From an uncultured Lachnospiraceae bacterium (GTDB lineage Bacteria > Bacillota > Clostridia > Lachnospirales > Lachnospiraceae): a DNA stretch of 64,000 bases. Below are positions 1 through 64,000 of this stretch, in pieces. The stretch's first letter is position 1; the number at the start of each line of letters is the position of its first letter. Made by a program: the position numbers and the translations under genes. The DNA is taken from the NCBI GenBank assembly GCA_944381575.1, contig CALWLS010000005.1, positions 111,374 to 175,373 on the forward strand, written 5' to 3'. The notes below the pieces were generated by a model. It did not search any database. It saw nothing but the letters and a program-made list of their open reading frames with translations, and had not been told where the DNA came from.

Positions 1-1
1 A

Positions 2-55
2 AAAGACAAACAATTTTACGGACATACGATAGGAAACTTGTTTGACAGGCGGTGA
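2..55 (+). CDS. tail end of an upstream phage gene (partial)
   Basis: Two plus-strand frames are open from the window edge. One stops at 43-45, the other at 53-55, just before the ATG at 60. The second gives 17 residues ending in Asp-Arg-Arg and is the better fit for the packed spacing of this operon, but the choice is not secure. No function can be given from so little sequence. Confidence 0.3.
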   Translation, partial: KDKQFYGHTIGNLFDRR

Positions 56-59
56 TGAC

Positions 60-446
60 ATGATAAATGGATTTTATATGAATGGTAATTGGTGGTCGGT
101 TCGGTGGACAGACCCGACAAATCCTATCCTTGTAGACCGCACCAATATTTTGACTTGCGCAGTCACTGACCCTGATACCATGACCATTTATCTGTCAAAT
201 AAACTCAGTGGTGAATTTCTCACAAGGGTTGTTCTTCATGAACTGAGCCATGCGATGATGTACAGCTATCATTACCTTGATGAAATACATAGATATTGCA
301 AGAAGCGACACTGGATTGAGATGGAAGAACTGATTGCAAATCTGATAGCAGATAGAGCCTATGAAATATTCCAGAGAGCCTATGATATTGTAGGCGATGA
401 GGCAATAAGATTTGTTCCATACGGGCTTGAAAGGAGCGTGGCATAA
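60..446 (+). CDS. phage HExxH zinc metallopeptidase-like protein
   Basis: A 128-residue protein with a HELSH motif at about residues 66-70, followed by a helical segment with two Glu residues (EMEEL) that could supply the third zinc ligand. This is the layout of small ImmA/IrrE- or SprT-like metallopeptidases. ATG 60 is chosen over the TTG at 42 because AGGCGGTG lies 6-13 bases upstream of it. The gene sits among head-tail connector genes and its stop overlaps the next start by one base, so it is made with structural proteins rather than with a repressor. A role in maturation processing or in host-protein cleavage is conjecture. Confidence 0.65.
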   Translation: MINGFYMNGNWWSVRWTDPTNPILVDRTNILTCAVTDPDTMTIYLSNKLSGEFLTRVVLHELSHAMMYSYHYLDEIHRYCKKRHWIEMEELIANLIADRAYEIFQRAYDIVGDEAIRFVPYGLERSVA

Positions 447-853
447 TGCGCTCAAGAACAAGAGATAGGCAGGATATTTGGTTTTCAACAGTGACTGAGA
501 AAAAGATCGGGATTGACACCATACAGGAATATGCAAAACCTGTTAAAAAGAGAATGTCGGTCAGCACGGGTACAGGATTGCCCGGGCAGGTATCAGCAGG
601 ACTTGTAGTTGACTATGACCGTGAGATTTTGAATTATGACCATGATTTTCTACAGGTAGAGGGAAACGTGGTTTGGGTAGATGTGATTCCCGATATTGAT
701 GATGAGGGCAACCTTGTAATGTCTGATGATGAAGTTACTCCAACAGTTCCTCCCGATTATCGAATAACTCAGATATTCCGAACCGCGAAGGGGCATGTTG
801 ATGTGTTTGGCATTAAGAAAATAGGAGGAAACAATGGTTATTCCAAAGATTAA
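446..853 (+). CDS. head-tail connector / head closure protein, putative
   Basis: A 135-residue acidic protein that opens with Arg-rich sequence and has a beta-rich C-terminal half (YRITQIFRTAKGHVDVFGIK). Its size and its place just upstream of a gp10-like gene match head closure (stopper) proteins of siphophages, often annotated as minor capsid proteins. The assignment rests on position more than on sequence. AAGGAG at 431-436 serves the start, and the ATG overlaps the TAA of the preceding gene, so translation is probably coupled. Confidence 0.5.
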   Translation: MRSRTRDRQDIWFSTVTEKKIGIDTIQEYAKPVKKRMSVSTGTGLPGQVSAGLVVDYDREILNYDHDFLQVEGNVVWVDVIPDIDDEGNLVMSDDEVTPTVPPDYRITQIFRTAKGHVDVFGIKKIGGNNGYSKD

Positions 854-980
854 ATGGGAAGAACGGCCTGAACATCTAACTATACTTGACCCAATGTTTT
901 ATAAGAATGAATTAACGATATTCCCTAACGCGGAAATAGGTGTAAATGCAGAAAAAACAGATAAAAATCAATCTTTTTGA
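834..980 (+). CDS. small conserved-position phage protein (48 aa)
   Basis: A short frame starting MVIPKIKWEERPEHLT, served by AGGAGG at 823-828 and overlapping the genes on both sides. The strong ribosome site and the tight overlaps argue that it is real. It lies where siphophages often encode a small connector component, but no family can be named from the sequence. The next gene starts 35 bases before its stop and has only a weak ribosome site, so that gene may depend on this one being translated. Confidence 0.6.
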   Translation: MVIPKIKWEERPEHLTILDPMFYKNELTIFPNAEIGVNAEKTDKNQSF

Positions 981-1467
981 CGGCGTGTCGATCAATGATG
1001 CTATTAAGCAGATTCAGGAATATAACAGAAATCTCAAAAGAAAGACTCAGATATTAATAGATAAGCTTGCTGAAAAAGGCCTTGAAGTTGTTCAAACAAC
1101 AATGGAGTCGGTGCCTGCCGAGGAAAAAGGCTCGTACAATACAGAAATCATTAATAACAGTAGAGGAGACATCATCGGTGCGGCAATAAGGCTGACTGGC
1201 GACAAAGTTCTCTTTATAGAGTTCTCCGCTGGTATAACCTACGGTACTCCGAAAGGCGGATATCCGTTGGATTCAGGCAAGCAATATGGTGTAGGAACTT
1301 ATCCGGGACAAGTTCATGCCGAGGATCCGCGAGGCTGGTGGTACATAGACGAACAAGGCAATAAACACCATTCTTACGGTAATAGGGCATATATGCCGAT
1401 GTATCATGCAGAATTGGAAATCCTATCGCAGGTAAGTAATATTGCTAAAGAGGTATTTGGACGGTGA
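946..1467 (+). CDS. HK97 gp10-like / minor capsid-type tail completion protein
   Basis: A 173-residue protein with an N-terminal helix (SINDAIKQIQEYNRNLKRK) and a Gly/Tyr-rich C-terminal half containing the segment GNRAYMPMYHAELEI. This is the usual build of HK97 gp10-like neck proteins and matches its place before the tail terminator gene. It probably acts at the head-tail interface. The start at 946 lies inside the small upstream frame. An alternative name is minor capsid protein 2; sequence alone does not separate the two labels. Confidence 0.6.
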   Translation: MQKKQIKINLFDGVSINDAIKQIQEYNRNLKRKTQILIDKLAEKGLEVVQTTMESVPAEEKGSYNTEIINNSRGDIIGAAIRLTGDKVLFIEFSAGITYGTPKGGYPLDSGKQYGVGTYPGQVHAEDPRGWWYIDEQGNKHHSYGNRAYMPMYHAELEILSQVSNIAKEVFGR

Positions 1468-1471
1468 TTAA

Positions 1472-1873
1472 ATGACTGTTTTGGAATTGATTAACAATAT
1501 ATTCACCAAGTGGGGAGATGCCATTAGCGAAACGGCTGTAAAGACTAACTACTCAATGGAGAATAGCACGGTAGTAGCTGAACTCCCAGCGGCAACGCTT
1601 TACTTCCAAGGCCTTCCGACAAGCGACTCTGACCTTATGGGAACGGAAGCATCAGTAACTCCAACAATTCAGGTGGATATTTACACAAAGGGGCAGAAGG
1701 CATTGACGCAAGCTTATGAGATAGATGCCGTGAGCCATAGCATTTTAAACGGCGTATACGGCATGAGGAGGGCTTATGGGCCTGAGCTTATACAATCCAC
1801 AGACCCGTCAATCAAACGCCTTACGAGCCGCTACACAAGGCTTTTTGGCTTAGCTGACAGTCTACCTGAGTGA
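1472..1873 (+). CDS. tail terminator-like protein
   Basis: A 133-residue protein: an N-terminal helix with a following Trp (ELINNIFTKWGD), a strand ending in LYFQGLP, and another containing IQVDIYTKG. This matches the small alpha/beta fold of tail terminator (gpU or minor-capsid-3-like) proteins that cap the tail tube and join it to the head. It follows the gp10-like gene by 4 bases and precedes the tail genes, the expected position. A hairpin with a T-run follows at 1916-1940. Confidence 0.6.
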   Translation: MTVLELINNIFTKWGDAISETAVKTNYSMENSTVVAELPAATLYFQGLPTSDSDLMGTEASVTPTIQVDIYTKGQKALTQAYEIDAVSHSILNGVYGMRRAYGPELIQSTDPSIKRLTSRYTRLFGLADSLPE

Positions 1874-1916
1874 CGGAAACATCGGAGAAATCCGTTGATA
1901 TATAAAAAAATTGTTT

Positions 1917-1940
1917 AGGGCGCATCGCGCTCTATTTTTT
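1917..1940 (+). terminator. intrinsic terminator before the holin gene
   Basis: A 7-bp stem with one G-T pair (AGGGCGC/GCGCTCT, 1917-1923 with 1927-1933) and a 3-base loop, followed by TATTTTTTAT. A smaller CGGA-GAAA-TCCG hairpin lies just upstream at 1883-1894. Together with the terminator at 2324-2353 it brackets the holin gene as a separate cassette. Confidence 0.6.
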
Positions 1941-1962
1941 ATGCAAAGAAAGGAGATAAAGC

Positions 1963-2253
1963 ATGGACTTAATGCAGTATATCAAGCCTGAATTAGTCAT
2001 AGTAGCTATTGTCTGCTATGTGATCGGGATTGGGTTAAAAAAGACTCAGACCATTAAGGATAAGTACATCCCATTTATCCTTGGCACAAGCTCGATAGTT
2101 CTGTGTGCAATCTGGGTATTTGCAAACTGTCCAGTTTCCACTGGTCAGGAGATTGCCTCGGCTGTATTCATGGCAATCACTCAAGGAATATTAATGGCTG
2201 GCTTAAGCACTTACGTCAATCAACTTATTAAGCAGACAAAGAAAACAGAGTGA
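1963..2253 (+). CDS. phage holin
   Basis: A 96-residue membrane protein with three hydrophobic segments at about residues 11-25, 37-53 and 66-86 and a Lys-rich C-terminus (NQLIKQTKKTE). Family features seen are the opening MxxIKPEL, a GLKK turn after the first membrane segment and TQGILMAG-x-STYVNQLIKQ near the end. These match the small Firmicutes phage holins (Phage_holin_5_2 type), which open the membrane to release the endolysin. The gene lies inside the tail module, about 19.5 kb from the endolysin, flanked by terminator hairpins. No second holin was seen near the lysin. Confidence 0.75.
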   Translation: MDLMQYIKPELVIVAIVCYVIGIGLKKTQTIKDKYIPFILGTSSIVLCAIWVFANCPVSTGQEIASAVFMAITQGILMAGLSTYVNQLIKQTKKTE

Positions 2254-2323
2254 TTGGAGGTGATCCTCGAATCTCCCGGACGCAGGGTTAAGTCGTCAAC
2301 ATTTTCCATTTTGGAAAAAGTTC

Positions 2324-2353
2324 AACCGTGTGCAAATACATACGGTTCTTTTT
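2324..2353 (+). terminator. intrinsic terminator after the holin gene
   Basis: A 9-bp stem (AACCGTGTG/CATACGGTT, one G-T pair) with a CAAATA loop at 2324-2347, followed by CTTTTT. Transcripts of the tail tube gene must read through it or start after it. Leader element copy A begins 3 bases after the T-run. Confidence 0.7.
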
Positions 2354-2355
2354 GT

Positions 2356-2415
2356 ATTACCGGCTACCAGACAGGTAGTCGCTGACCTCAAAAAGTTAGA
2401 GGTAGAAAGGAGCTA
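2356..2415 (+). promoter_or_regulatory. conserved tail-gene leader element, copy A
   Basis: Starts ATTACC and then forms a 7-bp stem GGCTACC/GGTAGTC (2362-2368 with 2374-2380, loop AGACA), followed by GCTGACCTC. ACCTC can pair with GAGGT at 2399-2403, just before the AAAGGAG ribosome site of the tail tube gene. Copies B (3871) and C (12944) share the layout with compensating base changes in the stem. No known RNA family was recognised. What it senses or binds is unknown. Confidence 0.6.
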
Positions 2416-2418
2416 TTT

Positions 2419-2907
2419 ATGGCAACAACGGGTCTGCCGGGATTATCTACTCTCGGAATTATTTTTTCCTACGGCGTAGAGACAACGTCCGGAACAAAAC
2501 CAACAACATTTACAATTCTTCACAGATGTAACGATATTCCAGAAATTACGCTTGAAACAGAAACTATTGATGCATCAGCACTTGAAGATATGCAATCTCG
2601 TTATATTGCAGGACGTCAAGATACAGGTGGTGAATGGTCTCCGGTATTCAACCTTACGGATGAGGTAATTACTGAGTTGGAAGAGATGATGGAGGCCGCA
2701 GCAACAGGACTTGAGAGCGGTCTTAGAACATGGTTCCAGGTTACCGTTCCAAATCTTACAAAGTCCTTCTTTGTAGTTGGTCAGCCGGGTTCAAAGATAC
2801 CACTTCCTGCAATGGCACAGAACGAGCTTCTCACGGGTTCGATCAGTATTGCCATCGATGAATATGTGGGACTTGATACAAAAGTAGTGCCTACAGAAGG
2901 AGACTGA
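2419..2907 (+). CDS. major tail (tube) protein
   Basis: A 162-residue protein opening MATTGLPGLSTLGI, with the EITLETETIDASALED segment and a TGGEWSPVF stretch typical of siphophage tail tube subunits. It polymerises as stacked rings around the tape measure to form the tail shaft. It stands directly before the tail chaperone pair and tape measure gene, as expected. AAAGGAG lies 8 bases before the ATG. The 165-base leader holds a terminator and leader element A, suggesting separate control of this highly expressed gene. Confidence 0.8.
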   Translation: MATTGLPGLSTLGIIFSYGVETTSGTKPTTFTILHRCNDIPEITLETETIDASALEDMQSRYIAGRQDTGGEWSPVFNLTDEVITELEEMMEAAATGLESGLRTWFQVTVPNLTKSFFVVGQPGSKIPLPAMAQNELLTGSISIAIDEYVGLDTKVVPTEGD

Positions 2908-2939
2908 TTTAAAAATTGAATAATCAAGGAGGATAACAT

Positions 2940-3470
2940 ATGTACAAGGTACTAACTATAGGCGGTAAGGATTATAGGCTTGAGTACACAATCGAGGCGG
3001 CGCTCTACAAGGATGGAGTTGACCGCCTCGTTGATTTTTTAGGCGGAACATTCGGAGCTGAGGGAGCTGATGCAATAGCAGAAAAGCTATCAGATGAGGA
3101 AGCTAAGAAAACAGTAAGAGTTGAGATTGTAAAAAATCTTAAGTCGGAAGTTACTAATCTTCCAAATACAGCTCTTATTCTGTTTTATTCAGGTTTACTT
3201 GAGTATCACGGAGAGGAAGGCGATCAAAGCGTCATGTCCATATCCGATGCCAAGCATCTTGCAAAACAGTTATTTGCTGAACAACCTGATGATGGCATAA
3301 AGGATTTTGCAGATCTTTTAGCCACATGTATTGATCAGATGGCGGCCGATGGTTTTTTCAAGACAACGGGACTGGAGACACTGATGCAGAATGCAGCGAA
3401 GTCGAGCGGGGTCGCAGTTCCAAACAGAGCAGCACGCAGGGCAAAGGCGAAAGCTTCCGCGAACAAGTAA
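2940..3470 (+). CDS. tail assembly chaperone gpG-like protein
   Basis: A 176-residue protein (MYKVLTIGGKDYRLEYTIEAA) with a Lys/Ala/Arg-rich end (RRAKAKASANK). It is the only full frame of its size between tail tube and tape measure genes, the place of lambda gpG. A second open frame continues from inside its 3-prime end in the -1 frame up to the tape measure leader, so the pair fits the gpG/gpGT arrangement. The chaperones coat the tape measure protein during tail assembly and are absent from the finished virion (family knowledge). AAGGAGG at 2928-2934 serves the start. Confidence 0.75.
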   Translation: MYKVLTIGGKDYRLEYTIEAALYKDGVDRLVDFLGGTFGAEGADAIAEKLSDEEAKKTVRVEIVKNLKSEVTNLPNTALILFYSGLLEYHGEEGDQSVMSISDAKHLAKQLFAEQPDDGIKDFADLLATCIDQMAADGFFKTTGLETLMQNAAKSSGVAVPNRAARRAKAKASANK

Positions 3471-3850
3471 ATTATCTTTTTGAAAATATTTATGAGTGCG
3501 GATTAACAGAAAAAGATGCCCTAAAGATGACGCCGAAATCTATCAAACTTTACATAGAGGGATACTGGAAAAGGCGCAAGAATGAGTGGGAAAAAGCTGA
3601 ATATCAGTCATGGCTCACAGGTCTTTATAACATAAGTTCCATAGGGTGCAGTATCAGCCATAAGGTTAAATACCCTAAAAATCCAATGGAACAGCAAAAG
3701 GTTTATGTTGAGGATATTGAACTGACTGAAGAACAGAAAGAAGCAGCAAGGCAGGATTTTCTTGCAAGGCTTCAAAGAATGGAAAAACGTTTTAATAAGG
3801 CCAAAGAACGAAAGAATGGCTTTGAAATCGTTAAAGATCAGGGTGGATGA
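3443..3850 (+). CDS. gpT domain of the frameshifted tail chaperone gpGT
   Basis: This frame is open upstream of its only ATG (3527) and reads FREQVNYLFENIYECGLTEK across the stop of gpG, which is typical of gpT domains normally reached by -1 frameshifting. GGCAAAG at 3440-3446 is a possible slip site (frame-0 codons GCA AAG become GGC AAA). It keeps pairing at the second codon but not perfectly at the first, so the exact site is uncertain. There is no good ribosome site before ATG 3527. The C-terminal half is highly charged (EEQKEAARQDFLARL). Confidence 0.65.
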   Translation, partial: KGESFREQVNYLFENIYECGLTEKDALKMTPKSIKLYIEGYWKRRKNEWEKAEYQSWLTGLYNISSIGCSISHKVKYPKNPMEQQKVYVEDIELTEEQKEAARQDFLARLQRMEKRFNKAKERKNGFEIVKDQGG

Positions 3851-3870
3851 GTGTAACAGCTCATTTACTC

Positions 3871-3926
3871 ATTACCGGCTGTCAAATAGGTGGCAGTCGC
3901 TAACCTCGCATATTTAGGAGGTGAAT
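3871..3926 (+). promoter_or_regulatory. conserved tail-gene leader element, copy B
   Basis: ATTACC, then the 7-bp stem GGCTGTC/GGCAGTC (3877-3883 with 3892-3898, loop AAATAGGT), then GCTAACCTC. ACCTC (3902-3906) can pair with GAGGT in the AGGAGGT ribosome site (3918-3922) of the tape measure gene and would hide it. A 6-bp stem ATGAGT/ACTCAT lies just upstream (3847-3872). An 18-codon frame starting at ATG 3847, overlapping the gpT stop, runs through the element and ends at the TAA inside it. Confidence 0.6.
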
Positions 3927-6900
3927 ATGGCAGAAACAATAGATTCTCTCCAGTTAGAGATATCGGCGGATTCTGCCATAGCTGAAAAATCGTTAAATAG
4001 ATTAGCTTCAGCTCTGATAAAAGTGCAGTCGTCCGTTAATGGCATAAGCACTGGACAATTTTCCAATTTAGCAAATGGTATCCGTAGATTATCAGATGCT
4101 ATGGAAAGAATGAATGGTGCGGTCAAAACGGCTGATTTCACTCGAATAGCGACAGGGCTTAACAAACTGACATCAGTCAATGTCCTTGGAGTGAGTGATG
4201 CATCAAGAGCGATTAGTACATTGACGGCTAATTTAAGCAGTCTTGGAACGATATCTTTTGATGCACAGGGCATAGCAAATATAGCTAATGCGATAGCTCA
4301 GCTTGGCAGAAAAACAGTTACTCAAGCAACTCAGAATATACCGGCTTTATCAACTGCATTGACTCAGTTAGTCAGTGGTATGAATGGAATAAAGGCGGTT
4401 TCATTTGATACTAAAGGTTTACTTGAGCTTACCACTGCAATAAGTCGCTTAGGTGGCAAATCAGCTACGGCAGCAGCAAGCGGAAATATAGAAAAGCTTG
4501 CAGCAGCGTTGAAAAACATGATGACAACGCTATCCACAGCTCCGCAGGTCAGCCGAAACATTATTGACATGGCTCAGGCCTTAGGACAACTTGCCGCATC
4601 CGGCAACAGGGTAGGCTCAGCAACTTCAAGTTTGACTAATTCATTTAAGACTTTTGATATTTCGACAAAGAAATCATCGAAAAGTGCCGGTGGATTAGCA
4701 GCTGCGTTTGGTAAATTTTATGCGACATATTGGCTGATACTTAGAAGTATCGGCGTATTTAAAAAAGCCATTGACATATCTTCAGACCTTACCGAGGTTC
4801 AGAACGTGGTAGACGTAACCTTCGGTGATATGGCCGAAAAGATGAATGCGTTTGCCGATTCTGCATTGCAGAATTACGGTATGTCAGAACTTATGGCAAA
4901 GACAATAGCCAGCCGTTTTCAGGCTATGGGTGTTGCGATGGGCTTTGCTCAGGGGCAGATGTCAGACATGTCCATTGAGCTTACAAAGCTTGCCGGAGAT
5001 ATGGCTTCTTTTTACAATGTGACGCAACAGGAGATAGCCACTTCTTTACAGTCAATCTTCACTGGAGAGACTGAACCGTTAAGAAGATTTGGTCTTGATC
5101 TTTCATTTGCAACAATAGAAGCATGGGCTTTAGCAAACGGTCTTGATGCAGACATGCAAAGCATGACCCAGGCTGAAAAGACCATGCTGAGGTATCAATA
5201 TGTGCTGGCAAATACCGGGGCAGCTCAAGGCGACTGGGCACGTACAAGCCAAAACTGGGCAAACCAGTTAAGACTTCTAACAGGAAATTTTGAGCAACTT
5301 GGCTCTATAGTCGGCGGTGTCCTTGTTAATGCCTTTAAGCCATTCATACAGGCTCTCAATAGCGTCATGGGCGCAGTTATCAACTTTGCACAGGTAGTAT
5401 CTGACGCATTAGGAGCTATATTTGGATGGGAATACCAAGTAGGTGGAGGTGCTGCACAGGAATATGAAGCTGCCGCAGGCGCAGCAAGTGACCTTGAAGA
5501 TGCAACTGGCGGAGCAGCTAAAAAAGCAAAAGAATTAAATAGATACATAGCCGCATGGCATGAAGTCAATAATATGACCACAAGTGACAGTGGTTCAGGT
5601 GGTGGCTCAGGCGGAGGTGGCGGTGCCGGTGGAGCCGGTGGAGCTGCTGATGGTGGAGAATGGATTCAAAAAGAGAGTCTATGGGAAAAATACACGAGTA
5701 GTATAGATACGCTCTATGAACTCGGTGATTACATAGGCGGAGTCCTGACCGATGCTATGAATGACATTGATTGGGACAGCGTTTATCAGGGAGCAAGGAA
5801 TTTTGGAACAGGCCTTGCTTCTTTTTTAAATGGGCTTATTTCACCTGAATTATTTGGCGCTTTAGGTAGGACTATTGCCGGAGCGTTGAATACAGTCATA
5901 TATGCACAACTATCCTTTGGACAGACATTCGACTGGACTAATTTAGGCGAGTCGATAGCAGCAGGAATTAACAACTTTTTTGCTACATTTGATTTTGCAG
6001 CTTCTGCTGAAACATTCAATACGTTTGCTTTAGGCATATTGGATGCAATAATTGCCGCCATAGATAAGACCGACTGGGACATGATAGGAAGTCAGATCGG
6101 TACATATCTCGAAGGTATTGATTTTATTGCCATAGGTAAAAAAGTCGGAAAAGCATTGTGGAAGGCTATTAATGCCGGATTCGACATATACAAGGGCATG
6201 TTCAGTGCCGCACCACTCGAAACGTCACTATTAAGCATATTAACGGTTGTAAAAAATCTTAAACAGATAAAGAGCATAACAAAGCTTATAGGTGATTTAG
6301 GCACTAAAGCTAAAAGTGCTGCTAAACTCGTTGAAACATTAGCGAAAGCGTTAACGGGAAATCAGTCGGCTGTACTTTTACTGTCACAAAACTATCCGAA
6401 ATTATCATCCTCTTTGCAGACAACATTAACAGGGTTTAATAAACTGCAAAATGCATTTAAGCAAGGCAAGGGATTTAGTACCTTAAATGAGATGATAACT
6501 AATCTCAGGAATAACTTAACGGGATTCCAAAAGATAGGTATAACCTTGGGCAGTGCTTTTGCTGAGTTTAACATGGTGAATGATGCGGTAAGTAACTTAG
6601 CGACTGGCACAGGAAATGTAGCCGCTAATCTTGCTGAATTAGCTGGAGGTGCTGCCATAGGTGCAGCTGGTATGTATGCTGCACTTGGCCCGGCTGGACT
6701 TGCAATGGCAGCTGTTACTGGAGTGATCGCAGCTCTTAAGGGCATTGATGAAGCCATGAAAGAAAAAAGCGGTTATAACGATCTTGTTGAAAGATTAGAT
6801 GCTTTATCAGACCAAGCAGATGAGGTGAACCGTAAGAGTGAATCTATAAAACAGAATCTTGAAGGTATGCGTGATTCTTTTGAAACAACAGGCGAAGCTC

Positions 6901-8927
6901 AGGCGGCTGTTGCGGAAAATCTTGCAGATAAATATGACGCACTGCATAGCAAGGCCAATCCTACGGCTGGGGATATTGCATTAATGAAGCAATATAGCAA
7001 AGAGCTTGTTGATATGTATCCTGAATTAGAGCAGTTCTTTAATAATGAAACAGGACTTCTCGAAACTAATAGAGATACCATTCAAGAAGTTATTGATAAA
7101 AATAAAGAATTGGCGATTAGCAATGCGGCTCTATCAGGAATGGAAGATGCCTACAAAGAACAGATAGAAGCATCAAGAAATCTTGCCGATGCCAAATCAA
7201 ATGAAGCAGCAGCGCAGGAAGAACTTAATAATGCTCAAAGAGAATTACAAGAATATCTTGAAGAACATCCATTTAATGAAGCATTAGGTAAATACGAAGG
7301 CGACTTTTTCGGGCAAGGCTATATAGCTGCTAATGATAAAATTGAAGCGGCTACAAAGTCATGGAACGAAATGAAAGAAGCGACCAAACAAGCTCAAGAT
7401 GCATACAATGATGCTGCCGATACTGTTAAATATTTTGGGGATGCATATGATGAATCCATAAAGGCCACTGTTGCGCCAAGTGAAGAGTTAATTGGGCAAT
7501 TTGAATCCATAGGTTTGAGCTTTGAAAATAGCGTGCTGAGTAAAATTGAATCTTCAGGAAGTGGCGATGCAATTACCACATTGTTTACGAACATGAAAAA
7601 TGGTGTAACGGTAGGCCAAGAAGAATTGACCAGTGCTTTTGAACAATTAGGATACGAACTTCCTTCTGCTTTTGCAGCTGCCATTAGTGCCGAAGGTAAT
7701 AGTGATATTCAAAGCCAATTAACACAGATGTTTGTAAATCTTGCAGGTGAAGTACCGCAATCATCAGATACACTGAAACAGGCATTTGAGCAGCTTGGGT
7801 TAGATTTACCTGATTCGTTGCTGGATGGCTTAGAAAGCCAGAATGCTATTGTGCAGAGTAGTGTTATTACTCTGATAGGGCAGATAGAAAGCGGGGTATC
7901 TTTAAAACAACCTGAACTTGATGAATTATTTACAGGTCTTGGTATTAATTTGCCAAATTCTCTGGTAGAAGCTTTATCAGATCAGAACAATGTAGTCCAA
8001 CAAAATACCATTGAATTATTATCCCAAATTGAATCCGGGGAGGGCGCTAAGGAAGATACATTACTTAATCTATTTAACTCCCTCGGCATAGAAGTTTCTG
8101 ATGAACTTATAACTTCGATGCAGGATAAGAATGATGAAGTATTCAATCAGGCTATTGAATTATTGTTACAACTACCAAATGCAACAGATGAAGAACGAGA
8201 TGGAATTATTAAAAAATTAAACGATCTCGGAATTGATGCTTCTGGTGGATACAATAGCGGTTTACAAAGCAACATTGAAAACATTAGCACAACCGCTCAA
8301 AATATGGTATCGGAAACAAAGAAGCCTGTCGAAGATGAATTTGATAGTACAACATCTGGAGCAATGTATGATGCTGGTGCAAATGCCAGTAAGGGATTTT
8401 GGCAAGGATTAAAAGACTGGTGGGACGATTCATGGCTTGGCCGAAAACTTGCTGAATTGAATAATGCAATTACTGGTAAAAAAGGCCTTGACGAACACTC
8501 ACCATCTCGTAAATGGTATGGGTTTGCAACTTTAGGTGTTGAAGGATTTAACAATGGTTTAACGGATGGCTTTAAGGAAACATTCCCACTCGTACAAACA
8601 GAACTTGGTAATTTATCAAGTGGTATTAAAAAATATCAAATGCCGGTAGTGGACATAATGCCTAACTTAGATCAGTATAAATTCAAGCCTACAAAAATAA
8701 ATGCGGCTGAAATTACGGGTAAAGTGCAGGAAGCTTTGGAATATGCGATATCTGCCGGTGGCCTTATTGATTACAATAGGCTTGGACAGGCGGTTTATGA
8801 AGCACAATCACAAGTGGCAAAAGAAAATCCTTTAAAGATAGGTGACAGAGATGTGTTTGATGCCAATACACGCGAAACAATAAAGTTTGGCAAGCGCACT
8901 GGAAAGATGCCATATCCAGTATATTAA
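3927..8927 (+). CDS. tail tape measure protein
   Basis: A 1666-residue mostly helical protein, the largest in the prophage, which sets tail length. At about 0.15 nm per residue (rule for this family) the tail would be near 250 nm. Visible parts are a helical N-terminal third with several SRLG/QLG repeats, a central hydrophobic stretch near residues 265-285, a Gly-rich linker near residues 555-580, and at about residues 1185-1440 a series of roughly 40-residue repeats built on LF-x2-LGI-x-LP-x-SL and LL-x-QIESG. ATG 3927 is preferred to GTG 3921 because AGGAGG (3916-3921) then has correct spacing. A hairpin follows the stop. Confidence 0.9.
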   Translation: MAETIDSLQLEISADSAIAEKSLNRLASALIKVQSSVNGISTGQFSNLANGIRRLSDAMERMNGAVKTADFTRIATGLNKLTSVNVLGVSDASRAISTLTANLSSLGTISFDAQGIANIANAIAQLGRKTVTQATQNIPALSTALTQLVSGMNGIKAVSFDTKGLLELTTAISRLGGKSATAAASGNIEKLAAALKNMMTTLSTAPQVSRNIIDMAQALGQLAASGNRVGSATSSLTNSFKTFDISTKKSSKSAGGLAAAFGKFYATYWLILRSIGVFKKAIDISSDLTEVQNVVDVTFGDMAEKMNAFADSALQNYGMSELMAKTIASRFQAMGVAMGFAQGQMSDMSIELTKLAGDMASFYNVTQQEIATSLQSIFTGETEPLRRFGLDLSFATIEAWALANGLDADMQSMTQAEKTMLRYQYVLANTGAAQGDWARTSQNWANQLRLLTGNFEQLGSIVGGVLVNAFKPFIQALNSVMGAVINFAQVVSDALGAIFGWEYQVGGGAAQEYEAAAGAASDLEDATGGAAKKAKELNRYIAAWHEVNNMTTSDSGSGGGSGGGGGAGGAGGAADGGEWIQKESLWEKYTSSIDTLYELGDYIGGVLTDAMNDIDWDSVYQGARNFGTGLASFLNGLISPELFGALGRTIAGALNTVIYAQLSFGQTFDWTNLGESIAAGINNFFATFDFAASAETFNTFALGILDAIIAAIDKTDWDMIGSQIGTYLEGIDFIAIGKKVGKALWKAINAGFDIYKGMFSAAPLETSLLSILTVVKNLKQIKSITKLIGDLGTKAKSAAKLVETLAKALTGNQSAVLLLSQNYPKLSSSLQTTLTGFNKLQNAFKQGKGFSTLNEMITNLRNNLTGFQKIGITLGSAFAEFNMVNDAVSNLATGTGNVAANLAELAGGAAIGAAGMYAALGPAGLAMAAVTGVIAALKGIDEAMKEKSGYNDLVERLDALSDQADEVNRKSESIKQNLEGMRDSFETTGEAQAAVAENLADKYDALHSKANPTAGDIALMKQYSKELVDMYPELEQFFNNETGLLETNRDTIQEVIDKNKELAISNAALSGMEDAYKEQIEASRNLADAKSNEAAAQEELNNAQRELQEYLEEHPFNEALGKYEGDFFGQGYIAANDKIEAATKSWNEMKEATKQAQDAYNDAADTVKYFGDAYDESIKATVAPSEELIGQFESIGLSFENSVLSKIESSGSGDAITTLFTNMKNGVTVGQEELTSAFEQLGYELPSAFAAAISAEGNSDIQSQLTQMFVNLAGEVPQSSDTLKQAFEQLGLDLPDSLLDGLESQNAIVQSSVITLIGQIESGVSLKQPELDELFTGLGINLPNSLVEALSDQNNVVQQNTIELLSQIESGEGAKEDTLLNLFNSLGIEVSDELITSMQDKNDEVFNQAIELLLQLPNATDEERDGIIKKLNDLGIDASGGYNSGLQSNIENISTTAQNMVSETKKPVEDEFDSTTSGAMYDAGANASKGFWQGLKDWWDDSWLGRKLAELNNAITGKKGLDEHSPSRKWYGFATLGVEGFNNGLTDGFKETFPLVQTELGNLSSGIKKYQMPVVDIMPNLDQYKFKPTKINAAEITGKVQEALEYAISAGGLIDYNRLGQAVYEAQSQVAKENPLKIGDRDVFDANTRETIKFGKRTGKMPYPVY

Positions 8928-8940
8928 TGCTATATAAGAG

Positions 8941-8970
8941 ATGGGCAGGCATTTGAGCTTGCCCATTTAT
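8941..8970 (+). terminator. hairpin terminator after the tape measure gene
   Basis: A 10-bp stem (ATGGGCAGGC/GCTTGCCCAT, one G-T pair, 8941-8950 with 8957-8966, loop ATTTGA) followed by TTATATT, a weak T-tract. It closes the first tail transcript just before the accessory island. Confidence 0.55.
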
Positions 8971-8971
8971 A

Positions 8972-9000
8972 TTGGTCAAATAATAAATTTAAAGTATAAT
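8972..9000 (+). promoter_or_regulatory. promoter of the membrane/PLD-like gene
   Basis: TTGGTC at 8972-8977, a 17-base spacer and a perfect TATAAT at 8995-9000, immediately after the tape measure hairpin. It suggests that the following gene is transcribed independently of the late phage operon, as for lysogenic-expression (moron) genes. Confidence 0.6.
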
Positions 9001-9030
9001 GATAATAATTACCTAAGATGAGGAGAACAA

Positions 9031-9765
9031 ATGAATAACATAAAGCGGTTTGTTAGGAAGAATATAACTTTAGTAAATATTATCATTGTAATGCTTGGAA
9101 TTTTGGCGATATTTATTAGTGTACATCTTCCAAATGTAAATACTCAGAATATATGCATGGGTATAGGGACATCATTTTTTGCATCAGGTATAGTAGTCCT
9201 AATAACAACTTTATTGACTGACAACACAGAAGAAGAGGACAGATTATCAGACTGGGGCATAGAGGCAATTTATAGCACTCGCGGAGAGATGAATATATCA
9301 TGCGATAAATACATGCGTAAATCAAAAAGAATAGATATTATCGCTTTTGGACTCAGGTCTTGGAGAGATAGTCAGGCAAAAACTATTGAAAAACTATTAA
9401 AAAACGGTTGCCAGGTCAGGATATTGACAATGGATCCTGATTGTAATAATTTACAGCAACGCGAAAAGGATGAGCAGCAGGAGATAGGCAGCATAAAATA
9501 TTCTATAGAGCAACTAATAAGTTGGGCTAAAGTGTTAAACTCAAGGAATTATGCAGGATCAATAGAAATAAAGTGCTATGATGCTCAACCATTAAATTTT
9601 ATGTTTTTAATGGATAACAGACTTTTTATAGGCCCATATGAGTATGGAAAAGGAAGCCAACAGACCATATCCTATGAATTTAACACATCGGGTAGGGCAT
9701 ATGGATATTATACAGACTATTTCCAATCCCTGTGGAATGATACCAATTTCTCGAAAAGTGCATGA
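9031..9765 (+). CDS. two-TM membrane protein with PLD-like C-terminal domain
   Basis: A 244-residue protein with two membrane helices (about residues 12-30 and 41-61) and a cytoplasmic domain with RIDIIAFGLRSWRDSQ, then a strand CQVRILTMDPDCNN, the pattern of PLD-like/DUF5919-type domains found on many prokaryotic signalling and defence proteins. The usual HxK active-site motif is not evident, so it may sense rather than cut. It has its own promoter (8972-9000) and sits in a moron position between tape measure and distal tail genes. A role in superinfection exclusion or phage defence is inferred from domain build and location only. Confidence 0.5.
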   Translation: MNNIKRFVRKNITLVNIIIVMLGILAIFISVHLPNVNTQNICMGIGTSFFASGIVVLITTLLTDNTEEEDRLSDWGIEAIYSTRGEMNISCDKYMRKSKRIDIIAFGLRSWRDSQAKTIEKLLKNGCQVRILTMDPDCNNLQQREKDEQQEIGSIKYSIEQLISWAKVLNSRNYAGSIEIKCYDAQPLNFMFLMDNRLFIGPYEYGKGSQQTISYEFNTSGRAYGYYTDYFQSLWNDTNFSKSA

Positions 9766-9865
9766 CCGTTAGTCCAAATAGTGTGGTTTATAGTGCTTTT
9801 AATCCGCCTTGAAGTGTTTTATAATGAAATACACAAAATAAACACACTTCGGAGGGAAATGTGAT

Positions 9866-10657
9866 ATGGCATGGTTTGGTTCTACATTAGCGTTTATAAC
9901 TATTTTTTCTGCCATTGGTATAGTTGTTGGATTAATATGGTTTTTTATTAGTCTGATTATAAAAAAAGAAAAGAAGATCCCGTTATTGGTTATGGCGATT
10001 TCTTTTTCATTAGCTTTAATTTTTGGAATAGTTGGTTCAATACTCTTTCCATCTTCAAATATTTCTGAAGAAGAATATAATGCTGCTGTACTAAAAGCGG
10101 ACGAATATGCACAAATAACTGAAAGCCTTGAATCTGATATTTCGACATTGACAGAAGAAAAAGAAGCAATTCAAAATGAATATGATAATTATAAGGAAAG
10201 CATGAGTGAATATGAAGGACTTGCAGCTGCGGAGGCTGAGTCACGACGTATTCAGGCTGAGAGTATTGCGGTAGCAGAACAAGAGGCAAAAGAACAGGCA
10301 GAAGCTGAATCATTGGCGGCTAAAGAAGCAGAAGAAAAAGCAGGTTATGAAACAGGAATAACTTATGATCAATTAGCAAGAACTCCAGATGAGTTTGAAG
10401 GGGATAAGGTAAAGTTTACTGGAGAGGTTATTCAGGTTATCGAAGGGAACAATACTATTCAGATTCGTCTTGCCGTTAATGGAGATTATGACAATATTCT
10501 TTTTTGCGAATACAGCAAAGATATAGTTGAATCAAGAGTGCTTGAAAACGATACAATTACAATTTACGGAACGTCTTATGGGCTGTATAGTTATCAATCA
10601 ACTATGGGTGGTCAAATTACCATACCGGCAGTTATTATAGATAAGATAGATCAATGA
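9866..10657 (+). CDS. membrane-anchored coiled-coil protein with OB-fold-like C-terminal domain
   Basis: A 263-residue protein: two membrane helices near residues 8-30 and 36-61, a long Glu/Ala-rich coiled coil (about 70-165, with AEQEAKEQAEAESLAAKEAE), then a beta-rich domain starting TYDQLARTPDEFEGDKVKFTG. That last domain resembles the small OB-like domains found at the end of many Firmicutes exported proteins. No enzyme motif is seen. GGAGGG at 9851-9856 serves the ATG, and a TATAAT lies upstream at about 9820 without a clear -35 box. It is probably a second moron; its function is unknown. Confidence 0.5.
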   Translation: MAWFGSTLAFITIFSAIGIVVGLIWFFISLIIKKEKKIPLLVMAISFSLALIFGIVGSILFPSSNISEEEYNAAVLKADEYAQITESLESDISTLTEEKEAIQNEYDNYKESMSEYEGLAAAEAESRRIQAESIAVAEQEAKEQAEAESLAAKEAEEKAGYETGITYDQLARTPDEFEGDKVKFTGEVIQVIEGNNTIQIRLAVNGDYDNILFCEYSKDIVESRVLENDTITIYGTSYGLYSYQSTMGGQITIPAVIIDKIDQ

Positions 10658-10667
10658 GGAGCAACTT

Positions 10668-10820
10668 ATGGCACGGCGAAAGAAAAATATGGGTTGCTTA
10701 GAAGCTATGATAATGATTCCGTTTTTACCAATATCAATGTTTGTTCATTATGTTACACACTATAAGCCAACGCCGATTGTAGGCGGAAAACGAGGCCGGA
10801 AGAAAAAGAAATGGCTCTAA
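10668..10820 (+). CDS. small basic hydrophobic protein (50 aa)
   Basis: A short frame with GAGGAG 7-12 bases before its ATG. It has a Lys/Arg start (MARRKKN), a hydrophobic centre that may enter the membrane (residues 13-32) and a very basic end (KRGRKKKKWL). It follows the coiled-coil membrane gene by 10 bases and probably shares its transcript. No family was recognised. Confidence 0.5.
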   Translation: MARRKKNMGCLEAMIMIPFLPISMFVHYVTHYKPTPIVGGKRGRKKKKWL

Positions 10821-10867
10821 TTAAAAGAGTGGGGAGTAAAAATCCTCACTTTTTCTATTGAAATCCC

Positions 10868-10910
10868 TTGACTTTTGTGGATACATACATATAATAATAT
10901 ATGTGGATAC
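10868..10910 (+). promoter_or_regulatory. promoter and operator of the ribbon-helix-helix gene
   Basis: TTGACT (10868-10873), a 16-base spacer and TATAAT (10890-10895). An inverted repeat ACATATA-ATAA-TATATGT (10887-10904) covers the -10 box, and an 8-base direct repeat GTGGATAC flanks it (10877-10884 and 10903-10910). Such symmetry over a promoter next to a small DNA-binding protein gene suggests autoregulation. Confidence 0.65.
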
Positions 10911-10931
10911 AAAATAAAAGGAGGTGAACTT

Positions 10932-11114
10932 ATGAGTCCACGTACAGGAAGACCAACTGATAATCCTAAAGTTTTAAGTACAAGAGTAAGGCTTTCAGAC
11001 GAAGATATATTAATGCTTGAGTATTGTTGTATTGAAACAGGTATGAAAAAATCAGAAATTATACGGTTGGGAATCAGAAAAATCTATGAGGAAATAAAAA
11101 ATAAGAACAGTTGA
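10932..11114 (+). CDS. ribbon-helix-helix (CopG/Arc type) transcription regulator
   Basis: A 60-residue protein starting MSPRTGRPTDNPKVLSTRV. The segment VLSTRVRLSDEDILMLEYC followed by TGMKKSEIIRLGIRKIYEE gives the strand-helix-helix order of MetJ/Arc-type DNA-binding dimers. ATG 10932 is chosen because AAAGGAGG (10917-10924) precedes it; the upstream in-frame ATG lies within the promoter. It probably binds the repeat over its own promoter. No toxin partner follows directly. Two hairpins (11102-11140 and 11151-11197) separate it from the HNH gene. Confidence 0.7.
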   Translation: MSPRTGRPTDNPKVLSTRVRLSDEDILMLEYCCIETGMKKSEIIRLGIRKIYEEIKNKNS

Positions 11115-11197
11115 AAGTTTGGCGACCGTCACTGTTCTTATCCTCAACACAGAAGTTTCCCTCTGATAAATCCATTATATCAGAGCGAGGAACTTCT
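11102..11197 (+). terminator. two consecutive hairpins after the RHH gene
   Basis: First hairpin: TAAGAACAG/CTGTTCTTA, 9 bp (11102-11110 with 11132-11140). Second: AGAAGTT/AACTTCT enclosing CTCTGATA/TATCAGAG (11151-11197). T-runs are short, so termination may be partial. They isolate the RHH gene from the HNH operon. Confidence 0.4.
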
Positions 11198-11225
11198 TTC
11201 AAGAAAACAATGAAAGGAGTTTTTT

Positions 11226-11525
11226 ATGGCTGAAAGACGAAAGTTTTCCGATGTTGAGAAAAAGTCAGTCTATGCCCAGTACAATGGCAAGTGTGCTATA
11301 TGTGGTAAGGCGGTCAAGTATAAAAGAATGACCATAGACCACATCGTACCGCTGTCACAAGGCGGGACAAATGAATATAAGAATTTACAGCTTGCTTGTC
11401 ATTCGTGCAATCGCATGAAGAATGACTTTACGGTAGATCAGTTTTACAGTCAGATTAAAAAGATACTCATGCACCATGTGCTGACGGAAACGAGAGATTT
11501 AATCATCGGTAAGGAGAACATATAA
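11226..11525 (+). CDS. HNH endonuclease
   Basis: A 99-residue protein with a CAICG knuckle at about residues 21-25, the core TIDHIVPLSQGGTNEYKNLQ and a second CHSCNRMKND cysteine pair: a complete beta-beta-alpha metal HNH nuclease of the McrA-like class. In phages such genes serve DNA packaging beside terminase or spread as free-standing homing nucleases. Here it lies far from terminase, inside an accessory island, so homing-type mobility is more likely (inference). AAAGGAG precedes the ATG, and the stop overlaps the next start by one base. Confidence 0.8.
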   Translation: MAERRKFSDVEKKSVYAQYNGKCAICGKAVKYKRMTIDHIVPLSQGGTNEYKNLQLACHSCNRMKNDFTVDQFYSQIKKILMHHVLTETRDLIIGKENI

Positions 11526-11815
11526 TGGATAAGAAAATAGAAAGAATAAGATCAACCTTTGAAAATCTCAAGGGAGGGGTAGTAGACAATAGCATATATG
11601 AAGTTGAGGAAAAGCTCTCGGACTTATCTTTTGCATTAGCGAAGTTAAAACATATAGCATATAACCTTGATGACAAATATGATATAAGCAATCAGAAAGT
11701 ATCGGACGATGCATTTAAAAATTATCGTGATGATTTGTCCAAAGAGATTTGGATAATGACCGATTATATTGAGCAGGTCGATAACATAACCGATTGGTTA
11801 TTGGAAGTAGTCTGA
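11525..11815 (+). CDS. hypothetical helical phage protein (96 aa)
   Basis: An acidic, helix-rich protein (KIERIRSTFENLKGG, then YEVEEKLSDLSFALAKLKHI) with no recognised motif. Its start overlaps the stop of the HNH gene and the antirepressor follows after 12 bases, so the three form one operon. Its size and charge would fit a small partner or inhibitor protein, but no function can be supported. Confidence 0.55.
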   Translation: MDKKIERIRSTFENLKGGVVDNSIYEVEEKLSDLSFALAKLKHIAYNLDDKYDISNQKVSDDAFKNYRDDLSKEIWIMTDYIEQVDNITDWLLEVV

Positions 11816-11827
11816 TGGAGGTGCTAT

Positions 11828-12559
11828 ATGAATGATCTTATACTTTTTAATAATCCTGAGTTTGGCGATATTCGCACAATCATGATAGATGGCGAGCCGT
11901 GGTTTGTTGGAAGGGATGTAGCGAAAGCTTTAGGATATTCTAAACCTGAAGGAGCAATAAAGAATAATGTTGATGAAGGAGATACCCTCAGACAGGGGGT
12001 CTCCGATGCTAACAATCATACTCAACAGATGATAATAGTTAATGAATCCGGCCTTTACTCACTCATATTTGGAAGCAAACTGGAATCGGCAAAGAAATTC
12101 AAACGCTGGGTAACAAGCGAAGTTCTTCCACAGCTCCGAAAAACCGGCAGTTATGGTTTGACTCTTACCACAGACCAACAGATACAGCTTTTGGCTAAAG
12201 GTCAGGTTGAAGTCACCAAAAGGCTTGATAAAAATGAAAGTGATATCAAAGAAGTCAAAGATGACCTTGAGGAACTGAAGCTTGATCTTCCATTGTTCCC
12301 GGTCGAAGCTGAGATTATAACAAAGACGGCAAGGAGACGTGGTACAGAGATACTTGGAGGAAAGCAGTCTAAAGCATACAAGAGGGTAAGTATTAGAAAT
12401 ACCGTATACCGCAATCTATACATCGACATAAACAGGAATTTCAATGTACGTTCCTATAAAGCGATAAAGAGGAGAGATTGCGAAAGAGCAGCAAGCCTCA
12501 TAGAGAAATGGACTCCGCCACTCTATATTGAGGACAAAATAAAAGAAGCAAACGCTTGA
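11828..12559 (+). CDS. phage antirepressor, BRO-N plus ORF6C domains
   Basis: A 243-residue protein. The N-terminal BRO domain shows GEPWFVGRDVAKALGYSKPE (about 21-40), NESGLYSLIFGSKLESAKKF (about 74-93) and VTSEVLPQLRKTGSYG. A helical linker follows (residues 120-155). The C-terminal ORF6C-type domain contains ITKTARRRGTEILGGKQ and ASLIEKWTP. Such proteins antagonise phage repressors or bind DNA. It is odd to find one within the late tail region, third in the HNH operon. GGAGGTG serves the start, and the small-RNA promoter overlaps its stop codon. Confidence 0.85.
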   Translation: MNDLILFNNPEFGDIRTIMIDGEPWFVGRDVAKALGYSKPEGAIKNNVDEGDTLRQGVSDANNHTQQMIIVNESGLYSLIFGSKLESAKKFKRWVTSEVLPQLRKTGSYGLTLTTDQQIQLLAKGQVEVTKRLDKNESDIKEVKDDLEELKLDLPLFPVEAEIITKTARRRGTEILGGKQSKAYKRVSIRNTVYRNLYIDINRNFNVRSYKAIKRRDCERAASLIEKWTPPLYIEDKIKEANA

Positions 12560-12585
12560 AAACAGATGAAATATTGTTTTATAAT
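12556..12585 (+). promoter_or_regulatory. promoter of the small RNA opposite the toxin gene
   Basis: TTGAAA (12556-12561), an 18-base spacer and TATAAT (12580-12585). The -35 box overlaps the antirepressor stop codon. It would start an RNA near 12592 that ends at the two-way terminator 12651-12687. Confidence 0.6.
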
Positions 12586-12591
12586 GTAACT

Positions 12592-12687
12592 AAATAAAGG
12601 CGTCATTTCGATGACGATTAGCCTAATTTCATAATGTTTTCAAAATGAAAAGCACTAATCACTTTGGCGGGCGGTTAGTGCTTTTTC
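12592..12687 (+). ncRNA. putative antitoxin small RNA of a type I toxin-antitoxin locus
   Basis: A predicted RNA of about 95 bases between a good promoter and a strong terminator, with no reading frame of note. Its 5-prime end folds as CGTCAT-TTCG-ATGACG. The last 37 bases are antisense to the 3-prime end of the toxin mRNA, including the shared terminator. ATGACG of its hairpin is also complementary to CGTCAT near the 5-prime end of the toxin mRNA. Convergent transcripts sharing a bidirectional terminator recall Fst/par and TxpA/RatA loci. Confidence 0.5.
12651..12687. terminator. bidirectional terminator shared by small RNA and toxin mRNA
   Basis: An 8-bp stem AGCACTAA/TTAGTGCT (12651-12658 with 12675-12682), with CTTTTT on the plus side and AGTGCTTTTC on the minus side. 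The toxin stop codon (12675-12677) lies within the stem. Confidence 0.75.
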
Positions 12688-12761
12688 GTTATATCATATA
12701 CGATTTTAATAATCGTAGCCAACATTACCGTATAGGCAATGAGGTTATCGAATGTAACCAT
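12675..12761 (-). CDS. putative type I toxin, 28-aa holin-like membrane peptide
   Basis: The peptide begins MVTFDNLIAYTVML, continues with a hydrophobic ATIIKIVY stretch and ends in the basic DITKKH: one membrane helix with a charged tail, like Hol-Tox/Fst-type peptides. AGGAGGTG is 9 bases before the ATG (minus strand). The predicted mRNA starts near 12869, giving a 5-prime leader of about 108 bases with a CAGGGAG/CTCCCTG hairpin and an ACCTCT segment complementary to the ribosome site, as in other type I toxins where translation is held off. It is the only minus-strand gene of the island. Toxicity is inferred, not shown. Confidence 0.55.
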   Translation of the reverse strand: MVTFDNLIAYTVMLATIIKIVYDITKKH

Positions 12762-12875
12762 AAAGCTGCACCTCCTATGATAGATTCCTCAGAGAGGTTT
12801 CTATATAAACAGGGAGTTCAGTCTCCCTGATAGAAGGCTAACCGCCATCGTCGCTACCAAATGACGCTATGTAAT

Positions 12876-12901
12876 ATTATATCAAAGATTTTACCTTCGC
12901 A
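12876..12901 (-). promoter_or_regulatory. promoter of the putative toxin mRNA
   Basis: On the minus strand an extended -10, TGATATAAT (12884 down to 12876), with a weak TTGCGA-like -35 about 15 bases upstream. The start would fall near 12869. Confidence 0.5.
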
Positions 12902-12905
12902 AAAG

Positions 12906-12933
12906 GCACTAACTTTCGGGTTGGTGCTTTTTT
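12906..12933. terminator. terminator closing the accessory island
   Basis: An 8-bp stem GCACTAAC/GTTGGTGC (one G-T pair, loop TTTCGG) with TTTTTT on the plus side and CTTTT on the minus side. It ends the island; leader element C begins 10 bases later. Confidence 0.7.
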
Positions 12934-12943
12934 CGTGGGCAAA

Positions 12944-13000
12944 ATTAACCGGGTTGCCAATGGTGGTAATCCCTAACCTTAACAGTTAAAGGAGTGATGC
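12944..13000 (+). promoter_or_regulatory. conserved tail-gene leader element, copy C
   Basis: ATTAACC, then an 8-bp stem GGGTTGCC/GGTAATCC (12950-12957 with 12964-12971, loop AATGGT), then CTAACCTT. CCTT (12977-12980) can pair with AAGG in the AAAGGAG ribosome site (12988-12994) of the distal tail gene. It is the most diverged copy and, like copy A, it directly follows a terminator. Confidence 0.5.
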
Positions 13001-13002
13001 CT

Positions 13003-13422
13003 ATGTACGGATTTGAGGGGTGGCTTCTCAAAGTCGCTGGTGTTATCTTCCCGACTAAATATATCCGGGCAGAAACATATACGATAACACCAGACCAAGA
13101 GACTGACCTTGACGATTATACGGACAATAACGGTGTGTTCCATAGGAATGTGTTGCCGGCAAAAGCTACAAAGATAGAGTTCAGCACTCCACATATGCAT
13201 CTAAGGGACATGGTAAAGGTACTGGAACTGATACCTGATAATGCCGAAGATAATGCCTTTACTATTGAGTATTGGAATCCAAGGCTATGCCAGTATCAGT
13301 CAGGTTCATGCTATATCCCTGATGTGTCGTGGGAGCTTTACTATGTCGACCCTGACGGAAGCGACATCATCTATAAAGAGATCCGCTTTGCGTTCATTGA
13401 ATATGGCGAACTCAGGGGGTAA
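13003..13422 (+). CDS. distal tail-type structural protein
   Basis: A 139-residue protein (MYGFEGWLLKVAGVIFPTKY) with a WELYYVDPDGSDIIYKEIRF segment in its beta-rich second half. It stands in the position of the distal tail protein, before the large tail-tip protein, and its size fits small phage tail proteins of Clostridia (DUF6711-like). ATG 13003 has AAAGGAG at good spacing; the GTG and ATG just upstream are too close to the ribosome site. The accessory island separates it from the tape measure gene, which it would normally follow. Confidence 0.6.
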   Translation: MYGFEGWLLKVAGVIFPTKYIRAETYTITPDQETDLDDYTDNNGVFHRNVLPAKATKIEFSTPHMHLRDMVKVLELIPDNAEDNAFTIEYWNPRLCQYQSGSCYIPDVSWELYYVDPDGSDIIYKEIRFAFIEYGELRG

Positions 13423-13427
13423 GAAAC

Positions 13428-15440
13428 ATGTTAAACATTCCTGAGAATATCAAAGCCTTGTTTAGGGCTGATAATAGGACACTGGCCACACAGAAACAAT
13501 TCAGGCTAAAGTTTTATGATGAGAAGATAGATTCGCTTTATCCATATGAACAGTTATATCCTGACGAGGGATTATATCCGTCAGAATATGGCGAACCTTG
13601 GCTTGTCATTGAGAACGACCAAATAGAAACTGAGTCTTTGCAGATCACTGAATCTTTATCAAGCGATGAGGATATGACATTCGGCTCTTGTGAAGGGGCT
13701 GAGATGCAGATAACGGTTGTTGGAATAAATCAAGACCTTACGAATAAGGAGTTTACCTTAACTGTCGAAATCGGCGGTTATGAAATGGCTTTAGGGCTAT
13801 ATACCGTCAAGTCGTTTGAACGACAATCGGATAGGAGTAAACGTAAAATAACTGCTTATGACCGTATGCAATGGTTCTATGTCGATGTTGCTGATTGGTA
13901 TAACAATCTTACGTTTCCGATGACCATAAAGGCCTTCAGGGACGCTCTGTGTGCCTATATAGGCGTTACACAAATCACAGCTACACTTCCTTTGGACTCA
14001 ATGCAGATAAGCAAAACAATCGAACCTGAGACGTTACAGGGAATAGACGTGTTAAAGGCTATCTGTGAGATTAATGGTTGCTTCGGCCATATAGATAAGA
14101 CCGGACAGCTTGTTTATGTACAGCTTCAGCAGACAGGACTATATCCGGCTGAGGACTTATACCCGGAAGAAACATTATATCCGTCAGAGTTTGGTGGAGA
14201 CGGAATGCCGACTGAAACAGTATCGACCTATAAACAGCCGATGATCTACGAGGATTATCTTGTAAGGAGCATAGACAGCCTTACGATCAGGCAGGAAGAA
14301 GGCGATATCGGAGCAAGTGTCGGAAATGGCGATAACACATATGTCATTGAGGGCAACTTCCTTGTTTATGGAAAAACCTCGACTGAGCTATTGGAAATAG
14401 GCAATTCAATCTTACCGTTAATAGCAGGAAGAACATACCGCCCCGCCAATATAGACTGTAACGCTATGCCTTGGGTGGAAGTGGGTGATGCAATAATTGC
14501 ACCAACCACAGATGATGTGGTCGAGACCTTTGTAATGAAACGTACAACAAAGGGCTGTCAGTCAATGCGTGATACCATTGAGGCAACAGGCAACGAGACG
14601 AGGAGTAAACAGGTCACCATACATCAGCAGGTCGTACAGCTTGAAGGGAAGACAGCCACAATCATCAGAGAAGTTGATGAAGTATCTGCAACTGTAACAG
14701 ACCTGAAAACATATACAGAAGCACAAGTAAAAATCTTATCGGATGAGATTTCCTTGAGGGTAAGGAAAGGAGAGGTTTCAGCAGAGATTTCTATAGAGCC
14801 TGATAAGGTGACTCTATCGGGCAACAGGCTCATTGTAGACAGCACGAATTTTAAACTCGATGGAAATGGCAATGCTACATTCAGCGGTCAGCTATCAGCT
14901 GCTACAGGCACGTTTAAAGGGCAGATAACAGGTGGCTCGATAAATATCAACAACGCTTTCAAAGTTGACTCATCAGGCAATACAAGTTTCAGCACAAACA
15001 AGTTATCATGGACTGCGACTAACTCATCAATGACTGCCGATGGTACATTGACATGTAAAAATATTAATGCTCAATCAGGTACATTTAAAGGAACGATAAC
15101 AGGTTCATCTATATCAGGTTCAACAATAGAGATAGGTCCTTTTGCAGCATATGATGATGAAGTATCGCTTGGTGATTATTATGTGAGAGCAGATGGAAGT
15201 AATGTATTGTCGTCTAATGATGGAAGCATTTCGATTCAGACAGCAGAAGGCGGGCCTTATGGTTCATACGCTGTGCTTAAGCTTGATGGTGGTAGAACAT
15301 ATACACAAATTACGGATATGAATATAGAAACTACAGGGGTGGTTTATGCTGAAGATTTCAAACCAGAAGATTATGAAAATACTATCGTTTATTGGATAGA
15401 CTGGCTTTATGATGAGGTTCTTGCATTAGGCGGAGGTTGA
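13428..15440 (+). CDS. tail tip / tail-associated structural protein
   Basis: A 670-residue protein. The N-terminal part (1-330) resembles tail-tip hub proteins, with SFERQSDRSKRKITAYDRMQ and DVLKAICEINGCFGHIDK. A beta-solenoid-like C-terminal part has repeats such as GNATFSGQLSAATGTFKGQI and SGTFKGTITGSSISGSTIEI, usual in phage tail spikes. Two clusters of three LYP motifs (about residues 37-51 and 239-253) are noteworthy. No lytic enzyme motif is evident. It probably forms the tail tip and anchors the fibre proteins encoded downstream. Confidence 0.7.
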   Translation: MLNIPENIKALFRADNRTLATQKQFRLKFYDEKIDSLYPYEQLYPDEGLYPSEYGEPWLVIENDQIETESLQITESLSSDEDMTFGSCEGAEMQITVVGINQDLTNKEFTLTVEIGGYEMALGLYTVKSFERQSDRSKRKITAYDRMQWFYVDVADWYNNLTFPMTIKAFRDALCAYIGVTQITATLPLDSMQISKTIEPETLQGIDVLKAICEINGCFGHIDKTGQLVYVQLQQTGLYPAEDLYPEETLYPSEFGGDGMPTETVSTYKQPMIYEDYLVRSIDSLTIRQEEGDIGASVGNGDNTYVIEGNFLVYGKTSTELLEIGNSILPLIAGRTYRPANIDCNAMPWVEVGDAIIAPTTDDVVETFVMKRTTKGCQSMRDTIEATGNETRSKQVTIHQQVVQLEGKTATIIREVDEVSATVTDLKTYTEAQVKILSDEISLRVRKGEVSAEISIEPDKVTLSGNRLIVDSTNFKLDGNGNATFSGQLSAATGTFKGQITGGSININNAFKVDSSGNTSFSTNKLSWTATNSSMTADGTLTCKNINAQSGTFKGTITGSSISGSTIEIGPFAAYDDEVSLGDYYVRADGSNVLSSNDGSISIQTAEGGPYGSYAVLKLDGGRTYTQITDMNIETTGVVYAEDFKPEDYENTIVYWIDWLYDEVLALGGG

Positions 15441-15441
15441 T

Positions 15442-15765
15442 ATGTATATAATAGAAAAAATTCCATCACCGACAGGATATTATAGATTGAAAACGCCTGT
15501 TGAGGTCAGAAATATTTATGGAATAGACGATGTTTATATTGATGATGGCGAACTAAGAGGTAGAGTAAGCCAAATTCCTGATGATGGATTAAAAATCAAA
15601 GTGATATATGAAAGATATTACAATGATAGTTCAATGAGGGAATTTATAACTAATGAAAGGGTGACCGCTGAAAACAATACTTTCAGTTTATCTAAAGCAC
15701 CGATATTAAGCGGAAAGAATAGATCAATAACTTATGTGGATATAACAGTCGAAGGAATAAAATGA
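15442..15765 (+). CDS. hypothetical tail-tip associated protein (107 aa)
   Basis: Begins MYIIEKIPSPTGYYRLKTPV and contains an alternating charged/hydrophobic region ISQ- and KVIYERYYND-like that suggests a beta sandwich. The start is one base after the stop of the tail-tip gene, with GGAGG overlapping that gene's end. The stop overlaps the next ATG (ATGA). No family was recognised; its place makes it a baseplate or fibre accessory. Confidence 0.5.
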   Translation: MYIIEKIPSPTGYYRLKTPVEVRNIYGIDDVYIDDGELRGRVSQIPDDGLKIKVIYERYYNDSSMREFITNERVTAENNTFSLSKAPILSGKNRSITYVDITVEGIK

Positions 15766-15980
15766 AAACACTAACATATGAACGCGATAAGATCGTGAGG
15801 GCTGTCTGGCTACTTGACCAGATAGCCTTTTTTGATTCTAAAACTGAAGGTTTTTCAGGGATAGAAAAATCACGGATGGTGGCTGAACTGGCCAACATTC
15901 TTGATTCAGGCAAGCCCGGAGAATTGATTGAAAAAGATGAGGAGGTAAAGGACGATGCCGACAGCGATATGGGACAGTAA
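15762..15980 (+). CDS. small helical phage protein (72 aa)
   Basis: Starts MKTLTYERDKIVRAVWLLDQ and ends in a strongly acidic tail (EKDEEVKDDADSDMG). Coupled to the preceding gene by an ATGA overlap, it overlaps the next gene by 26 bases. It is probably a small structural or assembly factor of the tail tip; the function is unknown. Confidence 0.5.
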   Translation: MKTLTYERDKIVRAVWLLDQIAFFDSKTEGFSGIEKSRMVAELANILDSGKPGELIEKDEEVKDDADSDMGQ

Positions 15981-16803
15981 ACAGTATAACCGTATAAACT
16001 GGCAGAACAGACCATCTACGGCGACAGCGCTTGGAGCAACTAATCTTAATAAGATTGACGTGTTTTGTAACAATGTAGACAACGCCATGATTCAGATGGA
16101 TGCCGGTAAGCTTAATATAGAAACGGCTAATTCTATGCTGGCAAGCGTGTCATTTGAATCTGAAACGGGTAAATTTACGTTCAAGGAATTAGATGGAACC
16201 ACATATGAGTATGACCTTAATCTCGAAAAGATTCCTGTATCGTTCACATTGACTGAAGATGGCATTTTGACAATGACCACTGAAGATGGAACGGAATGGA
16301 CTTGTAATATTGCAGACCTCATTAAAGATTATGTATTCGATGACTCCGATACCATTGCTTTTTCAAAGGAGTTTGTCGAGGAAGATGATGAGGGCAAAGG
16401 CTCTTATCATGTATCGGCAAGTGTTAAAGATGGAAGCATTACCGCTGAAAAATTAAATCCTGATTATCGGTCAGATATATTGACATATAAGACTCAGGCT
16501 CAAGAGGCCGCTAACGATGCTCTTACATATTCCAAGGACTCAAAGAGATGGGCCGTTGGCGATGCTGAATATGACGGAAGCGATGTTGATAATGCTAAAT
16601 ATTATAAGGAACAAGCCGAGGCAGCTCAGCAAGCAGCGGAGGAAGCGGCTGATAGAGCGGCTCAGGTTGCAGATGTAGATATAGCAACTACAACTACAGC
16701 AGGAATAGTTAAGCCTGACGGAGTATCGATTTCTGTAGATACAGATGGACTTATAAAAGCGATTGTTTTAGATGAAGATGGAGTTATAGCAGATTCCGAT
16801 TAA
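15955..16803 (+). CDS. baseplate/fibre protein, upper segment
   Basis: A 282-residue protein opening MPTAIWDSKQYNRINWQNRP and then ATNLNKIDVFCNNVDNAM, an arrangement common at the start of Firmicutes fibre proteins. A coiled coil rich in Ala (AEAAQQAAEEAADRAAQVAD, about 220-239) precedes TTTTTAGIVKPDGVSISVD, a typical trimeric fibre segment. It ends with DEDGVIADSD. AGGAGG at 15941-15946 serves the start. It probably trimerises and bridges the tail tip to the distal fibre proteins. Confidence 0.6.
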   Translation: MPTAIWDSKQYNRINWQNRPSTATALGATNLNKIDVFCNNVDNAMIQMDAGKLNIETANSMLASVSFESETGKFTFKELDGTTYEYDLNLEKIPVSFTLTEDGILTMTTEDGTEWTCNIADLIKDYVFDDSDTIAFSKEFVEEDDEGKGSYHVSASVKDGSITAEKLNPDYRSDILTYKTQAQEAANDALTYSKDSKRWAVGDAEYDGSDVDNAKYYKEQAEAAQQAAEEAADRAAQVADVDIATTTTAGIVKPDGVSISVDTDGLIKAIVLDEDGVIADSD

Positions 16804-16812
16804 GAGGTGGCT

Positions 16813-17049
16813 ATGAAAAAAACAATAATATTTGATGGACAGACGTATGAAAATGAAGATGAAATTCCAGATCTTGGAAGTTTTGTATGTACTGATGCAG
16901 ATGGCAATATAAGACACTATGAAGGATTATCGTCTGATGCCCCAAATAAACTTCCGCATTATGTAGAAACTGGTTCATCAGCGCTTTGCCTTGATAGTGG
17001 AGATTATTGGAAGTATTTGAAATCAACAGATACTTGGTATCAATTATAA
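16813..17049 (+). CDS. small fibre-associated protein (78 aa)
   Basis: Begins MKKTIIFDGQTYENEDEIPD and ends SGDYWKYLKSTDTWYQL, a compact beta-type sequence seen with phage fibre genes. ATG 16813 is used rather than GTG 16807, which lies inside the GAGGTGG ribosome site. It follows the upper fibre gene after 9 bases and probably contributes to fibre assembly. Confidence 0.5.
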   Translation: MKKTIIFDGQTYENEDEIPDLGSFVCTDADGNIRHYEGLSSDAPNKLPHYVETGSSALCLDSGDYWKYLKSTDTWYQL

Positions 17050-17064
17050 GGCGGTGATTTAATT

Positions 17065-17280
17065 ATGAGGGCAGATGACGTATATGCAATTTTAAATAAA
17101 AAAATAAAAGAAGGCGGCGGAGGTGGCTCTGGCGGAACAACTAATTATAATGCTCTGACGAATAAGCCCAGCATAAATGGTGTTACACTAACCGGAGCAC
17201 TCACACTACAGCAACTGGGAATTGCGGAAATAAGCAATTCTGAAATAGAAGCAATTATATCCAAGATAGGAGGTCTTTAG
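17065..17280 (+). CDS. short fibre segment protein (71 aa)
   Basis: An N-terminal helix (MRADDVYAILNKKIKE), a Gly-rich hinge (GGGGGSGG) and then NALTNKPSINGVTLTGALTL, the tail-fibre motif seen in many phages. It looks like one detached link of a fibre chain rather than a full receptor-binding protein. GGCGGTGA lies 8 bases before the ATG. Confidence 0.55.
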   Translation: MRADDVYAILNKKIKEGGGGGSGGTTNYNALTNKPSINGVTLTGALTLQQLGIAEISNSEIEAIISKIGGL

Positions 17281-17282
17281 GA

Positions 17283-18209
17283 ATGGCAATTGACTTAACC
17301 ACTCTTCTGGCAAAAGAATCCCTTACATATCTTCTCCAAAAGATAAAAAACATGAAATTAGAACTGCAAGGGCAGATTAATGCAAAGTCTGATTTCTCAG
17401 GAAACTATGAAGATTTGACGAATAAACCATCTGCACTTCCTAATCCGCAGGCGGTGACATTCACAGGAGGCGCTACAGGAAGTTATGACGGAAGTAGCCC
17501 TTTGACGGTAAATATCCCAGCTCCTTCCGGAATGACAGCTGCCACGGCTGATGAACTTGGAGGAATTCAAGCTGCATCAAAAAACGCGGGAGATACAGTC
17601 CCAGCCAAAATAGGCACAGACAATATCCTTTATGTGCCTACTTATCCTACGGAACTTCCAGCCTCCGATGTGTCGGATTGGGCTAAAGCTTCTACTAAGC
17701 CGTCATATACACCTACCGAGGTCGGAGTAATAGGTTCTGCCCCTACAGATGGTCAAGTGGCTGTATTTGACGGGACAACAGGAAAAATAAAATCTACAGG
17801 TTATACGATTGAAAAGTCCGTACCGTCAGATGCGGTATTTACTGATACTACTTACACCAATGCAACATCATCTACGCCTGGGCTTATGCCGGCGGCGGAC
17901 AAGGTAAAACTGGATGGATTTCAATCGGCTTCAAATTATGCTTTAAAGAGCGACTTAACCACAGTATATAAATACAAAGGAACTGTAGCGAACGATTCTG
18001 CACTGCCAGAAGATACGGAGGTTGGAGATGTGTATAACATCACGACCTCCATTTTATATGGAGATGGCGCAAATGTAGCATGGACAGGAACGGCGTGGGA
18101 TAATCTGGCCGGAACGGTTGATTTGACAGGGTATGTTCAGCAATCCGATATGCAAGAAATAGGAAATACGGAAGTAGATCAGATTTGGGAAAGCGTTTTC
18201 GGTAGTTAA
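17283..18209 (+). CDS. tail fibre protein
   Basis: A 308-residue protein with a helical start (LTTLLAKESLTYLLQKIKNM), DLTNKPS, a Gly-rich repeat region (FTGGATGSYDGSSPLTVNIP), two trimeric-fibre segments (TAATADELGGIQAASKNAGD and NATSSTPGLMPAADKVKLDG) and a short knob with YKGTVANDSALPEDTEVGDV. These are standard parts of siphophage fibres. It starts 3 bases after the preceding gene. It probably forms the long shaft of the fibre or an alternative receptor-binding arm. Confidence 0.7.
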   Translation: MAIDLTTLLAKESLTYLLQKIKNMKLELQGQINAKSDFSGNYEDLTNKPSALPNPQAVTFTGGATGSYDGSSPLTVNIPAPSGMTAATADELGGIQAASKNAGDTVPAKIGTDNILYVPTYPTELPASDVSDWAKASTKPSYTPTEVGVIGSAPTDGQVAVFDGTTGKIKSTGYTIEKSVPSDAVFTDTTYTNATSSTPGLMPAADKVKLDGFQSASNYALKSDLTTVYKYKGTVANDSALPEDTEVGDVYNITTSILYGDGANVAWTGTAWDNLAGTVDLTGYVQQSDMQEIGNTEVDQIWESVFGS

Positions 18210-18223
18210 GGCGGTGGTTTTAT

Positions 18224-18547
18224 ATGGCAAATAAGATTATCCGAGCAAGTACGGAAGACATGCAAAGGCTTGTACAGAAAATCTATGATAGGTTTGGAAA
18301 TGTACAAAATACCTCGGATTCAAACAAAGCAGTTGCAAGCGCAGGAAAACTTTCGACAGAAAGAACAATAACTCTTACAGGAGATGTTTCTGGCTCCGTA
18401 GCGTTTGATGGCAGTAAAAATATTTCAGTCACAGTAAGCGTGGTAGATGATAGTCACAATCACACTATCGCCAATGTGGACGGGCTTCAAGCAAAGCTCG
18501 ATAATCTGACAATGGATAGTGATGGCAGCATTTCTGATTCCGATTAA
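18224..18547 (+). CDS. short tail fibre segment protein (107 aa)
   Basis: Opens MANKIIRASTEDMQRLVQKI and then has TITLTGDVSGSVAFDGSKNI, a very common fibre repeat, ending DGSISDSD. The end resembles that of the 15955-16803 protein (VIADSD), suggesting repeated module exchange. It is followed closely by the variable fibre gene. Confidence 0.6.
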   Translation: MANKIIRASTEDMQRLVQKIYDRFGNVQNTSDSNKAVASAGKLSTERTITLTGDVSGSVAFDGSKNISVTVSVVDDSHNHTIANVDGLQAKLDNLTMDSDGSISDSD

Positions 18548-18567
18548 ATATGATAGGAGGAAAATTT

Positions 18568-19125
18568 ATGGGACTTTCTAAGCTTTGGGGAAAAGATAGT
18601 TCAGGAAATCGAGGATTCGTTTTTTCTCATATAAAAACTATATATTATAATTGGGCACAAAAAAAACTCTTAAGCACAAAGCTTGATGAAATGGATAGTG
18701 CCACAAATGGCAAAATTGATAAAACTTCAATAGTTCAAGTAGAAAGCACATCTCAAACTAATGTTCCAAGCTCGGCTTATTTAAAGACTGTTAAGGATGC
18801 TTTAGACGGAGATATTAGTGAACTAAATGCCAATGGCCCAACGTATTTTTATTTACGTTATAATAGTACTAACGGATACTTAGATTTATCTTATATTTAC
18901 GTAAAAGATTTAGTTATACTGGCAGGAATATTTGTAATTAATATTGAAACACCTTCATATTCCATAACAGGAAATGTACCTAAATCAATAATCCCTAATG
19001 GTTTCTTAGTATATGATACTCTTGGGGAGTATCGTTTTCAGATTAATCCAAGAGGCATATTCCAAAATTCGGATGCTTTACCTGCTGGGACTTATATTGT
19101 AACTACGGCCTATATTAAAAGTTAA
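18568..19125 (+). CDS. variable tail fibre protein, currently expressed C-terminus
   Basis: A 185-residue protein. The constant part (about 1-86) begins MGLSKLWGKDSSGNRGFVFS. From Asn-Ala-Asn near residue 87 the sequence becomes a beta-rich tip (TYFYLRYNSTNGYLDLSYIY) that is presumably receptor-binding. The junction codons CTA AAT GCC AAT lie in the AAATGCCAA site (18825-18833), which recurs at the start of both silent opposite-strand cassettes and would join them in the same frame. ATG 18568 is used because AGGAGG is 8 bases upstream; the in-frame ATG at 18550 precedes that site. Confidence 0.7.
   Translation: MGLSKLWGKDSSGNRGFVFSHIKTIYYNWAQKKLLSTKLDEMDSATNGKIDKTSIVQVESTSQTNVPSSAYLKTVKDALDGDISELNANGPTYFYLRYNSTNGYLDLSYIYVKDLVILAGIFVINIETPSYSITGNVPKSIIPNGFLVYDTLGEYRFQINPRGIFQNSDALPAGTYIVTTAYIKS
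18825..18833 (+). repeat. recombination-site candidate in the fibre gene
   Basis: AAATGCCAA followed by TGGCC. The TGCCAA core also occurs in the site used by the R64 Rci shufflon recombinase (GTGCCAATCC-type). A partial copy in the same orientation, TGAACTAA then TGCCAA, occurs at 19142-19159 beyond the fibre stop codon. Confidence 0.55.
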
Positions 19126-19177
19126 TAAATCTCAAATTTAATGAACTAACTGTTGCCAAACCGAAGTGCTTATATTA

Positions 19178-19271
19178 ACATATGTTTATAAACGTATGTA
19201 TTTTTGAGTCGCAATTTTAATAAAATGCATACATCTAACCTCCAATGTTTACTTATAAACAAAGGAGGTAT
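19178..19271. repeat. palindromes in the recombinase leader
   Basis: A 22-base near-perfect palindrome, ACATATGTTTATAAACGTATGT, broken by a single mismatched pair, at about 19178-19199, and a smaller TGTTTA-CT-TATAAACA hairpin at about 19246-19261, directly before the recombinase ribosome site. They share the TTTA...TAAAC core and could be recombinase or regulator binding sites, or could hinder translation. Confidence 0.45.
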
Positions 19272-19275
19272 TTTT

Positions 19276-20262
19276 ATGCAAAAAATCAGAGACAAAGTTC
19301 TATCGCTTTTGTCACACAACTTCAGTTCAGAACAGTTAAAGATGATTGATTTAGCTGTTGCCGAAGCTTTAAAGGGCAAAAAGATAGAAGAAGAGGAAAC
19401 CTTGCCCGCGGTGATTAATGGTGGCATTCCTGAAGTTATGGAGTATTTGGCAAGAAAAAAGTCCAAAGGCTTAACTATGGGCACTATCGAACAATACAGG
19501 CAGGTTTTAACGGCTTTTATGCGAGCAACACAAAAGAAACTGGACGATATCAAAGACTGGGATATTATAAGATTTCTTGACCAATATGAATCATATCGTG
19601 GTGTCGGAAAACGAAGAAAAGACAGCATGAGAGTTATTCTCAATGGTTTCTTTAGATATATGACAGATTGCGGACGGTTAAAAGCTAATCCAATGGCTAC
19701 TATTGAAGCGATAAAATTTAAAAAGAAAGTAAGGCAGCCTTTAAGCGATATAGAGTTTGAAAGGCTCAGGAGGGCTTGCATAACGCCCAAAGAACGTGCG
19801 CTTGTCGAGTTCTTATTCGCTACAGGCTGCCGTGTTTCAGAGGTAGTAAATGTAAACAGAAGTGATATAGACTATTTTGAACAGACATTAAAGGTGACAG
19901 GTAAAGGAAACAAGGAAAGATTTGTATATATCAATGCAGCTGCCGTGGTGGCGCTTGATGAGTATTTTGTAAGTAGAACTGATTCTGAGGAGGCTTTATT
20001 TGTTTCAGATAGAAAACCTAATCAGAGGTTAAAGAAAAATGCTATTGAGAAGATTATAAGACAGATAGGTGAAAGAGCGTCAATCAACAGAAGGGTTTTT
20101 CCTCATTTATTAAGGCATACAGCGGCCACACATTTACACCAACACGGAATGCCATTAGAGGAACTTCAAAAGATATTAGGGCATGAATCAGCGGATACCA
20201 CAAGGATATATGCCAAGGACGATCCGGCTATAATTCATAACTCATACTGTAGGGCATCATAA
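19276..20262 (+). CDS. tyrosine recombinase, Rci/XerC-D type
   Basis: A 328-residue protein. A core-binding SAM-like domain (about 45-140) is followed by the catalytic domain with Arg in FATGCRVSEVVNVNRSDI, Lys in VTGKGNKERFVYIN, HLLRHTAATHLHQHG, GHESADTTRIY and the final Tyr. All catalytic residues are present. ATG 19276 is chosen because AAAGGAGG is 8 bases upstream. It lies between the active fibre tip and two silent ones, so its most likely task is DNA inversion of the fibre tip. That it also integrates the phage cannot be excluded, since the usual integrase would be at the left end, outside the window. Confidence 0.85.
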   Translation: MQKIRDKVLSLLSHNFSSEQLKMIDLAVAEALKGKKIEEEETLPAVINGGIPEVMEYLARKKSKGLTMGTIEQYRQVLTAFMRATQKKLDDIKDWDIIRFLDQYESYRGVGKRRKDSMRVILNGFFRYMTDCGRLKANPMATIEAIKFKKKVRQPLSDIEFERLRRACITPKERALVEFLFATGCRVSEVVNVNRSDIDYFEQTLKVTGKGNKERFVYINAAAVVALDEYFVSRTDSEEALFVSDRKPNQRLKKNAIEKIIRQIGERASINRRVFPHLLRHTAATHLHQHGMPLEELQKILGHESADTTRIYAKDDPAIIHNSYCRAS

Positions 20263-20287
20263 AAATAAATAGATTCAAGTTTGTTAA

Positions 20288-20309
20288 AAGCCTGCAAAAA
20301 TGGAGGCTT
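20288..20309 (+). terminator. hairpin after the recombinase gene
   Basis: AAGCCT/AGGCTT (20288-20293 with 20304-20309), followed by the weak T-tract TATTTAG. It separates the recombinase from the oppositely oriented cassettes. Confidence 0.4.
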
Positions 20310-20447
20310 ATTTAGTGTACTTATTTTTATATATGGAAAGTAATATAGTCAGATAAGTAGAAGTATTATGCAAAATTTGTCGAGAAAGCATAATGAAAAC
20401 GTGGAAAAATTCTTGTTCATAATTGTGCTAAATTTGAGTTGTACTTT

Positions 20448-20711
20448 TTACTGTACACTTATGGAACGCCATTCGCTCCATGATGTCCAATAGGTACGTA
20501 CGCGTAGATTTTGGCCATTCCATGACAGTGTATATTGTATGGCTACTCCATTGAGTGTGTCTCCGCCTGGAATATTGCATAAAAAGCCATTCGTCTCAAG
20601 ACAGTTTGCGACAGGGAATGAAGTCACTATACGATATAATCCCGGTTCTGTTAATTGGTTAGCATCGGCATCAGCAGTGAATGTGCGGCGCGGTATAAGA
20701 GCCTTGGCATT
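20448..20711 (-). other. silent tail-fibre tip, cassette B (no own start)
   Basis: An open frame of 87 codons on the minus strand from the AAATGCCAA site to TAA (20450-20448). It reads NAKALIPRRTFTADADANQL near the start and ends YTLSWNGQNLR...WRSISVQ, with TSWSEWRS close to the end: a typical fibre C-terminal tip. It has no start codon, ribosome site or promoter. An in-frame TAA lies directly upstream. It makes sense only as an alternative tip joined to the fibre gene by inversion. Confidence 0.7.
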
Positions 20712-20713
20712 TT
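20703..20713 (-). repeat. recombination-site candidate before cassette B
   Basis: Minus-strand AAAATGCCAAGG. The frame (AAT GCC AAG) matches that of the fibre-gene site, so a crossover here keeps the reading frame. Confidence 0.55.
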
Positions 20714-20885
20714 ATGTAGTATTGTCGGAAAATACTACAGATCCACCTGTAGTAAAAATATATTCTATATATCCTGTTTTTCCATAAGAATCGGCCATGA
20801 AACAACGGATATTTAGGTTGTTATTTTCCTGTAATACGAATCTTACGGCCTTAATATGATCCTCATTTACTTGCACCTTGGCATT
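20712..20885 (-). other. silent tail-fibre tip, cassette A (no own start)
   Basis: 57 codons on the minus strand from the AAATGCCAA site to a TAA (20714-20712) that abuts cassette B in the same frame. It starts NAKVQVNEDHIKAVRFVLQE and ends FTTGGSVVFSDNTT. An ATG exists upstream in this frame (near 20918), but it has no ribosome site and lies in terminator sequence. It is unlike the expressed tip and cassette B, as expected for alternative receptor-binding ends. Confidence 0.65.
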
Positions 20886-20886
20886 T
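20876..20886 (-). repeat. recombination-site candidate before cassette A
   Basis: Minus-strand AAATGCCAAGG, the frame being TTA AAT GCC AAG, like the fibre gene's CTA AAT GCC AAT. With the site at 20703-20713 it forms a direct repeat bounding cassette A. Confidence 0.55.
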
Positions 20887-20908
20887 AATTGAATAAAGTT
20901 AGTAACTC

Positions 20909-20931
20909 GAACCCGCAAGGGTTCTTTTTTT
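20909..20931 (+). terminator. terminator after the invertible fibre region
   Basis: A 6-bp stem with GCAA tetraloop (GAACCC-GCAA-GGGTTC, 20909-20924) followed by seven T. It lies outside the presumed outer recombination site, so it would end fibre transcripts in every orientation. Confidence 0.75.
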
Positions 20932-20955
20932 ATATAAATTTTCAGGAGGTCAGAA

Positions 20956-21357
20956 ATGACAAAAATAGTTTTATCTAATCAAAAAGAATATGAAATCGCA
21001 GTAGGAGGTGCAGAATCAAAAAACGGCTCACTTATTTTAAAACTCGTAACTGATGATGCTCTTGAAACAGTGCGTGACGTTTTCAAAAACACTGAAAATA
21101 CACAGACAATAAGAAGTGTTGCTGATAACGGAGCAACATTGATGGTATATAAGGACTTCACAAGTCTGGATACAAAATCTGAAGTTGATGAAGCATATGT
21201 ATTGAATTATCCGGAATATGATGAAACAGGCCTTAAGACCAAAGAACAAACAACAGGCAGAGTCATTATTTTGAAATTGAATAATCCTAATGCCGCAACA
21301 ACAGATAATAATTCAGAGTTTGATTCAATTTGGAAGGAGGAAATACTCAATGGATAA
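20956..21357 (+). CDS. hypothetical phage protein before the endolysin (133 aa)
   Basis: Opens MTKIVLSNQKEYEIAVGGAE and has a mixed alpha/beta pattern (ETVRDVFKNTENTQTIRSVA). This type is often found between fibre and lysis genes of Clostridia phages, where it may be a structural accessory. AGGAGG precedes the ATG. Its 3-prime end overlaps the next gene's start by 8 bases. No specific function can be assigned. Confidence 0.55.
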   Translation: MTKIVLSNQKEYEIAVGGAESKNGSLILKLVTDDALETVRDVFKNTENTQTIRSVADNGATLMVYKDFTSLDTKSEVDEAYVLNYPEYDETGLKTKEQTTGRVIILKLNNPNAATTDNNSEFDSIWKEEILNG

Positions 21358-21778
21358 TCAGACATTCAGACAAATAGCTAAAAATGCCGCACAAAGACTT
21401 AAAGGCCTTACTGGAGATGAAACCCTGCAATATAAGAATCTATATCCAACATGGAGTGAATGCATAGGCAAAGAAGTAACTAAGGGCTTTAAATTCAACT
21501 ATGAAGATAAGTTGTATGAAGTTATTCAGACTTCGCTTACAGTTCAGGAACAATGGATACCCGGACAAGGAACTGAAAGCTTATATGCAGAAATAAATGA
21601 AACAAATGCCGGAACGTATGATGATCCTATTCCATACGATAACAACATGCAACTGTATAACGGCAAATATTATAGCCAAGACGGAGTGATCTATAAATGT
21701 ACAAGGGATAGCGGACAGCCACTTTACAATCCGTTAAGCCAACTTGTTGGGCAGTATGTTGAAATAGCTACTAATTAA
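21350..21778 (+). CDS. phage protein with carbohydrate-binding-like modules
   Basis: A 142-residue protein (MDNQTFRQIAKNAAQRLKGL) with two aromatic-rich repeats: FNYEDKLYEVIQTSLTVQ and YYSQDGVIYKCTRDSGQPLY. The pattern of a short beta sheet with exposed aromatics, then W-x-PG-x-GTESLY, resembles chitin-binding CBM5/12-type domains on fibre and lysin proteins. ATG 21350 has AAGGAGG at 21334-21340. It may help bind cell-wall glycan next to the lysin. Confidence 0.55.
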   Translation: MDNQTFRQIAKNAAQRLKGLTGDETLQYKNLYPTWSECIGKEVTKGFKFNYEDKLYEVIQTSLTVQEQWIPGQGTESLYAEINETNAGTYDDPIPYDNNMQLYNGKYYSQDGVIYKCTRDSGQPLYNPLSQLVGQYVEIATN

Positions 21779-21792
21779 AAAGAGGTGATAAA

Positions 21793-22596
21793 ATGGCATG
21801 TCTTGTTGACGGCGTTCTCAAAATAGCAAAAGAGGAAGTCGGATATCTTGAAAAAAAGAATGGCAACATCAATTATCTATATAGCAAGACCGCAAATGCC
21901 GGAAGTGCAAACTATACCAAATACGGCTACGAGATGCATAAGATATATCCGGACGTAATGGATTATCCAGCCTACTGGTGCGATGCATTTGTGGATTGGT
22001 GCTTTTATAAGGCTTATGGTATTGCCAACGCCAAGGGGCTTTTAGGTGGCAATTTCGATGATTACACGATTGCTTCTGCACAGCTCTATAAAAATAAAGG
22101 CGCATGGCATCAGACCCCAAAAGAAGGAGATCAGGCGTTTTTCAAGAATGATTTACGAATTAATCATACTGGGCTTGTCGAAACCGTTAACGGCAATACT
22201 TTCACCACGATTGAGGGCAACACATCAGGAGGAAGTGAGGTAATACCTAACGGCGGAGCAGTATGTAGAAAAACCTACAGCATAGATAATCCGAGAATTG
22301 CAGGCTTTGGTCGACCTGCATATGATAAGCAGGATTTCCGCCCACACTGGATATTTGACGGTACTGACTGGTACTGGCGCATTGAGCCAAACAAGAACGC
22401 TCACGGCTGGATGAAGATCCAAAATGCAGACAGCATATACCGTTGGTATCATTTCAGGGATGATGGACGCATGGATTATGACTGGTTCAAAGTCGGTAAT
22501 GACTGGTATTACGGCGAGGAATCAGGAGATTTGAAAGGTGCGCTTTGGAAGTCCGATGATAACGGAGCACAATTCCGTTGGGAAATGAAAGATTAA
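21793..22596 (+). CDS. endolysin: CHAP amidase/endopeptidase with cell-wall-binding repeats
   Basis: A 267-residue protein. The CHAP-type domain shows the nucleophile Cys in YWCDAFVDWCFYKAYG (about 57-72) and the catalytic His in RINHTGLVETVNGN (about 117-130), followed by EGNTSGG. The C-terminal part (180-267) has Trp/Tyr-rich repeats (DGTDWYWRIEPNKNAHGW; WFKVGNDWYYGE) like choline/cell-wall-binding motifs. There is no signal peptide, so release relies on a holin; the only one seen is at 1963-2253. GAGGTGA is 8 bases before the ATG, and a strong terminator follows. Confidence 0.85.
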   Translation: MACLVDGVLKIAKEEVGYLEKKNGNINYLYSKTANAGSANYTKYGYEMHKIYPDVMDYPAYWCDAFVDWCFYKAYGIANAKGLLGGNFDDYTIASAQLYKNKGAWHQTPKEGDQAFFKNDLRINHTGLVETVNGNTFTTIEGNTSGGSEVIPNGGAVCRKTYSIDNPRIAGFGRPAYDKQDFRPHWIFDGTDWYWRIEPNKNAHGWMKIQNADSIYRWYHFRDDGRMDYDWFKVGNDWYYGEESGDLKGALWKSDDNGAQFRWEMKD

Positions 22597-22635
22597 TTTA
22601 TCGTAACTTTAACAACTAAAAAAACAGTGTATCAG

Positions 22636-22663
22636 AGGGAGCTTTTTTAGGCTCCCTTTTTTT
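22636..22663 (+). terminator. terminator after the endolysin
   Basis: AGGGAGC/GCTCCCT (22636-22642 with 22651-22657) and a run of seven T. It ends the late prophage transcript. Confidence 0.8.
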
Positions 22664-22775
22664 ATTACATATAATGTCATTGTAATTTGCTGAATTGCAA
22701 CATATAATATAAATGTCATCATATTATAGTTTATAATTTGATGTGGATAGAAATAGTTCTTTGGTTTCAGAGACG

Positions 22776-22808
22776 AAAAGCCACTTCGTTTTGATGCAGT
22801 GGCTTTTT
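22776..22808. terminator. second terminator at the prophage right end
   Basis: A 10-bp stem AAAAGCCACT/AGTGGCTTTT (22776-22785 with 22798-22807), with T-runs on both sides, so it can act in both directions. It insulates the host gene ddl from prophage transcription. Confidence 0.65.
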
Positions 22809-22880
22809 GTATGCTATTTTTTACCAAGCCGATTTTTTAGGCTGTAAAAACATCAAAATACATAGTTTTCAATCAAATCA

Positions 22881-22902
22881 ATTAGTCACAAATTAGTCAC
22901 AA
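22881..22902 (+). repeat. tandem 11-bp repeat, candidate integrase arm sites near attR
   Basis: ATTAGTCACAA occurs twice without a gap, followed by a GGCT-AAA-AGCC hairpin. Short tandem repeats of this kind flank att cores of tyrosine-integrase prophages. The region from 22664 to 22968 has no other gene. The attachment core cannot be defined without the left end. Confidence 0.35.
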
Positions 22903-22968
22903 AAAGCGGCTAAAAGCCTTATTTTACGTGGGTTTGATCTTATGAAATTCTTAAGGAAGGATATGGAA

Positions 22969-24045
22969 ATGGATAAGAGAAATATTGCAGTCATATTCGG
23001 TGGCCAGTCAACTGAACACGAAGTATCATGTATGTCGGTGGTCAATGTTGCCTCCAATATAGATACGGATAAGTTGGAGGTCATACTCATAGGCATAACA
23101 AAGGAAGGCCGCTGGCTGTTGGCTGAGAGTCTGGACAGCGTAAAGGACGGAAGCTGGAGAGAATCAGAGGTAACTGCCGAGATCAGTCCGGACGCGGTAA
23201 GGAAGAGCGTGCTTATAACCACTCCTGACGGTAAAGCCATGGACGTGGAGCTGGATATTGTTTTCCCTGTCCTTCACGGCAAGTTCGGAGAGGACGGTAC
23301 CATCCAGGGGCTTTTGGAGATGGCCGGCATACCGTATGTAGGCTGCGGCGTATTAAGCTCTGCGGTGTCCATGGACAAGTTCTATACCAAGATCATAGTT
23401 GAAAAGGCCGGAATAAGACAGGCTGCCTATGTGGGAATAAGACGCGGAGACATAAAGGACGAGGCCGGACTTGAGAAGGCGGCGGATGATATCGCAGGAA
23501 AGCTTGGATGTCCGGTATTTATCAAGCCGAGCCGTGCCGGTTCCTCTGTGGGAGTGACCAAGGCCTCAGATAAGAATGAGATAATAGAGGGACTTAAAAA
23601 GGCTGCAAAGGTGGATTCCAAGATACTCGTTGAGGAATTCATCGAAGGACACGAGGTCGAGTGCGCCGTATTCGGAGGCGGAGATGATGAGGTCAGGGCT
23701 GCCGGTGTAGGAGAGATACTTGCTGCCGCTGAGTTCTATGACTACGACGCGAAGTATAACAATCCGGAGTCTAAAACGGTCCTGGACGCTGATCTGCCTG
23801 AGGATACAAAGCGTAAGATTATGGAGGACGCCGTGGAGATATTTAAGGCAGTTGACGGCTACGGCCTTTCAAGAGTTGATTTCTTTGTTACCAGGGATAA
23901 TGAGGTCATATTTAACGAGATCAATACCATGCCGGGCTTTACAGCCATATCCATGTACCCGATGCTTTGGGAAAACAGGGGTGTGTCAAAGAAAGAGCTT
24001 GTGGAAATGCTTATAGAAAACGGCCTGAAGAGGGATATGGGCTGA
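22969..24045 (+). CDS. ddl: D-alanine--D-alanine ligase
   Basis: A 358-residue ATP-grasp enzyme that joins two D-Ala for peptidoglycan precursors in the cytosol. Seen are VIFGGQSTEHEVSC near the N-terminus, VFPVLHGKFGEDGTIQGLLE, FIKPSRAGSSVGVTK, EFYDYDAKYNN (the Tyr typical of D-Ala-D-Ala rather than D-lactate ligases) and FNEINTMPGFTAISMYP with metal-binding residues. ATG 22969 is placed 8 bases after AAGGAAGG; ATG 22942 precedes that site and is rejected. It is the first chromosomal gene after the prophage. No clear promoter is seen in the 60 bases between the repeat and the gene, so its own promoter may lie in prophage-derived DNA. Confidence 0.9.
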   Translation: MDKRNIAVIFGGQSTEHEVSCMSVVNVASNIDTDKLEVILIGITKEGRWLLAESLDSVKDGSWRESEVTAEISPDAVRKSVLITTPDGKAMDVELDIVFPVLHGKFGEDGTIQGLLEMAGIPYVGCGVLSSAVSMDKFYTKIIVEKAGIRQAAYVGIRRGDIKDEAGLEKAADDIAGKLGCPVFIKPSRAGSSVGVTKASDKNEIIEGLKKAAKVDSKILVEEFIEGHEVECAVFGGGDDEVRAAGVGEILAAAEFYDYDAKYNNPESKTVLDADLPEDTKRKIMEDAVEIFKAVDGYGLSRVDFFVTRDNEVIFNEINTMPGFTAISMYPMLWENRGVSKKELVEMLIENGLKRDMG

Positions 24046-24132
24046 ATATAGCCGCTCTCATTCATTGTTTGGCTGAGAATGCATGCATAACAGATACGGC
24101 TGGTGCGATATCAGCGCACAGTGCATAAACGT

Positions 24133-24168
24133 AAAATGAGGTGGAACCGAAACTCCACCTCATTTTTA
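24133..24168. terminator. bidirectional terminator between ddl and the minus-strand gene
   Basis: A perfect 13-bp stem AAAATGAGGTGGA/TCCACCTCATTTT (24133-24145 with 24154-24166), with A- and T-runs inside the stem ends, serving the convergent genes. Confidence 0.85.
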
Positions 24169-24188
24169 TATAAAATATCTTTAGAATG

Positions 24189-24659
24189 TCATTTTTTCTT
24201 AGATGCTTCCTTGGCAGCTTTCTTTTCCGCCTTGGCCTTAGCCTTATGACGCCTTTCGATTTCCTTTTCTGTTGGAACGGCGCCCTTTGTTATCTCAGTA
24301 AGATATGCTCCGCTGATCTTACCCTGAATAGTCTTTTTGACCGGGATCTCATCGAAAACACGCTTATCGCACATAAGGTTTGCGACCCTCGGGCCTACCT
24401 TGGCCTTGACTACGTATACCTTTGTGAACCTGAGATAAAACGGTGTTTTCTCATAAAGTTCCGGAGGGAACGGAGCTTCCTTGAGCTTCATCCTTTTTTT
24501 GTCTATGATCAGCATGGAGACCTTCTGTGAATAGGTCTCTATTGCCTTTTGTGACTCGACCTGCCTTACCTGCATCTTCTGTCCGAAGCGGTACAGGAAA
24601 TATAAAGCTACAGCCAACGCGATCAGTATACAGATCACAACTGTAAGAATGGTATTCAT
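24189..24659 (-). CDS. conserved membrane protein of unknown function (156 aa)
   Basis: One N-terminal membrane helix (ILTVVICILIALAVALYFLY), then a soluble domain (PFYLRFTKVYVVKAKVGPRV, NLMCDKRVFDEIPVKKTIQG) and a very basic tail (KAKAKAEKKAAKEASKKK). No enzyme motif is visible. The domain probably faces the cytosol, with the Lys-rich tail available for nucleic acid or membrane contact, but that is conjecture. It is divergent from rpoB; the 225 bases between hold the rpoB promoter and leader. Confidence 0.6.
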   Translation of the reverse strand: MNTILTVVICILIALAVALYFLYRFGQKMQVRQVESQKAIETYSQKVSMLIIDKKRMKLKEAPFPPELYEKTPFYLRFTKVYVVKAKVGPRVANLMCDKRVFDEIPVKKTIQGKISGAYLTEITKGAVPTEKEIERRHKAKAKAEKKAAKEASKKK

Positions 24660-24731
24660 GCCTGATGACCTCCTAAGGGCATAATATCAATATTATATCA
24701 TTATCATGTAAAAATGACAAGAAAATTCTAC

Positions 24732-24760
24732 TTGACGTACCTTGAATTAAGTGGTAACCT
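24732..24760 (+). promoter_or_regulatory. rpoB promoter and leader
   Basis: TTGACG (24732-24737), a 17-base spacer and TAACCT (24755-24760), giving a leader of about 115 bases. The leader has a GGCAT/ATGCC hairpin near 24778-24798. The ribosomal rplJ-rplL genes that often precede rpoB are not here, so rpoB has its own control. Confidence 0.5.
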
Positions 24761-24884
24761 GAAAGATGCATTATTATGGCATGCTGGGCTCTAATGCCCT
24801 AATATTCTACTACCGGTGCCTTAAAATTGCAAGAGCAAACACTTAAGTAAACCATTAACTACTATCAAGGGGTGGAGAATATCT

Positions 24885-27800
24885 ATGAATAAGAGCAGAA
24901 TGCATCCGGTCAAGGCGGGCAAAAGCATGAGGATGAGCTTTTCGGAGATCAAGAAAGTCCCTGAAATGCCTAACCTGATCGAGGTTCAGACGAATTCTTA
25001 CAACTGGTTCCTTACAGACGGTTTAAAGGAAGTCTTTGATGATATCTCACCGATCGCTGACTTTGCGGGACACCTTAGCCTTGAGTTTATTGATTTTACC
25101 CTGTGCAGGGATGAGGTCAAGTATACCATCGAGGAGTGCAAGGAAAGAGACGCCACATATGCGGCTCCGCTTAAGGTCAAGGTTCGTCTCATAAACAAGG
25201 ACAGAGACGAGATCAGTGAGCATGATATATTCATGGGAGACCTTCCGCTTATGACAGATACCGGTTCCTTCATTATCAACGGAGCCGAGAGAGTCATAGT
25301 TTCACAGCTTGTAAGAAGCCCCGGAATATATTATGAGATAGGCCACGACAAGCTCGGTAAGGAGCTCTATTCGTGTACCGTAATACCAAACAGGGGTGCA
25401 TGGCTCGAATATGAGACGGACTCCAATAACGTTTTCTGGGCAAGGGTGGACAGGACGAGGAAGGTGCCTGTTACCGTGCTTATCAGGGCTCTCGGAGTGG
25501 GCACAAACAGAGAGATCATAGAGCTGTTCGGCGAAGAGCCTAAGCTTATAGATACCATGTCAAAGGATGCTTCCGAGAACTATCAGGACGGACTCCTTGA
25601 ATTATATAAGAAGATAAGGCCGGGCGAGCCGCTTTCCGTGGATTCGGCCAGATCTCTCCTTAATTCAATGTTCTTTGATCCAAGGAGATACGATCTTGCA
25701 AAGGTCGGAAGATATAAGTTTAACAAGAAGCTCATGTTCAGGAACCGTCTTAATGGCAAGATACTTGCAAAGGACGTTGTGGATATGACGACCGGAGAGG
25801 TGATCGCCCAGGCCGGAGCCACCCTTGACAAGGAGCTTTGCGACAGGATACAGAACACCGGATGCCTGAGCGTTATGGTAAAGGGCAGGATCGATGCGGA
25901 AAATGCTGAAGGAAGGGATGTCAAGGTCCTTTCCAACCGCATGGTGGATCCTAAAGCTTATTTAAGCTTTGATCCGGAGGAGGCAGGCCTTCACGAATGG
26001 GTATTTTATCCTGTATTAAAGGAGATTCTTGATGAGTGCGAAGGAGCTTCAGAGGAGGAGCTTAAGGCAGCCCTTAAGAAGAGAGTTTCCGATCTTATAC
26101 CTAAGCATATAACAAGGGAGGATATATTTGCCTCCATAAATTACAACCTCCATCTTGAGGAGGGCATAGGAACGGCGGACGACATCGACCATCTTGGAAA
26201 CCGCCGCATACGTGCAGTGGGAGAGCTTCTCCAGAATCAGTATCGGATAGGCTTAAGCCGTATGGAGAGAGTTGTAAGGGAGCGTATGTCGACTCAGGAT
26301 ATAGACGAGATCACGCCTCAGTCCCTTATCAACATCAAGCCGGTAACAGCGGCGGTCAAGGAGTTCTTTGGTTCATCACAGCTTTCTCAGTTCATGGACC
26401 AGAACAACCCGCTTTCGGAGCTGACCCATAAGAGACGTCTTTCAGCCCTTGGTCCTGGCGGACTTTCAAGAGACCGTGCCGGATTCGAGGTCAGGGACGT
26501 ACACTACACCCATTACGGACGTATGTGCCCTATAGAGACTCCCGAGGGCCCGAACATCGGACTTATCAACTCTCTGGCGTCATATGCCCGCATAAACGAA
26601 TACGGATTTATAGAGGCTCCGTACCGCGTCATAGATAAATCAATCGATCCGTCCAATCCTGTGGTGACAGACACGATAGTTTATCTCACGGCGGATGAAG
26701 AGGATAACTACAGAGTAGTACAGGCTAACGAGCCTCTGGATGACGAGGGACATTTCATAAACAAAAACGTTTCAGGACGATTCAGGGAGGAAACCACCAG
26801 CTTCTCAAGAAGCAAGGTGGATCTTATGGATGTATCTCCTAAGATGCTCCTTTCGGTAGCTACCAGCATGATACCTTTCCTGGAGAACGATGACCCTACG
26901 AGAGCCCTTATGGGATCCAACATGCAGCGTCAGGCAGTGCCGCTTTTAAAGACTGAGGCTTCCGTTATAGGAACCGGTATAGACGATAAGGTCGCCAAGG
27001 ATTCCGGTGTCTGCGTTGTGGCTAAGGCTGACGGAGTCGTAAAGGTCGTTTCGGCAAATTCCATCGAGGTGGCAAACGATGACGGCAGCACGGAGACCTA
27101 TAAGCTTACAAAGTTCATGCGCTCCAACCAGTCCAACTGCTATAATCAGAGGCCTATAGTAAATGCCGGAGACAGGATAACCAAGGGAGAGGTGATAGCC
27201 GACGGACCTTCCACATCCAACGGTGAGATCGCTCTCGGAAAGAATCCTCTCATAGGCTTCATGACCTGGGAGGGTTATAACTACGAGGACGCCGTTCTGC
27301 TTTCAGAGAGACTTGTACAGGACGATGTATATACCTCCATCCATATTGAGGAATATGAGTGCGAGGCAAGGGATACCAAGCTTGGTCCGGAGGAGATAAC
27401 AAAGGACGTTCCCGGCGTTGGCGACGATGCCTTAAAGAATCTCGACGAGAGAGGCATCATCCGTATAGGTGCCGAGGTCAGGGCCGGCGACATACTCGTG
27501 GGCAAGGTCACTCCTAAGGGAGAGACGGAGCTTACTCCTGAGGAAAGGCTCTTAAGGGCCATATTCGGAGAAAAGGCAAGAGAGGTAAGGGATACTTCCC
27601 TCAAGGTGCCTCACGGAGCCTATGGTATAGTTGTCGACGCAAAGGTATTTACAAGAGAGAATTCCGATGAGCTTTCTCCTGGAGTAAGCGAATCGGTAAG
27701 GATATATATCGCGCAGAAGCGTAAGATCGGCGTAGGAGACAAGATGGCCGGCCGTCACGGAAACAAGGGTGTCGTTTCAAGGGTGCTTCCTGTGGAGGAC

Positions 27801-28874
27801 ATGCCTTATCTTCCTAACGGACGTCCTCTGGACATAGTTTTAAACCCTCTTGGCGTTCCGTCCCGAATGAATATCGGACAGGTCCTGGAGCTGCATTTGA
27901 GCCTTGCTGCAAGAGCCCTCGGCTTTAATATCTCCACACCTATATTCGAGGGTGCCGACGAGCATGACATACAGGACTGCCTTGAGATGGCAAATGATTA
28001 TGTCAACGGCTCCTGGGAGGATTTCAAGGCAAAGTATGAAGACGTATTAAAGCCTGAGGTCCTGGATTATCTCGGAAGCCATCTTGAGCACAGAGAGCTC
28101 TGGAAGGGCGTGCCTATAAGCCGTGATGGTAAGGTCCGCTTAAGAGACGGCCGTACCGGAGAGTTCTTTGATTCGCCGGTAGCGGTAGGACACATGCACT
28201 ATCTTAAGCTGCATCATCTTGTCGACGATAAGATACATGCCCGTTCCACCGGTCCTTATTCCCTTGTTACCCAGCAGCCTTTAGGCGGTAAGGCACAGTT
28301 CGGAGGCCAGCGTTTCGGTGAGATGGAGGTCTGGGCCCTTGAGGCATACGGAGCTGCATATACGCTTCAGGAAGTGCTCACCATGAAGTCTGACGACGTG
28401 GTTGGACGTGTTAAGACATACGAGGCTATCATTAAGGGAGAAAATATCCCTAAGCCGGGAGTTCCTGAATCCTTCAAAGTCCTCATTAAGGAGCTTCAGG
28501 CCCTCTGCATGGACATAAGAGTCCTTAAGGATGACGGCACTGAGGTCGAGCTCAAGGAGAATCTTGAAGAAACGGACAGGGATCTTCACAGGCTGCTTGA
28601 AGGCGACACCAGATCCTTCAGGGACAGAGACAGAGAAAATCTCGGAAGCTATGGCTATACCACCCAGGAGTTCAATAAAAAGGGAGAACTTGAGGACGTG
28701 GATGAAAATGACGGCTATGCTGACGAGGACAATACGGAGGAAGAGCCGGATCTTGAGGATCTCATGAGCGATGATGATTCCTTCGACGGCTTTGAAGGCA
28801 TTGACGGCGGAGACACAGACGGCATCGATATGGATGATTTTTCCGTTGGCGATGACGGTGATATTGAAGAATAA
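24885..28874 (+). CDS. rpoB: DNA-directed RNA polymerase subunit beta
   Basis: A 1329-residue core subunit of RNA polymerase. It covers the whole family: start [19 protein letters not shown], the rifampicin pocket [20 protein letters not shown] (about 497-516) with the susceptible residues Asp, His and Ser in place, [20 protein letters not shown], and [20 protein letters not shown]. The C-terminus has an acidic, disordered extension of about 70 residues (for example [20 protein letters not shown]), common in Lachnospiraceae. rpoC follows after 11 bases, in one operon. Several shorter opposite-strand frames are shadows. Confidence 0.98.
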
Positions 28875-28885
28875 AAGGAGGAGAC

Positions 28886-31800
28886 ATGGCACAAAATCAG
28901 GAAACATATGAACCGATGACCTTTGACGCTATAAGGATAGGCCTTGCATCTCCTGAAAAGATACTCAAATGGTCACACGGCGAGGTCACTAAACCTGAGA
29001 CCATAAACTACCGTACCCTTAAGCCTGAAAAGGACGGACTTTACTGCGAGAGGATATTCGGCCCTACAAAGGACTGGGAGTGCCACTGCGGAAAGTACAA
29101 GAAGATCAGATATAAGGGCGTGATATGCGACAGATGCGGAGTCGAGGTCACAAAGTCCACAGTCAGAAGAGAAAGGCTTGGACATATAAAGCTGGCAGCT
29201 CCCGTTTCCCATATATGGTATTTCAAGGGCATACCTTCAAGGATGGGTCTCATACTTGACATGTCCCCTAAGGTACTCGAAAAGGTGCTCTATTTTGCTT
29301 CATATGTAGTGCTTGATCCAGGCGACACGGCGCTTTCATATAAGCAGGTGCTTTCCGAAAAGGAATATCGTGACGAGGTCGAAAAGAACGGTCACGACGC
29401 CTTCAGGGTAGGCATGGGAGCAGAGGCGGTCCTTGAGCTTTTAAAGGCGGTGGACCTTGAAAAGGAATCGGAAGAGCTGAAGAACGAGCTTAAGGACAGC
29501 TCGGGACAGAAGAGGGCCCGTATCGTAAAGAGGCTTGAGGTCGTTGAGGCCTTCAGGTCTTCGGGCAATAAGCCTGAATGGATGATCCTTACCGTGATCC
29601 CTGTAATACCGCCTGATATCAGGCCTATGGTACAGCTTGACGGAGGACGTTTCGCCACATCTGACTTAAATGACCTCTACAGAAGGATAATAAACAGGAA
29701 CAACAGACTGGCAAGGCTTTTGGAGCTTGGCGCTCCTGAGATAATCATCAGGAATGAAAAGAGGATGCTTCAGGAAGCTGTCGACGCCCTTATAGATAAC
29801 GGCAGACGCGGAAGGCCGGTAACAGGTCCTGGAAACAGAGCCCTTAAGTCACTTTCCGATATGCTTAAGGGAAAACAGGGACGCTTCCGTCAGAACCTTC
29901 TTGGAAAGCGAGTTGATTATTCGGGACGTTCGGTTATAGTCGTTGGACCGGAGCTTAAGATCTACCAGTGCGGACTTCCTAAGGAAATGGCCATAGAGCT
30001 GTTCAAGCCGTTTGTTATGAAGGAGCTTGTGGAGAACGGTCCTGCACACAATATTAAGGCAGCCAAAAAGATGGTCGAGCGTCTTGAGCCTGAGGTATGG
30101 GACGTACTCGAGGACGTTATAAAAGAGCATCCTGTAATGCTTAACCGTGCCCCTACGCTTCACAGGCTTGGAATACAGGCCTTTGAGCCTATCCTTGTAG
30201 AGGGTAAGGCCATAAAACTCCATCCGCTTGTCTGCACGGCCTTCAACGCCGATTTCGATGGAGACCAGATGGCTGTTCATGTACCTATCTCACTGGAGGC
30301 TCAGGCTGAGTGCAGATTCATGCTCTTAAGCCCGAACAACCTGTTGAAGCCTTCTGACGGAGGAGTGGTTGCAGTACCTTCACAGGATATGGTACTTGGT
30401 ATCTACTATCTTACTCAGGCAAGGCCTGGAGCAAAGGGTGAGGGCTCTGTATTCAAGAGTGTGAACGAGGCCATCCTTGCATATGAAAACAAGGAAGTTA
30501 CCCTTCACGCCATGGTAAAGACCAGGATCAAAAAGACCATGCCTGACGGAAGCGAGCGCTCCGGCATAGTGGAGACTACTGTCGGCAGGCTGATATTTAA
30601 CGAGGTGATCCCTCAGGATCTGGGATATGTTGACAGATCTGATCCGGCAAATGAATTCCAGCCGGAGATCAATTTCCTTGTTAAGAAGGGTGAGCTCAAA
30701 GAGATACTTGAGCGTATCATGAACACTCATGGCGCCACCACCACGGCCATAGCCCTTGATAATATCAAGGACATAGGATACAAGTACTCAACAAGGGCTG
30801 CGATGACGGTATCCATCGAGGATATGACCGTCCCTGCTGAGAAGGAAGAGATAATAGAAAACGCTCAGAAGACCGTTGACAGGATCGCAAGAGACCGCGC
30901 TCACGGACTTCTTACCGAGGAGGAGCGCTATAAGCTCGTAATAGAGACATGGAAGGATGCCGATGATGAGCTTACGGATAAGCTTATCAAGGGACTTGGA
31001 GAATATAACAACCTGAAGATGATGGCTGATTCCGGAGCCCGTGGTTCGAGCAAACAGATAAAGCAGCTTGCCGGAATGCGAGGACTCATGGCGGATACTA
31101 CAGGTCATACCATCGAGCTCCCGATCAAGTCAAACTTCCGTGAGGGACTTGATATCCTTGAGTATTTCATTTCGGCACACGGAGCAAGAAAAGGTCTTTC
31201 AGATACCGCTCTTCGTACGGCTGACTCAGGTTATCTTACAAGAAGGCTTGTCGATGTCTCACAGGATCTCATCATCAGAGAAGAGGACTGCTCCAAGGAC
31301 AGGGACGACATCCCATGCATGGAGATAAAGGGCTTCACCGACGGCCAGGAGGTCATTGAGAGCCTTGAGGAAAGGATCACCGGAAGATATGTGGCAGAGA
31401 CCATCATAGATCCGGATACTAAGGATATAATTATAAAGGCCAACCATCTCTGCACCGTGGATAAGGCTAAGAGAGTTATCGCTGCCCTCAACAAGCTGGG
31501 CCGTGATTCGATAAAGATCCGTACGGTACTTACCTGCAGATCCAAGGTCGGTGTCTGCGCGAAGTGTTATGGAACAAACATGGCAACGAGGACTCAGGTA
31601 CATGTGGGAGAGCCTGTCGGAATAATCGCCGCACAGTCCATAGGTGAGCCGGGTACACAGCTTACCATGAGAAACTTCCATACTGGCGGAGTTGCTTCCA
31701 ACCAGGATATCACTCAGGGTCTTCCGAGAGTCGAGGAGCTCTTCGAGGCAAGAAAGCCTAAGGGACTTGCAATTATTTCAGAGATCCCTGGAGTAGTATC

Positions 31801-32602
31801 CTTCAAGGAGACAAAGAAAAAGCGCGAAGTCACCGTAACCGATAATGAGAATAATGATTCCAAGACATATCTCATTCCTTACGGCTCAAGGCTCAAGGTC
31901 AGCGACGGAGACGTGATAGAGGCCGGCGATGAGATCACGGAAGGATCAGTAAATCCTCACGACATACTCCGCATAAAGGGAGTGAGAGCCGTTCAGGATT
32001 ACATGCTCCGCGAGACTCAGAGAGTCTACAGGCTGCAGGGTGTTGATATCAATGATAAGCATATCGAGATGATAGTGCGTCAGATGATGAAGAAGGTAAG
32101 GATCGAGGATCAGGGAGACTCTGATTTCCTTCCTGGAACGACCGTAAACCTGCTTGATTATAACGAGGTCAACGAAAAGCTTATTGCAGAGGGTAAGACT
32201 CCTGCAGACGGAAAGGTGACGATGCTCGGTATAACCAAGGCGTCCCTTGCAACGGATTCCTTCCTTTCAGCCGCTTCCTTCCAGGAGACCACAAAGGTGC
32301 TTACGGAAGCAGCCATAAACGGCAAGGTCGATCATCTTAACGGTCTCAAGGAAAATGTCCTTATCGGTAAGCTTATTCCTGCCGGAACCGGAATGAAGGA
32401 ATATGATAACATAGTCCTTTCAACGGAAACGGTACCGGAAGCCGTGTCAGGCAGTGAGACAGCAGCGGATCAGTACGGCGCGGCTGAGGGAGACATTATT
32501 CCGGATATGGCTTCAGCAGGCTTTACGGATCAGGATCAGACCGAGGATGTCGGTATCCTTTCCGGTGAAGACGTGATGAGCGGAGACGATATCATCGAAT
32601 GA
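28886..32602 (+). CDS. rpoC: DNA-directed RNA polymerase subunit beta-prime
   Basis: A 1238-residue catalytic subunit. The N-terminal zinc ribbon has ECHCGK and CDRCGVEV (Cys near 66, 68, 81, 84). The active-site motif [12 protein letters not shown] (about 454-465) binds Mg2+, and the second zinc site is [13 protein letters not shown] (about 883-895). The trigger-loop region includes [18 protein letters not shown]. The last 60 residues are acidic, as in rpoB. AAAGGAGG lies before the ATG, which is 11 bases after rpoB. After the stop there is no obvious terminator, but a new promoter precedes rpsL. Confidence 0.98.
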
Positions 32603-32674
32603 TGGCGGGCTGACGTGGATTTTCCGGAAGAGTTTTAAGAATATTTCATTAACATTCCGAGGACCATTAAGTGC

Positions 32675-32731
32675 TTGACAACACAACAAAATAATAATAT
32701 CATTATATGGCGCATGTTTTGGCATGCGTCA
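32675..32731 (+). promoter_or_regulatory. rpsL promoter with a 5-prime stem-loop
   Basis: TTGACA (32675-32680), a 17-base spacer and TATCAT (32698-32703). The expected start near 32710 falls at the base of a 9-bp hairpin TGGCGCATG/CATGCGTCA (32708-32731, one G-T pair), which would cap and stabilise the ribosomal protein mRNA. Confidence 0.7.
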
Positions 32732-32779
32732 TATTTGTTGTCTAAATACAACCATTATCTTTAAAGGAGGTGAAATTCA

Positions 32780-33199
32780 ATGCCTACATTTAACCAGCTG
32801 GTTAGAAAGGGAAGACAGACTTCAGCCAAGAAGTCAGCATCACCGGCACTTCAGAAGGGCTTCAACTCTCTCAAGAAGAGATCAACAAATGAGTCAGCCC
32901 CTCAGAAGAGAGGTGTGTGCACAGCTGTCAAGACAGCTACACCTAAGAAGCCTAACTCAGCGCTTCGTAAGATTGCCAGAGTACGTCTTTCAAACGGTAT
33001 CGAAGTAACAAGCTACATTCCTGGTGAGGGACACAACCTTCAGGAGCACAGCGTTGTACTTATCCGTGGAGGACGTGTAAAGGATCTTCCTGGTACACGT
33101 TACCATATTATCAGAGGAACTCTGGATACGGCAGGCGTTGCCAACCGTAAGAAGGCACGTTCAAAGTACGGTGCAAAGAGACCTAAGGATAAAAAGTAA
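32780..33199 (+). CDS. rpsL: 30S ribosomal protein S12
   Basis: 139 residues, full length, of the decoding-centre protein: [20 protein letters not shown], then [20 protein letters not shown] and [18 protein letters not shown]. The Lys residues at the streptomycin-resistance positions (KPNS and VKDLPG) are wild type. AAAGGAGGTG serves the ATG. It is the first gene of a transcript with rpsG and fusA. Confidence 0.97.
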
Positions 33200-33218
33200 T
33201 TAATGAAACACTTCGGAA

Positions 33219-33255
33219 TTGAGATATATGGTTGTATTATACATAACCGTCTCAA
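33219..33255 (+). promoter_or_regulatory. rpsL-rpsG intercistronic hairpin
   Basis: An outer stem TGAGA/TCTCA and an inner stem GGTT/AACC, with an asymmetric internal loop between, in the 105-base gap before rpsG. In Escherichia coli S7 represses its operon by binding the rpsL-rpsG gap; this structure could play that part here (inference). Confidence 0.4.
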
Positions 33256-33304
33256 CTTCTGAGAGTACCTATGATCTAATGTTAGATAATTAAGGAGGGA
33301 AGAA

Positions 33305-33775
33305 ATGCCGCGTAAAGGACATACTCAAAAGAGAGACGTTCTGGCAGATCCTATCTATGGCAATAAGGTGGTAACAAAGCTTATCAACCAGATAATGCTC
33401 GACGGAAAAAGAGGGATCGCGCAGAAGATCGTTTACGGCGCATTCGAACAGGTAGAGGCTAAGACAGGAAAGCCTGCACTCGAGGTGTTCGATGAGGCCA
33501 TGAACAACATCATGCCTGTACTTGAGGTCAAGGCTAAGCGTATCGGCGGTGCAACATATCAGGTACCTATCGAGGTTAAGCCTGAGAGAAGGCAGGCGCT
33601 TGGACTTCGCTGGCTCACAAACTTCTCACGTAAGAGAGGCGAGAAGACCCAGAAGGACAGACTTGCAAACGAAATAATGGATGCTGCCAATAATACCGGT
33701 GCTTCCGTAAAGAGAAAAGAAGAGATGCATAGGATGGCAGAGGCAAACAAGGCATTTGCTCATTATCGTTTCTGA
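33305..33775 (+). CDS. rpsG: 30S ribosomal protein S7
   Basis: 156 residues, full length, of the protein that organises the 16S rRNA 3-prime domain. It begins [20 protein letters not shown] and contains [20 protein letters not shown] and [28 protein letters not shown] precedes the ATG. fusA follows after 24 bases. It may regulate its own operon through the upstream hairpin. Confidence 0.97.
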
Positions 33776-33799
33776 TTTTCGTAAAAAGGAGCATCAGCT

Positions 33800-35917
33800 A
33801 TGGGAAGAGAATATCCATTAGAAAGGACCCGTAATATAGGTATCATGGCTCATATCGATGCCGGTAAGACCACATTGACAGAGCGTATACTTTATTACAC
33901 GGGTGTAAACTACAAGATAGGTGATACACACGAGGGAACTGCTACCATGGACTGGATGGAGCAGGAGCAGGAGAGAGGTATCACCATCACATCGGCTGCT
34001 ACTACATGTCATTGGACAAAGCATAAGGACAACAAGCCTGATCCTAATGCCTTAGAGCACAGGATCAACATCATAGATACACCGGGTCACGTTGACTTTA
34101 CCGTAGAGGTTGAGCGTTCACTGAGAGTGCTTGACGGAGCTGTCGGAGTATTCTGTGCAAAGGGAGGCGTTGAGCCTCAGTCCGAGAATGTATGGAGACA
34201 GGCTGATACATATAACGTACCGCGTATGGCTTTCATCAACAAGATGGATATACTCGGTGCAAATTTCTACGGAGCAGTAGAGCAGATCCGTACAAGACTC
34301 GGCAAGAATGCCATCATCACACAGCTTCCTATTGGTAAGGAGGATTCATTCCAGGGTATCATCGACCTGTTCGAGATGCGCGCTTACATCTATAACGATG
34401 ATAAGGGAAATGACATCACGATCACAGATATCCCTGAGGATATGAAGGACGATGCTGAGATGTACCGTGATGAGCTCGTTGAAAAGATCTGTGAGCTTGA
34501 TGATGAACTTACCATGATGTACCTGGACGGTGAGATACCGTCAGAGGATCAGCTGAAAGCTGCGCTCAGAAAGGGTTGCTGCGAGTGTACCGCAGTCCCT
34601 GTATGCTGCGGATCGGCTTACAGGAACAAGGGAGTACAGAAGCTTCTTGATGCAATAATCGATTTCATGCCTTCGCCGGTAGACATTCCGCCTATCGAAG
34701 GAACAGATATGGATGGAAATCCTATCGTACGTCATTCATCTGATGATGAGCCGTTCGCTGCGCTTGCATTCAAGATCATGACTGATCCTTTCGTAGGAAA
34801 GTTAGCATATTTCAGAGTATATTCCGGAACAGTTAACTCAGGATCTTACGTTTTCAACGCTACAAAGAACAAGAAGGAGCGTATAGGACGTATCCTCCAG
34901 ATGCACGCTAACAAGCGTAAGGAGCTGGATAAGTGCTATTCAGGAGATATCGCAGCCGCAGTTGGATTCAAGTTCACCGGTACCGGTGATACCATCTGCG
35001 ACGAGCAGCATCCGGTAATACTTGAGTCCATGGAGTTCCCTGAGCCGGTTATAGACGTTGCCATCGAGCCTAAGACCAAGGCGTCACAGGGTAAGATGGG
35101 CGAGGCTCTTGCAAAGCTTGCAGAAGAGGATCCTACCTTCAGGGCAAAGACCGATCCTGAGACAGGTCAGACCATCATTTCCGGTATGGGAGAGCTTCAT
35201 CTTGAGATCATCGTTGACAGACTCCTTCGTGAGTTCAACGTTGAGGCCAATGTCGGAGCACCGCAGGTTGCATATAAGGAAGCCATTACAAAGCCGGTAG
35301 ATGTAGAATCCAAGTACATCAAGCAGTCAGGCGGTAAGGGACAGTACGGACACTGTAAGGTTAAGTTCGAGCCTATGGACGCAAACGGCGAAGAGGTTTA
35401 TAAGTTCGAGAACACCGTAGTCGGAGGTGCTATCCCTAAGGAGTATATCCCGGCCATCGATGAGGGTATACAGGAAGCAATGAAGGCCGGCCCTCTTGGA
35501 GGATTCCCTGTACTTGGTATCAAGGCCAATGTATGGGACGGATCATACCATGAGGTCGATTCATCCGAGATGGCATTCCATATCGCAGGTTCAATGGCGT
35601 TAAAGGATGCCATGCAGAAGGGCAACCCTGTTCTCTTAGAGCCTATCATGAAGGTCGAGGTCACAATGCCTGAGGAGTACATGGGCGACGTTATCGGCGA
35701 CATCAACTCAAGGAGAGGCCGTATCGAGGGAATGGACGATGTCGGAGGCGGAAAGATCGTAAGAAGCTTCGTTCCGCTCGCAGAGATGTTCGGATATTCC
35801 ACAGACCTTCGTTCAAAGACTCAGGGACGTGGAAACTACTCAATGTTCTTCGATCACTATGAGCAGGTTCCTAAGAACGTTCAGGAGAAGGTCTTAAGCG
35901 AGAAAAAGGGTAAATAA
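33800..35917 (+). CDS. fusA: elongation factor G
   Basis: A 705-residue translocase GTPase. G-motifs are AHIDAGKTT (about 17-25), DTPGHVDF and NKMD. Switch I carries the [14 protein letters not shown] stretch. Later domains include [20 protein letters not shown] and the domain IV/V segments [15 protein letters not shown] and [18 protein letters not shown]. The standard length and continuous frame indicate a functional protein. It is third in the rpsL-rpsG-fusA unit, followed by a new promoter for tuf. Confidence 0.97.
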
Positions 35918-35923
35918 TCCTTG

Positions 35924-35952
35924 TTGAAAAACATGTGATTATATCTTATAAT
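35924..35952 (+). promoter_or_regulatory. tuf promoter
   Basis: TTGAAA (35924-35929), a 17-base spacer and TATAAT (35947-35952), directly after the fusA stop, so tuf can be transcribed alone as well as by read-through. Confidence 0.7.
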
Positions 35953-36012
35953 TATCAGGACTTTATTTTATAAAGATTGCTTTTTATTATTCGTTTTGGA
36001 GGTAATACTGCA

Positions 36013-37203
36013 ATGGCAAAGGAAAAATTCAACAGAACAAAGCCGCATTGTAACATCGGTACCATTGGACACGTTGACCATGGTAAGACGACTCTTACAG
36101 CAGCTATAACAAAGACACTTCACGATGTAAACGGAACAGGTGAGGCTGTTGCTTTCGATATGATCGATAAGGCTCCGGAGGAGAGGGAGAGAGGAATCAC
36201 CATCTCAACCGCTCACGTTGAGTACGAGACTGCAAAGCGTCACTATGCACACGTTGACTGCCCAGGCCACGCTGACTACGTTAAGAACATGATCACAGGT
36301 GCTGCTCAGATGGACGGAGCTATCCTCGTTGTTGCTGCAACAGACGGACCTATGGCTCAGACAAGAGAGCACATCCTTCTTGCTCGTCAGGTCGGCGTTC
36401 CTTATATCGTAGTATTCATGAACAAGTGCGACATGGTTGACGATGAGGAGCTTCTTGATCTCGTAGAGATGGAGATCAGAGATCTTCTTAACGAGTATGA
36501 CTTCCCTGGAGATGATACTCCTATCATCCGTGGATCAGCTCTTAAGGCTCTTGAGGGAGACCCTGAGTGGCAGAAGAAGATCATCGAGCTTATGGATACA
36601 GTTGATGAGTACATCCCTGATCCTGAGCGTGAGACAGATAAGCCTTTCCTTATGCCTGTCGAGGACGTATTCACCATCACAGGACGTGGAACAGTTGCTA
36701 CAGGCCGTGTAGAGCGTGGTACTCTTCACCTCAATGATCCGCTCGAGATCGTTGGTATCAAAGAAGAGGTTCAGAAGACTGTTGTTACAGGTATCGAGAT
36801 GTTCCGTAAGCTTCTTGATGAGGCTCAGGCTGGTGACAACATCGGAGCTCTTCTCCGTGGTATTAACCGTGACCAGATCGAGAGAGGACAGGTTCTCTGC
36901 AAGCCTGGCACAGTAACATGCCACAAGAACTTCAAGGGTCAGGTTTACGTTCTTACCAAGGACGAGGGTGGACGTCATACACCTTTCTTCAACCACTACA
37001 GACCTCAGTTCTACTTCAGAACAACAGACGTTACAGGTCAGTGCGATCTTCCAGAGGGAGTAGAGATGTGCATGCCTGGTGATAACGTTGAGATGACCGT
37101 AGAGCTTATTCACCCTATCGCTATGGAGAAGGGACTTCGTTTCGCTATCCGTGAGGGTGGAAGAACAGTAGGTTCAGGAAGAGTTACAGAGGTTCTTTCA
37201 TAA
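36013..37203 (+). CDS. tuf: elongation factor Tu
   Basis: A 396-residue GTPase that delivers aminoacyl-tRNA to the ribosome. It shows [29 protein letters not shown] and [14 protein letters not shown], with the normal C-terminal barrel domains ending [17 protein letters not shown] 36013 is used because TTTTGGAGGT is 9 bases upstream; an in-frame ATG at 35977 lies before this site. The codon set is strongly biased, as expected for a very highly expressed gene. Strong terminators follow. Confidence 0.97.
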
Positions 37204-37221
37204 TCTGTTCTACCAGATAGT

Positions 37222-37291
37222 TTAAGACGGGTCTGATCGTCTTAAGTAATAAAAACTGCCGCAGCATTGATTTATCAGTGCTGCGGCTTTT
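37222..37291 (+). terminator. tuf terminators
   Basis: First a TTAAGACG/CGTCTTAA stem (37222-37229 with 37238-37245), then a 9-bp stem GCCGCAGCA/TGCTGCGGC (37258-37266 with 37279-37287) and TTTT. The second is the main intrinsic terminator. Confidence 0.8.
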
Positions 37292-37648
37292 GCATACCTC
37301 TTATCTAAATTTTTATTGCCATATAGAGATATAGGACAAAATGTGTTGGTAAAAACCCGCCATATACCACTACAAAACTATAATTGTAAAAATATAGCTC
37401 GTTTAATCTATTATGGATATAGTTGGATTTTTATCTGTCTTTTTAGTTAGATTTTTACCGATAAAATCTATATTTTTGAAAATATATTCGTATCCGGATA
37501 AATTTTTACATCTTTTTTCTTCAATTCTTAAACATTATCTGTAAAAAACTGGGAAAATCTTAGGACACAGTTTGATATTTTGTTATTTTATCCTAAAAAC
37601 TTTTGTAAACCATATAACTCAACTCTGGCTCTGGGGGATAAGGCAGAA
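37292..37648. other. AT-rich gap between convergent tuf and marR-type genes
   Basis: About 360 bases with no supported reading frame, RNA gene or strong promoter. It carries several similar ATTTTTA-containing segments (near 37307, 37427, 37450 and 37501). Nothing further can be read from it. Confidence 0.5.
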
Positions 37649-37672
37649 TAAAAAAGACGCTGTTAAGCGTCT
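37649..37672 (-). terminator. terminator of the MarR-type gene
   Basis: AGACGCT-GTTA-AGCGTCT stem (37655-37672); on the minus strand it is followed by a run of T (plus-strand AAAAAA at 37649-37654). Confidence 0.75.
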
Positions 37673-37723
37673 TCTGGAACCTGAATTATAAATGGTTCAG
37701 GCTGATATCGATATGTAATTATC

Positions 37724-38167
37724 TTACTCGTTGCCGGACTTGTTCAGCCTTTCAGCATTTTCAGTGATCGTACTTATCACCTTATGGAACACATCCATGT
37801 CTGTTTCGGATATCCCGTCAGTGAGCTCGTGGTTAAGCCTCTCGATTATCTCGCTTACCGGCTTTTCAAGAGCTCTGCCCTCATCGGTCAGGTGGACGAT
37901 GACCTTTCTTCTGTCTCCGGTATTAAATGATCTGATTATAAGCCCCTTGTCCTGAAGACGGCTTAAAATACCAGTAACCGTGGAAGAATCAAGATGCAGC
38001 GTTTCCGCAAGCTGTGAAGGCATCTGGCCGTCCTCCTCCCACAGGCATTTTAATGATGCATACTGTATGGGAGTTACGTCAAGATGATGCAGCTCTCTTT
38101 TGAAATATGTAAAAACCGCGTTCTGCGCGTGTGTAAGTATAAAGTTGATGCAGTCCTGTAATTTCAT
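37724..38167 (-). CDS. MarR-family transcription regulator
   Basis: A 147-residue winged-helix protein: a helical start (MKLQDCINFILTHAQNAVFT), recognition region QLAETLHLDSSTVTGILSRL and wing GLIIRSFNTGDRRKVIVHLT, then a C-terminal dimer helix. It is divergent from bcd-etfB-etfA. An 18-base palindrome overlaps its own -35 and a similar one overlaps the bcd -35, so it probably represses both. GAGGTG is 7 bases before the ATG. The ligand is likely an acyl-CoA or related signal given the target operon, but that is inference. Confidence 0.8.
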   Translation of the reverse strand: MKLQDCINFILTHAQNAVFTYFKRELHHLDVTPIQYASLKCLWEEDGQMPSQLAETLHLDSSTVTGILSRLQDKGLIIRSFNTGDRRKVIVHLTDEGRALEKPVSEIIERLNHELTDGISETDMDVFHKVISTITENAERLNKSGNE

Positions 38168-38190
38168 AGTCGTTCACCTCACAGAAACCT

Positions 38191-38231
38191 ATTATAATTT
38201 TTAAACTTAAGGGTTGTCAATAAATTATCAA
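38191..38231 (-). promoter_or_regulatory. promoter of the MarR gene with operator 1
   Basis: On the minus strand TTGACA (38220-38215), an 18-base spacer and TATAAT (38196-38191). The palindrome TTGTCAATAAATTATCAA (38214-38231) covers the -35 box: form TTG-N2-AAT-N2-ATT-N2-CAA, a typical MarR-type operator. Confidence 0.7.
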
Positions 38232-38302
38232 AGGATATTTGGCATACAATATATTATTATTTTTAAAATACAATATAGCAAATATTTAGCGCGCAAAATA
38301 GA

Positions 38303-38331
38303 TTGACAATTTATTATCGAATATATAGAAT
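38303..38331 (+). promoter_or_regulatory. bcd-etfB-etfA promoter with operator 2
   Basis: TTGACA (38303-38308), a 17-base spacer and TAGAAT (38326-38331). The sequence TTGACAATTTATTATCGA (38303-38320) matches operator 1 in 13 of its first 16 bases and overlaps the -35 and spacer, so a bound repressor would block polymerase. Confidence 0.7.
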
Positions 38332-38404
38332 TACTTTTAGATTGTAATCAGGTAATAATTTTGAAGTGTAGCTTCAGATTAAAAGTAAGATTATGGAGGT
38401 AATT

Positions 38405-39559
38405 ATGGATTTTAAACTTACCAAAGAACAACAGCTTGCTCAGGAGCTGTTCCGTTCCTTCGCTGAGAACGAAATTAAGCCTCTTGCCCACGATATGGAC
38501 GAGGCAGAGCAGCTTGATATGGAGCTTCTCGGAAAGATGCAGAGGTATGGTTTCTTCGGTATCCCTTACTCCAAGGAGTACGGCGGAGCAGGCGGAGACA
38601 ACCTTACATACACTCTTTGCATGGAGGAAGTTTCAAAGCAGGACGCTTCCTGCGGAATCACTATCTCTGTTCACACTTCTCTTTGCTGCGCATGCATAGA
38701 TATGGCAGGAACAGAGGAGCAGAAGCAGAAGTACCTTCGTCCGCTGGTTGACGGTACTGCTTTCGGATGCTTCGGACTTACAGAGCCTAACGCAGGTTCA
38801 GACGTTCAGGGAGCTCAGACAGTAGCGGTTCAGGATGGAGACGACTGGATCATCAACGGATCAAAGATATTCACAACAAACTCTGCATTTGCAGATACCT
38901 GCGTAGTATTCGCAGTTACTGACAAGTCAGGCCCTGTATCCCGTGGTCTTACGGCATTCATCGTAGACCTTAAGAACACTCCGGGCGTAGCAGTTCAGGA
39001 TAACATCAAGCGTATGGGTATCCGTGCAGCTCAGAACTGCATCGTTACTTACGATGATGTACGTGTTTCAAAGGACAGAGTACTTGGCGAGGTCAACAAG
39101 GGATTCAAGATCGCCATGAAGGCTCTTGACGGCGGACGTATCGGTATCGCAGCTCAGTCAGTAGGTATCGCTCAGGGCGCTATCAACGAGACAATAGAGT
39201 ATGTTAAGGTACGTGAGCAGTTCGGAAAGCCTATCGCAGCATTCCAGAACACACAGTTCAAGCTTGCTGAGATGCAGACAAAGATCGACGCTGCACGTCT
39301 TCTTACATGGAGAGCAGCTACTGCTAAGGATAATCATGAGGATTACTCTTCACTTGCAGCAATGGCAAAGCTTTTTGCTTCCGACGTTGCAAACGAGGTA
39401 ACACGTATGTGCGTACAGCTCATGGGTGGTTACGGTTACTGCCGTGAGTATCCGGTAGAGCGTATGATGCGTGATGCCAAGATCACTGAGATCTATGAGG
39501 GAACATCAGAAGTTATGAAGATGGTCATCTCAGGCGGAATGAATCTTAAGAAGAAGTAA
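38405..39559 (+). CDS. bcd: short-chain acyl-CoA (butyryl-CoA) dehydrogenase
   Basis: A 384-residue flavin enzyme that reduces crotonyl-CoA to butyryl-CoA in butyrate formation, paired with EtfAB. Motifs are CFGLTEPNAGSDVQGAQT (flavin/substrate), FTTNSAFADTCVVFAVTD, ARLLTWRAATAKDNHEDYSS and the catalytic Glu in ITEIYEGTSEVMKMVISGGM. ATG 38405 has GGAGGT 4-9 bases upstream; the earlier ATG at 38393 sits in that site. etfB and etfA follow at once. The crotonase, hydroxybutyryl-CoA dehydrogenase and thiolase genes that often accompany it are absent nearby. Confidence 0.88.
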   Translation: MDFKLTKEQQLAQELFRSFAENEIKPLAHDMDEAEQLDMELLGKMQRYGFFGIPYSKEYGGAGGDNLTYTLCMEEVSKQDASCGITISVHTSLCCACIDMAGTEEQKQKYLRPLVDGTAFGCFGLTEPNAGSDVQGAQTVAVQDGDDWIINGSKIFTTNSAFADTCVVFAVTDKSGPVSRGLTAFIVDLKNTPGVAVQDNIKRMGIRAAQNCIVTYDDVRVSKDRVLGEVNKGFKIAMKALDGGRIGIAAQSVGIAQGAINETIEYVKVREQFGKPIAAFQNTQFKLAEMQTKIDAARLLTWRAATAKDNHEDYSSLAAMAKLFASDVANEVTRMCVQLMGGYGYCREYPVERMMRDAKITEIYEGTSEVMKMVISGGMNLKKK

Positions 39560-39578
39560 TTGGGAGGAATAGTTTATA

Positions 39579-40379
39579 ATGAAAATTATAGTTTGCGTAA
39601 AACAGGTACCTGATACTTCAGGAAAGGTTGCGGTTAAGCCTGACGGAACTCTTGACCGTGCATCCATGCTTACGATCATCAACCCTGATGACCTTAATGC
39701 AGTAGAGGCAGCTCTTAAGATAAAGGATCAGACAGGCTGCGAAGTAGTTGCAGTTACAATGGGACCGCCTCCAGCAGAGAAGATGCTCCGTGAGATCATC
39801 GCTATGGGAGCTGACCGTGCTGTACTTATCTCAGGACGTGAGTTCGGAGGATCAGATACATTCGCTACATCACAGATCATCGCAGCAGGTATCCACCATA
39901 TGGGACTTAACGATGATGATATCATCATGTGCGGACGTCAGGCTATCGATGGAGATACGGCTCAGGTCGGACCTCAGATCGCTGAAAAGCTTGGAATCCC
40001 TCAGATCACCTATGCAGGTGACATCAAGGTAGAGGGTAAGGACGTTATCGTTAAGCGTATGCTTGAGGATGGCTTCATGAACATCAAGATGAAGACCCCT
40101 TGCCTCATCACATGCATCAAGGAGCTTAACGAGCCTCGTTACATGAGCACATTCGGCATCTTCGGTTCATACCAGAAGCCGGTAGACGTTTATGACTACG
40201 AGACACTTAAGGACGAGCCTCTCATCGATAAGGATACCATCGGACTTCAGGGCTCACCTACCAACATCTTAGTATCGTTCACACCTCCTCTTAAGGGTGC
40301 AGGTGTTATTCTTGAAGGTGCTGACAAGAACACAGCCAATGAGCTTGCTGATATTCTTGAGAAGAAGCACATCATCTGA
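39579..40379 (+). CDS. etfB: electron transfer flavoprotein subunit beta
   Basis: A 266-residue subunit. It starts MKIIVCVKQVPDTSGKVAVK and shows the beta-subunit motif GADRAVLISGREFGGSDTFA and the adenine-nucleotide-binding loop CGRQAIDGDTAQVGPQIAEK. With EtfA and Bcd it probably forms the electron-bifurcating complex that couples crotonyl-CoA reduction to ferredoxin reduction by NADH (family knowledge). GGGAGGA is 12-18 bases before the ATG. The gap to bcd is 19 bases. Confidence 0.93.
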   Translation: MKIIVCVKQVPDTSGKVAVKPDGTLDRASMLTIINPDDLNAVEAALKIKDQTGCEVVAVTMGPPPAEKMLREIIAMGADRAVLISGREFGGSDTFATSQIIAAGIHHMGLNDDDIIMCGRQAIDGDTAQVGPQIAEKLGIPQITYAGDIKVEGKDVIVKRMLEDGFMNIKMKTPCLITCIKELNEPRYMSTFGIFGSYQKPVDVYDYETLKDEPLIDKDTIGLQGSPTNILVSFTPPLKGAGVILEGADKNTANELADILEKKHII

Positions 40380-40396
40380 TGAAAGGAGATTGAATA

Positions 40397-41533
40397 ATGG
40401 ACAATTACAATAGTGCGGATATTTCTGCTTTCAAGGATGTCTGGGTGTTCTGTGAGCAGCGTGAGGGTGTGATCCAGCAGACAAGTTTTGAGCTTATCTC
40501 AGAGGGCCGCAGGCTCGCTGACGAGCTCGGATGCAAGCTCTATGCGCTTGTACTTGGTGATAATATCGAGAAGCAGGCAAAGGAAGCTGCAGGATACGGC
40601 GCAGACGGCGTTGTTCTTTGCGAGAGCCCGCTCCTTAAGACATATACAACAGACGGATATACCAAGGTTATCGTAGATACTGTTAAGGAGAGAAAGCCTG
40701 AGGTCGTTCTCTTCGGAGCTACATATATCGGACGTGACTTAGGTCCTCGCTGCGCTGCAAGGCTTCACACTGGTCTCTGCGCAGACTGCACACACCTTGA
40801 CGTAAGCGTTCCTGTATATCAGGAGTTCCTTAAGGGAGCATCAACACTTACTCCTGAGAGGATCGAGGGAACAAGCTCTGCAATCGTTATGGGACAGCAG
40901 CATGACGTTTCACATGACCTTAAGATGACCCGTCCTGCATTCGGCGGACACCTTATGGCTACGATCATCTGCCCTCGTTTCCGTCCTGCTATGGCTACGG
41001 TTCGTCCTGGCGTTATGAAGAAGGCTCCTTTCGATCAGGCAAGAGCTGATGCAGCTGAGATCATCAGACCTGTTATCAACCTTACAGAAGCTGATTTCGA
41101 GACAGAGATCCTTGCAGTCGAGAAGGCAGCTAAGAAGCTTGTTGACCTTATCGGAGCAGACTATGTGGTATCAGTAGGACGTGGTATCGCAAAGGATGTT
41201 GAAGGCGGAATCAAGCTTGGACAGCAGCTTGCAGATGAGCTCGGCGGAGTACTCGGAGGATCACGTGTTACCGTTGACTCAGGCTGGCTTTCAGCTGATC
41301 ATCAGGTAGGACAGACAGGTAAGACTGTTCATCCTAAGGTATACATCGCCCTTGGAATCTCAGGAGCTATCCAGCACAAGGCTGGTATGCAGGATTCTGA
41401 GTGCATCATCGCAGTCAATACTAACCCTTCAGCACCTATCTTTGAGATAGCTGACTATGGTATCGTAGGAGACCTCTTCAAGGTAGTTCCTATGCTCATA
41501 GATTCCATCAAGGCAGTTAAGGCTGCAAAGTAA
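40397..41533 (+). CDS. etfA: electron transfer flavoprotein subunit alpha
   Basis: A 378-residue subunit. The N-terminal domain begins VWVFCEQREGVIQQTSFELI. The C-terminal FAD-binding part has VSVGRGIAKDVEGG, GGSRVTVDSGWLSADHQVGQ and LGISGAIQHKAGMQDSECII. Family length is normal (bifurcating Etf-alpha type). AAGGAG serves the ATG, 17 bases after etfB. A strong terminator ends the operon. Confidence 0.93.
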   Translation: MDNYNSADISAFKDVWVFCEQREGVIQQTSFELISEGRRLADELGCKLYALVLGDNIEKQAKEAAGYGADGVVLCESPLLKTYTTDGYTKVIVDTVKERKPEVVLFGATYIGRDLGPRCAARLHTGLCADCTHLDVSVPVYQEFLKGASTLTPERIEGTSSAIVMGQQHDVSHDLKMTRPAFGGHLMATIICPRFRPAMATVRPGVMKKAPFDQARADAAEIIRPVINLTEADFETEILAVEKAAKKLVDLIGADYVVSVGRGIAKDVEGGIKLGQQLADELGGVLGGSRVTVDSGWLSADHQVGQTGKTVHPKVYIALGISGAIQHKAGMQDSECIIAVNTNPSAPIFEIADYGIVGDLFKVVPMLIDSIKAVKAAK

Positions 41534-41565
41534 TTACAATCCAATAATCTTATCAGAGTAAGGAG

Positions 41566-41592
41566 AGCAGGTCTTAAAGACCTGCTTTTCTT
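41566..41592 (+). terminator. terminator of bcd-etfB-etfA
   Basis: A perfect 9-bp stem AGCAGGTCT-TAA-AGACCTGCT (41566-41586) followed by TTTCTT. Confidence 0.85.
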
Positions 41593-41674
41593 CAATTTGT
41601 AATAAATTCTTAATTGTATAATGCTGTGTCCTCATGATAAAACTAATACAGGTTAAATAAGGAGACATTTACAT

Positions 41675-42688
41675 ATGAAGAGATCGTTTTTATATAAGAT
41701 TTTTTCAGGTGCATATTTTAGAATGTTTGGGCTTGCCGCTGCAGCGGTCTGCTGCACATTTACTTTAGCTGCGGATACGATAGCTGCCGAGGCTGCCGTT
41801 TCCGACGTGGTCTGGTCTGACGTTTCACTTTCCTCAGACGGCACTGCAGATTGGAAGGTTTCCTTCCCTGCCTCAGAGGCGGTGGATACATATGAGATCC
41901 AGCTTGCAAGGCAGAAAGACGGCGAATGGGATGAGGATTACAGGACATATAAGACTTCAGACGAGGGATATGATTTCAGTTTTTCCTCCAAGGGCAAATA
42001 TCGTTACAAAGTCAGGATAAAGTTTATAGGCGGGGAATACAGCGACTGGTCGCATGACTCAAATACGGTAAATGTCACATCTGACGATATAGACGACGGC
42101 CCTGACAGCGGAAATGCCGGCCATGGATATTTTGTTAACAGTTATGCGGTCTACGGACCGGGACCTGGTACCGGTACATACTATGCATATAACGGCCCGG
42201 CAGGTCCGGGAAGCGGTTCATATACCAATACCACAACGATAAATACCATTACCGGCCAGGTGATCTACAGAAACGGAAGCTACAACGGCACATCATACAA
42301 TACGACCAATCCGGCAGGGGCTTCCGGCTGGAGACTGACAAATAACGGCTATATGTATGTCTACGGCAACGGTACATACAAGAGTAACGGCTGGGACTAC
42401 ATTGACGGATACTGGTATTATTTTGATGCTTACGGCATAATGCAGACAGGCTGGCTGTATCTTAATAATAACTGGTATTACTGCCTGCCTTCAGGACAGA
42501 TGGCAGCCTCAAGCTGGAACAATATAAATGAGAAATGGTATTACTTTAACGAGAGCGGCATAATGCAGACGGGATATATCACCATAGACGGCAAGACCTA
42601 TTACACAGACGGAAGCGGAGCGAGGGTCGAATCTGCATATAATCCTGACGGGCATCTGTTCGACTTAAACGGAGTAATGGTAAGCTGA
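41675..42688 (+). CDS. secreted cell-wall-binding repeat protein
   Basis: A 337-residue exported protein. Signal sequence: basic MKRSFLYK and a hydrophobic region to about residue 40. A fibronectin-III-like domain follows (about 45-133, with WKVSFPASEAVDTYEIQLAR), then a Gly/Tyr/Thr-rich linker with GPGPGTGTYYAYNGP, and C-terminal choline-binding-like repeats (YIDGYWYYFDAYGIMQTGWL; NINEKWYYFNESGIMQTGYI). It attaches to the cell wall through those repeats; no enzyme domain is seen. A TATAAT about 60 bases upstream suggests its own promoter. Confidence 0.75.
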   Translation: MKRSFLYKIFSGAYFRMFGLAAAAVCCTFTLAADTIAAEAAVSDVVWSDVSLSSDGTADWKVSFPASEAVDTYEIQLARQKDGEWDEDYRTYKTSDEGYDFSFSSKGKYRYKVRIKFIGGEYSDWSHDSNTVNVTSDDIDDGPDSGNAGHGYFVNSYAVYGPGPGTGTYYAYNGPAGPGSGSYTNTTTINTITGQVIYRNGSYNGTSYNTTNPAGASGWRLTNNGYMYVYGNGTYKSNGWDYIDGYWYYFDAYGIMQTGWLYLNNNWYYCLPSGQMAASSWNNINEKWYYFNESGIMQTGYITIDGKTYYTDGSGARVESAYNPDGHLFDLNGVMVS

Positions 42689-42772
42689 GCCATGCAGAGC
42701 TTTTTGCGTGCACAGGGAGCTCTATAAGGCGGATGACCTCAGAGCCGTAATACGAGGTGACAAAAGAAGCGT

Positions 42773-42810
42773 ATCCGTGCGGATAAGATAAACCGCACGG
42801 ATATATTTTT
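42773..42810 (+). terminator. terminator after the cell-wall-binding protein gene
   Basis: A perfect 10-bp stem ATCCGTGCGG/CCGCACGGAT (42773-42782 with 42793-42802), followed by ATATTTTT. Confidence 0.85.
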
Positions 42811-42885
42811 ATCCAACATTCGGTTTTCATTGATAAAAGTGATTTAAAAGCTTTATTTTCATACATAAATCATGTAAGATATGGA

Positions 42886-42921
42886 TTATTGCCTTAAGGA
42901 TAAGAGGGCAGTAATTTTTTT
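42886..42921 (+). terminator. terminator/attenuator in the tyrS leader
   Basis: An 8-bp stem TTATTGCC/GGCAGTAA with one G-T pair (42886-42893 with 42907-42914) and a run of seven T at 42915-42921, 39 bases before the tyrS ATG. No T-box consensus, specifier loop or TGGNACC is found. Only about 25 bases separate it from the ribosome site, leaving little room for a promoter, so tyrS transcripts probably pass it. Confidence 0.6.
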
Positions 42922-42959
42922 ATTTCAGGATTTTTTGATTTATAAAACAGGAGACATCG

Positions 42960-44189
42960 ATGGGCATTTATGAGGAACTGGTAGAAAGAGGACTTATTGC
43001 GCAGGTAACGGATGAGGAAGAGATAAAGAACCTTGTCAATAACGGCAAGGCGACCTTTTATATCGGCTTCGATCCTACGGCGGACAGCCTGCATGTAGGA
43101 CATTTTATGGCCTTATGTCTTATGAAGAGGCTTCAGATGGCGGGCAATAAGCCGATAGCCCTCGTTGGAGGAGGTACCGGCATGATCGGAGATCCGTCAG
43201 GACGCACGGATCTCAGGAAAATGATGACAGTGGAGACGATCCAGCACAACTGTGACTGCTTCAAAAAGCAGATGAGCAGATTTATTCATTTCGGAGAGGG
43301 CAGCTCTGATGCCATCATGGTCAATAATGCTGACTGGCTGATGGGATTAAATTATATTGAATTCCTGCGTGACGTCGGAGTACATTTCAGCGTCAATAAA
43401 ATGCTTGCAGCCCGCTGCTATGTAAACCGTATGGAGCAGGGACTTACATTCTTAGAGTTCAACTACATGCTCATGCAGGGCTATGATTTCTACAGGCTGT
43501 TCTGTGATTACGGCTGTAATATGCAGTTCGGAGGCGATGATCAGTGGTCAAATATGCTTGCCGGAACGGAGCTTATACGTAAAAAGACGGGCAAGGACGC
43601 CCATGCCATGACCATAACCCTCTTACTTAATTCCGAAGGAAAGAAGATGGGAAAGACGGCGTCTGGAGCAGTATGGCTCGATCCGGAAAAAACGACTCCA
43701 TACGAATTCTATCAGTATTGGAGAAATGTAGGGGATGCTGACGTCATAAAGTGTCTCAAGATGCTCACCTTCCTTCCGCTTGATGAGATAAGGAAGATGG
43801 AAAAGTTCGAGGGGGCTGAGCTTAATCAGGCCAAGGAGATACTTGCCCATGAGCTTACTGAGCTCGTACATGGAAAGGAAGAGGCTGATAAGGCTGAGGC
43901 GGCTGCCAAGGCGGCTTTCAGCGGAGCCCTGAGCGAGGATATGCCGACATATGAGGTCAGCGCATCAGAGCTTCAGGACGGAGGTCTTGACCTTGTGAGC
44001 ATACTTGTTGGATCAGGTCTATGCGCATCAAGGGGCGACGCAAGGCGCAATATTGAGCAGGGCGGAGTAACGGTTTCTGAGGAAAAGATCACCGACAGCA
44101 GGAAGATATATACTGAAAGCGAGATAGAGGCAGGCTTTGTGGTAAAGAGAGGAAAAAAGAACTTCTGCAGGGTCTGCATGTCAAAGTAA
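42960..44189 (+). CDS. tyrS: tyrosyl-tRNA synthetase
   Basis: A 409-residue class I synthetase that charges tRNA-Tyr. HIGH-like HVGHF at about residues 45-49, [39 protein letters not shown] and KMSKS-like KMGKT at 229-233. The C-terminal S4-like RNA-binding domain holds [20 protein letters not shown]. Full length. ACAGGAGA precedes the ATG. It is controlled by the leader hairpin described upstream. Confidence 0.95.
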
Positions 44190-44246
44190 GCTTTTTGTAA
44201 GAAAATCTACAATATCTTTGTAAGGATGGGATGTTATACTCTGCCC

Positions 44247-44780
44247 ATGATTAGTAAGTACGTAAAAACAATTATATTGTCAGCAGCATTTGCGCTGATG
44301 TTTTCGATGAGCGCCCTTGCGGCTCCGGGAACCCAGTTTCCTTTTGACGTGGAGTTTGATACCGATGAGATAGACAGGCTGTGCTATGCCGGACATGACG
44401 GCAATACAGTGGATTATGCCGACGGTACTGCCATACTTCCTGAAACGTCGTTTATAGTTAATTCCAACGGCAGTGTGCCTGACGCGGATGTTTCAAACCT
44501 TTCGGTGGAGATATCCCTCATATATGAAAATGATAACAACGACGGTTCACACAGGGAGACGGTCAAGAAGTACAAAAAGGGATCGCTTACGGAGTCGGAG
44601 AGATTTCCTGTACTTAGCGGAAACATCATAGCGAGTCTCGATGAGAGAGGAAAGCTGTACAGCGACCAGTTCAAAGGACTCGTCATGTCTCTGAAGTGCG
44701 ACGGCAGGGAAACACACAGGGAGGACATATATCTTTATGTATGCCCTGAGGATGATTTTTACGGATATATGATGGAGTAA
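44247..44780 (+). CDS. small exported protein of unknown function
   Basis: About 177 residues with a signal peptide (ISKYVKTIILSAAFALMFSM, cleavage probably after SALA) and a beta-rich domain (PFDVEFDTDEIDRLCYAGHD; SNLSVEISLIYENDNNDGSH). No family was recognised. The start is uncertain: ATG 44226 (directly after GTAAGG) would add seven residues and the signal peptide works better from 44247. A terminator hairpin (44808-44846) follows. Confidence 0.6.
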   Translation: MISKYVKTIILSAAFALMFSMSALAAPGTQFPFDVEFDTDEIDRLCYAGHDGNTVDYADGTAILPETSFIVNSNGSVPDADVSNLSVEISLIYENDNNDGSHRETVKKYKKGSLTESERFPVLSGNIIASLDERGKLYSDQFKGLVMSLKCDGRETHREDIYLYVCPEDDFYGYMME

Positions 44781-44807
44781 TGCAGCGTATCGTTCACAGA
44801 GATTTTT

Positions 44808-44846
44808 AAGGGAGATGCCCAAGGCGTCCCCCTTTATTTTTTTATC
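44808..44846 (+). terminator. terminator before addB
   Basis: A 12-bp stem with one mismatch (AAGGGAGATGCC/GGCGTCCCCCTT, 44808-44834), followed by TTATTTTTTT. Confidence 0.75.
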
Positions 44847-44884
44847 CGCTCATAATAAAATACCCCATAGGGAGAAATTTGAAC

Positions 44885-47800
44885 ATGGCTTCATACGATT
44901 TTATATTTGGCCCTGCGGCCTCGGGAAAATCAACATACATATATAAATGGCTTTCAAAGGAGGCCATTGAGCATCCGGATAAAAAATATTTTCTTTTTGT
45001 GCCGGAACAGAATACCTTAAAGGCACAGAGGAGGATAGTGGAGCTCAGTGAATGTCACGGGATGCTCAATCTTGATGTGCTCTCATTCCAGCTTTTATTT
45101 TATCGTTTGATAGATGAGCTCGGCATAAGGAAGCCGGATATAATTGACGATATAAGCAAATCGCTGCTTATAAGGAAGGCTGCGCTGGACGCGGCTAAAA
45201 ATGGAGAATTGAAGGTGTATTCCGGAAAAATGGACTCTCCGGGCTTTATAGGACAGCTGACAAAACTCATATCAGAGTTTTGGCAGTATGATATAAGCCT
45301 TGTGGATATAAAAGCCATATCGGAGGCTGTCGGAAGCAGGCTGCTTAAGGATAAGCTTTCCGACATGGAAAAGATATTTACAAGATTTAAAAGCAGCCTT
45401 ACGGACAGGAGTACGATACCGGAGGAAATACCGGCGCTGCTGTTAAAAAATATAAACAGATCCGAGCTCTTAAATGACGCCGTGATAGTTTTTGACGGAT
45501 ATACGGGCTTTACGCCTGTCCAGTTTAATATAATAAAAAATATCCTTCCAAAGGCCGAGAGGGTCAGGTTTTCAATAACCATGGCTGAGGGAGAGGATCC
45601 CTACAGGTTTTCAAGGCAGGATATAACCGATATGTGGTGGCTCAGCAGAAAAAACATATCCGGGATAATAGATACCGCATCCTCCGCAGGCGTCCTGCAG
45701 TCGAAGGAGAAGCATTTATACATAAACGAAAAGAAACGCCATGTAAACGGCATATACATATATGAGGCCGGCGACCCTACGGATGAGGTGAGATACGTCG
45801 TAAGGGATATCAAGCTCGGGGCTCTTAAGGAAGGTACAAGGTACCGTAAAACTGCCATAGTAGTTTCGGATCTCGGGACCTACAGGGAAATAATAAAAAG
45901 GGAAATGGCGGCGGAAGGCATACCGTTTTTTATGGATGATAAGGCCTCTGCGGCCGGAAGCCCGCCGGTAGAGCTGTTAAGGTCTGCCTTTGCAATGATC
46001 AGCGGAGGATACAGGTACGATGATGTCATGAGGTACCTGAAGAATCCGTTGATAACCGAAGAACTTTCCGACAGAGACGCCGTATTTGAATTTGATAATG
46101 CTCTGAGAAAAAAAGGAATAAGGGGCAAAAAGGCTCTTTCGGAGTTTTGTGAGGACACGCCTTTGATGGAGGCCATGGAAAGCGTATTCAGGCTTGAAGA
46201 GGATCTCAAGGCTTCAGGACTTATGTCGGACAGGGTAGAGGCGGTCGCTGCTTACTTCAGGGCGGTCAGGCTTGATGAAAGGCTTTTGGAGTTTATCGAG
46301 AGGCTTAAGACTATAGGATATGTAAATGAAGCCGCAGAAACAAAGAGATTTACGGATCTTACCGGTGAGCTGTTTAAAAGAGTCAGAGGGCTGTTTGAGG
46401 ATACGGACTTTACACTGGAAGAGTTTTTCAGCCTTATAGACGCCTGCTTCATCAGCATGAAGGGCAGCATGATCCCTGAGACCATGGATATGGTGATAGC
46501 GGGAGACTTAAAGAGGACACGTATAGAGGATATAGACGTACTGTATATAATAGGCGCCAGTGATGGACTGCTTCCTTCAGAGGTTTCCGGGGGAGGTATA
46601 TTTACTGACCACGAGAGGATGGAGATAGAGGCAGTCAGCGGTTTGCTTCCGGACGGCAGGAGCGTTGAGCTGGCTCCGGACGACAGGACGGACAGCTGTA
46701 TTCAGAATTTCTACCTGTACCTGATGATGAATAAGCCGGGAAAAAGGCTTGTCATTTCCTATGCCAGGACGGGCAGGGATGGAAAAAGCCAGAGGCCGTC
46801 ACCTGTGATCGCAGGGCTTCAGGATGAGGACATACACATCCTTGAAAAAGATGGTTCCGTGGCTTCACCGGAGGACGGACTGCGAGAGTTAGCGGAGTAC
46901 ATAAGATCAGGCAGAAAGCCGGGTAAAAGAGAGGCAGGGCTGTACTCTGCCCTTAAATCGGATCCGGAAACGTCAAAGCGGACAGATATGATGCTCAAAG
47001 CGGCATTTTTCAGGCATGGAAAGGACATGCTTTCGGAGCCGGCGGCAAAAATGCTGTACAGCGACGTGCTGAACGGTTCAGTATCCAGGATTGAGGAATA
47101 TGAAAATTGTCCTTTTGGTCATTTTATGAAATATGGACTCAGGCTTAAGGAAAGAGAAGAGTTTGATATAGAGGCCCTGGATATAGGGAATCTGTTCCAT
47201 GGCTCACTGGATGAGGTGTTCAGGCTTATCAGGCAGAGGGGCATGGAGATTGGGGATGTTCCGGATGACATGCTTTATGAGATATGCGACAGGGCAGTTG
47301 AGGACAATACCGCGGCATATAAGGATAAAAAGCTGTTTATGACAGCAAGGAACCGATTTATTGCGGACAGGGTAAAAAAGATAACAAAAAAGACGGCCTG
47401 GGCGCTTAAAAATCAGCTGTCAAAGGGAAGCTTCAGGACCTTTGGTACCGAGACAGGATTTAAGTACAGGGACGGGCAGCTGAACTTAAGCGGAAAGATA
47501 GACAGATTAGACTATACAAGGATCGGAGATAAAACACTTGTCAAGGTCATTGATTACAAAACGGGAAATACCAAATTTGATATCTCCATGGCCTTAAACG
47601 GGCTGCAGATACAGCTCACGGCTTATATGGACTGTGCTCTTAAGGAGGCGGCAAAGCTTACCGGAAATTCGGGGGAAATACTCCCGGCAGGGATGTTTTA
47701 CTATAACATAAATGATCCGGTTCTGGATTATGCTGAGATCGAAAAGGGCAGAAATGATGGAAATACTATTGAAAAGCTGTCTCTTAAGGCCCTCAGGATG

Positions 47801-48193
47801 AACGGGGCGGTGCTGAATGATCCGGAAGCCCTTGAAAGCATAGACTTAAAATTGGCTGAGGAAAACAGGTCCGTACGGCAGTCGGAGGTGTTTACACAGT
47901 CGGTACTGCTGTCGGAAAAGGGCTTTAAAAACCTTATCTCCCGTACAAGGGAAAGGATGAGGCAGGACGCAGCGGAGATACTTAACGGTAATATAGATAT
48001 TAGGCCCTACAGATACGGGCAGGATACGGGCTGCGATCACTGCAGATTTAAAGGCATATGCGGATTTACAGTAAATACTGAAGGCTACGGCTACAGGCTC
48101 GTTAAAAAGGCTGACGCCGAAAAAACCATCGATCTGCTTGAAGGAGAAGTTACGGATGAATTGGAGCGAGGATCAGAAAAAAGTAATAAATGA
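44885..48193 (+). CDS. addB: ATP-dependent nuclease/helicase subunit B, AddB
   Basis: A 1102-residue subunit of the AddAB double-strand-break processing machine. Walker A-like GPAASGKST at 9-17; a C-terminal RecB-type nuclease domain with VIDYKTGNTKFDI; and a [4Fe-4S] cluster set: Cys in ENCPFGHF (about 742) and CDHCRFKGIC near 1049-1058. ATG 44885 has GGAGA at 9-base spacing; TTG 44879 is not used. It overlaps addA by 38 bases, the usual addB-addA arrangement. Confidence 0.92.
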   Translation: MASYDFIFGPAASGKSTYIYKWLSKEAIEHPDKKYFLFVPEQNTLKAQRRIVELSECHGMLNLDVLSFQLLFYRLIDELGIRKPDIIDDISKSLLIRKAALDAAKNGELKVYSGKMDSPGFIGQLTKLISEFWQYDISLVDIKAISEAVGSRLLKDKLSDMEKIFTRFKSSLTDRSTIPEEIPALLLKNINRSELLNDAVIVFDGYTGFTPVQFNIIKNILPKAERVRFSITMAEGEDPYRFSRQDITDMWWLSRKNISGIIDTASSAGVLQSKEKHLYINEKKRHVNGIYIYEAGDPTDEVRYVVRDIKLGALKEGTRYRKTAIVVSDLGTYREIIKREMAAEGIPFFMDDKASAAGSPPVELLRSAFAMISGGYRYDDVMRYLKNPLITEELSDRDAVFEFDNALRKKGIRGKKALSEFCEDTPLMEAMESVFRLEEDLKASGLMSDRVEAVAAYFRAVRLDERLLEFIERLKTIGYVNEAAETKRFTDLTGELFKRVRGLFEDTDFTLEEFFSLIDACFISMKGSMIPETMDMVIAGDLKRTRIEDIDVLYIIGASDGLLPSEVSGGGIFTDHERMEIEAVSGLLPDGRSVELAPDDRTDSCIQNFYLYLMMNKPGKRLVISYARTGRDGKSQRPSPVIAGLQDEDIHILEKDGSVASPEDGLRELAEYIRSGRKPGKREAGLYSALKSDPETSKRTDMMLKAAFFRHGKDMLSEPAAKMLYSDVLNGSVSRIEEYENCPFGHFMKYGLRLKEREEFDIEALDIGNLFHGSLDEVFRLIRQRGMEIGDVPDDMLYEICDRAVEDNTAAYKDKKLFMTARNRFIADRVKKITKKTAWALKNQLSKGSFRTFGTETGFKYRDGQLNLSGKIDRLDYTRIGDKTLVKVIDYKTGNTKFDISMALNGLQIQLTAYMDCALKEAAKLTGNSGEILPAGMFYYNINDPVLDYAEIEKGRNDGNTIEKLSLKALRMNGAVLNDPEALESIDLKLAEENRSVRQSEVFTQSVLLSEKGFKNLISRTRERMRQDAAEILNGNIDIRPYRYGQDTGCDHCRFKGICGFTVNTEGYGYRLVKKADAEKTIDLLEGEVTDELERGSEKSNK

Positions 48194-51100
48194 GAGGGAT
48201 TCGAGCGTCCTGGTATCCGCCGCTGCCGGAAGCGGAAAAACTGCGGTGATGGTGGAAAGGATTATTGAGATCATTTCTGATGAAGAAAACGGAGCCGATC
48301 TTGATAAACTGCTGATAATGACATTTACCAGAGCCGCTGCCCAGGGCATGAGGCTTAAGATAAGCGAAGCTCTTAAGAATAAAATATCCATGGAGCCGGA
48401 TAACAGGAGGCTCAAGCTTCAGAGAGCAATGCTCCCGAGGGCAAGGATATCTACTATACACTCCTTCTGTGAACATTTTATCAGGCAGAATTATCAGCGG
48501 CTTGACATCGATCCTAATTTCAGGCTGGCTGACGAGGGTGAGTCGGCGATGCTGAAGGCCGATGCGTTAAATCAGGTGCTGGAGGAAAGACTCACATCGG
48601 AAGCCGCCTGCGGCAGAGAGGATGCAGCCTTCATGGAACTGATGGAAGCCGTAAGCACCAGGGCAAATGACGAAAAAATAGAGGCTTTATGCGGCATAGT
48701 ATATGATCACCTTATGGGCGATCCATGGCCTGAGGACAGGATAGAGGAACAGATAGAAGAATGCAGGCAGGAAGCTGAGGGACATCCTGAAAAAAGCAGG
48801 TGGTACAGGGAGCTGTTCAGATATATCCATGACAGTGCCGGTCGTCATATGGAAATGCTTGAGGCTGCCTTAAGGATATGTGAGACCCTGAACGGGCCGT
48901 TAAAATACAGGGAAGCACTGTCGGAATGCATACATATGGCTGAGGATATGCGCGGCATCAGCAGCTATGACAGTATGTGGAGATATATAAACGGCATAAG
49001 CTTTTCGCGCCTTCCGGCAAAGTCTAAAAAGGACGGCTATGATGAGGATAAGACCGGCTTTGTAAAAAAGATAAGGGACAGATTTAAAAAGTATATCGAG
49101 GATCTGAAAAAAAGCTTTTTTATAATGGATCCTGAAACTCTCCTTATTTCGATAAAAGGTTCAGCGGCGATCAACAGAGAGCTCCTTATGCTTGTAAGGG
49201 AGTATATGAAGAAATACTCTTGGATAAAACATAAGAAGAACATACTTGATTTTGATGACCTTGAGCATCTTTCATTAAAGCTGCTTTACAAAAATGAAGA
49301 TGGGAAACGTGTTCCGTCCGAGCTTGCGAATGAAATTTCAAACAGCCTTAAGGAAATAATGATAGATGAGTACCAGGATTCGAGCCGGGTGCAGGAGGCC
49401 ATGATCTACGCCCTTTCAGGAGAGCGCTTCGGCAGGAATAACGTGTTTATGGTAGGTGACGTAAAGCAGAGCATTTACCGTTTCAGAAATGCCGAGCCGG
49501 ATCTGTTTATAGAAAAATATGACCATTATTCGAGCGATGAAGGAGCCGGACAAAGAAAAATAGAGCTCAATATGAATTTCAGAAGCAGGGAAGAAGTGCT
49601 CTCATCCGTTAATCTTGTGTTCGACAGGATCATGTCCGTAAGCCTTGGAGGAATAGACTACGGCGAAGGCGCAAGGCTTAAATGCGGCGCGGGATATGAA
49701 GCGGGAGAGGGCTATAAAACCGAAATGCTCATCTTTGACGATAGTGCCAGAGAGGAGGAGCCGGAGGATGATGGAAATATGCCGGCGGAGCTTTCTGATG
49801 ACCTTACCGCAGAGGAACTCGAATATAAGCTTATAGCCGACAGGATAAAGGAGTTTGTGGATGAGGAGGGAGGCCCGGGAAGCTTAAAGGTAAGGGACGG
49901 CATAACCGGAGAGATGAGACCTGCCTCATACAGGGACATAACCATACTTACGAGAAAGAAAAAACCGGCAATAAAAATAGAAGAAGTTTTAAAGGAAAAC
50001 GGGATACCCGCCCGCCGTGACAGCTCGGAAGGATATTTTGAAGCGTGGGAGGTGGAGCAGGTCTTAAACCTTTTGAGCCTTATAGATAATCCCATGCAGG
50101 ATATCCCCCTTGCCGCCGTAATGCGCGGGCCTATGGGGGATTTCAATGATGATGAGCTTGCGGTAATAAGAGCATCTTATGCCGGGAAAAGAAAAGAGGA
50201 GGATGAAGATTACCGGACGGAAGCCGGGGATTTTTACAGAGCCTTAAAGCATGCGGCCGTTTCAGGCGAGGGAAAGCTCAGGGAAAAAGCCGCAGGTTTT
50301 TTGGCAATGCTTGAGTTTTACAGGGATATGTCTGAAATAGTCCCGGTGCATGTTCTTATAAATGAAATACATCTTAAAACGGGCTTCTACAGCTATGTTC
50401 TTGCAATGCCGGAGGGAAGGCTTAAGGCAGGAAATCTTGACATGCTCCTTGAAAAGGCGGAAAGCTATGGTAATACGAGTTATGCCGGACTGTTTAATTT
50501 TATAAGGTATATAGAATCCATAAGGAAATATTCATCTGATACGGGAGAGGCTTCGGCATTTTCAGAAAATGATGATACGGTAAAGATAACTACGATACAT
50601 AAGTCCAAGGGGCTTGAGTATCCGATAGTGATACTGGCAAGGTCAGGAGCCTCTCTTTCCGGTAAAAACAGCGATAAGTACATAGTTATTGATGAAACGG
50701 GAATAGGGTCTGACTATGTTGATACTGAAACAGGTATAAAGTATCCGGGGCTTAAAAAGGCTCTTATAAAGCTGAAACAGAAAGAGGCGGATATAGCCGA
50801 GGAGGAGAGGCTTCTGTACGTTGCCATGACCCGCGCCATGGAAAAGCTTGTGATAACGGCTGCAGGTAAAAATATAAAGGATCATATGGACGAGCTGAAA
50901 AATACGTCGGAGCTCATGTATGAGGAGGGGCTTGTAAGGGAGAAGCTCCCGTCGGAGCTGGTGCTCTCACAAAGAACATATTTTGACTGGATAATCCTTG
51001 CGGCGGTCTCAGAGCCCGGAGTATTCAGCATGAGTTTAAAAACAAGACAGGATATGTCAAAGGCAGAGGCTTTAAAGGCAGCGGAGGGGCTGTCCCGTTT

Positions 51101-51812
51101 CTCAGAACTCATTAACGGAAGCCTGTTTGAAACAGAGGAAGCGGAGGATTTCAGCGGATTATTTAAAAAGAGCTATGAGTATGCCGAAGAGACCGGATTA
51201 AGCCCGAAGGTGTCCGTATCTGAGATAGGAAAAGCCGAAATAGATTATGACGATATGGCTTTTGAAATGTCTGATGAGGAAAGAACATTTAAACGGACTG
51301 ATAAAATAAAAGCTTCAGCTTCGCTTAAAGGCACGGCATACCACAGGGCCATGCAGCTCATAGAACTTAAAGGCAGTCCTGAAGAACAGCTGTCAAGGCT
51401 TTTTGATGATGATAGATTTTCCGAGGAGGAAAAAAAGGCAGTGGACAAACAGGCCATACTAAATTTCCTTGAAAGCGGCATTGCTAAAAGGATGGCGGCT
51501 GCTAAGGAAAGAGGACAGCTGTACAGGGAGCAGCATTTTATGGCAGGCATACCTGCGTCAGAGCTTATTAAAGGCCAGAGCTCGGATGAACTGCAGATAC
51601 TCCAGGGCATCATAGACGCATATTTCGAAGAGGACGGAGATATCATTTTAGTGGACTATAAGACGGACAGGCTGAGAGAAGAGTCGGGATTCAGGGAAAG
51701 ATACACCATGCAGTTAAAACTTTACGCCAGAGCCCTTAATCAGCTTACTAAGAAAACCGTAAGACAATCTATCATTTACAGTACTTTTCTAAAAAAAGAG
51801 ATAGTAGTATAG
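48156..51812 (+). CDS. addA: ATP-dependent helicase/nuclease subunit A, AddA
   Basis: A 1218-residue UvrD/RecB-type helicase with a C-terminal nuclease. Seen are Walker A SAAAGSGKTAVMVERI (about 22-37), the DEYQDSSRVQEAM box, GDVKQSIYRFRNAEPDLFIE (motif III/IV region), TTIHKSKGLEYPIVILARSG (motif V), LLYVAMTRAMEKLVIT (motif VI) and nuclease ILVDYKTDRLREESG near 1165. AAGGAG is 9 bases before ATG 48156; TTG 48138 is rejected. Together with AddB it resects breaks for RecA loading. Confidence 0.93.
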   Translation: MNWSEDQKKVINERDSSVLVSAAAGSGKTAVMVERIIEIISDEENGADLDKLLIMTFTRAAAQGMRLKISEALKNKISMEPDNRRLKLQRAMLPRARISTIHSFCEHFIRQNYQRLDIDPNFRLADEGESAMLKADALNQVLEERLTSEAACGREDAAFMELMEAVSTRANDEKIEALCGIVYDHLMGDPWPEDRIEEQIEECRQEAEGHPEKSRWYRELFRYIHDSAGRHMEMLEAALRICETLNGPLKYREALSECIHMAEDMRGISSYDSMWRYINGISFSRLPAKSKKDGYDEDKTGFVKKIRDRFKKYIEDLKKSFFIMDPETLLISIKGSAAINRELLMLVREYMKKYSWIKHKKNILDFDDLEHLSLKLLYKNEDGKRVPSELANEISNSLKEIMIDEYQDSSRVQEAMIYALSGERFGRNNVFMVGDVKQSIYRFRNAEPDLFIEKYDHYSSDEGAGQRKIELNMNFRSREEVLSSVNLVFDRIMSVSLGGIDYGEGARLKCGAGYEAGEGYKTEMLIFDDSAREEEPEDDGNMPAELSDDLTAEELEYKLIADRIKEFVDEEGGPGSLKVRDGITGEMRPASYRDITILTRKKKPAIKIEEVLKENGIPARRDSSEGYFEAWEVEQVLNLLSLIDNPMQDIPLAAVMRGPMGDFNDDELAVIRASYAGKRKEEDEDYRTEAGDFYRALKHAAVSGEGKLREKAAGFLAMLEFYRDMSEIVPVHVLINEIHLKTGFYSYVLAMPEGRLKAGNLDMLLEKAESYGNTSYAGLFNFIRYIESIRKYSSDTGEASAFSENDDTVKITTIHKSKGLEYPIVILARSGASLSGKNSDKYIVIDETGIGSDYVDTETGIKYPGLKKALIKLKQKEADIAEEERLLYVAMTRAMEKLVITAAGKNIKDHMDELKNTSELMYEEGLVREKLPSELVLSQRTYFDWIILAAVSEPGVFSMSLKTRQDMSKAEALKAAEGLSRFSELINGSLFETEEAEDFSGLFKKSYEYAEETGLSPKVSVSEIGKAEIDYDDMAFEMSDEERTFKRTDKIKASASLKGTAYHRAMQLIELKGSPEEQLSRLFDDDRFSEEEKKAVDKQAILNFLESGIAKRMAAAKERGQLYREQHFMAGIPASELIKGQSSDELQILQGIIDAYFEEDGDIILVDYKTDRLREESGFRERYTMQLKLYARALNQLTKKTVRQSIIYSTFLKKEIVV

Positions 51813-51840
51813 TGTAAATCAGCTTAAAGGATGGTTTGAC

Positions 51841-52545
51841 ATGATAAATAATGACTGGCTTAAGCCGCTTTCTCCGGAATTTAAAAAACCATATTACAGG
51901 GCTCTCTATGACAGGGTACTGGACGAATACAGACATCACAGGGTATTTCCAAGGCCGGAGGAGCTGTTCAAGGCGTTTGAACTAACGCCGTATAATGAAG
52001 TAAAGGCTGTCATACTGGGGCAGGATCCATATCATGGAGAAGGGCAGGCTGAGGGATTATGCTTTTCTGTAAAACCAGGAACAGACATACCGCCGTCTCT
52101 CATGAATATATATAAGGAGCTAAAAAATGATCTTGGACTTAAGATACCGGATAACGGCTGTCTCGTTCCATGGGCAAAGCAGGGAGTGTTACTGTTGAAT
52201 ACAGTGCTGACCGTAAGGGCACACCAGGCGTTTTCCCACAGGGGGATAGGCTGGGAGCAGTTTACGGATGCGGCCATAAGGGCGCTTAACGCTTCGGACA
52301 GACCTATAGTATTTATGCTCTGGGGAAGGCCTGCCGGAGAAAAGTCCGCAATGCTCGATAATCCGGTGCATCTTGTGCTTAAGGCGGCGCATCCAAGCCC
52401 TCTTTCGGCTTCGAGGGGATTTTTCGGCTGCAGGCATTTTTCAAAATGCAATGAATTCCTTACTGCAAACGGAGTCAGTCCGATAGACTGGCAGATACCG
52501 GACATATATGACAAAACACGTGAAGAAAAACAGGCGGTGCGTTGA
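51841..52545 (+). CDS. ung: uracil-DNA glycosylase
   Basis: A 234-residue family-1 enzyme that removes uracil from DNA. Water-activating loop GQDPYHGEGQAEGLCFSV begins at residue 60, NTVLTVRAHQAFSHRGIGWE, and the leucine-loop HPSPLSASRGFFGC. AAAGGATG precedes the ATG, 28 bases after addA. It probably belongs to the same repair cluster. Confidence 0.95.
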   Translation: MINNDWLKPLSPEFKKPYYRALYDRVLDEYRHHRVFPRPEELFKAFELTPYNEVKAVILGQDPYHGEGQAEGLCFSVKPGTDIPPSLMNIYKELKNDLGLKIPDNGCLVPWAKQGVLLLNTVLTVRAHQAFSHRGIGWEQFTDAAIRALNASDRPIVFMLWGRPAGEKSAMLDNPVHLVLKAAHPSPLSASRGFFGCRHFSKCNEFLTANGVSPIDWQIPDIYDKTREEKQAVR

Positions 52546-52575
52546 GCTCTGCCATGATTTAATACAGGGGAGATT

Positions 52576-53403
52576 ATGGATCTTATAGAATTACTGAAAG
52601 TCATACTTTTTGGAATAGTCGAAGGTTATACGGAATGGCTGCCCATATCCTCGACGGGTCATCTGATACTGCTCGAAAATATAATACATCTTGACCAGCC
52701 GGAGGAGTTCTGGAATGTTTTCAAGGTAGTGATACAGCTTGGAGCCATACTTGCGGTAGTGGTACTTTACTGGGACAAGCTCTGGCCGTTTTCAGTTAAA
52801 AAAAGCAGTCAGGAAAAGGTTGATACATGGATAATGTGGTTCAAGGTAGTTATAGCCTGCATACCTGCCGCTGTGGTGGGCCTGCCGCTGGATGACATTC
52901 TGGATAAATATTTAAGCACGCCTACCGTGATTGCCGCAACGCTTATCATCTACGGAATCCTGTTTATAGTGCTTGAGAGGTACAATGCTGGAAGGGATTT
53001 TCCGATAAACAGGATGTCAAGACTGAGCTTTAAAACGGCCGTGCTTATCGGCGCCTTTCAGTGCCTGTCACTGATACCCGGAACCTCACGTTCAGGGTCT
53101 ACCATACTTGGAGCCATGATACTTGGCTGTTCAAGACCAGTAGCGGCTGAGTTTTCATTCTTTTTAGGCATACCGGTAATGTTTGGGGCAAGTCTCCTTA
53201 AGATAGTGAAGCATGGGCTCGGGTTTACGGGAGAACAGGTATTCATACTCATATTTGGAATGCTGGTATCCTTCCTTGTGGCCGTATTTGCCATAAGCTT
53301 TCTCATGAAGTATATAAGGAAACACGACTTCAAGGTATTCGGCTGGTACAGGATAGTGCTTGGAATCATAGTGCTTATATGGTTTACGGTGCTCGGACAT
53401 TAA
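52576..53403 (+). CDS. uppP: undecaprenyl-diphosphatase
   Basis: A 275-residue membrane enzyme that recycles the undecaprenyl lipid carrier for cell-wall synthesis (bacitracin-resistance BacA family). First motif [20 protein letters not shown] (about 15-34) and second [20 protein letters not shown] (about 169-188); about eight hydrophobic segments. The ATG has AGGGGAG upstream. Its context with cell-wall genes (amidase next) fits. Confidence 0.95.
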
Positions 53404-53417
53404 AAGGGGATGATTTT

Positions 53418-54572
53418 ATGATGAGGAGATTTTTAAGGAAATATAAGGCGGTCCTGGCGGTATGCTTAGGGCTGGTGCTTTGCGGCTGCATGGAGAGCGG
53501 CGCCACGACAAATGTCATATATAATGTTGAAACAAGGGAGCAGACGGGGCCTTTAATGTCTGATACTGAAGAAAAAACATCTGACGTGATAGCTGAAATA
53601 AGCAGCACCGATGGAGCGGCTTTAACTGGGGCTCCTGACAATATGGAAAGTCCTGAGACTGAGGCTGTCACAGAAACTATAGGAGAAACGTCTGCTGAAA
53701 CTCCTGCTGAAACTGCTGCATTACAGGAAGAAACGCCGGCCGGAAGCGAATCCGGAGCGGATCCCGAAGAAACAGATGGGTCCTCATCAGGTGAAATAAG
53801 GACTAAAAACGGATATTCAGACAAAGCTGAAATAGGGCTTTCTGATGAGTGGAAATACGCCGAGTATGCTGCAATAGATTCAGGCAGGGCGATAATGTAT
53901 ACGGCAGACAGTAATAGAAAGGATAAGATCGTTGCCGTAAATGCAGGACACGGTACGAAGGGAGGTACGAGCGTAAAGACTCTCTGCCATCCTGACGGCA
54001 CACCGAAGGTCACAGGAGGAACTACCGCCGCAGGGGCGACAGAGGCCGTGGCTGTATCCAACGGCATGACATTTAAGGATGGGACTCCTGAGGCTGAGGT
54101 CACGCTTAAGATGGCCCATATACTTAAAGACAAGCTTTTGGATGCAGGTTATGACGTTCTCATGCTGAGAGACGGGGAAGACGTACAGCTTGACAACGTG
54201 GCAAGGACTGTCATAGCGAATAATACTGCTGACATACATATAGCACTTCACTGGGATGGAGACGGGCTTGATACCATAAAGGGAGTGTTTTACATGTCGG
54301 TGCCCGACGGCCTGAAAAGCATGGAGCCGGTGGCTGCATACTGGCAGCAGCATGAGGCCCTTGGAGATGCGCTTATAGAGGGGCTTAAAGGCCAGGGGAT
54401 GAAGGTATGGGGTTCAAACCCTCTGGATATGGATCTGACCCAGACTTCCTACAGCACCATACCGTCTGTGGACATCGAGCTGGGCAACCAGTGCTCGGAT
54501 CATTCCGATGAAACTCTTAACGCCGAGGCTGAAGGTCTTTTAAACGGAATAAACAGTTTTTTCGGATTTTGA
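53418..54572 (+). CDS. N-acetylmuramoyl-L-alanine amidase, lipoprotein
   Basis: A 384-residue exported amidase. The N-terminus has a basic segment and lipobox-like VLCGC, with Cys 24 the likely lipidated residue. A long Thr/Glu/Ala-rich linker follows (about 35-145). The amidase_3 domain has zinc-ligand candidates: His in NAGHGTKGG (near 176), Glu in GATEAVAVSNGM and His in ADIHIALHWDGDG (near 275), and ends with SVDIELGNQCSDHSDETLNA. ATG 53418 is placed after AAAGGGGA; TTG or ATG starts inside uppP are shadows. It trims peptidoglycan at the outer face of the membrane. Confidence 0.85.
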   Translation: MMRRFLRKYKAVLAVCLGLVLCGCMESGATTNVIYNVETREQTGPLMSDTEEKTSDVIAEISSTDGAALTGAPDNMESPETEAVTETIGETSAETPAETAALQEETPAGSESGADPEETDGSSSGEIRTKNGYSDKAEIGLSDEWKYAEYAAIDSGRAIMYTADSNRKDKIVAVNAGHGTKGGTSVKTLCHPDGTPKVTGGTTAAGATEAVAVSNGMTFKDGTPEAEVTLKMAHILKDKLLDAGYDVLMLRDGEDVQLDNVARTVIANNTADIHIALHWDGDGLDTIKGVFYMSVPDGLKSMEPVAAYWQQHEALGDALIEGLKGQGMKVWGSNPLDMDLTQTSYSTIPSVDIELGNQCSDHSDETLNAEAEGLLNGINSFFGF

Positions 54573-54593
54573 AACTATAATACGCACTTGATG

Positions 54594-54657
54594 TTGACAA
54601 ATAACACTTTAGCATGATAACATACTACCGCGGAGGCGAAATGCTCCGCGGTATTTT
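54594..54657 (+). promoter_or_regulatory. promoter and overlapping terminator hairpin before the ABC transporter
   Basis: TTGACA (54594-54599), an 18-base spacer and extended -10 TGATAACAT (-10 at 54618-54623). A 9-bp hairpin TACCGCGGA/TCCGCGGTA (54626-54634 with 54645-54653) followed by TTTT begins at the expected start site. It may end amidase transcripts, cap the new mRNA, or both. Confidence 0.55.
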
Positions 54658-54680
54658 CGTAACGCAGATGGAGGATAAAA

Positions 54681-54809
54681 GTGAAGAAGCCATTATTCAT
54701 AATGTCCATACTTGTGCTCATAACATTTATATATACAGTGGCAGCAAGTATATTATCTGTTTGCCTTACGAAAGAGTTATTTAGTGAGTCAAATATAGAT
54801 TTAAGATAA
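54681..54809 (+). CDS. small membrane protein (42 aa), GTG start
   Basis: A short frame with GGAGG 9-13 bases before a GTG start. It has a basic start (KKPLF) and one hydrophobic helix (IMSILVLITFIYTVAASILS), ending KELFSESNIDLR. It stands 11 bases before the solute-binding protein gene, in its operon. Small membrane proteins can modulate transporters, but no role is shown. Confidence 0.5.
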   Translation: MKKPLFIMSILVLITFIYTVAASILSVCLTKELFSESNIDLR

Positions 54810-54820
54810 GGGAGAGCATC

Positions 54821-55738
54821 ATGAAAAAGAACATTCTTGCAATATCTTTAGGAATGGCCATGGCAGCGTCGCTGCTTGCAGGCTGCGGATCATCCGCTGA
54901 GGAAACGACTGCAGCTGAGACGGAAGCAGCTGAGACGAAAGCCGAAACTGAAACTGAAGCTGAGGCTGAAGAAACTGAAGCAGAGGAGACCGAGGCAGCG
55001 GAGGATACCGAGGCTGCAGCAGAGGCCGGGGAAGACGGGGAAGCAGGAGGAACCCTCATTGTGGGATTTGACCAGGATTTCCCTCCAATGGGATTCATAG
55101 GAGACGATGGAGAGTACACAGGTTTTGACCTTGAGCTTGCTCAGGAAGTAGCATCAAGGCTCGGATTAGAGTATAAGCCGCAGCCTATCGCCTGGGACGC
55201 AAAGGATATGGAGCTTGAGAGCGGAAGCATAGACTGTATCTGGAACGGTTTTACCATGGAGGGCAGAGAGGATGATTACACATGGTCAGATCCTTACATG
55301 GATAACAGTCAGGTATTTGTAGTAAGGAATGATTCGGGCATCACATCGGCTGCGGATCTTGCAGGCAAGGTAGTGGAGGTCCAGATCGATTCCTCAGGCC
55401 AGAAAGCCTTAGAGGCAAATGAGGAGCTTACGGATACCTTCGCTCAGCTGATCACTACTCCGGACTATAATACGGCATTCATGGATCTTGAGCAGGGAAC
55501 GGTAGACGCTATCTGCATGGATGTTATTGTGGCCGGCTACCAGATACAGGAAAGGGAAGCGGACATGACCATACTCGAAGACGAGGTTGCATCAGAGTCC
55601 TACGGCATAGGCTTTAAGAAAGGCAACACGGAGCTGAGGGACAAGGTCAACGACACATTAAAGGAGATGGCGGCAGACGGAACGCTTGCCGAGATATCCA
55701 ATAAGTGGTTCGGAACTGACGTTACTACTATAAAATAA
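54821..55738 (+). CDS. polar amino acid ABC transporter, substrate-binding lipoprotein
   Basis: A 305-residue lipoprotein with lipobox LLAGC at residues 18-22 and a Glu/Ala/Thr-rich linker to about 75. The solute-binding fold (SBP_bac_3) starts GTLIVGFDQDFPPMGFIGDD, contains DCIWNGFTMEGREDDYTWSD and ends LAEISNKWFGTDV. It delivers an amino acid to the permease encoded next. The exact substrate cannot be told. GGAGAG precedes the ATG. Confidence 0.9.
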   Translation: MKKNILAISLGMAMAASLLAGCGSSAEETTAAETEAAETKAETETEAEAEETEAEETEAAEDTEAAAEAGEDGEAGGTLIVGFDQDFPPMGFIGDDGEYTGFDLELAQEVASRLGLEYKPQPIAWDAKDMELESGSIDCIWNGFTMEGREDDYTWSDPYMDNSQVFVVRNDSGITSAADLAGKVVEVQIDSSGQKALEANEELTDTFAQLITTPDYNTAFMDLEQGTVDAICMDVIVAGYQIQEREADMTILEDEVASESYGIGFKKGNTELRDKVNDTLKEMAADGTLAEISNKWFGTDVTTIK

Positions 55739-55748
55739 ATATTTTTAC

Positions 55749-55772
55749 CGCCCGGTTGAAACATACCGGGCG
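55749..55772 (+). other. hairpin between substrate-binding and permease genes
   Basis: CGCCCGG/CCGGGCG (55749-55755 with 55766-55772), with little T after it. Such hairpins protect the abundant binding-protein mRNA and lower permease transcription. Confidence 0.5.
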
Positions 55773-55840
55773 TTATACTGTTAAGGGGCCTTAAATCACG
55801 GCCGGCAGGAATAAGGAATTTTTAGGGCAAGGTAGGCAAT

Positions 55841-56494
55841 ATGGCATTTACGGATATGCTGCTGGAGCTTCTCACAAGCTTTGGCGTGACATTCAATATA
55901 TTTATAGTTACTTTAATTTTTTCACTTCCGCTTGGACTTATAGTTGCGGTCGGAAGGATGAGTAAAAATAAATTCATCAGCATCCCTGTAAGCATTTACA
56001 TATCGATAATGAGGGGAACGCCGCTGATGCTGCAGCTCATCTGCGTTTATTTCGGACCTTATTATTTATTCAGGATAAGTCCGGGAACAAATTACAGGAT
56101 GATGGCCATATATATTGCCTTTGCGATCAACTATGCTGCATATTTCGGCGAGATATTCCGTTCCGGCATACAGTCGATGCCAAGAGGGCAGTATGAGGCG
56201 GCGCAGATACTTGGGTATACAAAGCTTCAGACATTTATGAGGATCATCCTTCCGCAGGTCATAAAGCGCATACTTCCGTCTGTATCCAATGAGGTCATAA
56301 CTCTTGTAAAGGATACCTCCTTTGCATTCACGCTTTCGGTGATGGATATGTTTACGATGGCCAAGGCCCTGGCAGCGGGGCAGACCTCGGTAGTGCCTCT
56401 GTTTGCAGCCGGAGTCTTTTATTATATATTTAATTTTATCGTTGCAAAAATATTCGATATATTTGAGAATAAACTCAATTATTACAGGTTCTGA
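55841..56494 (+). CDS. polar amino acid ABC transporter, permease
   Basis: A 217-residue His/Glu/Gln/Arg-type permease with about five hydrophobic helices. The coupling loop GQYEAAQILGYTKLQTFMRI (about 111-130) has the EAA motif that contacts the ATPase. Its context with binding protein upstream and ATPase downstream is clear. The ribosome site is weak (AAGGTAGGC), in line with lower need for permease. Confidence 0.9.
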   Translation: MAFTDMLLELLTSFGVTFNIFIVTLIFSLPLGLIVAVGRMSKNKFISIPVSIYISIMRGTPLMLQLICVYFGPYYLFRISPGTNYRMMAIYIAFAINYAAYFGEIFRSGIQSMPRGQYEAAQILGYTKLQTFMRIILPQVIKRILPSVSNEVITLVKDTSFAFTLSVMDMFTMAKALAAGQTSVVPLFAAGVFYYIFNFIVAKIFDIFENKLNYYRF

Positions 56495-56512
56495 TACGGA
56501 AGGATAAATATT

Positions 56513-57199
56513 ATGAAAGCTCTTGAGATAAAAAATCTTGCCAAGACTTTTGACGGAATGGAGGTCATCAACAATATCTCCATAAGCGTAGAGGACGGCG
56601 AGGTCATATCGATCATAGGCCCTTCCGGAAGCGGAAAGACCACACTGCTGAGATGCGCCTGCGGGCTTGAAAAACCTGACAGAGGGGAGATAAAATTTGC
56701 AGGCTCCTTTGGTATGGTATTCCAGCAGTTCAATCTTTTTCCACACTGGTCAGTTTTAAAAAATATTACGGACGCTCCGGTCAATGTCCAAAAGCAGGAC
56801 AGGGAGGAGGCAAAAAAACACGCCATGGAGCTCCTTGAAAAGATGGGATTAAAGGACAGGGCTGACTATTATCCATATCAGCTGTCGGGAGGACAGCAGC
56901 AGAGAGTCGCCATAGCCAGAGCCCTCGCATTAAATCCGAGGATACTGTTCTTCGATGAGCCTACTTCAGCTTTGGATCCTGAGCTGACACAGGAAGTGCT
57001 GAAGGTGATAAAGTCCCTCAAGGATCTTAACATAGCCATGGTCATAGTGACCCATGAGATGGCATTTGCAAGGGACGTGTCGGACCGTATCATTTTCATG
57101 GACGGCGGAGTTATCGTGGATGAAGGCGAGCCTGACAAGGTGATGAATTCCGATAATGAAAGAACAAGGGCGTTTTTGGGAAAGCTTGCGGGAGTTTGA
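56513..57199 (+). CDS. polar amino acid ABC transporter, ATP-binding protein
   Basis: A 228-residue GlnQ-like ATPase: Walker A GPSGSGKTT (37-45), QQFNLFPHWSVLKNIT, signature LSGGQQQRVAIARALALNPR and Walker B ILFFDEPTSALDPE, then the switch His in THEMAFARDVSDR. It is slightly shorter than usual (about 240). AAGGATAA serves the ATG. The phosphatase gene follows after 3 bases. Confidence 0.92.
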   Translation: MKALEIKNLAKTFDGMEVINNISISVEDGEVISIIGPSGSGKTTLLRCACGLEKPDRGEIKFAGSFGMVFQQFNLFPHWSVLKNITDAPVNVQKQDREEAKKHAMELLEKMGLKDRADYYPYQLSGGQQQRVAIARALALNPRILFFDEPTSALDPELTQEVLKVIKSLKDLNIAMVIVTHEMAFARDVSDRIIFMDGGVIVDEGEPDKVMNSDNERTRAFLGKLAGV

Positions 57200-57202
57200 A
57201 AT

Positions 57203-57868
57203 ATGAGACTGTATGTAATGAGACATTCTGAGACGGACTGGAACCGCGCCGGGCGTACGCAGGGCCATGCAGATGTGCATTTAAATGCAAACGGCATGAA
57301 AATAGCCGCGCTTACGGGAGACGGTATGGCAGATATACCGATAGACCTGTGCTATACAAGTCCTCTGGCGAGAGCTCAGGAAACTGCCGCGCTCGTACTC
57401 TCAAGAAATAAGTACTTCATCGAGCATGGAGCCATAACAAAGCTGGATAAGAGGATAGAGGAGATCGATTTCGGTATCTGGGAGGGCCGTTTAAGCAATC
57501 CGGCTGCCGGGGAAATAGACAAAAACGAATTTCACATGTATTTTAAGGAAAAGGATCCGGAATTCATACCGGAGGGCGCGGAGACTCTTGAAAGCGTAAT
57601 AAGGCGAACTGCAGATTTTCTTGATGATTTAAACAGTAAACCAGAACATAAGGATAAGACGATCCTTGTGGTGACCCATGGATGCGCATTAAAATGCATG
57701 CTCAGGAGGTTTTCCGACGATCCGGATTATTTTGCAAAAGGGTCTGTGCCTTATAACTGTGAAGTGACTATAATAGACAGCTCTCCAGACGGAAAGCTTG
57801 CTGTTACGGAACGCCATAAGCTTTTTTATGATAAGGCGCTTGCCGAAAACCTGTATGGAATGAAATAA
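57203..57868 (+). CDS. histidine phosphatase (phosphoglycerate mutase-like)
   Basis: A 221-residue enzyme. The catalytic RHSETDWNRAGR lies at residues 5-16 and the second His is in VVTHGCALKCML (near 153); Glu in EIDFGIWEGR is the proton donor. Such proteins act on small phosphoesters, from phosphoglycerate to cobalamin precursors. The substrate here cannot be deduced. It starts 3 bases after the ABC ATPase stop and may be co-transcribed. Confidence 0.8.
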   Translation: MRLYVMRHSETDWNRAGRTQGHADVHLNANGMKIAALTGDGMADIPIDLCYTSPLARAQETAALVLSRNKYFIEHGAITKLDKRIEEIDFGIWEGRLSNPAAGEIDKNEFHMYFKEKDPEFIPEGAETLESVIRRTADFLDDLNSKPEHKDKTILVVTHGCALKCMLRRFSDDPDYFAKGSVPYNCEVTIIDSSPDGKLAVTERHKLFYDKALAENLYGMK

Positions 57869-57978
57869 AAAGGATTGCTCTTAAAAAAAACACGAGTTTC
57901 CCTGTCTTTATACACTATATTGTGGTATATTGTTTAGGCATATACAAAATGGAATGCTTTTACAGGGAGACTGCATTT

Positions 57979-58734
57979 ATGAAAAAGTATATCTCGTGGA
58001 ACGTGAACGGACTCAGAGCCGTAATGAATAAAGGCTTTATGGACTTCTTTGATCGTGAGTCCGCAGATGCGTTTTGCCTTCAGGAGACCAAGTTACAGGA
58101 AGGTCAGATCGATTTAGAACTCCCAGGTTATTATCAGTATTGGGATTATGCCGAGAAAAAGGGATATTCAGGTACTGCCATATTTACAAAAGAAAAGCCC
58201 CTGTCCGTCAGGACGGGGCTTCCATATGATGAGCATAATCATGAAGGAAGATCAGTATGCCTCGAATTTGATGATCATTTCCTCATCACCTGCTATGTTC
58301 CTAACTCACAAAATGAGCTTCAGAGGCTTCCATACAGAATGGAATGGGAAGATGCCTTAAGGGAATACCTCTGCGGGCTTGACAGGGAAAAACCTGTAAT
58401 ATACTGCGGGGACCTGAACGTTGCTCACGAGGTTATAGATATTAAAAATGATAAAACTAACCACCATAACGCGGGCTTTACGGACGAGGAGAGGGCAAAA
58501 TTTTCACAGTTTTTAGCCAACGGATTTACGGATTCGTTCAGGTATCTGTATCCGGAGCGAGAGGAGTACAGCTGGTGGTCCTATAGAATGAACGCCAGAG
58601 CAAAGAATGTAGGATGGCGCATAGATTATTTTGTCGTATCAGACCGCATAAGGGACAGGATCAGTGACGCGCTCATTTACGGAGACGTTATGGGGTCGGA
58701 TCATGCCCCTGTGGGCGTCATCATGGATATGTAA
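57979..58734 (+). CDS. xth: exodeoxyribonuclease III (AP endonuclease)
   Basis: A 251-residue metal-dependent repair nuclease. Seen are ISWNVNGLRAVMNKGFMDFF, CLQETKL, GDLNVAHEVIDIKNDKTN, GFTDEERAKFSQFL, FVVSDRIRD and the catalytic GSDHAPVGV near the end. ATG 57979 has GGGAGA at correct spacing; the earlier in-frame ATGs (57922 onward) lack one. A TTGTGG-TATACA promoter may lie near 57921-57947. Confidence 0.92.
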   Translation: MKKYISWNVNGLRAVMNKGFMDFFDRESADAFCLQETKLQEGQIDLELPGYYQYWDYAEKKGYSGTAIFTKEKPLSVRTGLPYDEHNHEGRSVCLEFDDHFLITCYVPNSQNELQRLPYRMEWEDALREYLCGLDREKPVIYCGDLNVAHEVIDIKNDKTNHHNAGFTDEERAKFSQFLANGFTDSFRYLYPEREEYSWWSYRMNARAKNVGWRIDYFVVSDRIRDRISDALIYGDVMGSDHAPVGVIMDM

Positions 58735-58746
58735 GGTGACGGCGCC

Positions 58747-61263
58747 ATGAGCATTAGAAGGCGAACATACAGCAGGATCCCTACAAGACGTATGGAGGCG
58801 GAGGAACAGTCCGTCCTGATGTCAGGGAACGCCGCAGTAAAAATATCCGAAGAGGAAAGAGCATGGACGCATCGGGATATACCGGAAAGCGACATACTTC
58901 CTATAGACGACCTGAGGGAATATTCCCAAAGGCAGAAAATTCAAAGGGCCATCAGGCAGTCGGAAAGGCAGAGGGCCGATAAGAGCAGGAAACCAAGGAT
59001 CAGATATATCTCAAAGTACCGGAGGTATACGCTTAAGGATCGTGCGGAGCGCAGGGATAAGGCACAGCAGTCCGAACTTGCAGCTATAGAGACAAAAAAA
59101 GCTGCTATAGAAGAGGTACGTTTAAAAAGGGAACAGAAGCGCCGTGAGCTTCAGGAAAAAAGGCGAAAGGAGCGCGAATTAAGAGAACGTCTTGAGAGGA
59201 ATCGTCTTGAGCAGGAGCGTATTGAGAGAGAACTAAAAGAGAAAGAGCGCCTTGAACAGGAACGTATCGAGCGTGAGCTTAAAGAAAAAGAACGATTCGA
59301 GCAGGAACGCCTTAAGAGAGAGCTTGAAGAACAGAATCGTCTTGAGCAGGAACGTCTTGAGATGGAACTCAAAGAGAAAGAGCGTCTTGAACAGGAACGT
59401 CTCGACGAGGAGTTAAAGAAACAGGAAAGTCCTGAGCAGGAGATAAAGGAAGAGGACTGCCCGGCACAGGACGACATCAAAAAAGAAGCTGCCGGACAGG
59501 AGGCTTTGGAAAGCTCAGAGGATATCGGGACCGCTGACAGTGAAAATGAAGCTGATAAAAATGAACCTGATGCTCAGACCAGCGATGCTTCTGTTGATAA
59601 AAAAGACGAGACCGGGAATGAGGATCATTCTGAGAACGGTATAAATAAGGAACCGGAAGGCATAGATGAGGAGGAAACTCAGACTGAAACGCCTGAGGCT
59701 GCAAAGGAGGAAAATGCCGATAATGACACTCCGGCTAACCCTGAGCCTGATAACATAGGAGAGAATGATGCCGCGGATGCGGCAGAGTCAGCTGAAGGCC
59801 GCACAAAGGATGGAAAAAAGACCAGAGCAGTTATTGGAGGAGTTGCGGCGGCCGCTGCAATAGCATATGGAGGCGGAGTATTTTATTATCAAAGCCACTT
59901 CCTTCCGAATACATTTGAAAGCGGGATAAATCTTGGAGGCATGACCGCAGCGGCTGCAGATGCAAGCCTTAAGGGAACGGTTCTTGATTCCATGGAGGTA
60001 GTATCTGTAAGAGGAAGCGAGGTCCTTGATCTTTCAGGAGTGAATGCGGTAAAGCATTTTAATCCTTCGCTGGAAGGCATAAAGGCCCAGAATGCGTTTA
60101 TGTGGCCTGCGGCGTTTTTTGGAAACAGAGAGGCGGAGATAGGCTTTTCGGCTTCGTATGATGTATGGAAGCTCAGCGATGCGGTAGACGGACTGAAGCT
60201 TATAGATACGCAGCCTGAGGATATCGCAAGGGACGCTTATATTTCGGCGGATCTTGAGACCGGAGTATATGAAATAGTACCGGAAAATACCGGCTTCGAC
60301 ATAGATGTTTCCAAGCTTAAGAGGGAGATAAGGAATGCCCTTGATAACGGGATCGTAAGTCTCAATATAGAAAACAGCGATGTTTACCACAGGCCGTCGG
60401 TCACCGCGGAGGATGAGGAGCTTAAAGCTAAGGCGGCATTCATGAATGAGCTTAACGAAGCCAATGTTTATCTTGACCTTGGGGCAGGAATGAATAACAG
60501 GCTTACAGGCGAGGAGCTGTCGGGTATGATAAACCGTGACGGTACGGTGAATGAGAACGGCGTCAGGACCTTTGTATCTGAACTGGCAAAAGCCTATGAT
60601 ACCTGCTCGCCTGAAGGTGAAAGGACCATAATAAACCATGCGGGTGTAAATAAGACCTTTAAGTCGGACTACGGCTGGAAGCTTGACCAGGAAGAAACCG
60701 TAAACGCCATTATAGAGGGACTGAATCAGCATCTTGCCGGAAATAATGCAGGTTCTGAAGCAGCGTCATCTAAAACAGAGGTTTTGGATGAGGATATATC
60801 AGAGATATTCGAGACCGTTGACATGGAAGCTGTCTGGGATAAAAAGGCAGCCATGCATGGAGACAGAGACTATGGATATTCGTATATCGAGATAGATATG
60901 GGAGAACAGAAGGTATACGCCTATGTCGACGGCGTCTGTGTCCTTGAAACCCCATGCGTGACAGGTAAGATGACTGCAGACAGAATGACCCCGGAGGGAC
61001 TTTATTCCATAAGGGCAAAGCAGAGGAACAGGGTGCTTGTGGGTTACAAGCCTGACGGCTCAATAGATTACAGGAGCCCGGTAAAATTCTGGATGCCGTT
61101 TAACGGAGGTATCGGTCTGCATGACGCGTCATGGAGAAGCGAGTTCGGAGGAGAACTTTATGTGAACGGAGGCTCTCACGGATGCATAAATCTTCCGAGA
61201 GAGGCCGCACAGAAAATATATGACCTGTGCTATAAGGATATGCCGGTAATATGCTACTATTAA
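58747..61263 (+). CDS. L,D-transpeptidase with cytoplasmic coiled/single-helix region and one TM segment
   Basis: An 838-residue protein. The N-terminal part (1-118) is basic. At 153-227 lie five 15-residue repeats (RLEQERIERELKEKE type), likely an ER/K single alpha helix. An acidic linker (230-355) precedes a membrane helix (about 359-381). Outside are VanW/PG_binding_4-like domains (about 385-690) and a YkuD catalytic domain with the nucleophile Cys813 in GGSHGCINLPREAA. It cross-links peptidoglycan with 3-3 bonds. The long charged intracellular part is unusual for the family. It overlaps no neighbour and has its own terminator after it. Confidence 0.9.
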   Translation: MSIRRRTYSRIPTRRMEAEEQSVLMSGNAAVKISEEERAWTHRDIPESDILPIDDLREYSQRQKIQRAIRQSERQRADKSRKPRIRYISKYRRYTLKDRAERRDKAQQSELAAIETKKAAIEEVRLKREQKRRELQEKRRKERELRERLERNRLEQERIERELKEKERLEQERIERELKEKERFEQERLKRELEEQNRLEQERLEMELKEKERLEQERLDEELKKQESPEQEIKEEDCPAQDDIKKEAAGQEALESSEDIGTADSENEADKNEPDAQTSDASVDKKDETGNEDHSENGINKEPEGIDEEETQTETPEAAKEENADNDTPANPEPDNIGENDAADAAESAEGRTKDGKKTRAVIGGVAAAAAIAYGGGVFYYQSHFLPNTFESGINLGGMTAAAADASLKGTVLDSMEVVSVRGSEVLDLSGVNAVKHFNPSLEGIKAQNAFMWPAAFFGNREAEIGFSASYDVWKLSDAVDGLKLIDTQPEDIARDAYISADLETGVYEIVPENTGFDIDVSKLKREIRNALDNGIVSLNIENSDVYHRPSVTAEDEELKAKAAFMNELNEANVYLDLGAGMNNRLTGEELSGMINRDGTVNENGVRTFVSELAKAYDTCSPEGERTIINHAGVNKTFKSDYGWKLDQEETVNAIIEGLNQHLAGNNAGSEAASSKTEVLDEDISEIFETVDMEAVWDKKAAMHGDRDYGYSYIEIDMGEQKVYAYVDGVCVLETPCVTGKMTADRMTPEGLYSIRAKQRNRVLVGYKPDGSIDYRSPVKFWMPFNGGIGLHDASWRSEFGGELYVNGGSHGCINLPREAAQKIYDLCYKDMPVICYY
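59203..59427 (+). repeat. five tandem 45-bp coding repeats
   Basis: Five tandem copies of about 45 bases, coding for RLEQERIERELKEKE and variants (for example RFEQERLKRELEEQN). Their third-base differences show they are old enough to have diverged but still in frame. Replication slippage could change the helix length. Confidence 0.8.
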
Positions 61264-61289
61264 CCAATCTGTTAGTGGTAAATGAAAAA

Positions 61290-61321
61290 CCGCGGTGCTG
61301 ATCAGCGCCGCGGCTTTTTTA
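61290..61321. terminator. terminator between the transpeptidase and the minus-strand gene
   Basis: A 10-bp stem CCGCGGTGCT/AGCGCCGCGG (one G-T pair, loop GATC, 61290-61313) followed by CTTTTTT on the plus side and by GTTTT on the minus side. Confidence 0.8.
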
Positions 61322-61351
61322 CTGGAAAGATCATATGTGATATGTGTGCTG

Positions 61352-62140
61352 TCAGCCCTCTGATCCGGATTCAGTTTCTTCAGCCTCTGTTTCGGTATAG
61401 GCCTCGGAATCATCCTCCTGATCGGTTTCAACTCCGCTGACCGTAACCGTTATGCGGCCGGCTCTGGCATTTCCAACCATATCAGCGAAATGCAGATTGA
61501 TGGACTCCGTATCATAAGGGATCCGCATTGTAATCAGGCCTAATTCCCTGTCGATGTCTTCAGGATAAACGATGTCTTCTTCATCGTCATTTATTATTCC
61601 GTAAATGGAATCAAAATCCACACCTGACTGGGTATCATTGATGGTGAAAGTAAGCAGCCCATGTGAAATGGAGGCCGATGACTCGTCTACGGAAGGTGCC
61701 GTATCATCAAGAACTCCGATATCGGAAAAGCTGGTTTTGATCATGCCGTTAATGGCTGTTGCCCTTACCTGGAAAGTACCGTTGTTGTTTACCGTGCAGG
61801 TATAGGTGTTTCCGTCTTTGGTAAATTCGACTGGTGAGGACTCGAGACTGACCTCAAGATCCTTGACAGGCAGCAGAGATTTGACTGTAAACGTAACATC
61901 GGCGGATACATAATCGTCAGTGTCGCCGACGGTCACCTCGATGCGCGGCGAAGAGCAGACGAGCAGGAAAATTATGCCGTTTATCACAAAATATGGAAGT
62001 ATCCAGAACAATAATGTCCTGAGATATTTATTGGACAAAGGACTGTTTTTCACGCGTTCACCGCGGGCGTCATACAAAAGACGCTGGCCGCTCTGGCCCG
62101 AAGCCCTGTAATTGTGTTTTTTTGGATTGCTGGTCTTCAT
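61352..62140 (-). CDS. membrane protein with Ig-like extracellular domains
   Basis: A 262-residue protein (from ATG 62140, with AGGAGG upstream). The short basic N-terminal part has RASGQSGQRLLYDARGERVK, then one membrane helix (LLFWILPYFVINGIIFLLV, about 41-59), then beta-sandwich domains with ADVTFTVKSLLPVKDLEVSL and FQVRATAINGMIKTSFSDIG, and an acidic Glu/Thr tail. The upstream in-frame codons to 62227 have no ribosome site. The role is unknown; the Ig-like fold suggests binding outside the cell. Confidence 0.65.
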   Translation of the reverse strand: MKTSNPKKHNYRASGQSGQRLLYDARGERVKNSPLSNKYLRTLLFWILPYFVINGIIFLLVCSSPRIEVTVGDTDDYVSADVTFTVKSLLPVKDLEVSLESSPVEFTKDGNTYTCTVNNNGTFQVRATAINGMIKTSFSDIGVLDDTAPSVDESSASISHGLLTFTINDTQSGVDFDSIYGIINDDEEDIVYPEDIDRELGLITMRIPYDTESINLHFADMVGNARAGRITVTVSGVETDQEDDSEAYTETEAEETESGSEG

Positions 62141-62160
62141 ATAACCTCCTGGGAAAATTA

Positions 62161-62195
62161 CACTTAAGTTTAGCAAAAAATGACTTAAGTGGCAA
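62161..62195 (-). promoter_or_regulatory. promoter of the Ig-like gene with paired ACTTAAGT operators
   Basis: On the minus strand TTGCCA (62195-62190), a 17-base spacer and TAAACT (62172-62167). Two ACTTAAGT palindromes (62162-62169 and 62183-62190), within longer CACTTAAGT/ACTTAAGTG arms, lie at the start site and just after the -35. This is a repressor-type arrangement. Confidence 0.6.
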
Positions 62196-62220
62196 GGAAC
62201 CCATATGCAAATTAAAAAAT

Positions 62221-62249
62221 TTGACAATAAATGCTATTAGTTGTAAACT
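62221..62249 (+). promoter_or_regulatory. rho promoter
   Basis: TTGACA (62221-62226), a 17-base spacer and TAAACT (62244-62249), with a leader of about 75 bases before the rho ATG. Confidence 0.65.
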
Positions 62250-62328
62250 CATTGCATGGAAAAGCAAATCTAATTATCTTTAGTCTGTTCGTCGGATTTT
62301 TCCATAGAATTTTGAGGTAGTTAATTAA

Positions 62329-63870
62329 ATGAGGAAAAAATTAGAGACACTGTCCCTTGCGCAGTTAAAGGAATTTGCCAAGGCGCAGGATATCAAGATA
62401 ACAGGCCTTAGAAAGGCCGAGATAATCGATAAGCTTGTTGAAAATGCTGAGAAAAATCCGGAAAACAAGCCGCAGGAGGTCCACAGCCGCGCTGCGGTAC
62501 CAATAGAAATGACAAAAACCGGAAAAAACATGCTTAACGGGGCCGGGAGAAATGACAAGGGCCAAAGGTCATCATTAAGGAGGGCAAGTCAGCCAAAGCA
62601 GGAGGATGAGAAAGCGGCGGAAACAAAGCCGGCAGCCTCAGAGAGCAATGATCAGCCTGCTGAACAGACCTCACATCAGGAAAGGACAGTAAAGACCTAT
62701 AACGGATATCTGTCACCGCAGCCTCCGGAGATAAACGCATTGGACTCGGGGCTTGAGGCAAACGGCATACTTGAGGTAATGCCTGAGGGCTTCGGCTTTA
62801 TACGATGCGAGAATTATCTTCCAGGTGAAAATGATGTTTACGTTGCTCCGAGCCAGATCAGGAGATTCAATCTCAAGACCGGAGACATAATCAGGGGAAA
62901 CTGCAGGATAAAGGCGCCTACTGAAAAATTTGCGGCTCTGTTATATATATCAAATATTAACGGATATCCTGCTTATGAGGCTGAAAGACGCCCGTCCTTC
63001 GAGAATCTGACTCCGATATTTCCAAATGAAAAGATCAGGCTTGAAAACGGCAGAAAATCACCGCTTCCCTTGAGGGTCATGGATCTTTTGGCGCCTATAG
63101 GAAAAGGTCAGAGAGGAATGATAGTGTCGCCGCCAAAGGCCGGAAAGACGACGCTGCTTAAACAGGTGGCAAAGTCCATAATCAGGGACAGGAACATGCA
63201 CCTGATCATACTTCTTATAGATGAAAGACCGGAGGAAGTAACAGATATAAAGGAAGATGTGACCGGTGAAAATGTCGAGGTCATCTACTCAACCTTTGAT
63301 GAGCTTCCTGAGAGACATAAGAGAGTTTCTGAAATGGTCATAGAGAGGGCAAAGAGACTTGTGGAATACGGCAAGGACGTCACCATACTGCTGGATTCCA
63401 TAACAAGACTTGCAAGAGCCTACAACCTTGTAGTGCCGCCATCGGGAAGGACGCTTTCAGGAGGACTTGATCCGGCTGCTCTCCATATGCCGAAGAGATT
63501 TTTCGGCGCGGCAAGAAATATGCGTGAGGGAGGGTCCCTTACCATACTGGCTACGGCCCTTATAGATACCGGAAGCCGAATGGACGATGTTATATACGAG
63601 GAATTTAAGGGAACGGGAAACATGGAGCTGGTCCTTGACAGAAAGCTGTCGGAAAAGCGTATATTCCCGGCGATAGATATATTAAAGAGCGGAACAAGGA
63701 GAGATGATCTGCTGCTGGACCACGATGAAATGATGGCGGTGAACAGAGTGAGAAACGCCTTCGGTTCCCTTAAGCCGGAGGAAGCGGCGGAAAAAGTGCT
63801 GGATCTTTTTGCCCGTACCTCGGATAACAGCGAATTCGTAAGAATGGCTGAAAAAATCAGATTCAGCTAA
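62329..63870 (+). CDS. rho: transcription termination factor Rho
   Basis: A 513-residue hexameric RNA helicase. A SAP-like Rho_N domain (1-45: LETLSLAQLKEFAKAQDIKI), a charged insertion of about 90 residues, an OB/cold-shock RNA-binding domain (about 145-205: GILEVMPEGFGFIRCENYLP) and the ATPase core with Walker A PPKAGKTTLLKQ (near 268-279), LLIDERPEEVTD, ILLDSITRLARAYN and the Q/R loops in GGLDPAALHMPKRFFGAARN. Inserted Rho variants are common in Clostridia. No strong ribosome site is apparent: only GAGGTAG lies about 12 bases upstream. Confidence 0.95.
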   Translation: MRKKLETLSLAQLKEFAKAQDIKITGLRKAEIIDKLVENAEKNPENKPQEVHSRAAVPIEMTKTGKNMLNGAGRNDKGQRSSLRRASQPKQEDEKAAETKPAASESNDQPAEQTSHQERTVKTYNGYLSPQPPEINALDSGLEANGILEVMPEGFGFIRCENYLPGENDVYVAPSQIRRFNLKTGDIIRGNCRIKAPTEKFAALLYISNINGYPAYEAERRPSFENLTPIFPNEKIRLENGRKSPLPLRVMDLLAPIGKGQRGMIVSPPKAGKTTLLKQVAKSIIRDRNMHLIILLIDERPEEVTDIKEDVTGENVEVIYSTFDELPERHKRVSEMVIERAKRLVEYGKDVTILLDSITRLARAYNLVVPPSGRTLSGGLDPAALHMPKRFFGAARNMREGGSLTILATALIDTGSRMDDVIYEEFKGTGNMELVLDRKLSEKRIFPAIDILKSGTRRDDLLLDHDEMMAVNRVRNAFGSLKPEEAAEKVLDLFARTSDNSEFVRMAEKIRFS

Positions 63871-64000
63871 AACACATGATAAAAAGGAGATCGAGGGGTA
63901 AACCCAAAAGATTTTCAAAAAATAAAAAAACCAGTTGACATGGCAAAGCGGATGTGATAGATTAAATGAGCTGTCGCTGAGGCGGAAAGCCAGTAAGACA
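63871..64000 (+). promoter_or_regulatory. strong promoter at the right edge, probably of a stable-RNA operon
   Basis: TTGACA (63935-63940), a 17-base spacer TGGCAAAGCGGATGTGA and TAGATT (63958-63963). What follows is CTGTCGCTGAGGCGG, of the type found upstream of rRNA operons in this bacterial group. No gene starts in the remaining bases. The stable-RNA reading is from family resemblance only. Confidence 0.45.

Follow-up and report, generated by a model that had tools for sequence, protein, structure and literature searches.

The fibre locus described here is very probably the tail-tip shufflon of a prophage in a Lachnospiraceae-type host, in which a tyrosine recombinase would invert alternative tips of a phage fibre. 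It lies in a 64-kb stretch of DNA, which was analysed as a whole and is called the window below. Site-specific inversion that swaps fibre tips appears to be by far the best explanation of its architecture, because a second prophage of the same genome uses the same site, the homology of a shared tip starts at that site, and five further loci repeat the plan. These three lines of evidence support the switching by inversion that the original prediction had read from the window, and its expectation of at least three tips (X, A and B) seems right for the window prophage, in which the switching itself is deduced from sequence. The system would extend tyrosine-recombinase fibre shufflons to Lachnospiraceae prophages, with a testable prediction that is exact to the sequence.

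Organisation of the fibre locus

A site in the fibre gene, the start-less cassettes A and B, their shared codon phase and a complete recombinase gene had all been claimed for the window, and each is present (Table 1). Within the 64 kb of the window the 9-mer AAATGCCAA has three copies: one lies in the fibre gene on the forward strand (18825), and the other two, on the reverse strand (20712 and 20886), each stand inverted before a start-less tip. All three sites share one codon phase, so that by phase every tip would fuse in frame: 96 aa are open after the site in the fibre, 84 aa in B and 54 aa in A, and the other phases are open for just 2-16 aa. Tip A, like tips C and D at the second locus described below, has a stop codon that overlaps the next site, which indicates that the cassettes abut without spacers.

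Table 1. Features of the fibre locus in the window, with positions counted from its first letter; sites and tips are predicted
Feature	Position	Strand	Remarks
Fibre ORF	18568-19125	+	alternative in-frame ATG at 18550 also open
Constant N-terminal part of the switching fibre gene	18568..18824	+	directly 3' of fibre-like gene 18224-18547
Main crossover site ATTAGTGAACTAAATGCCAA	18814..18833	+	core AAATGCCAA at 18825-18833
Tip X, now in the fibre	18826..19125	+	99 aa with stop
10-bp inverted pair CTCAAATTTA	19131..19140, 20429..20438	+, -	flanks the recombinase
Tyrosine recombinase, 328 aa	19276-20262	+	PF00589, E 7.9e-38; inside predicted invertible segment
Silent tip B, 87 aa	20448..20711	-	head without start codon; stop ends at 20448
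Crossover site AAATGCCAA heading tip B	20704..20712	-	
Silent tip A, 57 aa and stop TAA	20712..20885	-	start-less; stop overlaps next site by one base
Crossover site AAATGCCAA heading tip A	20878..20886	-	
Constant outer flank	20886..20933	+	contains terminator-like hairpin 20909-20924

The fibre-like gene that precedes the switching gene has PHROG tail fibre matches, and family searches with the constant part of the switching gene returned no match of its own. Tips X, A and B, and tip C of the second locus, gave no confident match in Pfam and PHROG family searches, those of tip A being weak ones (E 0.083 and 0.13), and tip B against PDB sequences gave a single match at E 0.53. Neither tip B nor the fibre has a relative in the viral_contigs collection, in the phages collection at E 0.01 or in the other 24 genomes of the genus that were searched, and single-sequence structure models of the two were too poor to use (pLDDT 46 and 34).

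A terminator had also been placed outside the array, and a terminator-like hairpin, GAACCCGCAAGGGTTC with a T-run, is indeed found there. The terminator scan counted two such sites against 1.4 in shuffles, a number near the shuffle level, so the support for this hairpin comes from the presence of the same hairpin at the second locus. The promoter scan (15 promoter-like sites against 11.0 in shuffles) was uninformative.

The recombinase gene adjoins the fibre gene and is intact. Residues R186, K210, H277, R280, H303 and Y312, which we take to be the catalytic ones, are all kept and are invariant in an alignment of six recombinase sequences. A serine invertase was considered and rejected, as the recombinase belongs to PF00589 and the genome's three PF00239 genes are found on contigs C1, C3 and C18, with none on C5, the contig of the window.

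How far chance explains the sites

One could suppose that the recombinase is merely the integrase of the prophage or unrelated cargo, and that the repeats reflect chance or a conserved LNAK coding motif. Such an explanation would be in keeping with a site that encodes LNA(K/N), with a search of the window that found no second gene for a tyrosine or serine recombinase, and with a 9-mer that is common across the genome and repeated at a level close to chance. Of 2000 Markov sequences with the composition of the region, 1380 contain some 9-mer with at least three copies in both orientations, and AAATGCCAA itself is contained at least three times in 26 of 300 simulated 64-kb sequences; the repetition of the site within the window alone is near chance and counts as weak evidence. 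Across the genome examined (2.0 Mb in 18 contigs), the 9-mer stands at 29 places, eight of them in the two loci and 21 elsewhere, and the backward pattern at 24. We nevertheless hold this explanation to be extremely improbable. The recombinase gene is placed between fibre and lysis genes rather than at either end of the prophage, and a 422-aa PF00589 gene at C5:52254, to the left of the phage-like genes (read by eye from C5:78000 on), is by our guess the prophage's integrase. Silent copies of a coding motif would also have no reason to keep phase, and the longer form of the site is confined to the two loci.

That longer form, the 11-mer CTAAATGCCAA, is found at exactly six places in the 2.0 Mb genome, five in the C4 locus and one in the fibre gene of the window, so that the rarity lies in the 11-mer and not in the 9-mer core. 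One of the reversed window sites differs from it in the first base and the other in the first two; with one mismatch allowed, the 11-mer has 21 places, no more than the backward control (29). The C4 locus holds five copies of AAATGCCAA in 18 kb, where shuffles average 0.30 and none of 200 reaches five. Open frames at the sites have a chance of about 0.02 for A and 0.0025 for B, lower than that of the repeat. A control on seven regions, which left out two-letter words and thereby removed AAATAATAA, returned 59 repeated 9-mers (at least three copies). For 28 of them, every copy is followed by an open stretch of at least 50 aa in one shared phase, and each of these 28 overlaps the sites.

Chance is thus rejected for the system as a whole, by the confinement of the 11-mer, the density of sites at C4 and the tests of phase. 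The original prediction had called the frame-exact silent tips hard to explain by chance; this was too strong on the window alone. The second locus and the relatives lift the system far above chance.

A second prophage shares the site and a tip

The second locus, on contig C4, encodes a recombinase that is 79% identical in amino acids to that of the window. Its neighbours are tape measure, Dit, tail, holin and endolysin families, and it belongs to a second siphophage-type prophage of the same genome. The switching gene of this prophage matches PHROG tail fibre families at residues 14-73, within its constant part (E 0.0002-0.0003). The order is constant part, site, tip D, site, tip B and recombinase, followed by reversed tips B, C and C, each with a site of its own, after which the hairpin already mentioned stands.

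The two prophages agree closely at the sites, at tip B and at the outer flank, and are otherwise divergent. The coding sequences of the recombinases are identical at 674 of 980 positions (69%), and the constant parts of the fibres at 49 of 84 columns (58%), which is the level of a shuffled neighbouring stretch (58%) and shows these parts to be unrelated. The main sites are identical over 20 of 20 positions, and the identity stops exactly at the end of the core. The cassette that carries tip B (20428-20712) is identical to one C4 copy at 284 of 285 positions and to the other at 282 of 283, with homology that begins exactly at the AAATGCCAA heading tip B. From the edge of the outermost window site, the outer flank agrees with the C4 flank at 46 of 48 positions; in C4 this shared flank is set off from the outermost site by about 65 bp.

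Since tip B is found at 284/285 identity in two divergent prophages, it seems to have moved recently. What is most unusual about the system is that two prophages of the same genome have a tip in common: a tip cassette at 99.6% identity is present in both of these co-resident, otherwise divergent prophages, so that phages in a single lysogen offer a direct test of whether binding tips are exchanged.

Such sharing might also be the work of ordinary homologous recombination or gene conversion between prophages, with no site-specific inversion at all. The near-identity of tip B in both prophages would fit, as would the inverted pair formed by the two C4 copies of tip B, which are identical over 283 bp, and the far edge of cassette B (20428), which does not lie at a site. 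A repeat search with the window tips, on the other hand, found only 9-14-bp matches at the sites, with no usable homology, and each tip is oriented and phased in accordance with its site; homologous exchange is for these reasons a very improbable account of the array. Cassette C of the C4 locus is likewise an exact duplicate, 176 bp from site to site, and assembly effects could also have produced the C4 duplications of B and C.

Related loci keep the plan with other sites

Homologues of the recombinase are found at two loci (L015 and L016) of one Lachnospiraceae MAG, which matching places identify as genome G217 of the window's genus, on two IMG/VR contigs (L008 and L013), and in genomes G085, G567 and G562 of the same family. 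Within the genus, two of 25 genomes (own included) match at E 1e-50 or better, with two copies each; an evenly drawn sample of the order gave three matching genomes in 392 (own included) at E 1e-80, and a sample of the family two in 200 at E 1e-60. In a tree of 16 recombinase sequences, those of the window, C4, L015 and L016 form a group with support 100/100, within which the window and C4 sequences form a pair supported at 91/92, which is below the starred level; most of the deeper forks are weak.

Five of the homologue loci repeat the plan with other site sequences. Four copies of CTAACGG(T/C)CTG are present in L016 (G217), seven of AAATAATAA in L008, four of GAATTAAATCACAA in L024 (G085), two of GAACTAAATAGTAAG in L022 (G567) and two of TTAAATAGTAA in L013; the nearer relatives of the window recombinase have AAATAATAA, CTAACGGTCTG, TTAAATAGTAA and others. 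The L016 site stands at four places in the whole of G217, all in L016, against three for its backward control. Translated, the sites of the various loci give LNA, LNN, LNHN, LNSK or TNGL. Related recombinases therefore accompany several site sequences, and the reading frame of the fibre is kept through the site. In the window, C4, L016 and L024 the outermost sites enclose the recombinase gene (in L024 on the strand opposite to the fibre), and in L008, L022 and L013 it lies outside them.

Across seven loci (the window with three sites, C4 with five, and the five relatives), each of the 27 site copies is followed by 54-200 aa of open frame in the phase that the expressed tip uses, the agreement at L022 being by construction, since its sites were found via the in-frame peptide. 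Seven of the 27 are expressed sites and define the phase; the 20 silent ones include tip B three times and tip C two times. The count excludes L009, L010, L015 and L023, four homologue loci at which no clear array was seen, together with L014 (a 63-residue match), L017/L018 (taken from matching places as L015/L016 again), L037 (on the same contig as L008), and L011 and L012, which, judged by eye from their motifs, look like HsdS invertons.

The reading of the cassettes as tips is supported by L024, where one reversed cassette exceeds the Pfam cut-off for the tail-fibre C-terminus PF21882 (26.8 against 24.9) and another matches a PHROG minor tail protein (2.8e-9). The relatives differ in cassette order and in the orientation of the recombinase. 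None of them shares enough tips for a before/after pair, and no relative was found with the same tips reordered on the same fibre.

At L015, the fibre site has four further matches, all with three mismatches (up to three were allowed), and this locus of a related genome resembles a decayed array. The window could by the same token be a fossil, an array that a recombinase once built and that is now locked, with silent tips as unused leftovers. We consider this improbable, although less so than the alternatives above, given that none of the three window frames is interrupted, that the recombinase is intact and keeps its presumed catalytic residues, and that the near-identity of tip B in two divergent prophages speaks for recent movement.

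Proposed mechanism of tip switching

On the reading that we prefer, a shufflon that still inverts, the recombinase would cut within AAATGCCAA. If the site at 18825 (+) recombined with that at 20712 (-) or 20886 (-), a segment of about 1.9 or 2.05 kb would turn over together with the recombinase gene, and tip B or tip A would come to follow the constant part without a change of codon phase. Translation would run through the site after each exchange, as E-L-N-A in the window fibre, and the displaced tip would fall silent at the far end. In this way three tips could alternate within one lysogen line, and a change of tip presumably alters what the virion binds. We infer that these sites are the substrate of the recombinase, that the segment continues to invert and that the tips serve in receptor binding.

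We speculate further that both prophages might follow one recombination code and draw on a common tip pool, with cassettes passing between them at AAATGCCAA, and that the recombinase gene, which would flip with each switch relative to the late operon, could tie the rate of switching to the current tip. This extension is possible but rather doubtful.

Comparison with known systems

The shufflon of R64 is that of a plasmid pilus adhesin. With R64 Rci, the window system would have in common a multi-cassette inversion by a tyrosine (integrase-family) recombinase, and the motif TGCCAA occurs in both sites (PMC4176322). The original prediction noted this resemblance, which is not supported as a sign of kinship, given the structure of the sites and the unrelated sites of nearer relatives. 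The R64 Rci site is 31 bp long with the core GTGCCAA and a shared right arm (PMC4176322), whereas the window and C4 sites carry no such arm: GG follows the core in seven of their eight copies, with no further shared right arm. The match in TGCCAA is probably chance, since the nearer relatives of the window recombinase use unrelated sites.

Fibre switching by inversion is also the principle of Min, Cin and Gin, but these are serine recombinases, according to the Rin report (PMC6109161). A genome-wide inversion survey describes four proteobacterial species whose prophages have inversions around tail fibres (PMC5903667). No such system in Lachnospiraceae phages is named in open-licence PMC titles, among the matches listed, which is weak evidence of absence. 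A gene arrangement like that of the window is known from halovirus phiCh1, whose accounts place the recombinase gene between oppositely oriented fibre sequences (ORF34/ORF35/ORF36); there, as predicted here, the recombinase inverts with the segment and the 3' ends of the fibre are exchanged (PMC4284463, PMC8651126). phiCh1 is an archaeal virus with two fibre genes, whereas the window has one constant part and several start-less cassettes (PMC4284463).

The closest described system in plan is the Rin shufflon of Bifidobacterium prophages, in which a recombinase without arm-binding domain flanks an array with 11-bp sites and inversions are observed in reads (PMC6109161); a Rin-like system with 8-bp sites is reported from Eggerthella lenta clade 1 prophages (PMC8778435). 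In the window as in Rin, a XerC/D-like tyrosine recombinase of a prophage neighbours a receptor-binding gene whose N-terminus is constant and whose C-terminal parts can be exchanged, and short asymmetric sites lie inside the gene and before each variable part (PMC6109161). The differences are that Rin and E. lenta sites are TTCCCTAACCC or TTCCGTAT where the window has AAATGCCAA (PMC6109161, PMC8778435), that the Rin recombinase flanks its array whereas that of the window lies inside the invertible segment, and that inversions were seen in reads for Rin, where the window system is known from its sequence (PMC6109161). The hosts differ as well, being Actinobacteria for Rin and of Lachnospiraceae type here. 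Assignment to Rin proper, defined by the rix site TTCCCTAACCC and a flanking recombinase, is thus rejected, because the window has another site and its recombinase gene is within the array (PMC6109161). By its architecture, the window system nevertheless appears to work like Rin.

Further fibre-tip arrays

The largest among the arrays in this analysis lies on an IMG/VR contig (L008 1-5000), which carries seven AAATAATAA sites, with both orientations represented, and seven open tips that extend 93-168 aa past the site. The window's genome itself has a second array, on contig C4, in which the recombinase has tip B on both sides and in both orientations, and in which tip C is present as an exact duplicate. 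The short inverted pairs beside the recombinase genes of the window and of L016, a Lachnospiraceae MAG locus, could be due to chance or could represent a second site.

Positions of the second array, the short inverted pairs and two further prophage genes
Feature	Location	Setting
Second fibre-tip array	G000 contig C4:169055-171447 (L002, L006)	another prophage of the window's genome
Inverted pair CTCAAATTTA, 10 bp	window 19131-19140 (+), 20429-20438 (-)	flanks recombinase gene, just inside cassettes
Inverted pair CTGAATCTTAGGAG, 14 bp	L016 4914 and 6178	flanks recombinase gene, just inside cassettes
Two genes	window 9031-9765 and 11828-12559	between tape measure and tail-tip genes

Neighbouring genes and related recombinases

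By eye, the two tabulated genes look like cargo, namely a membrane protein and a Bro-N-type antirepressor. Two neighbouring frames to the left of the genes for the phage head (L028 424-2033, on G000 contig C5, which bears the window) look, also by eye, like an IS200/IS605-type insertion.

A tyrosine recombinase with 32% identity is found on the Enterococcus faecium plasmid NZ_CP096052.1, and two phage-collection records from human faeces (L011, L012) hold related recombinases with inverted repeats on either side, which we take, by eye and from a motif, to resemble HsdS specificity genes.
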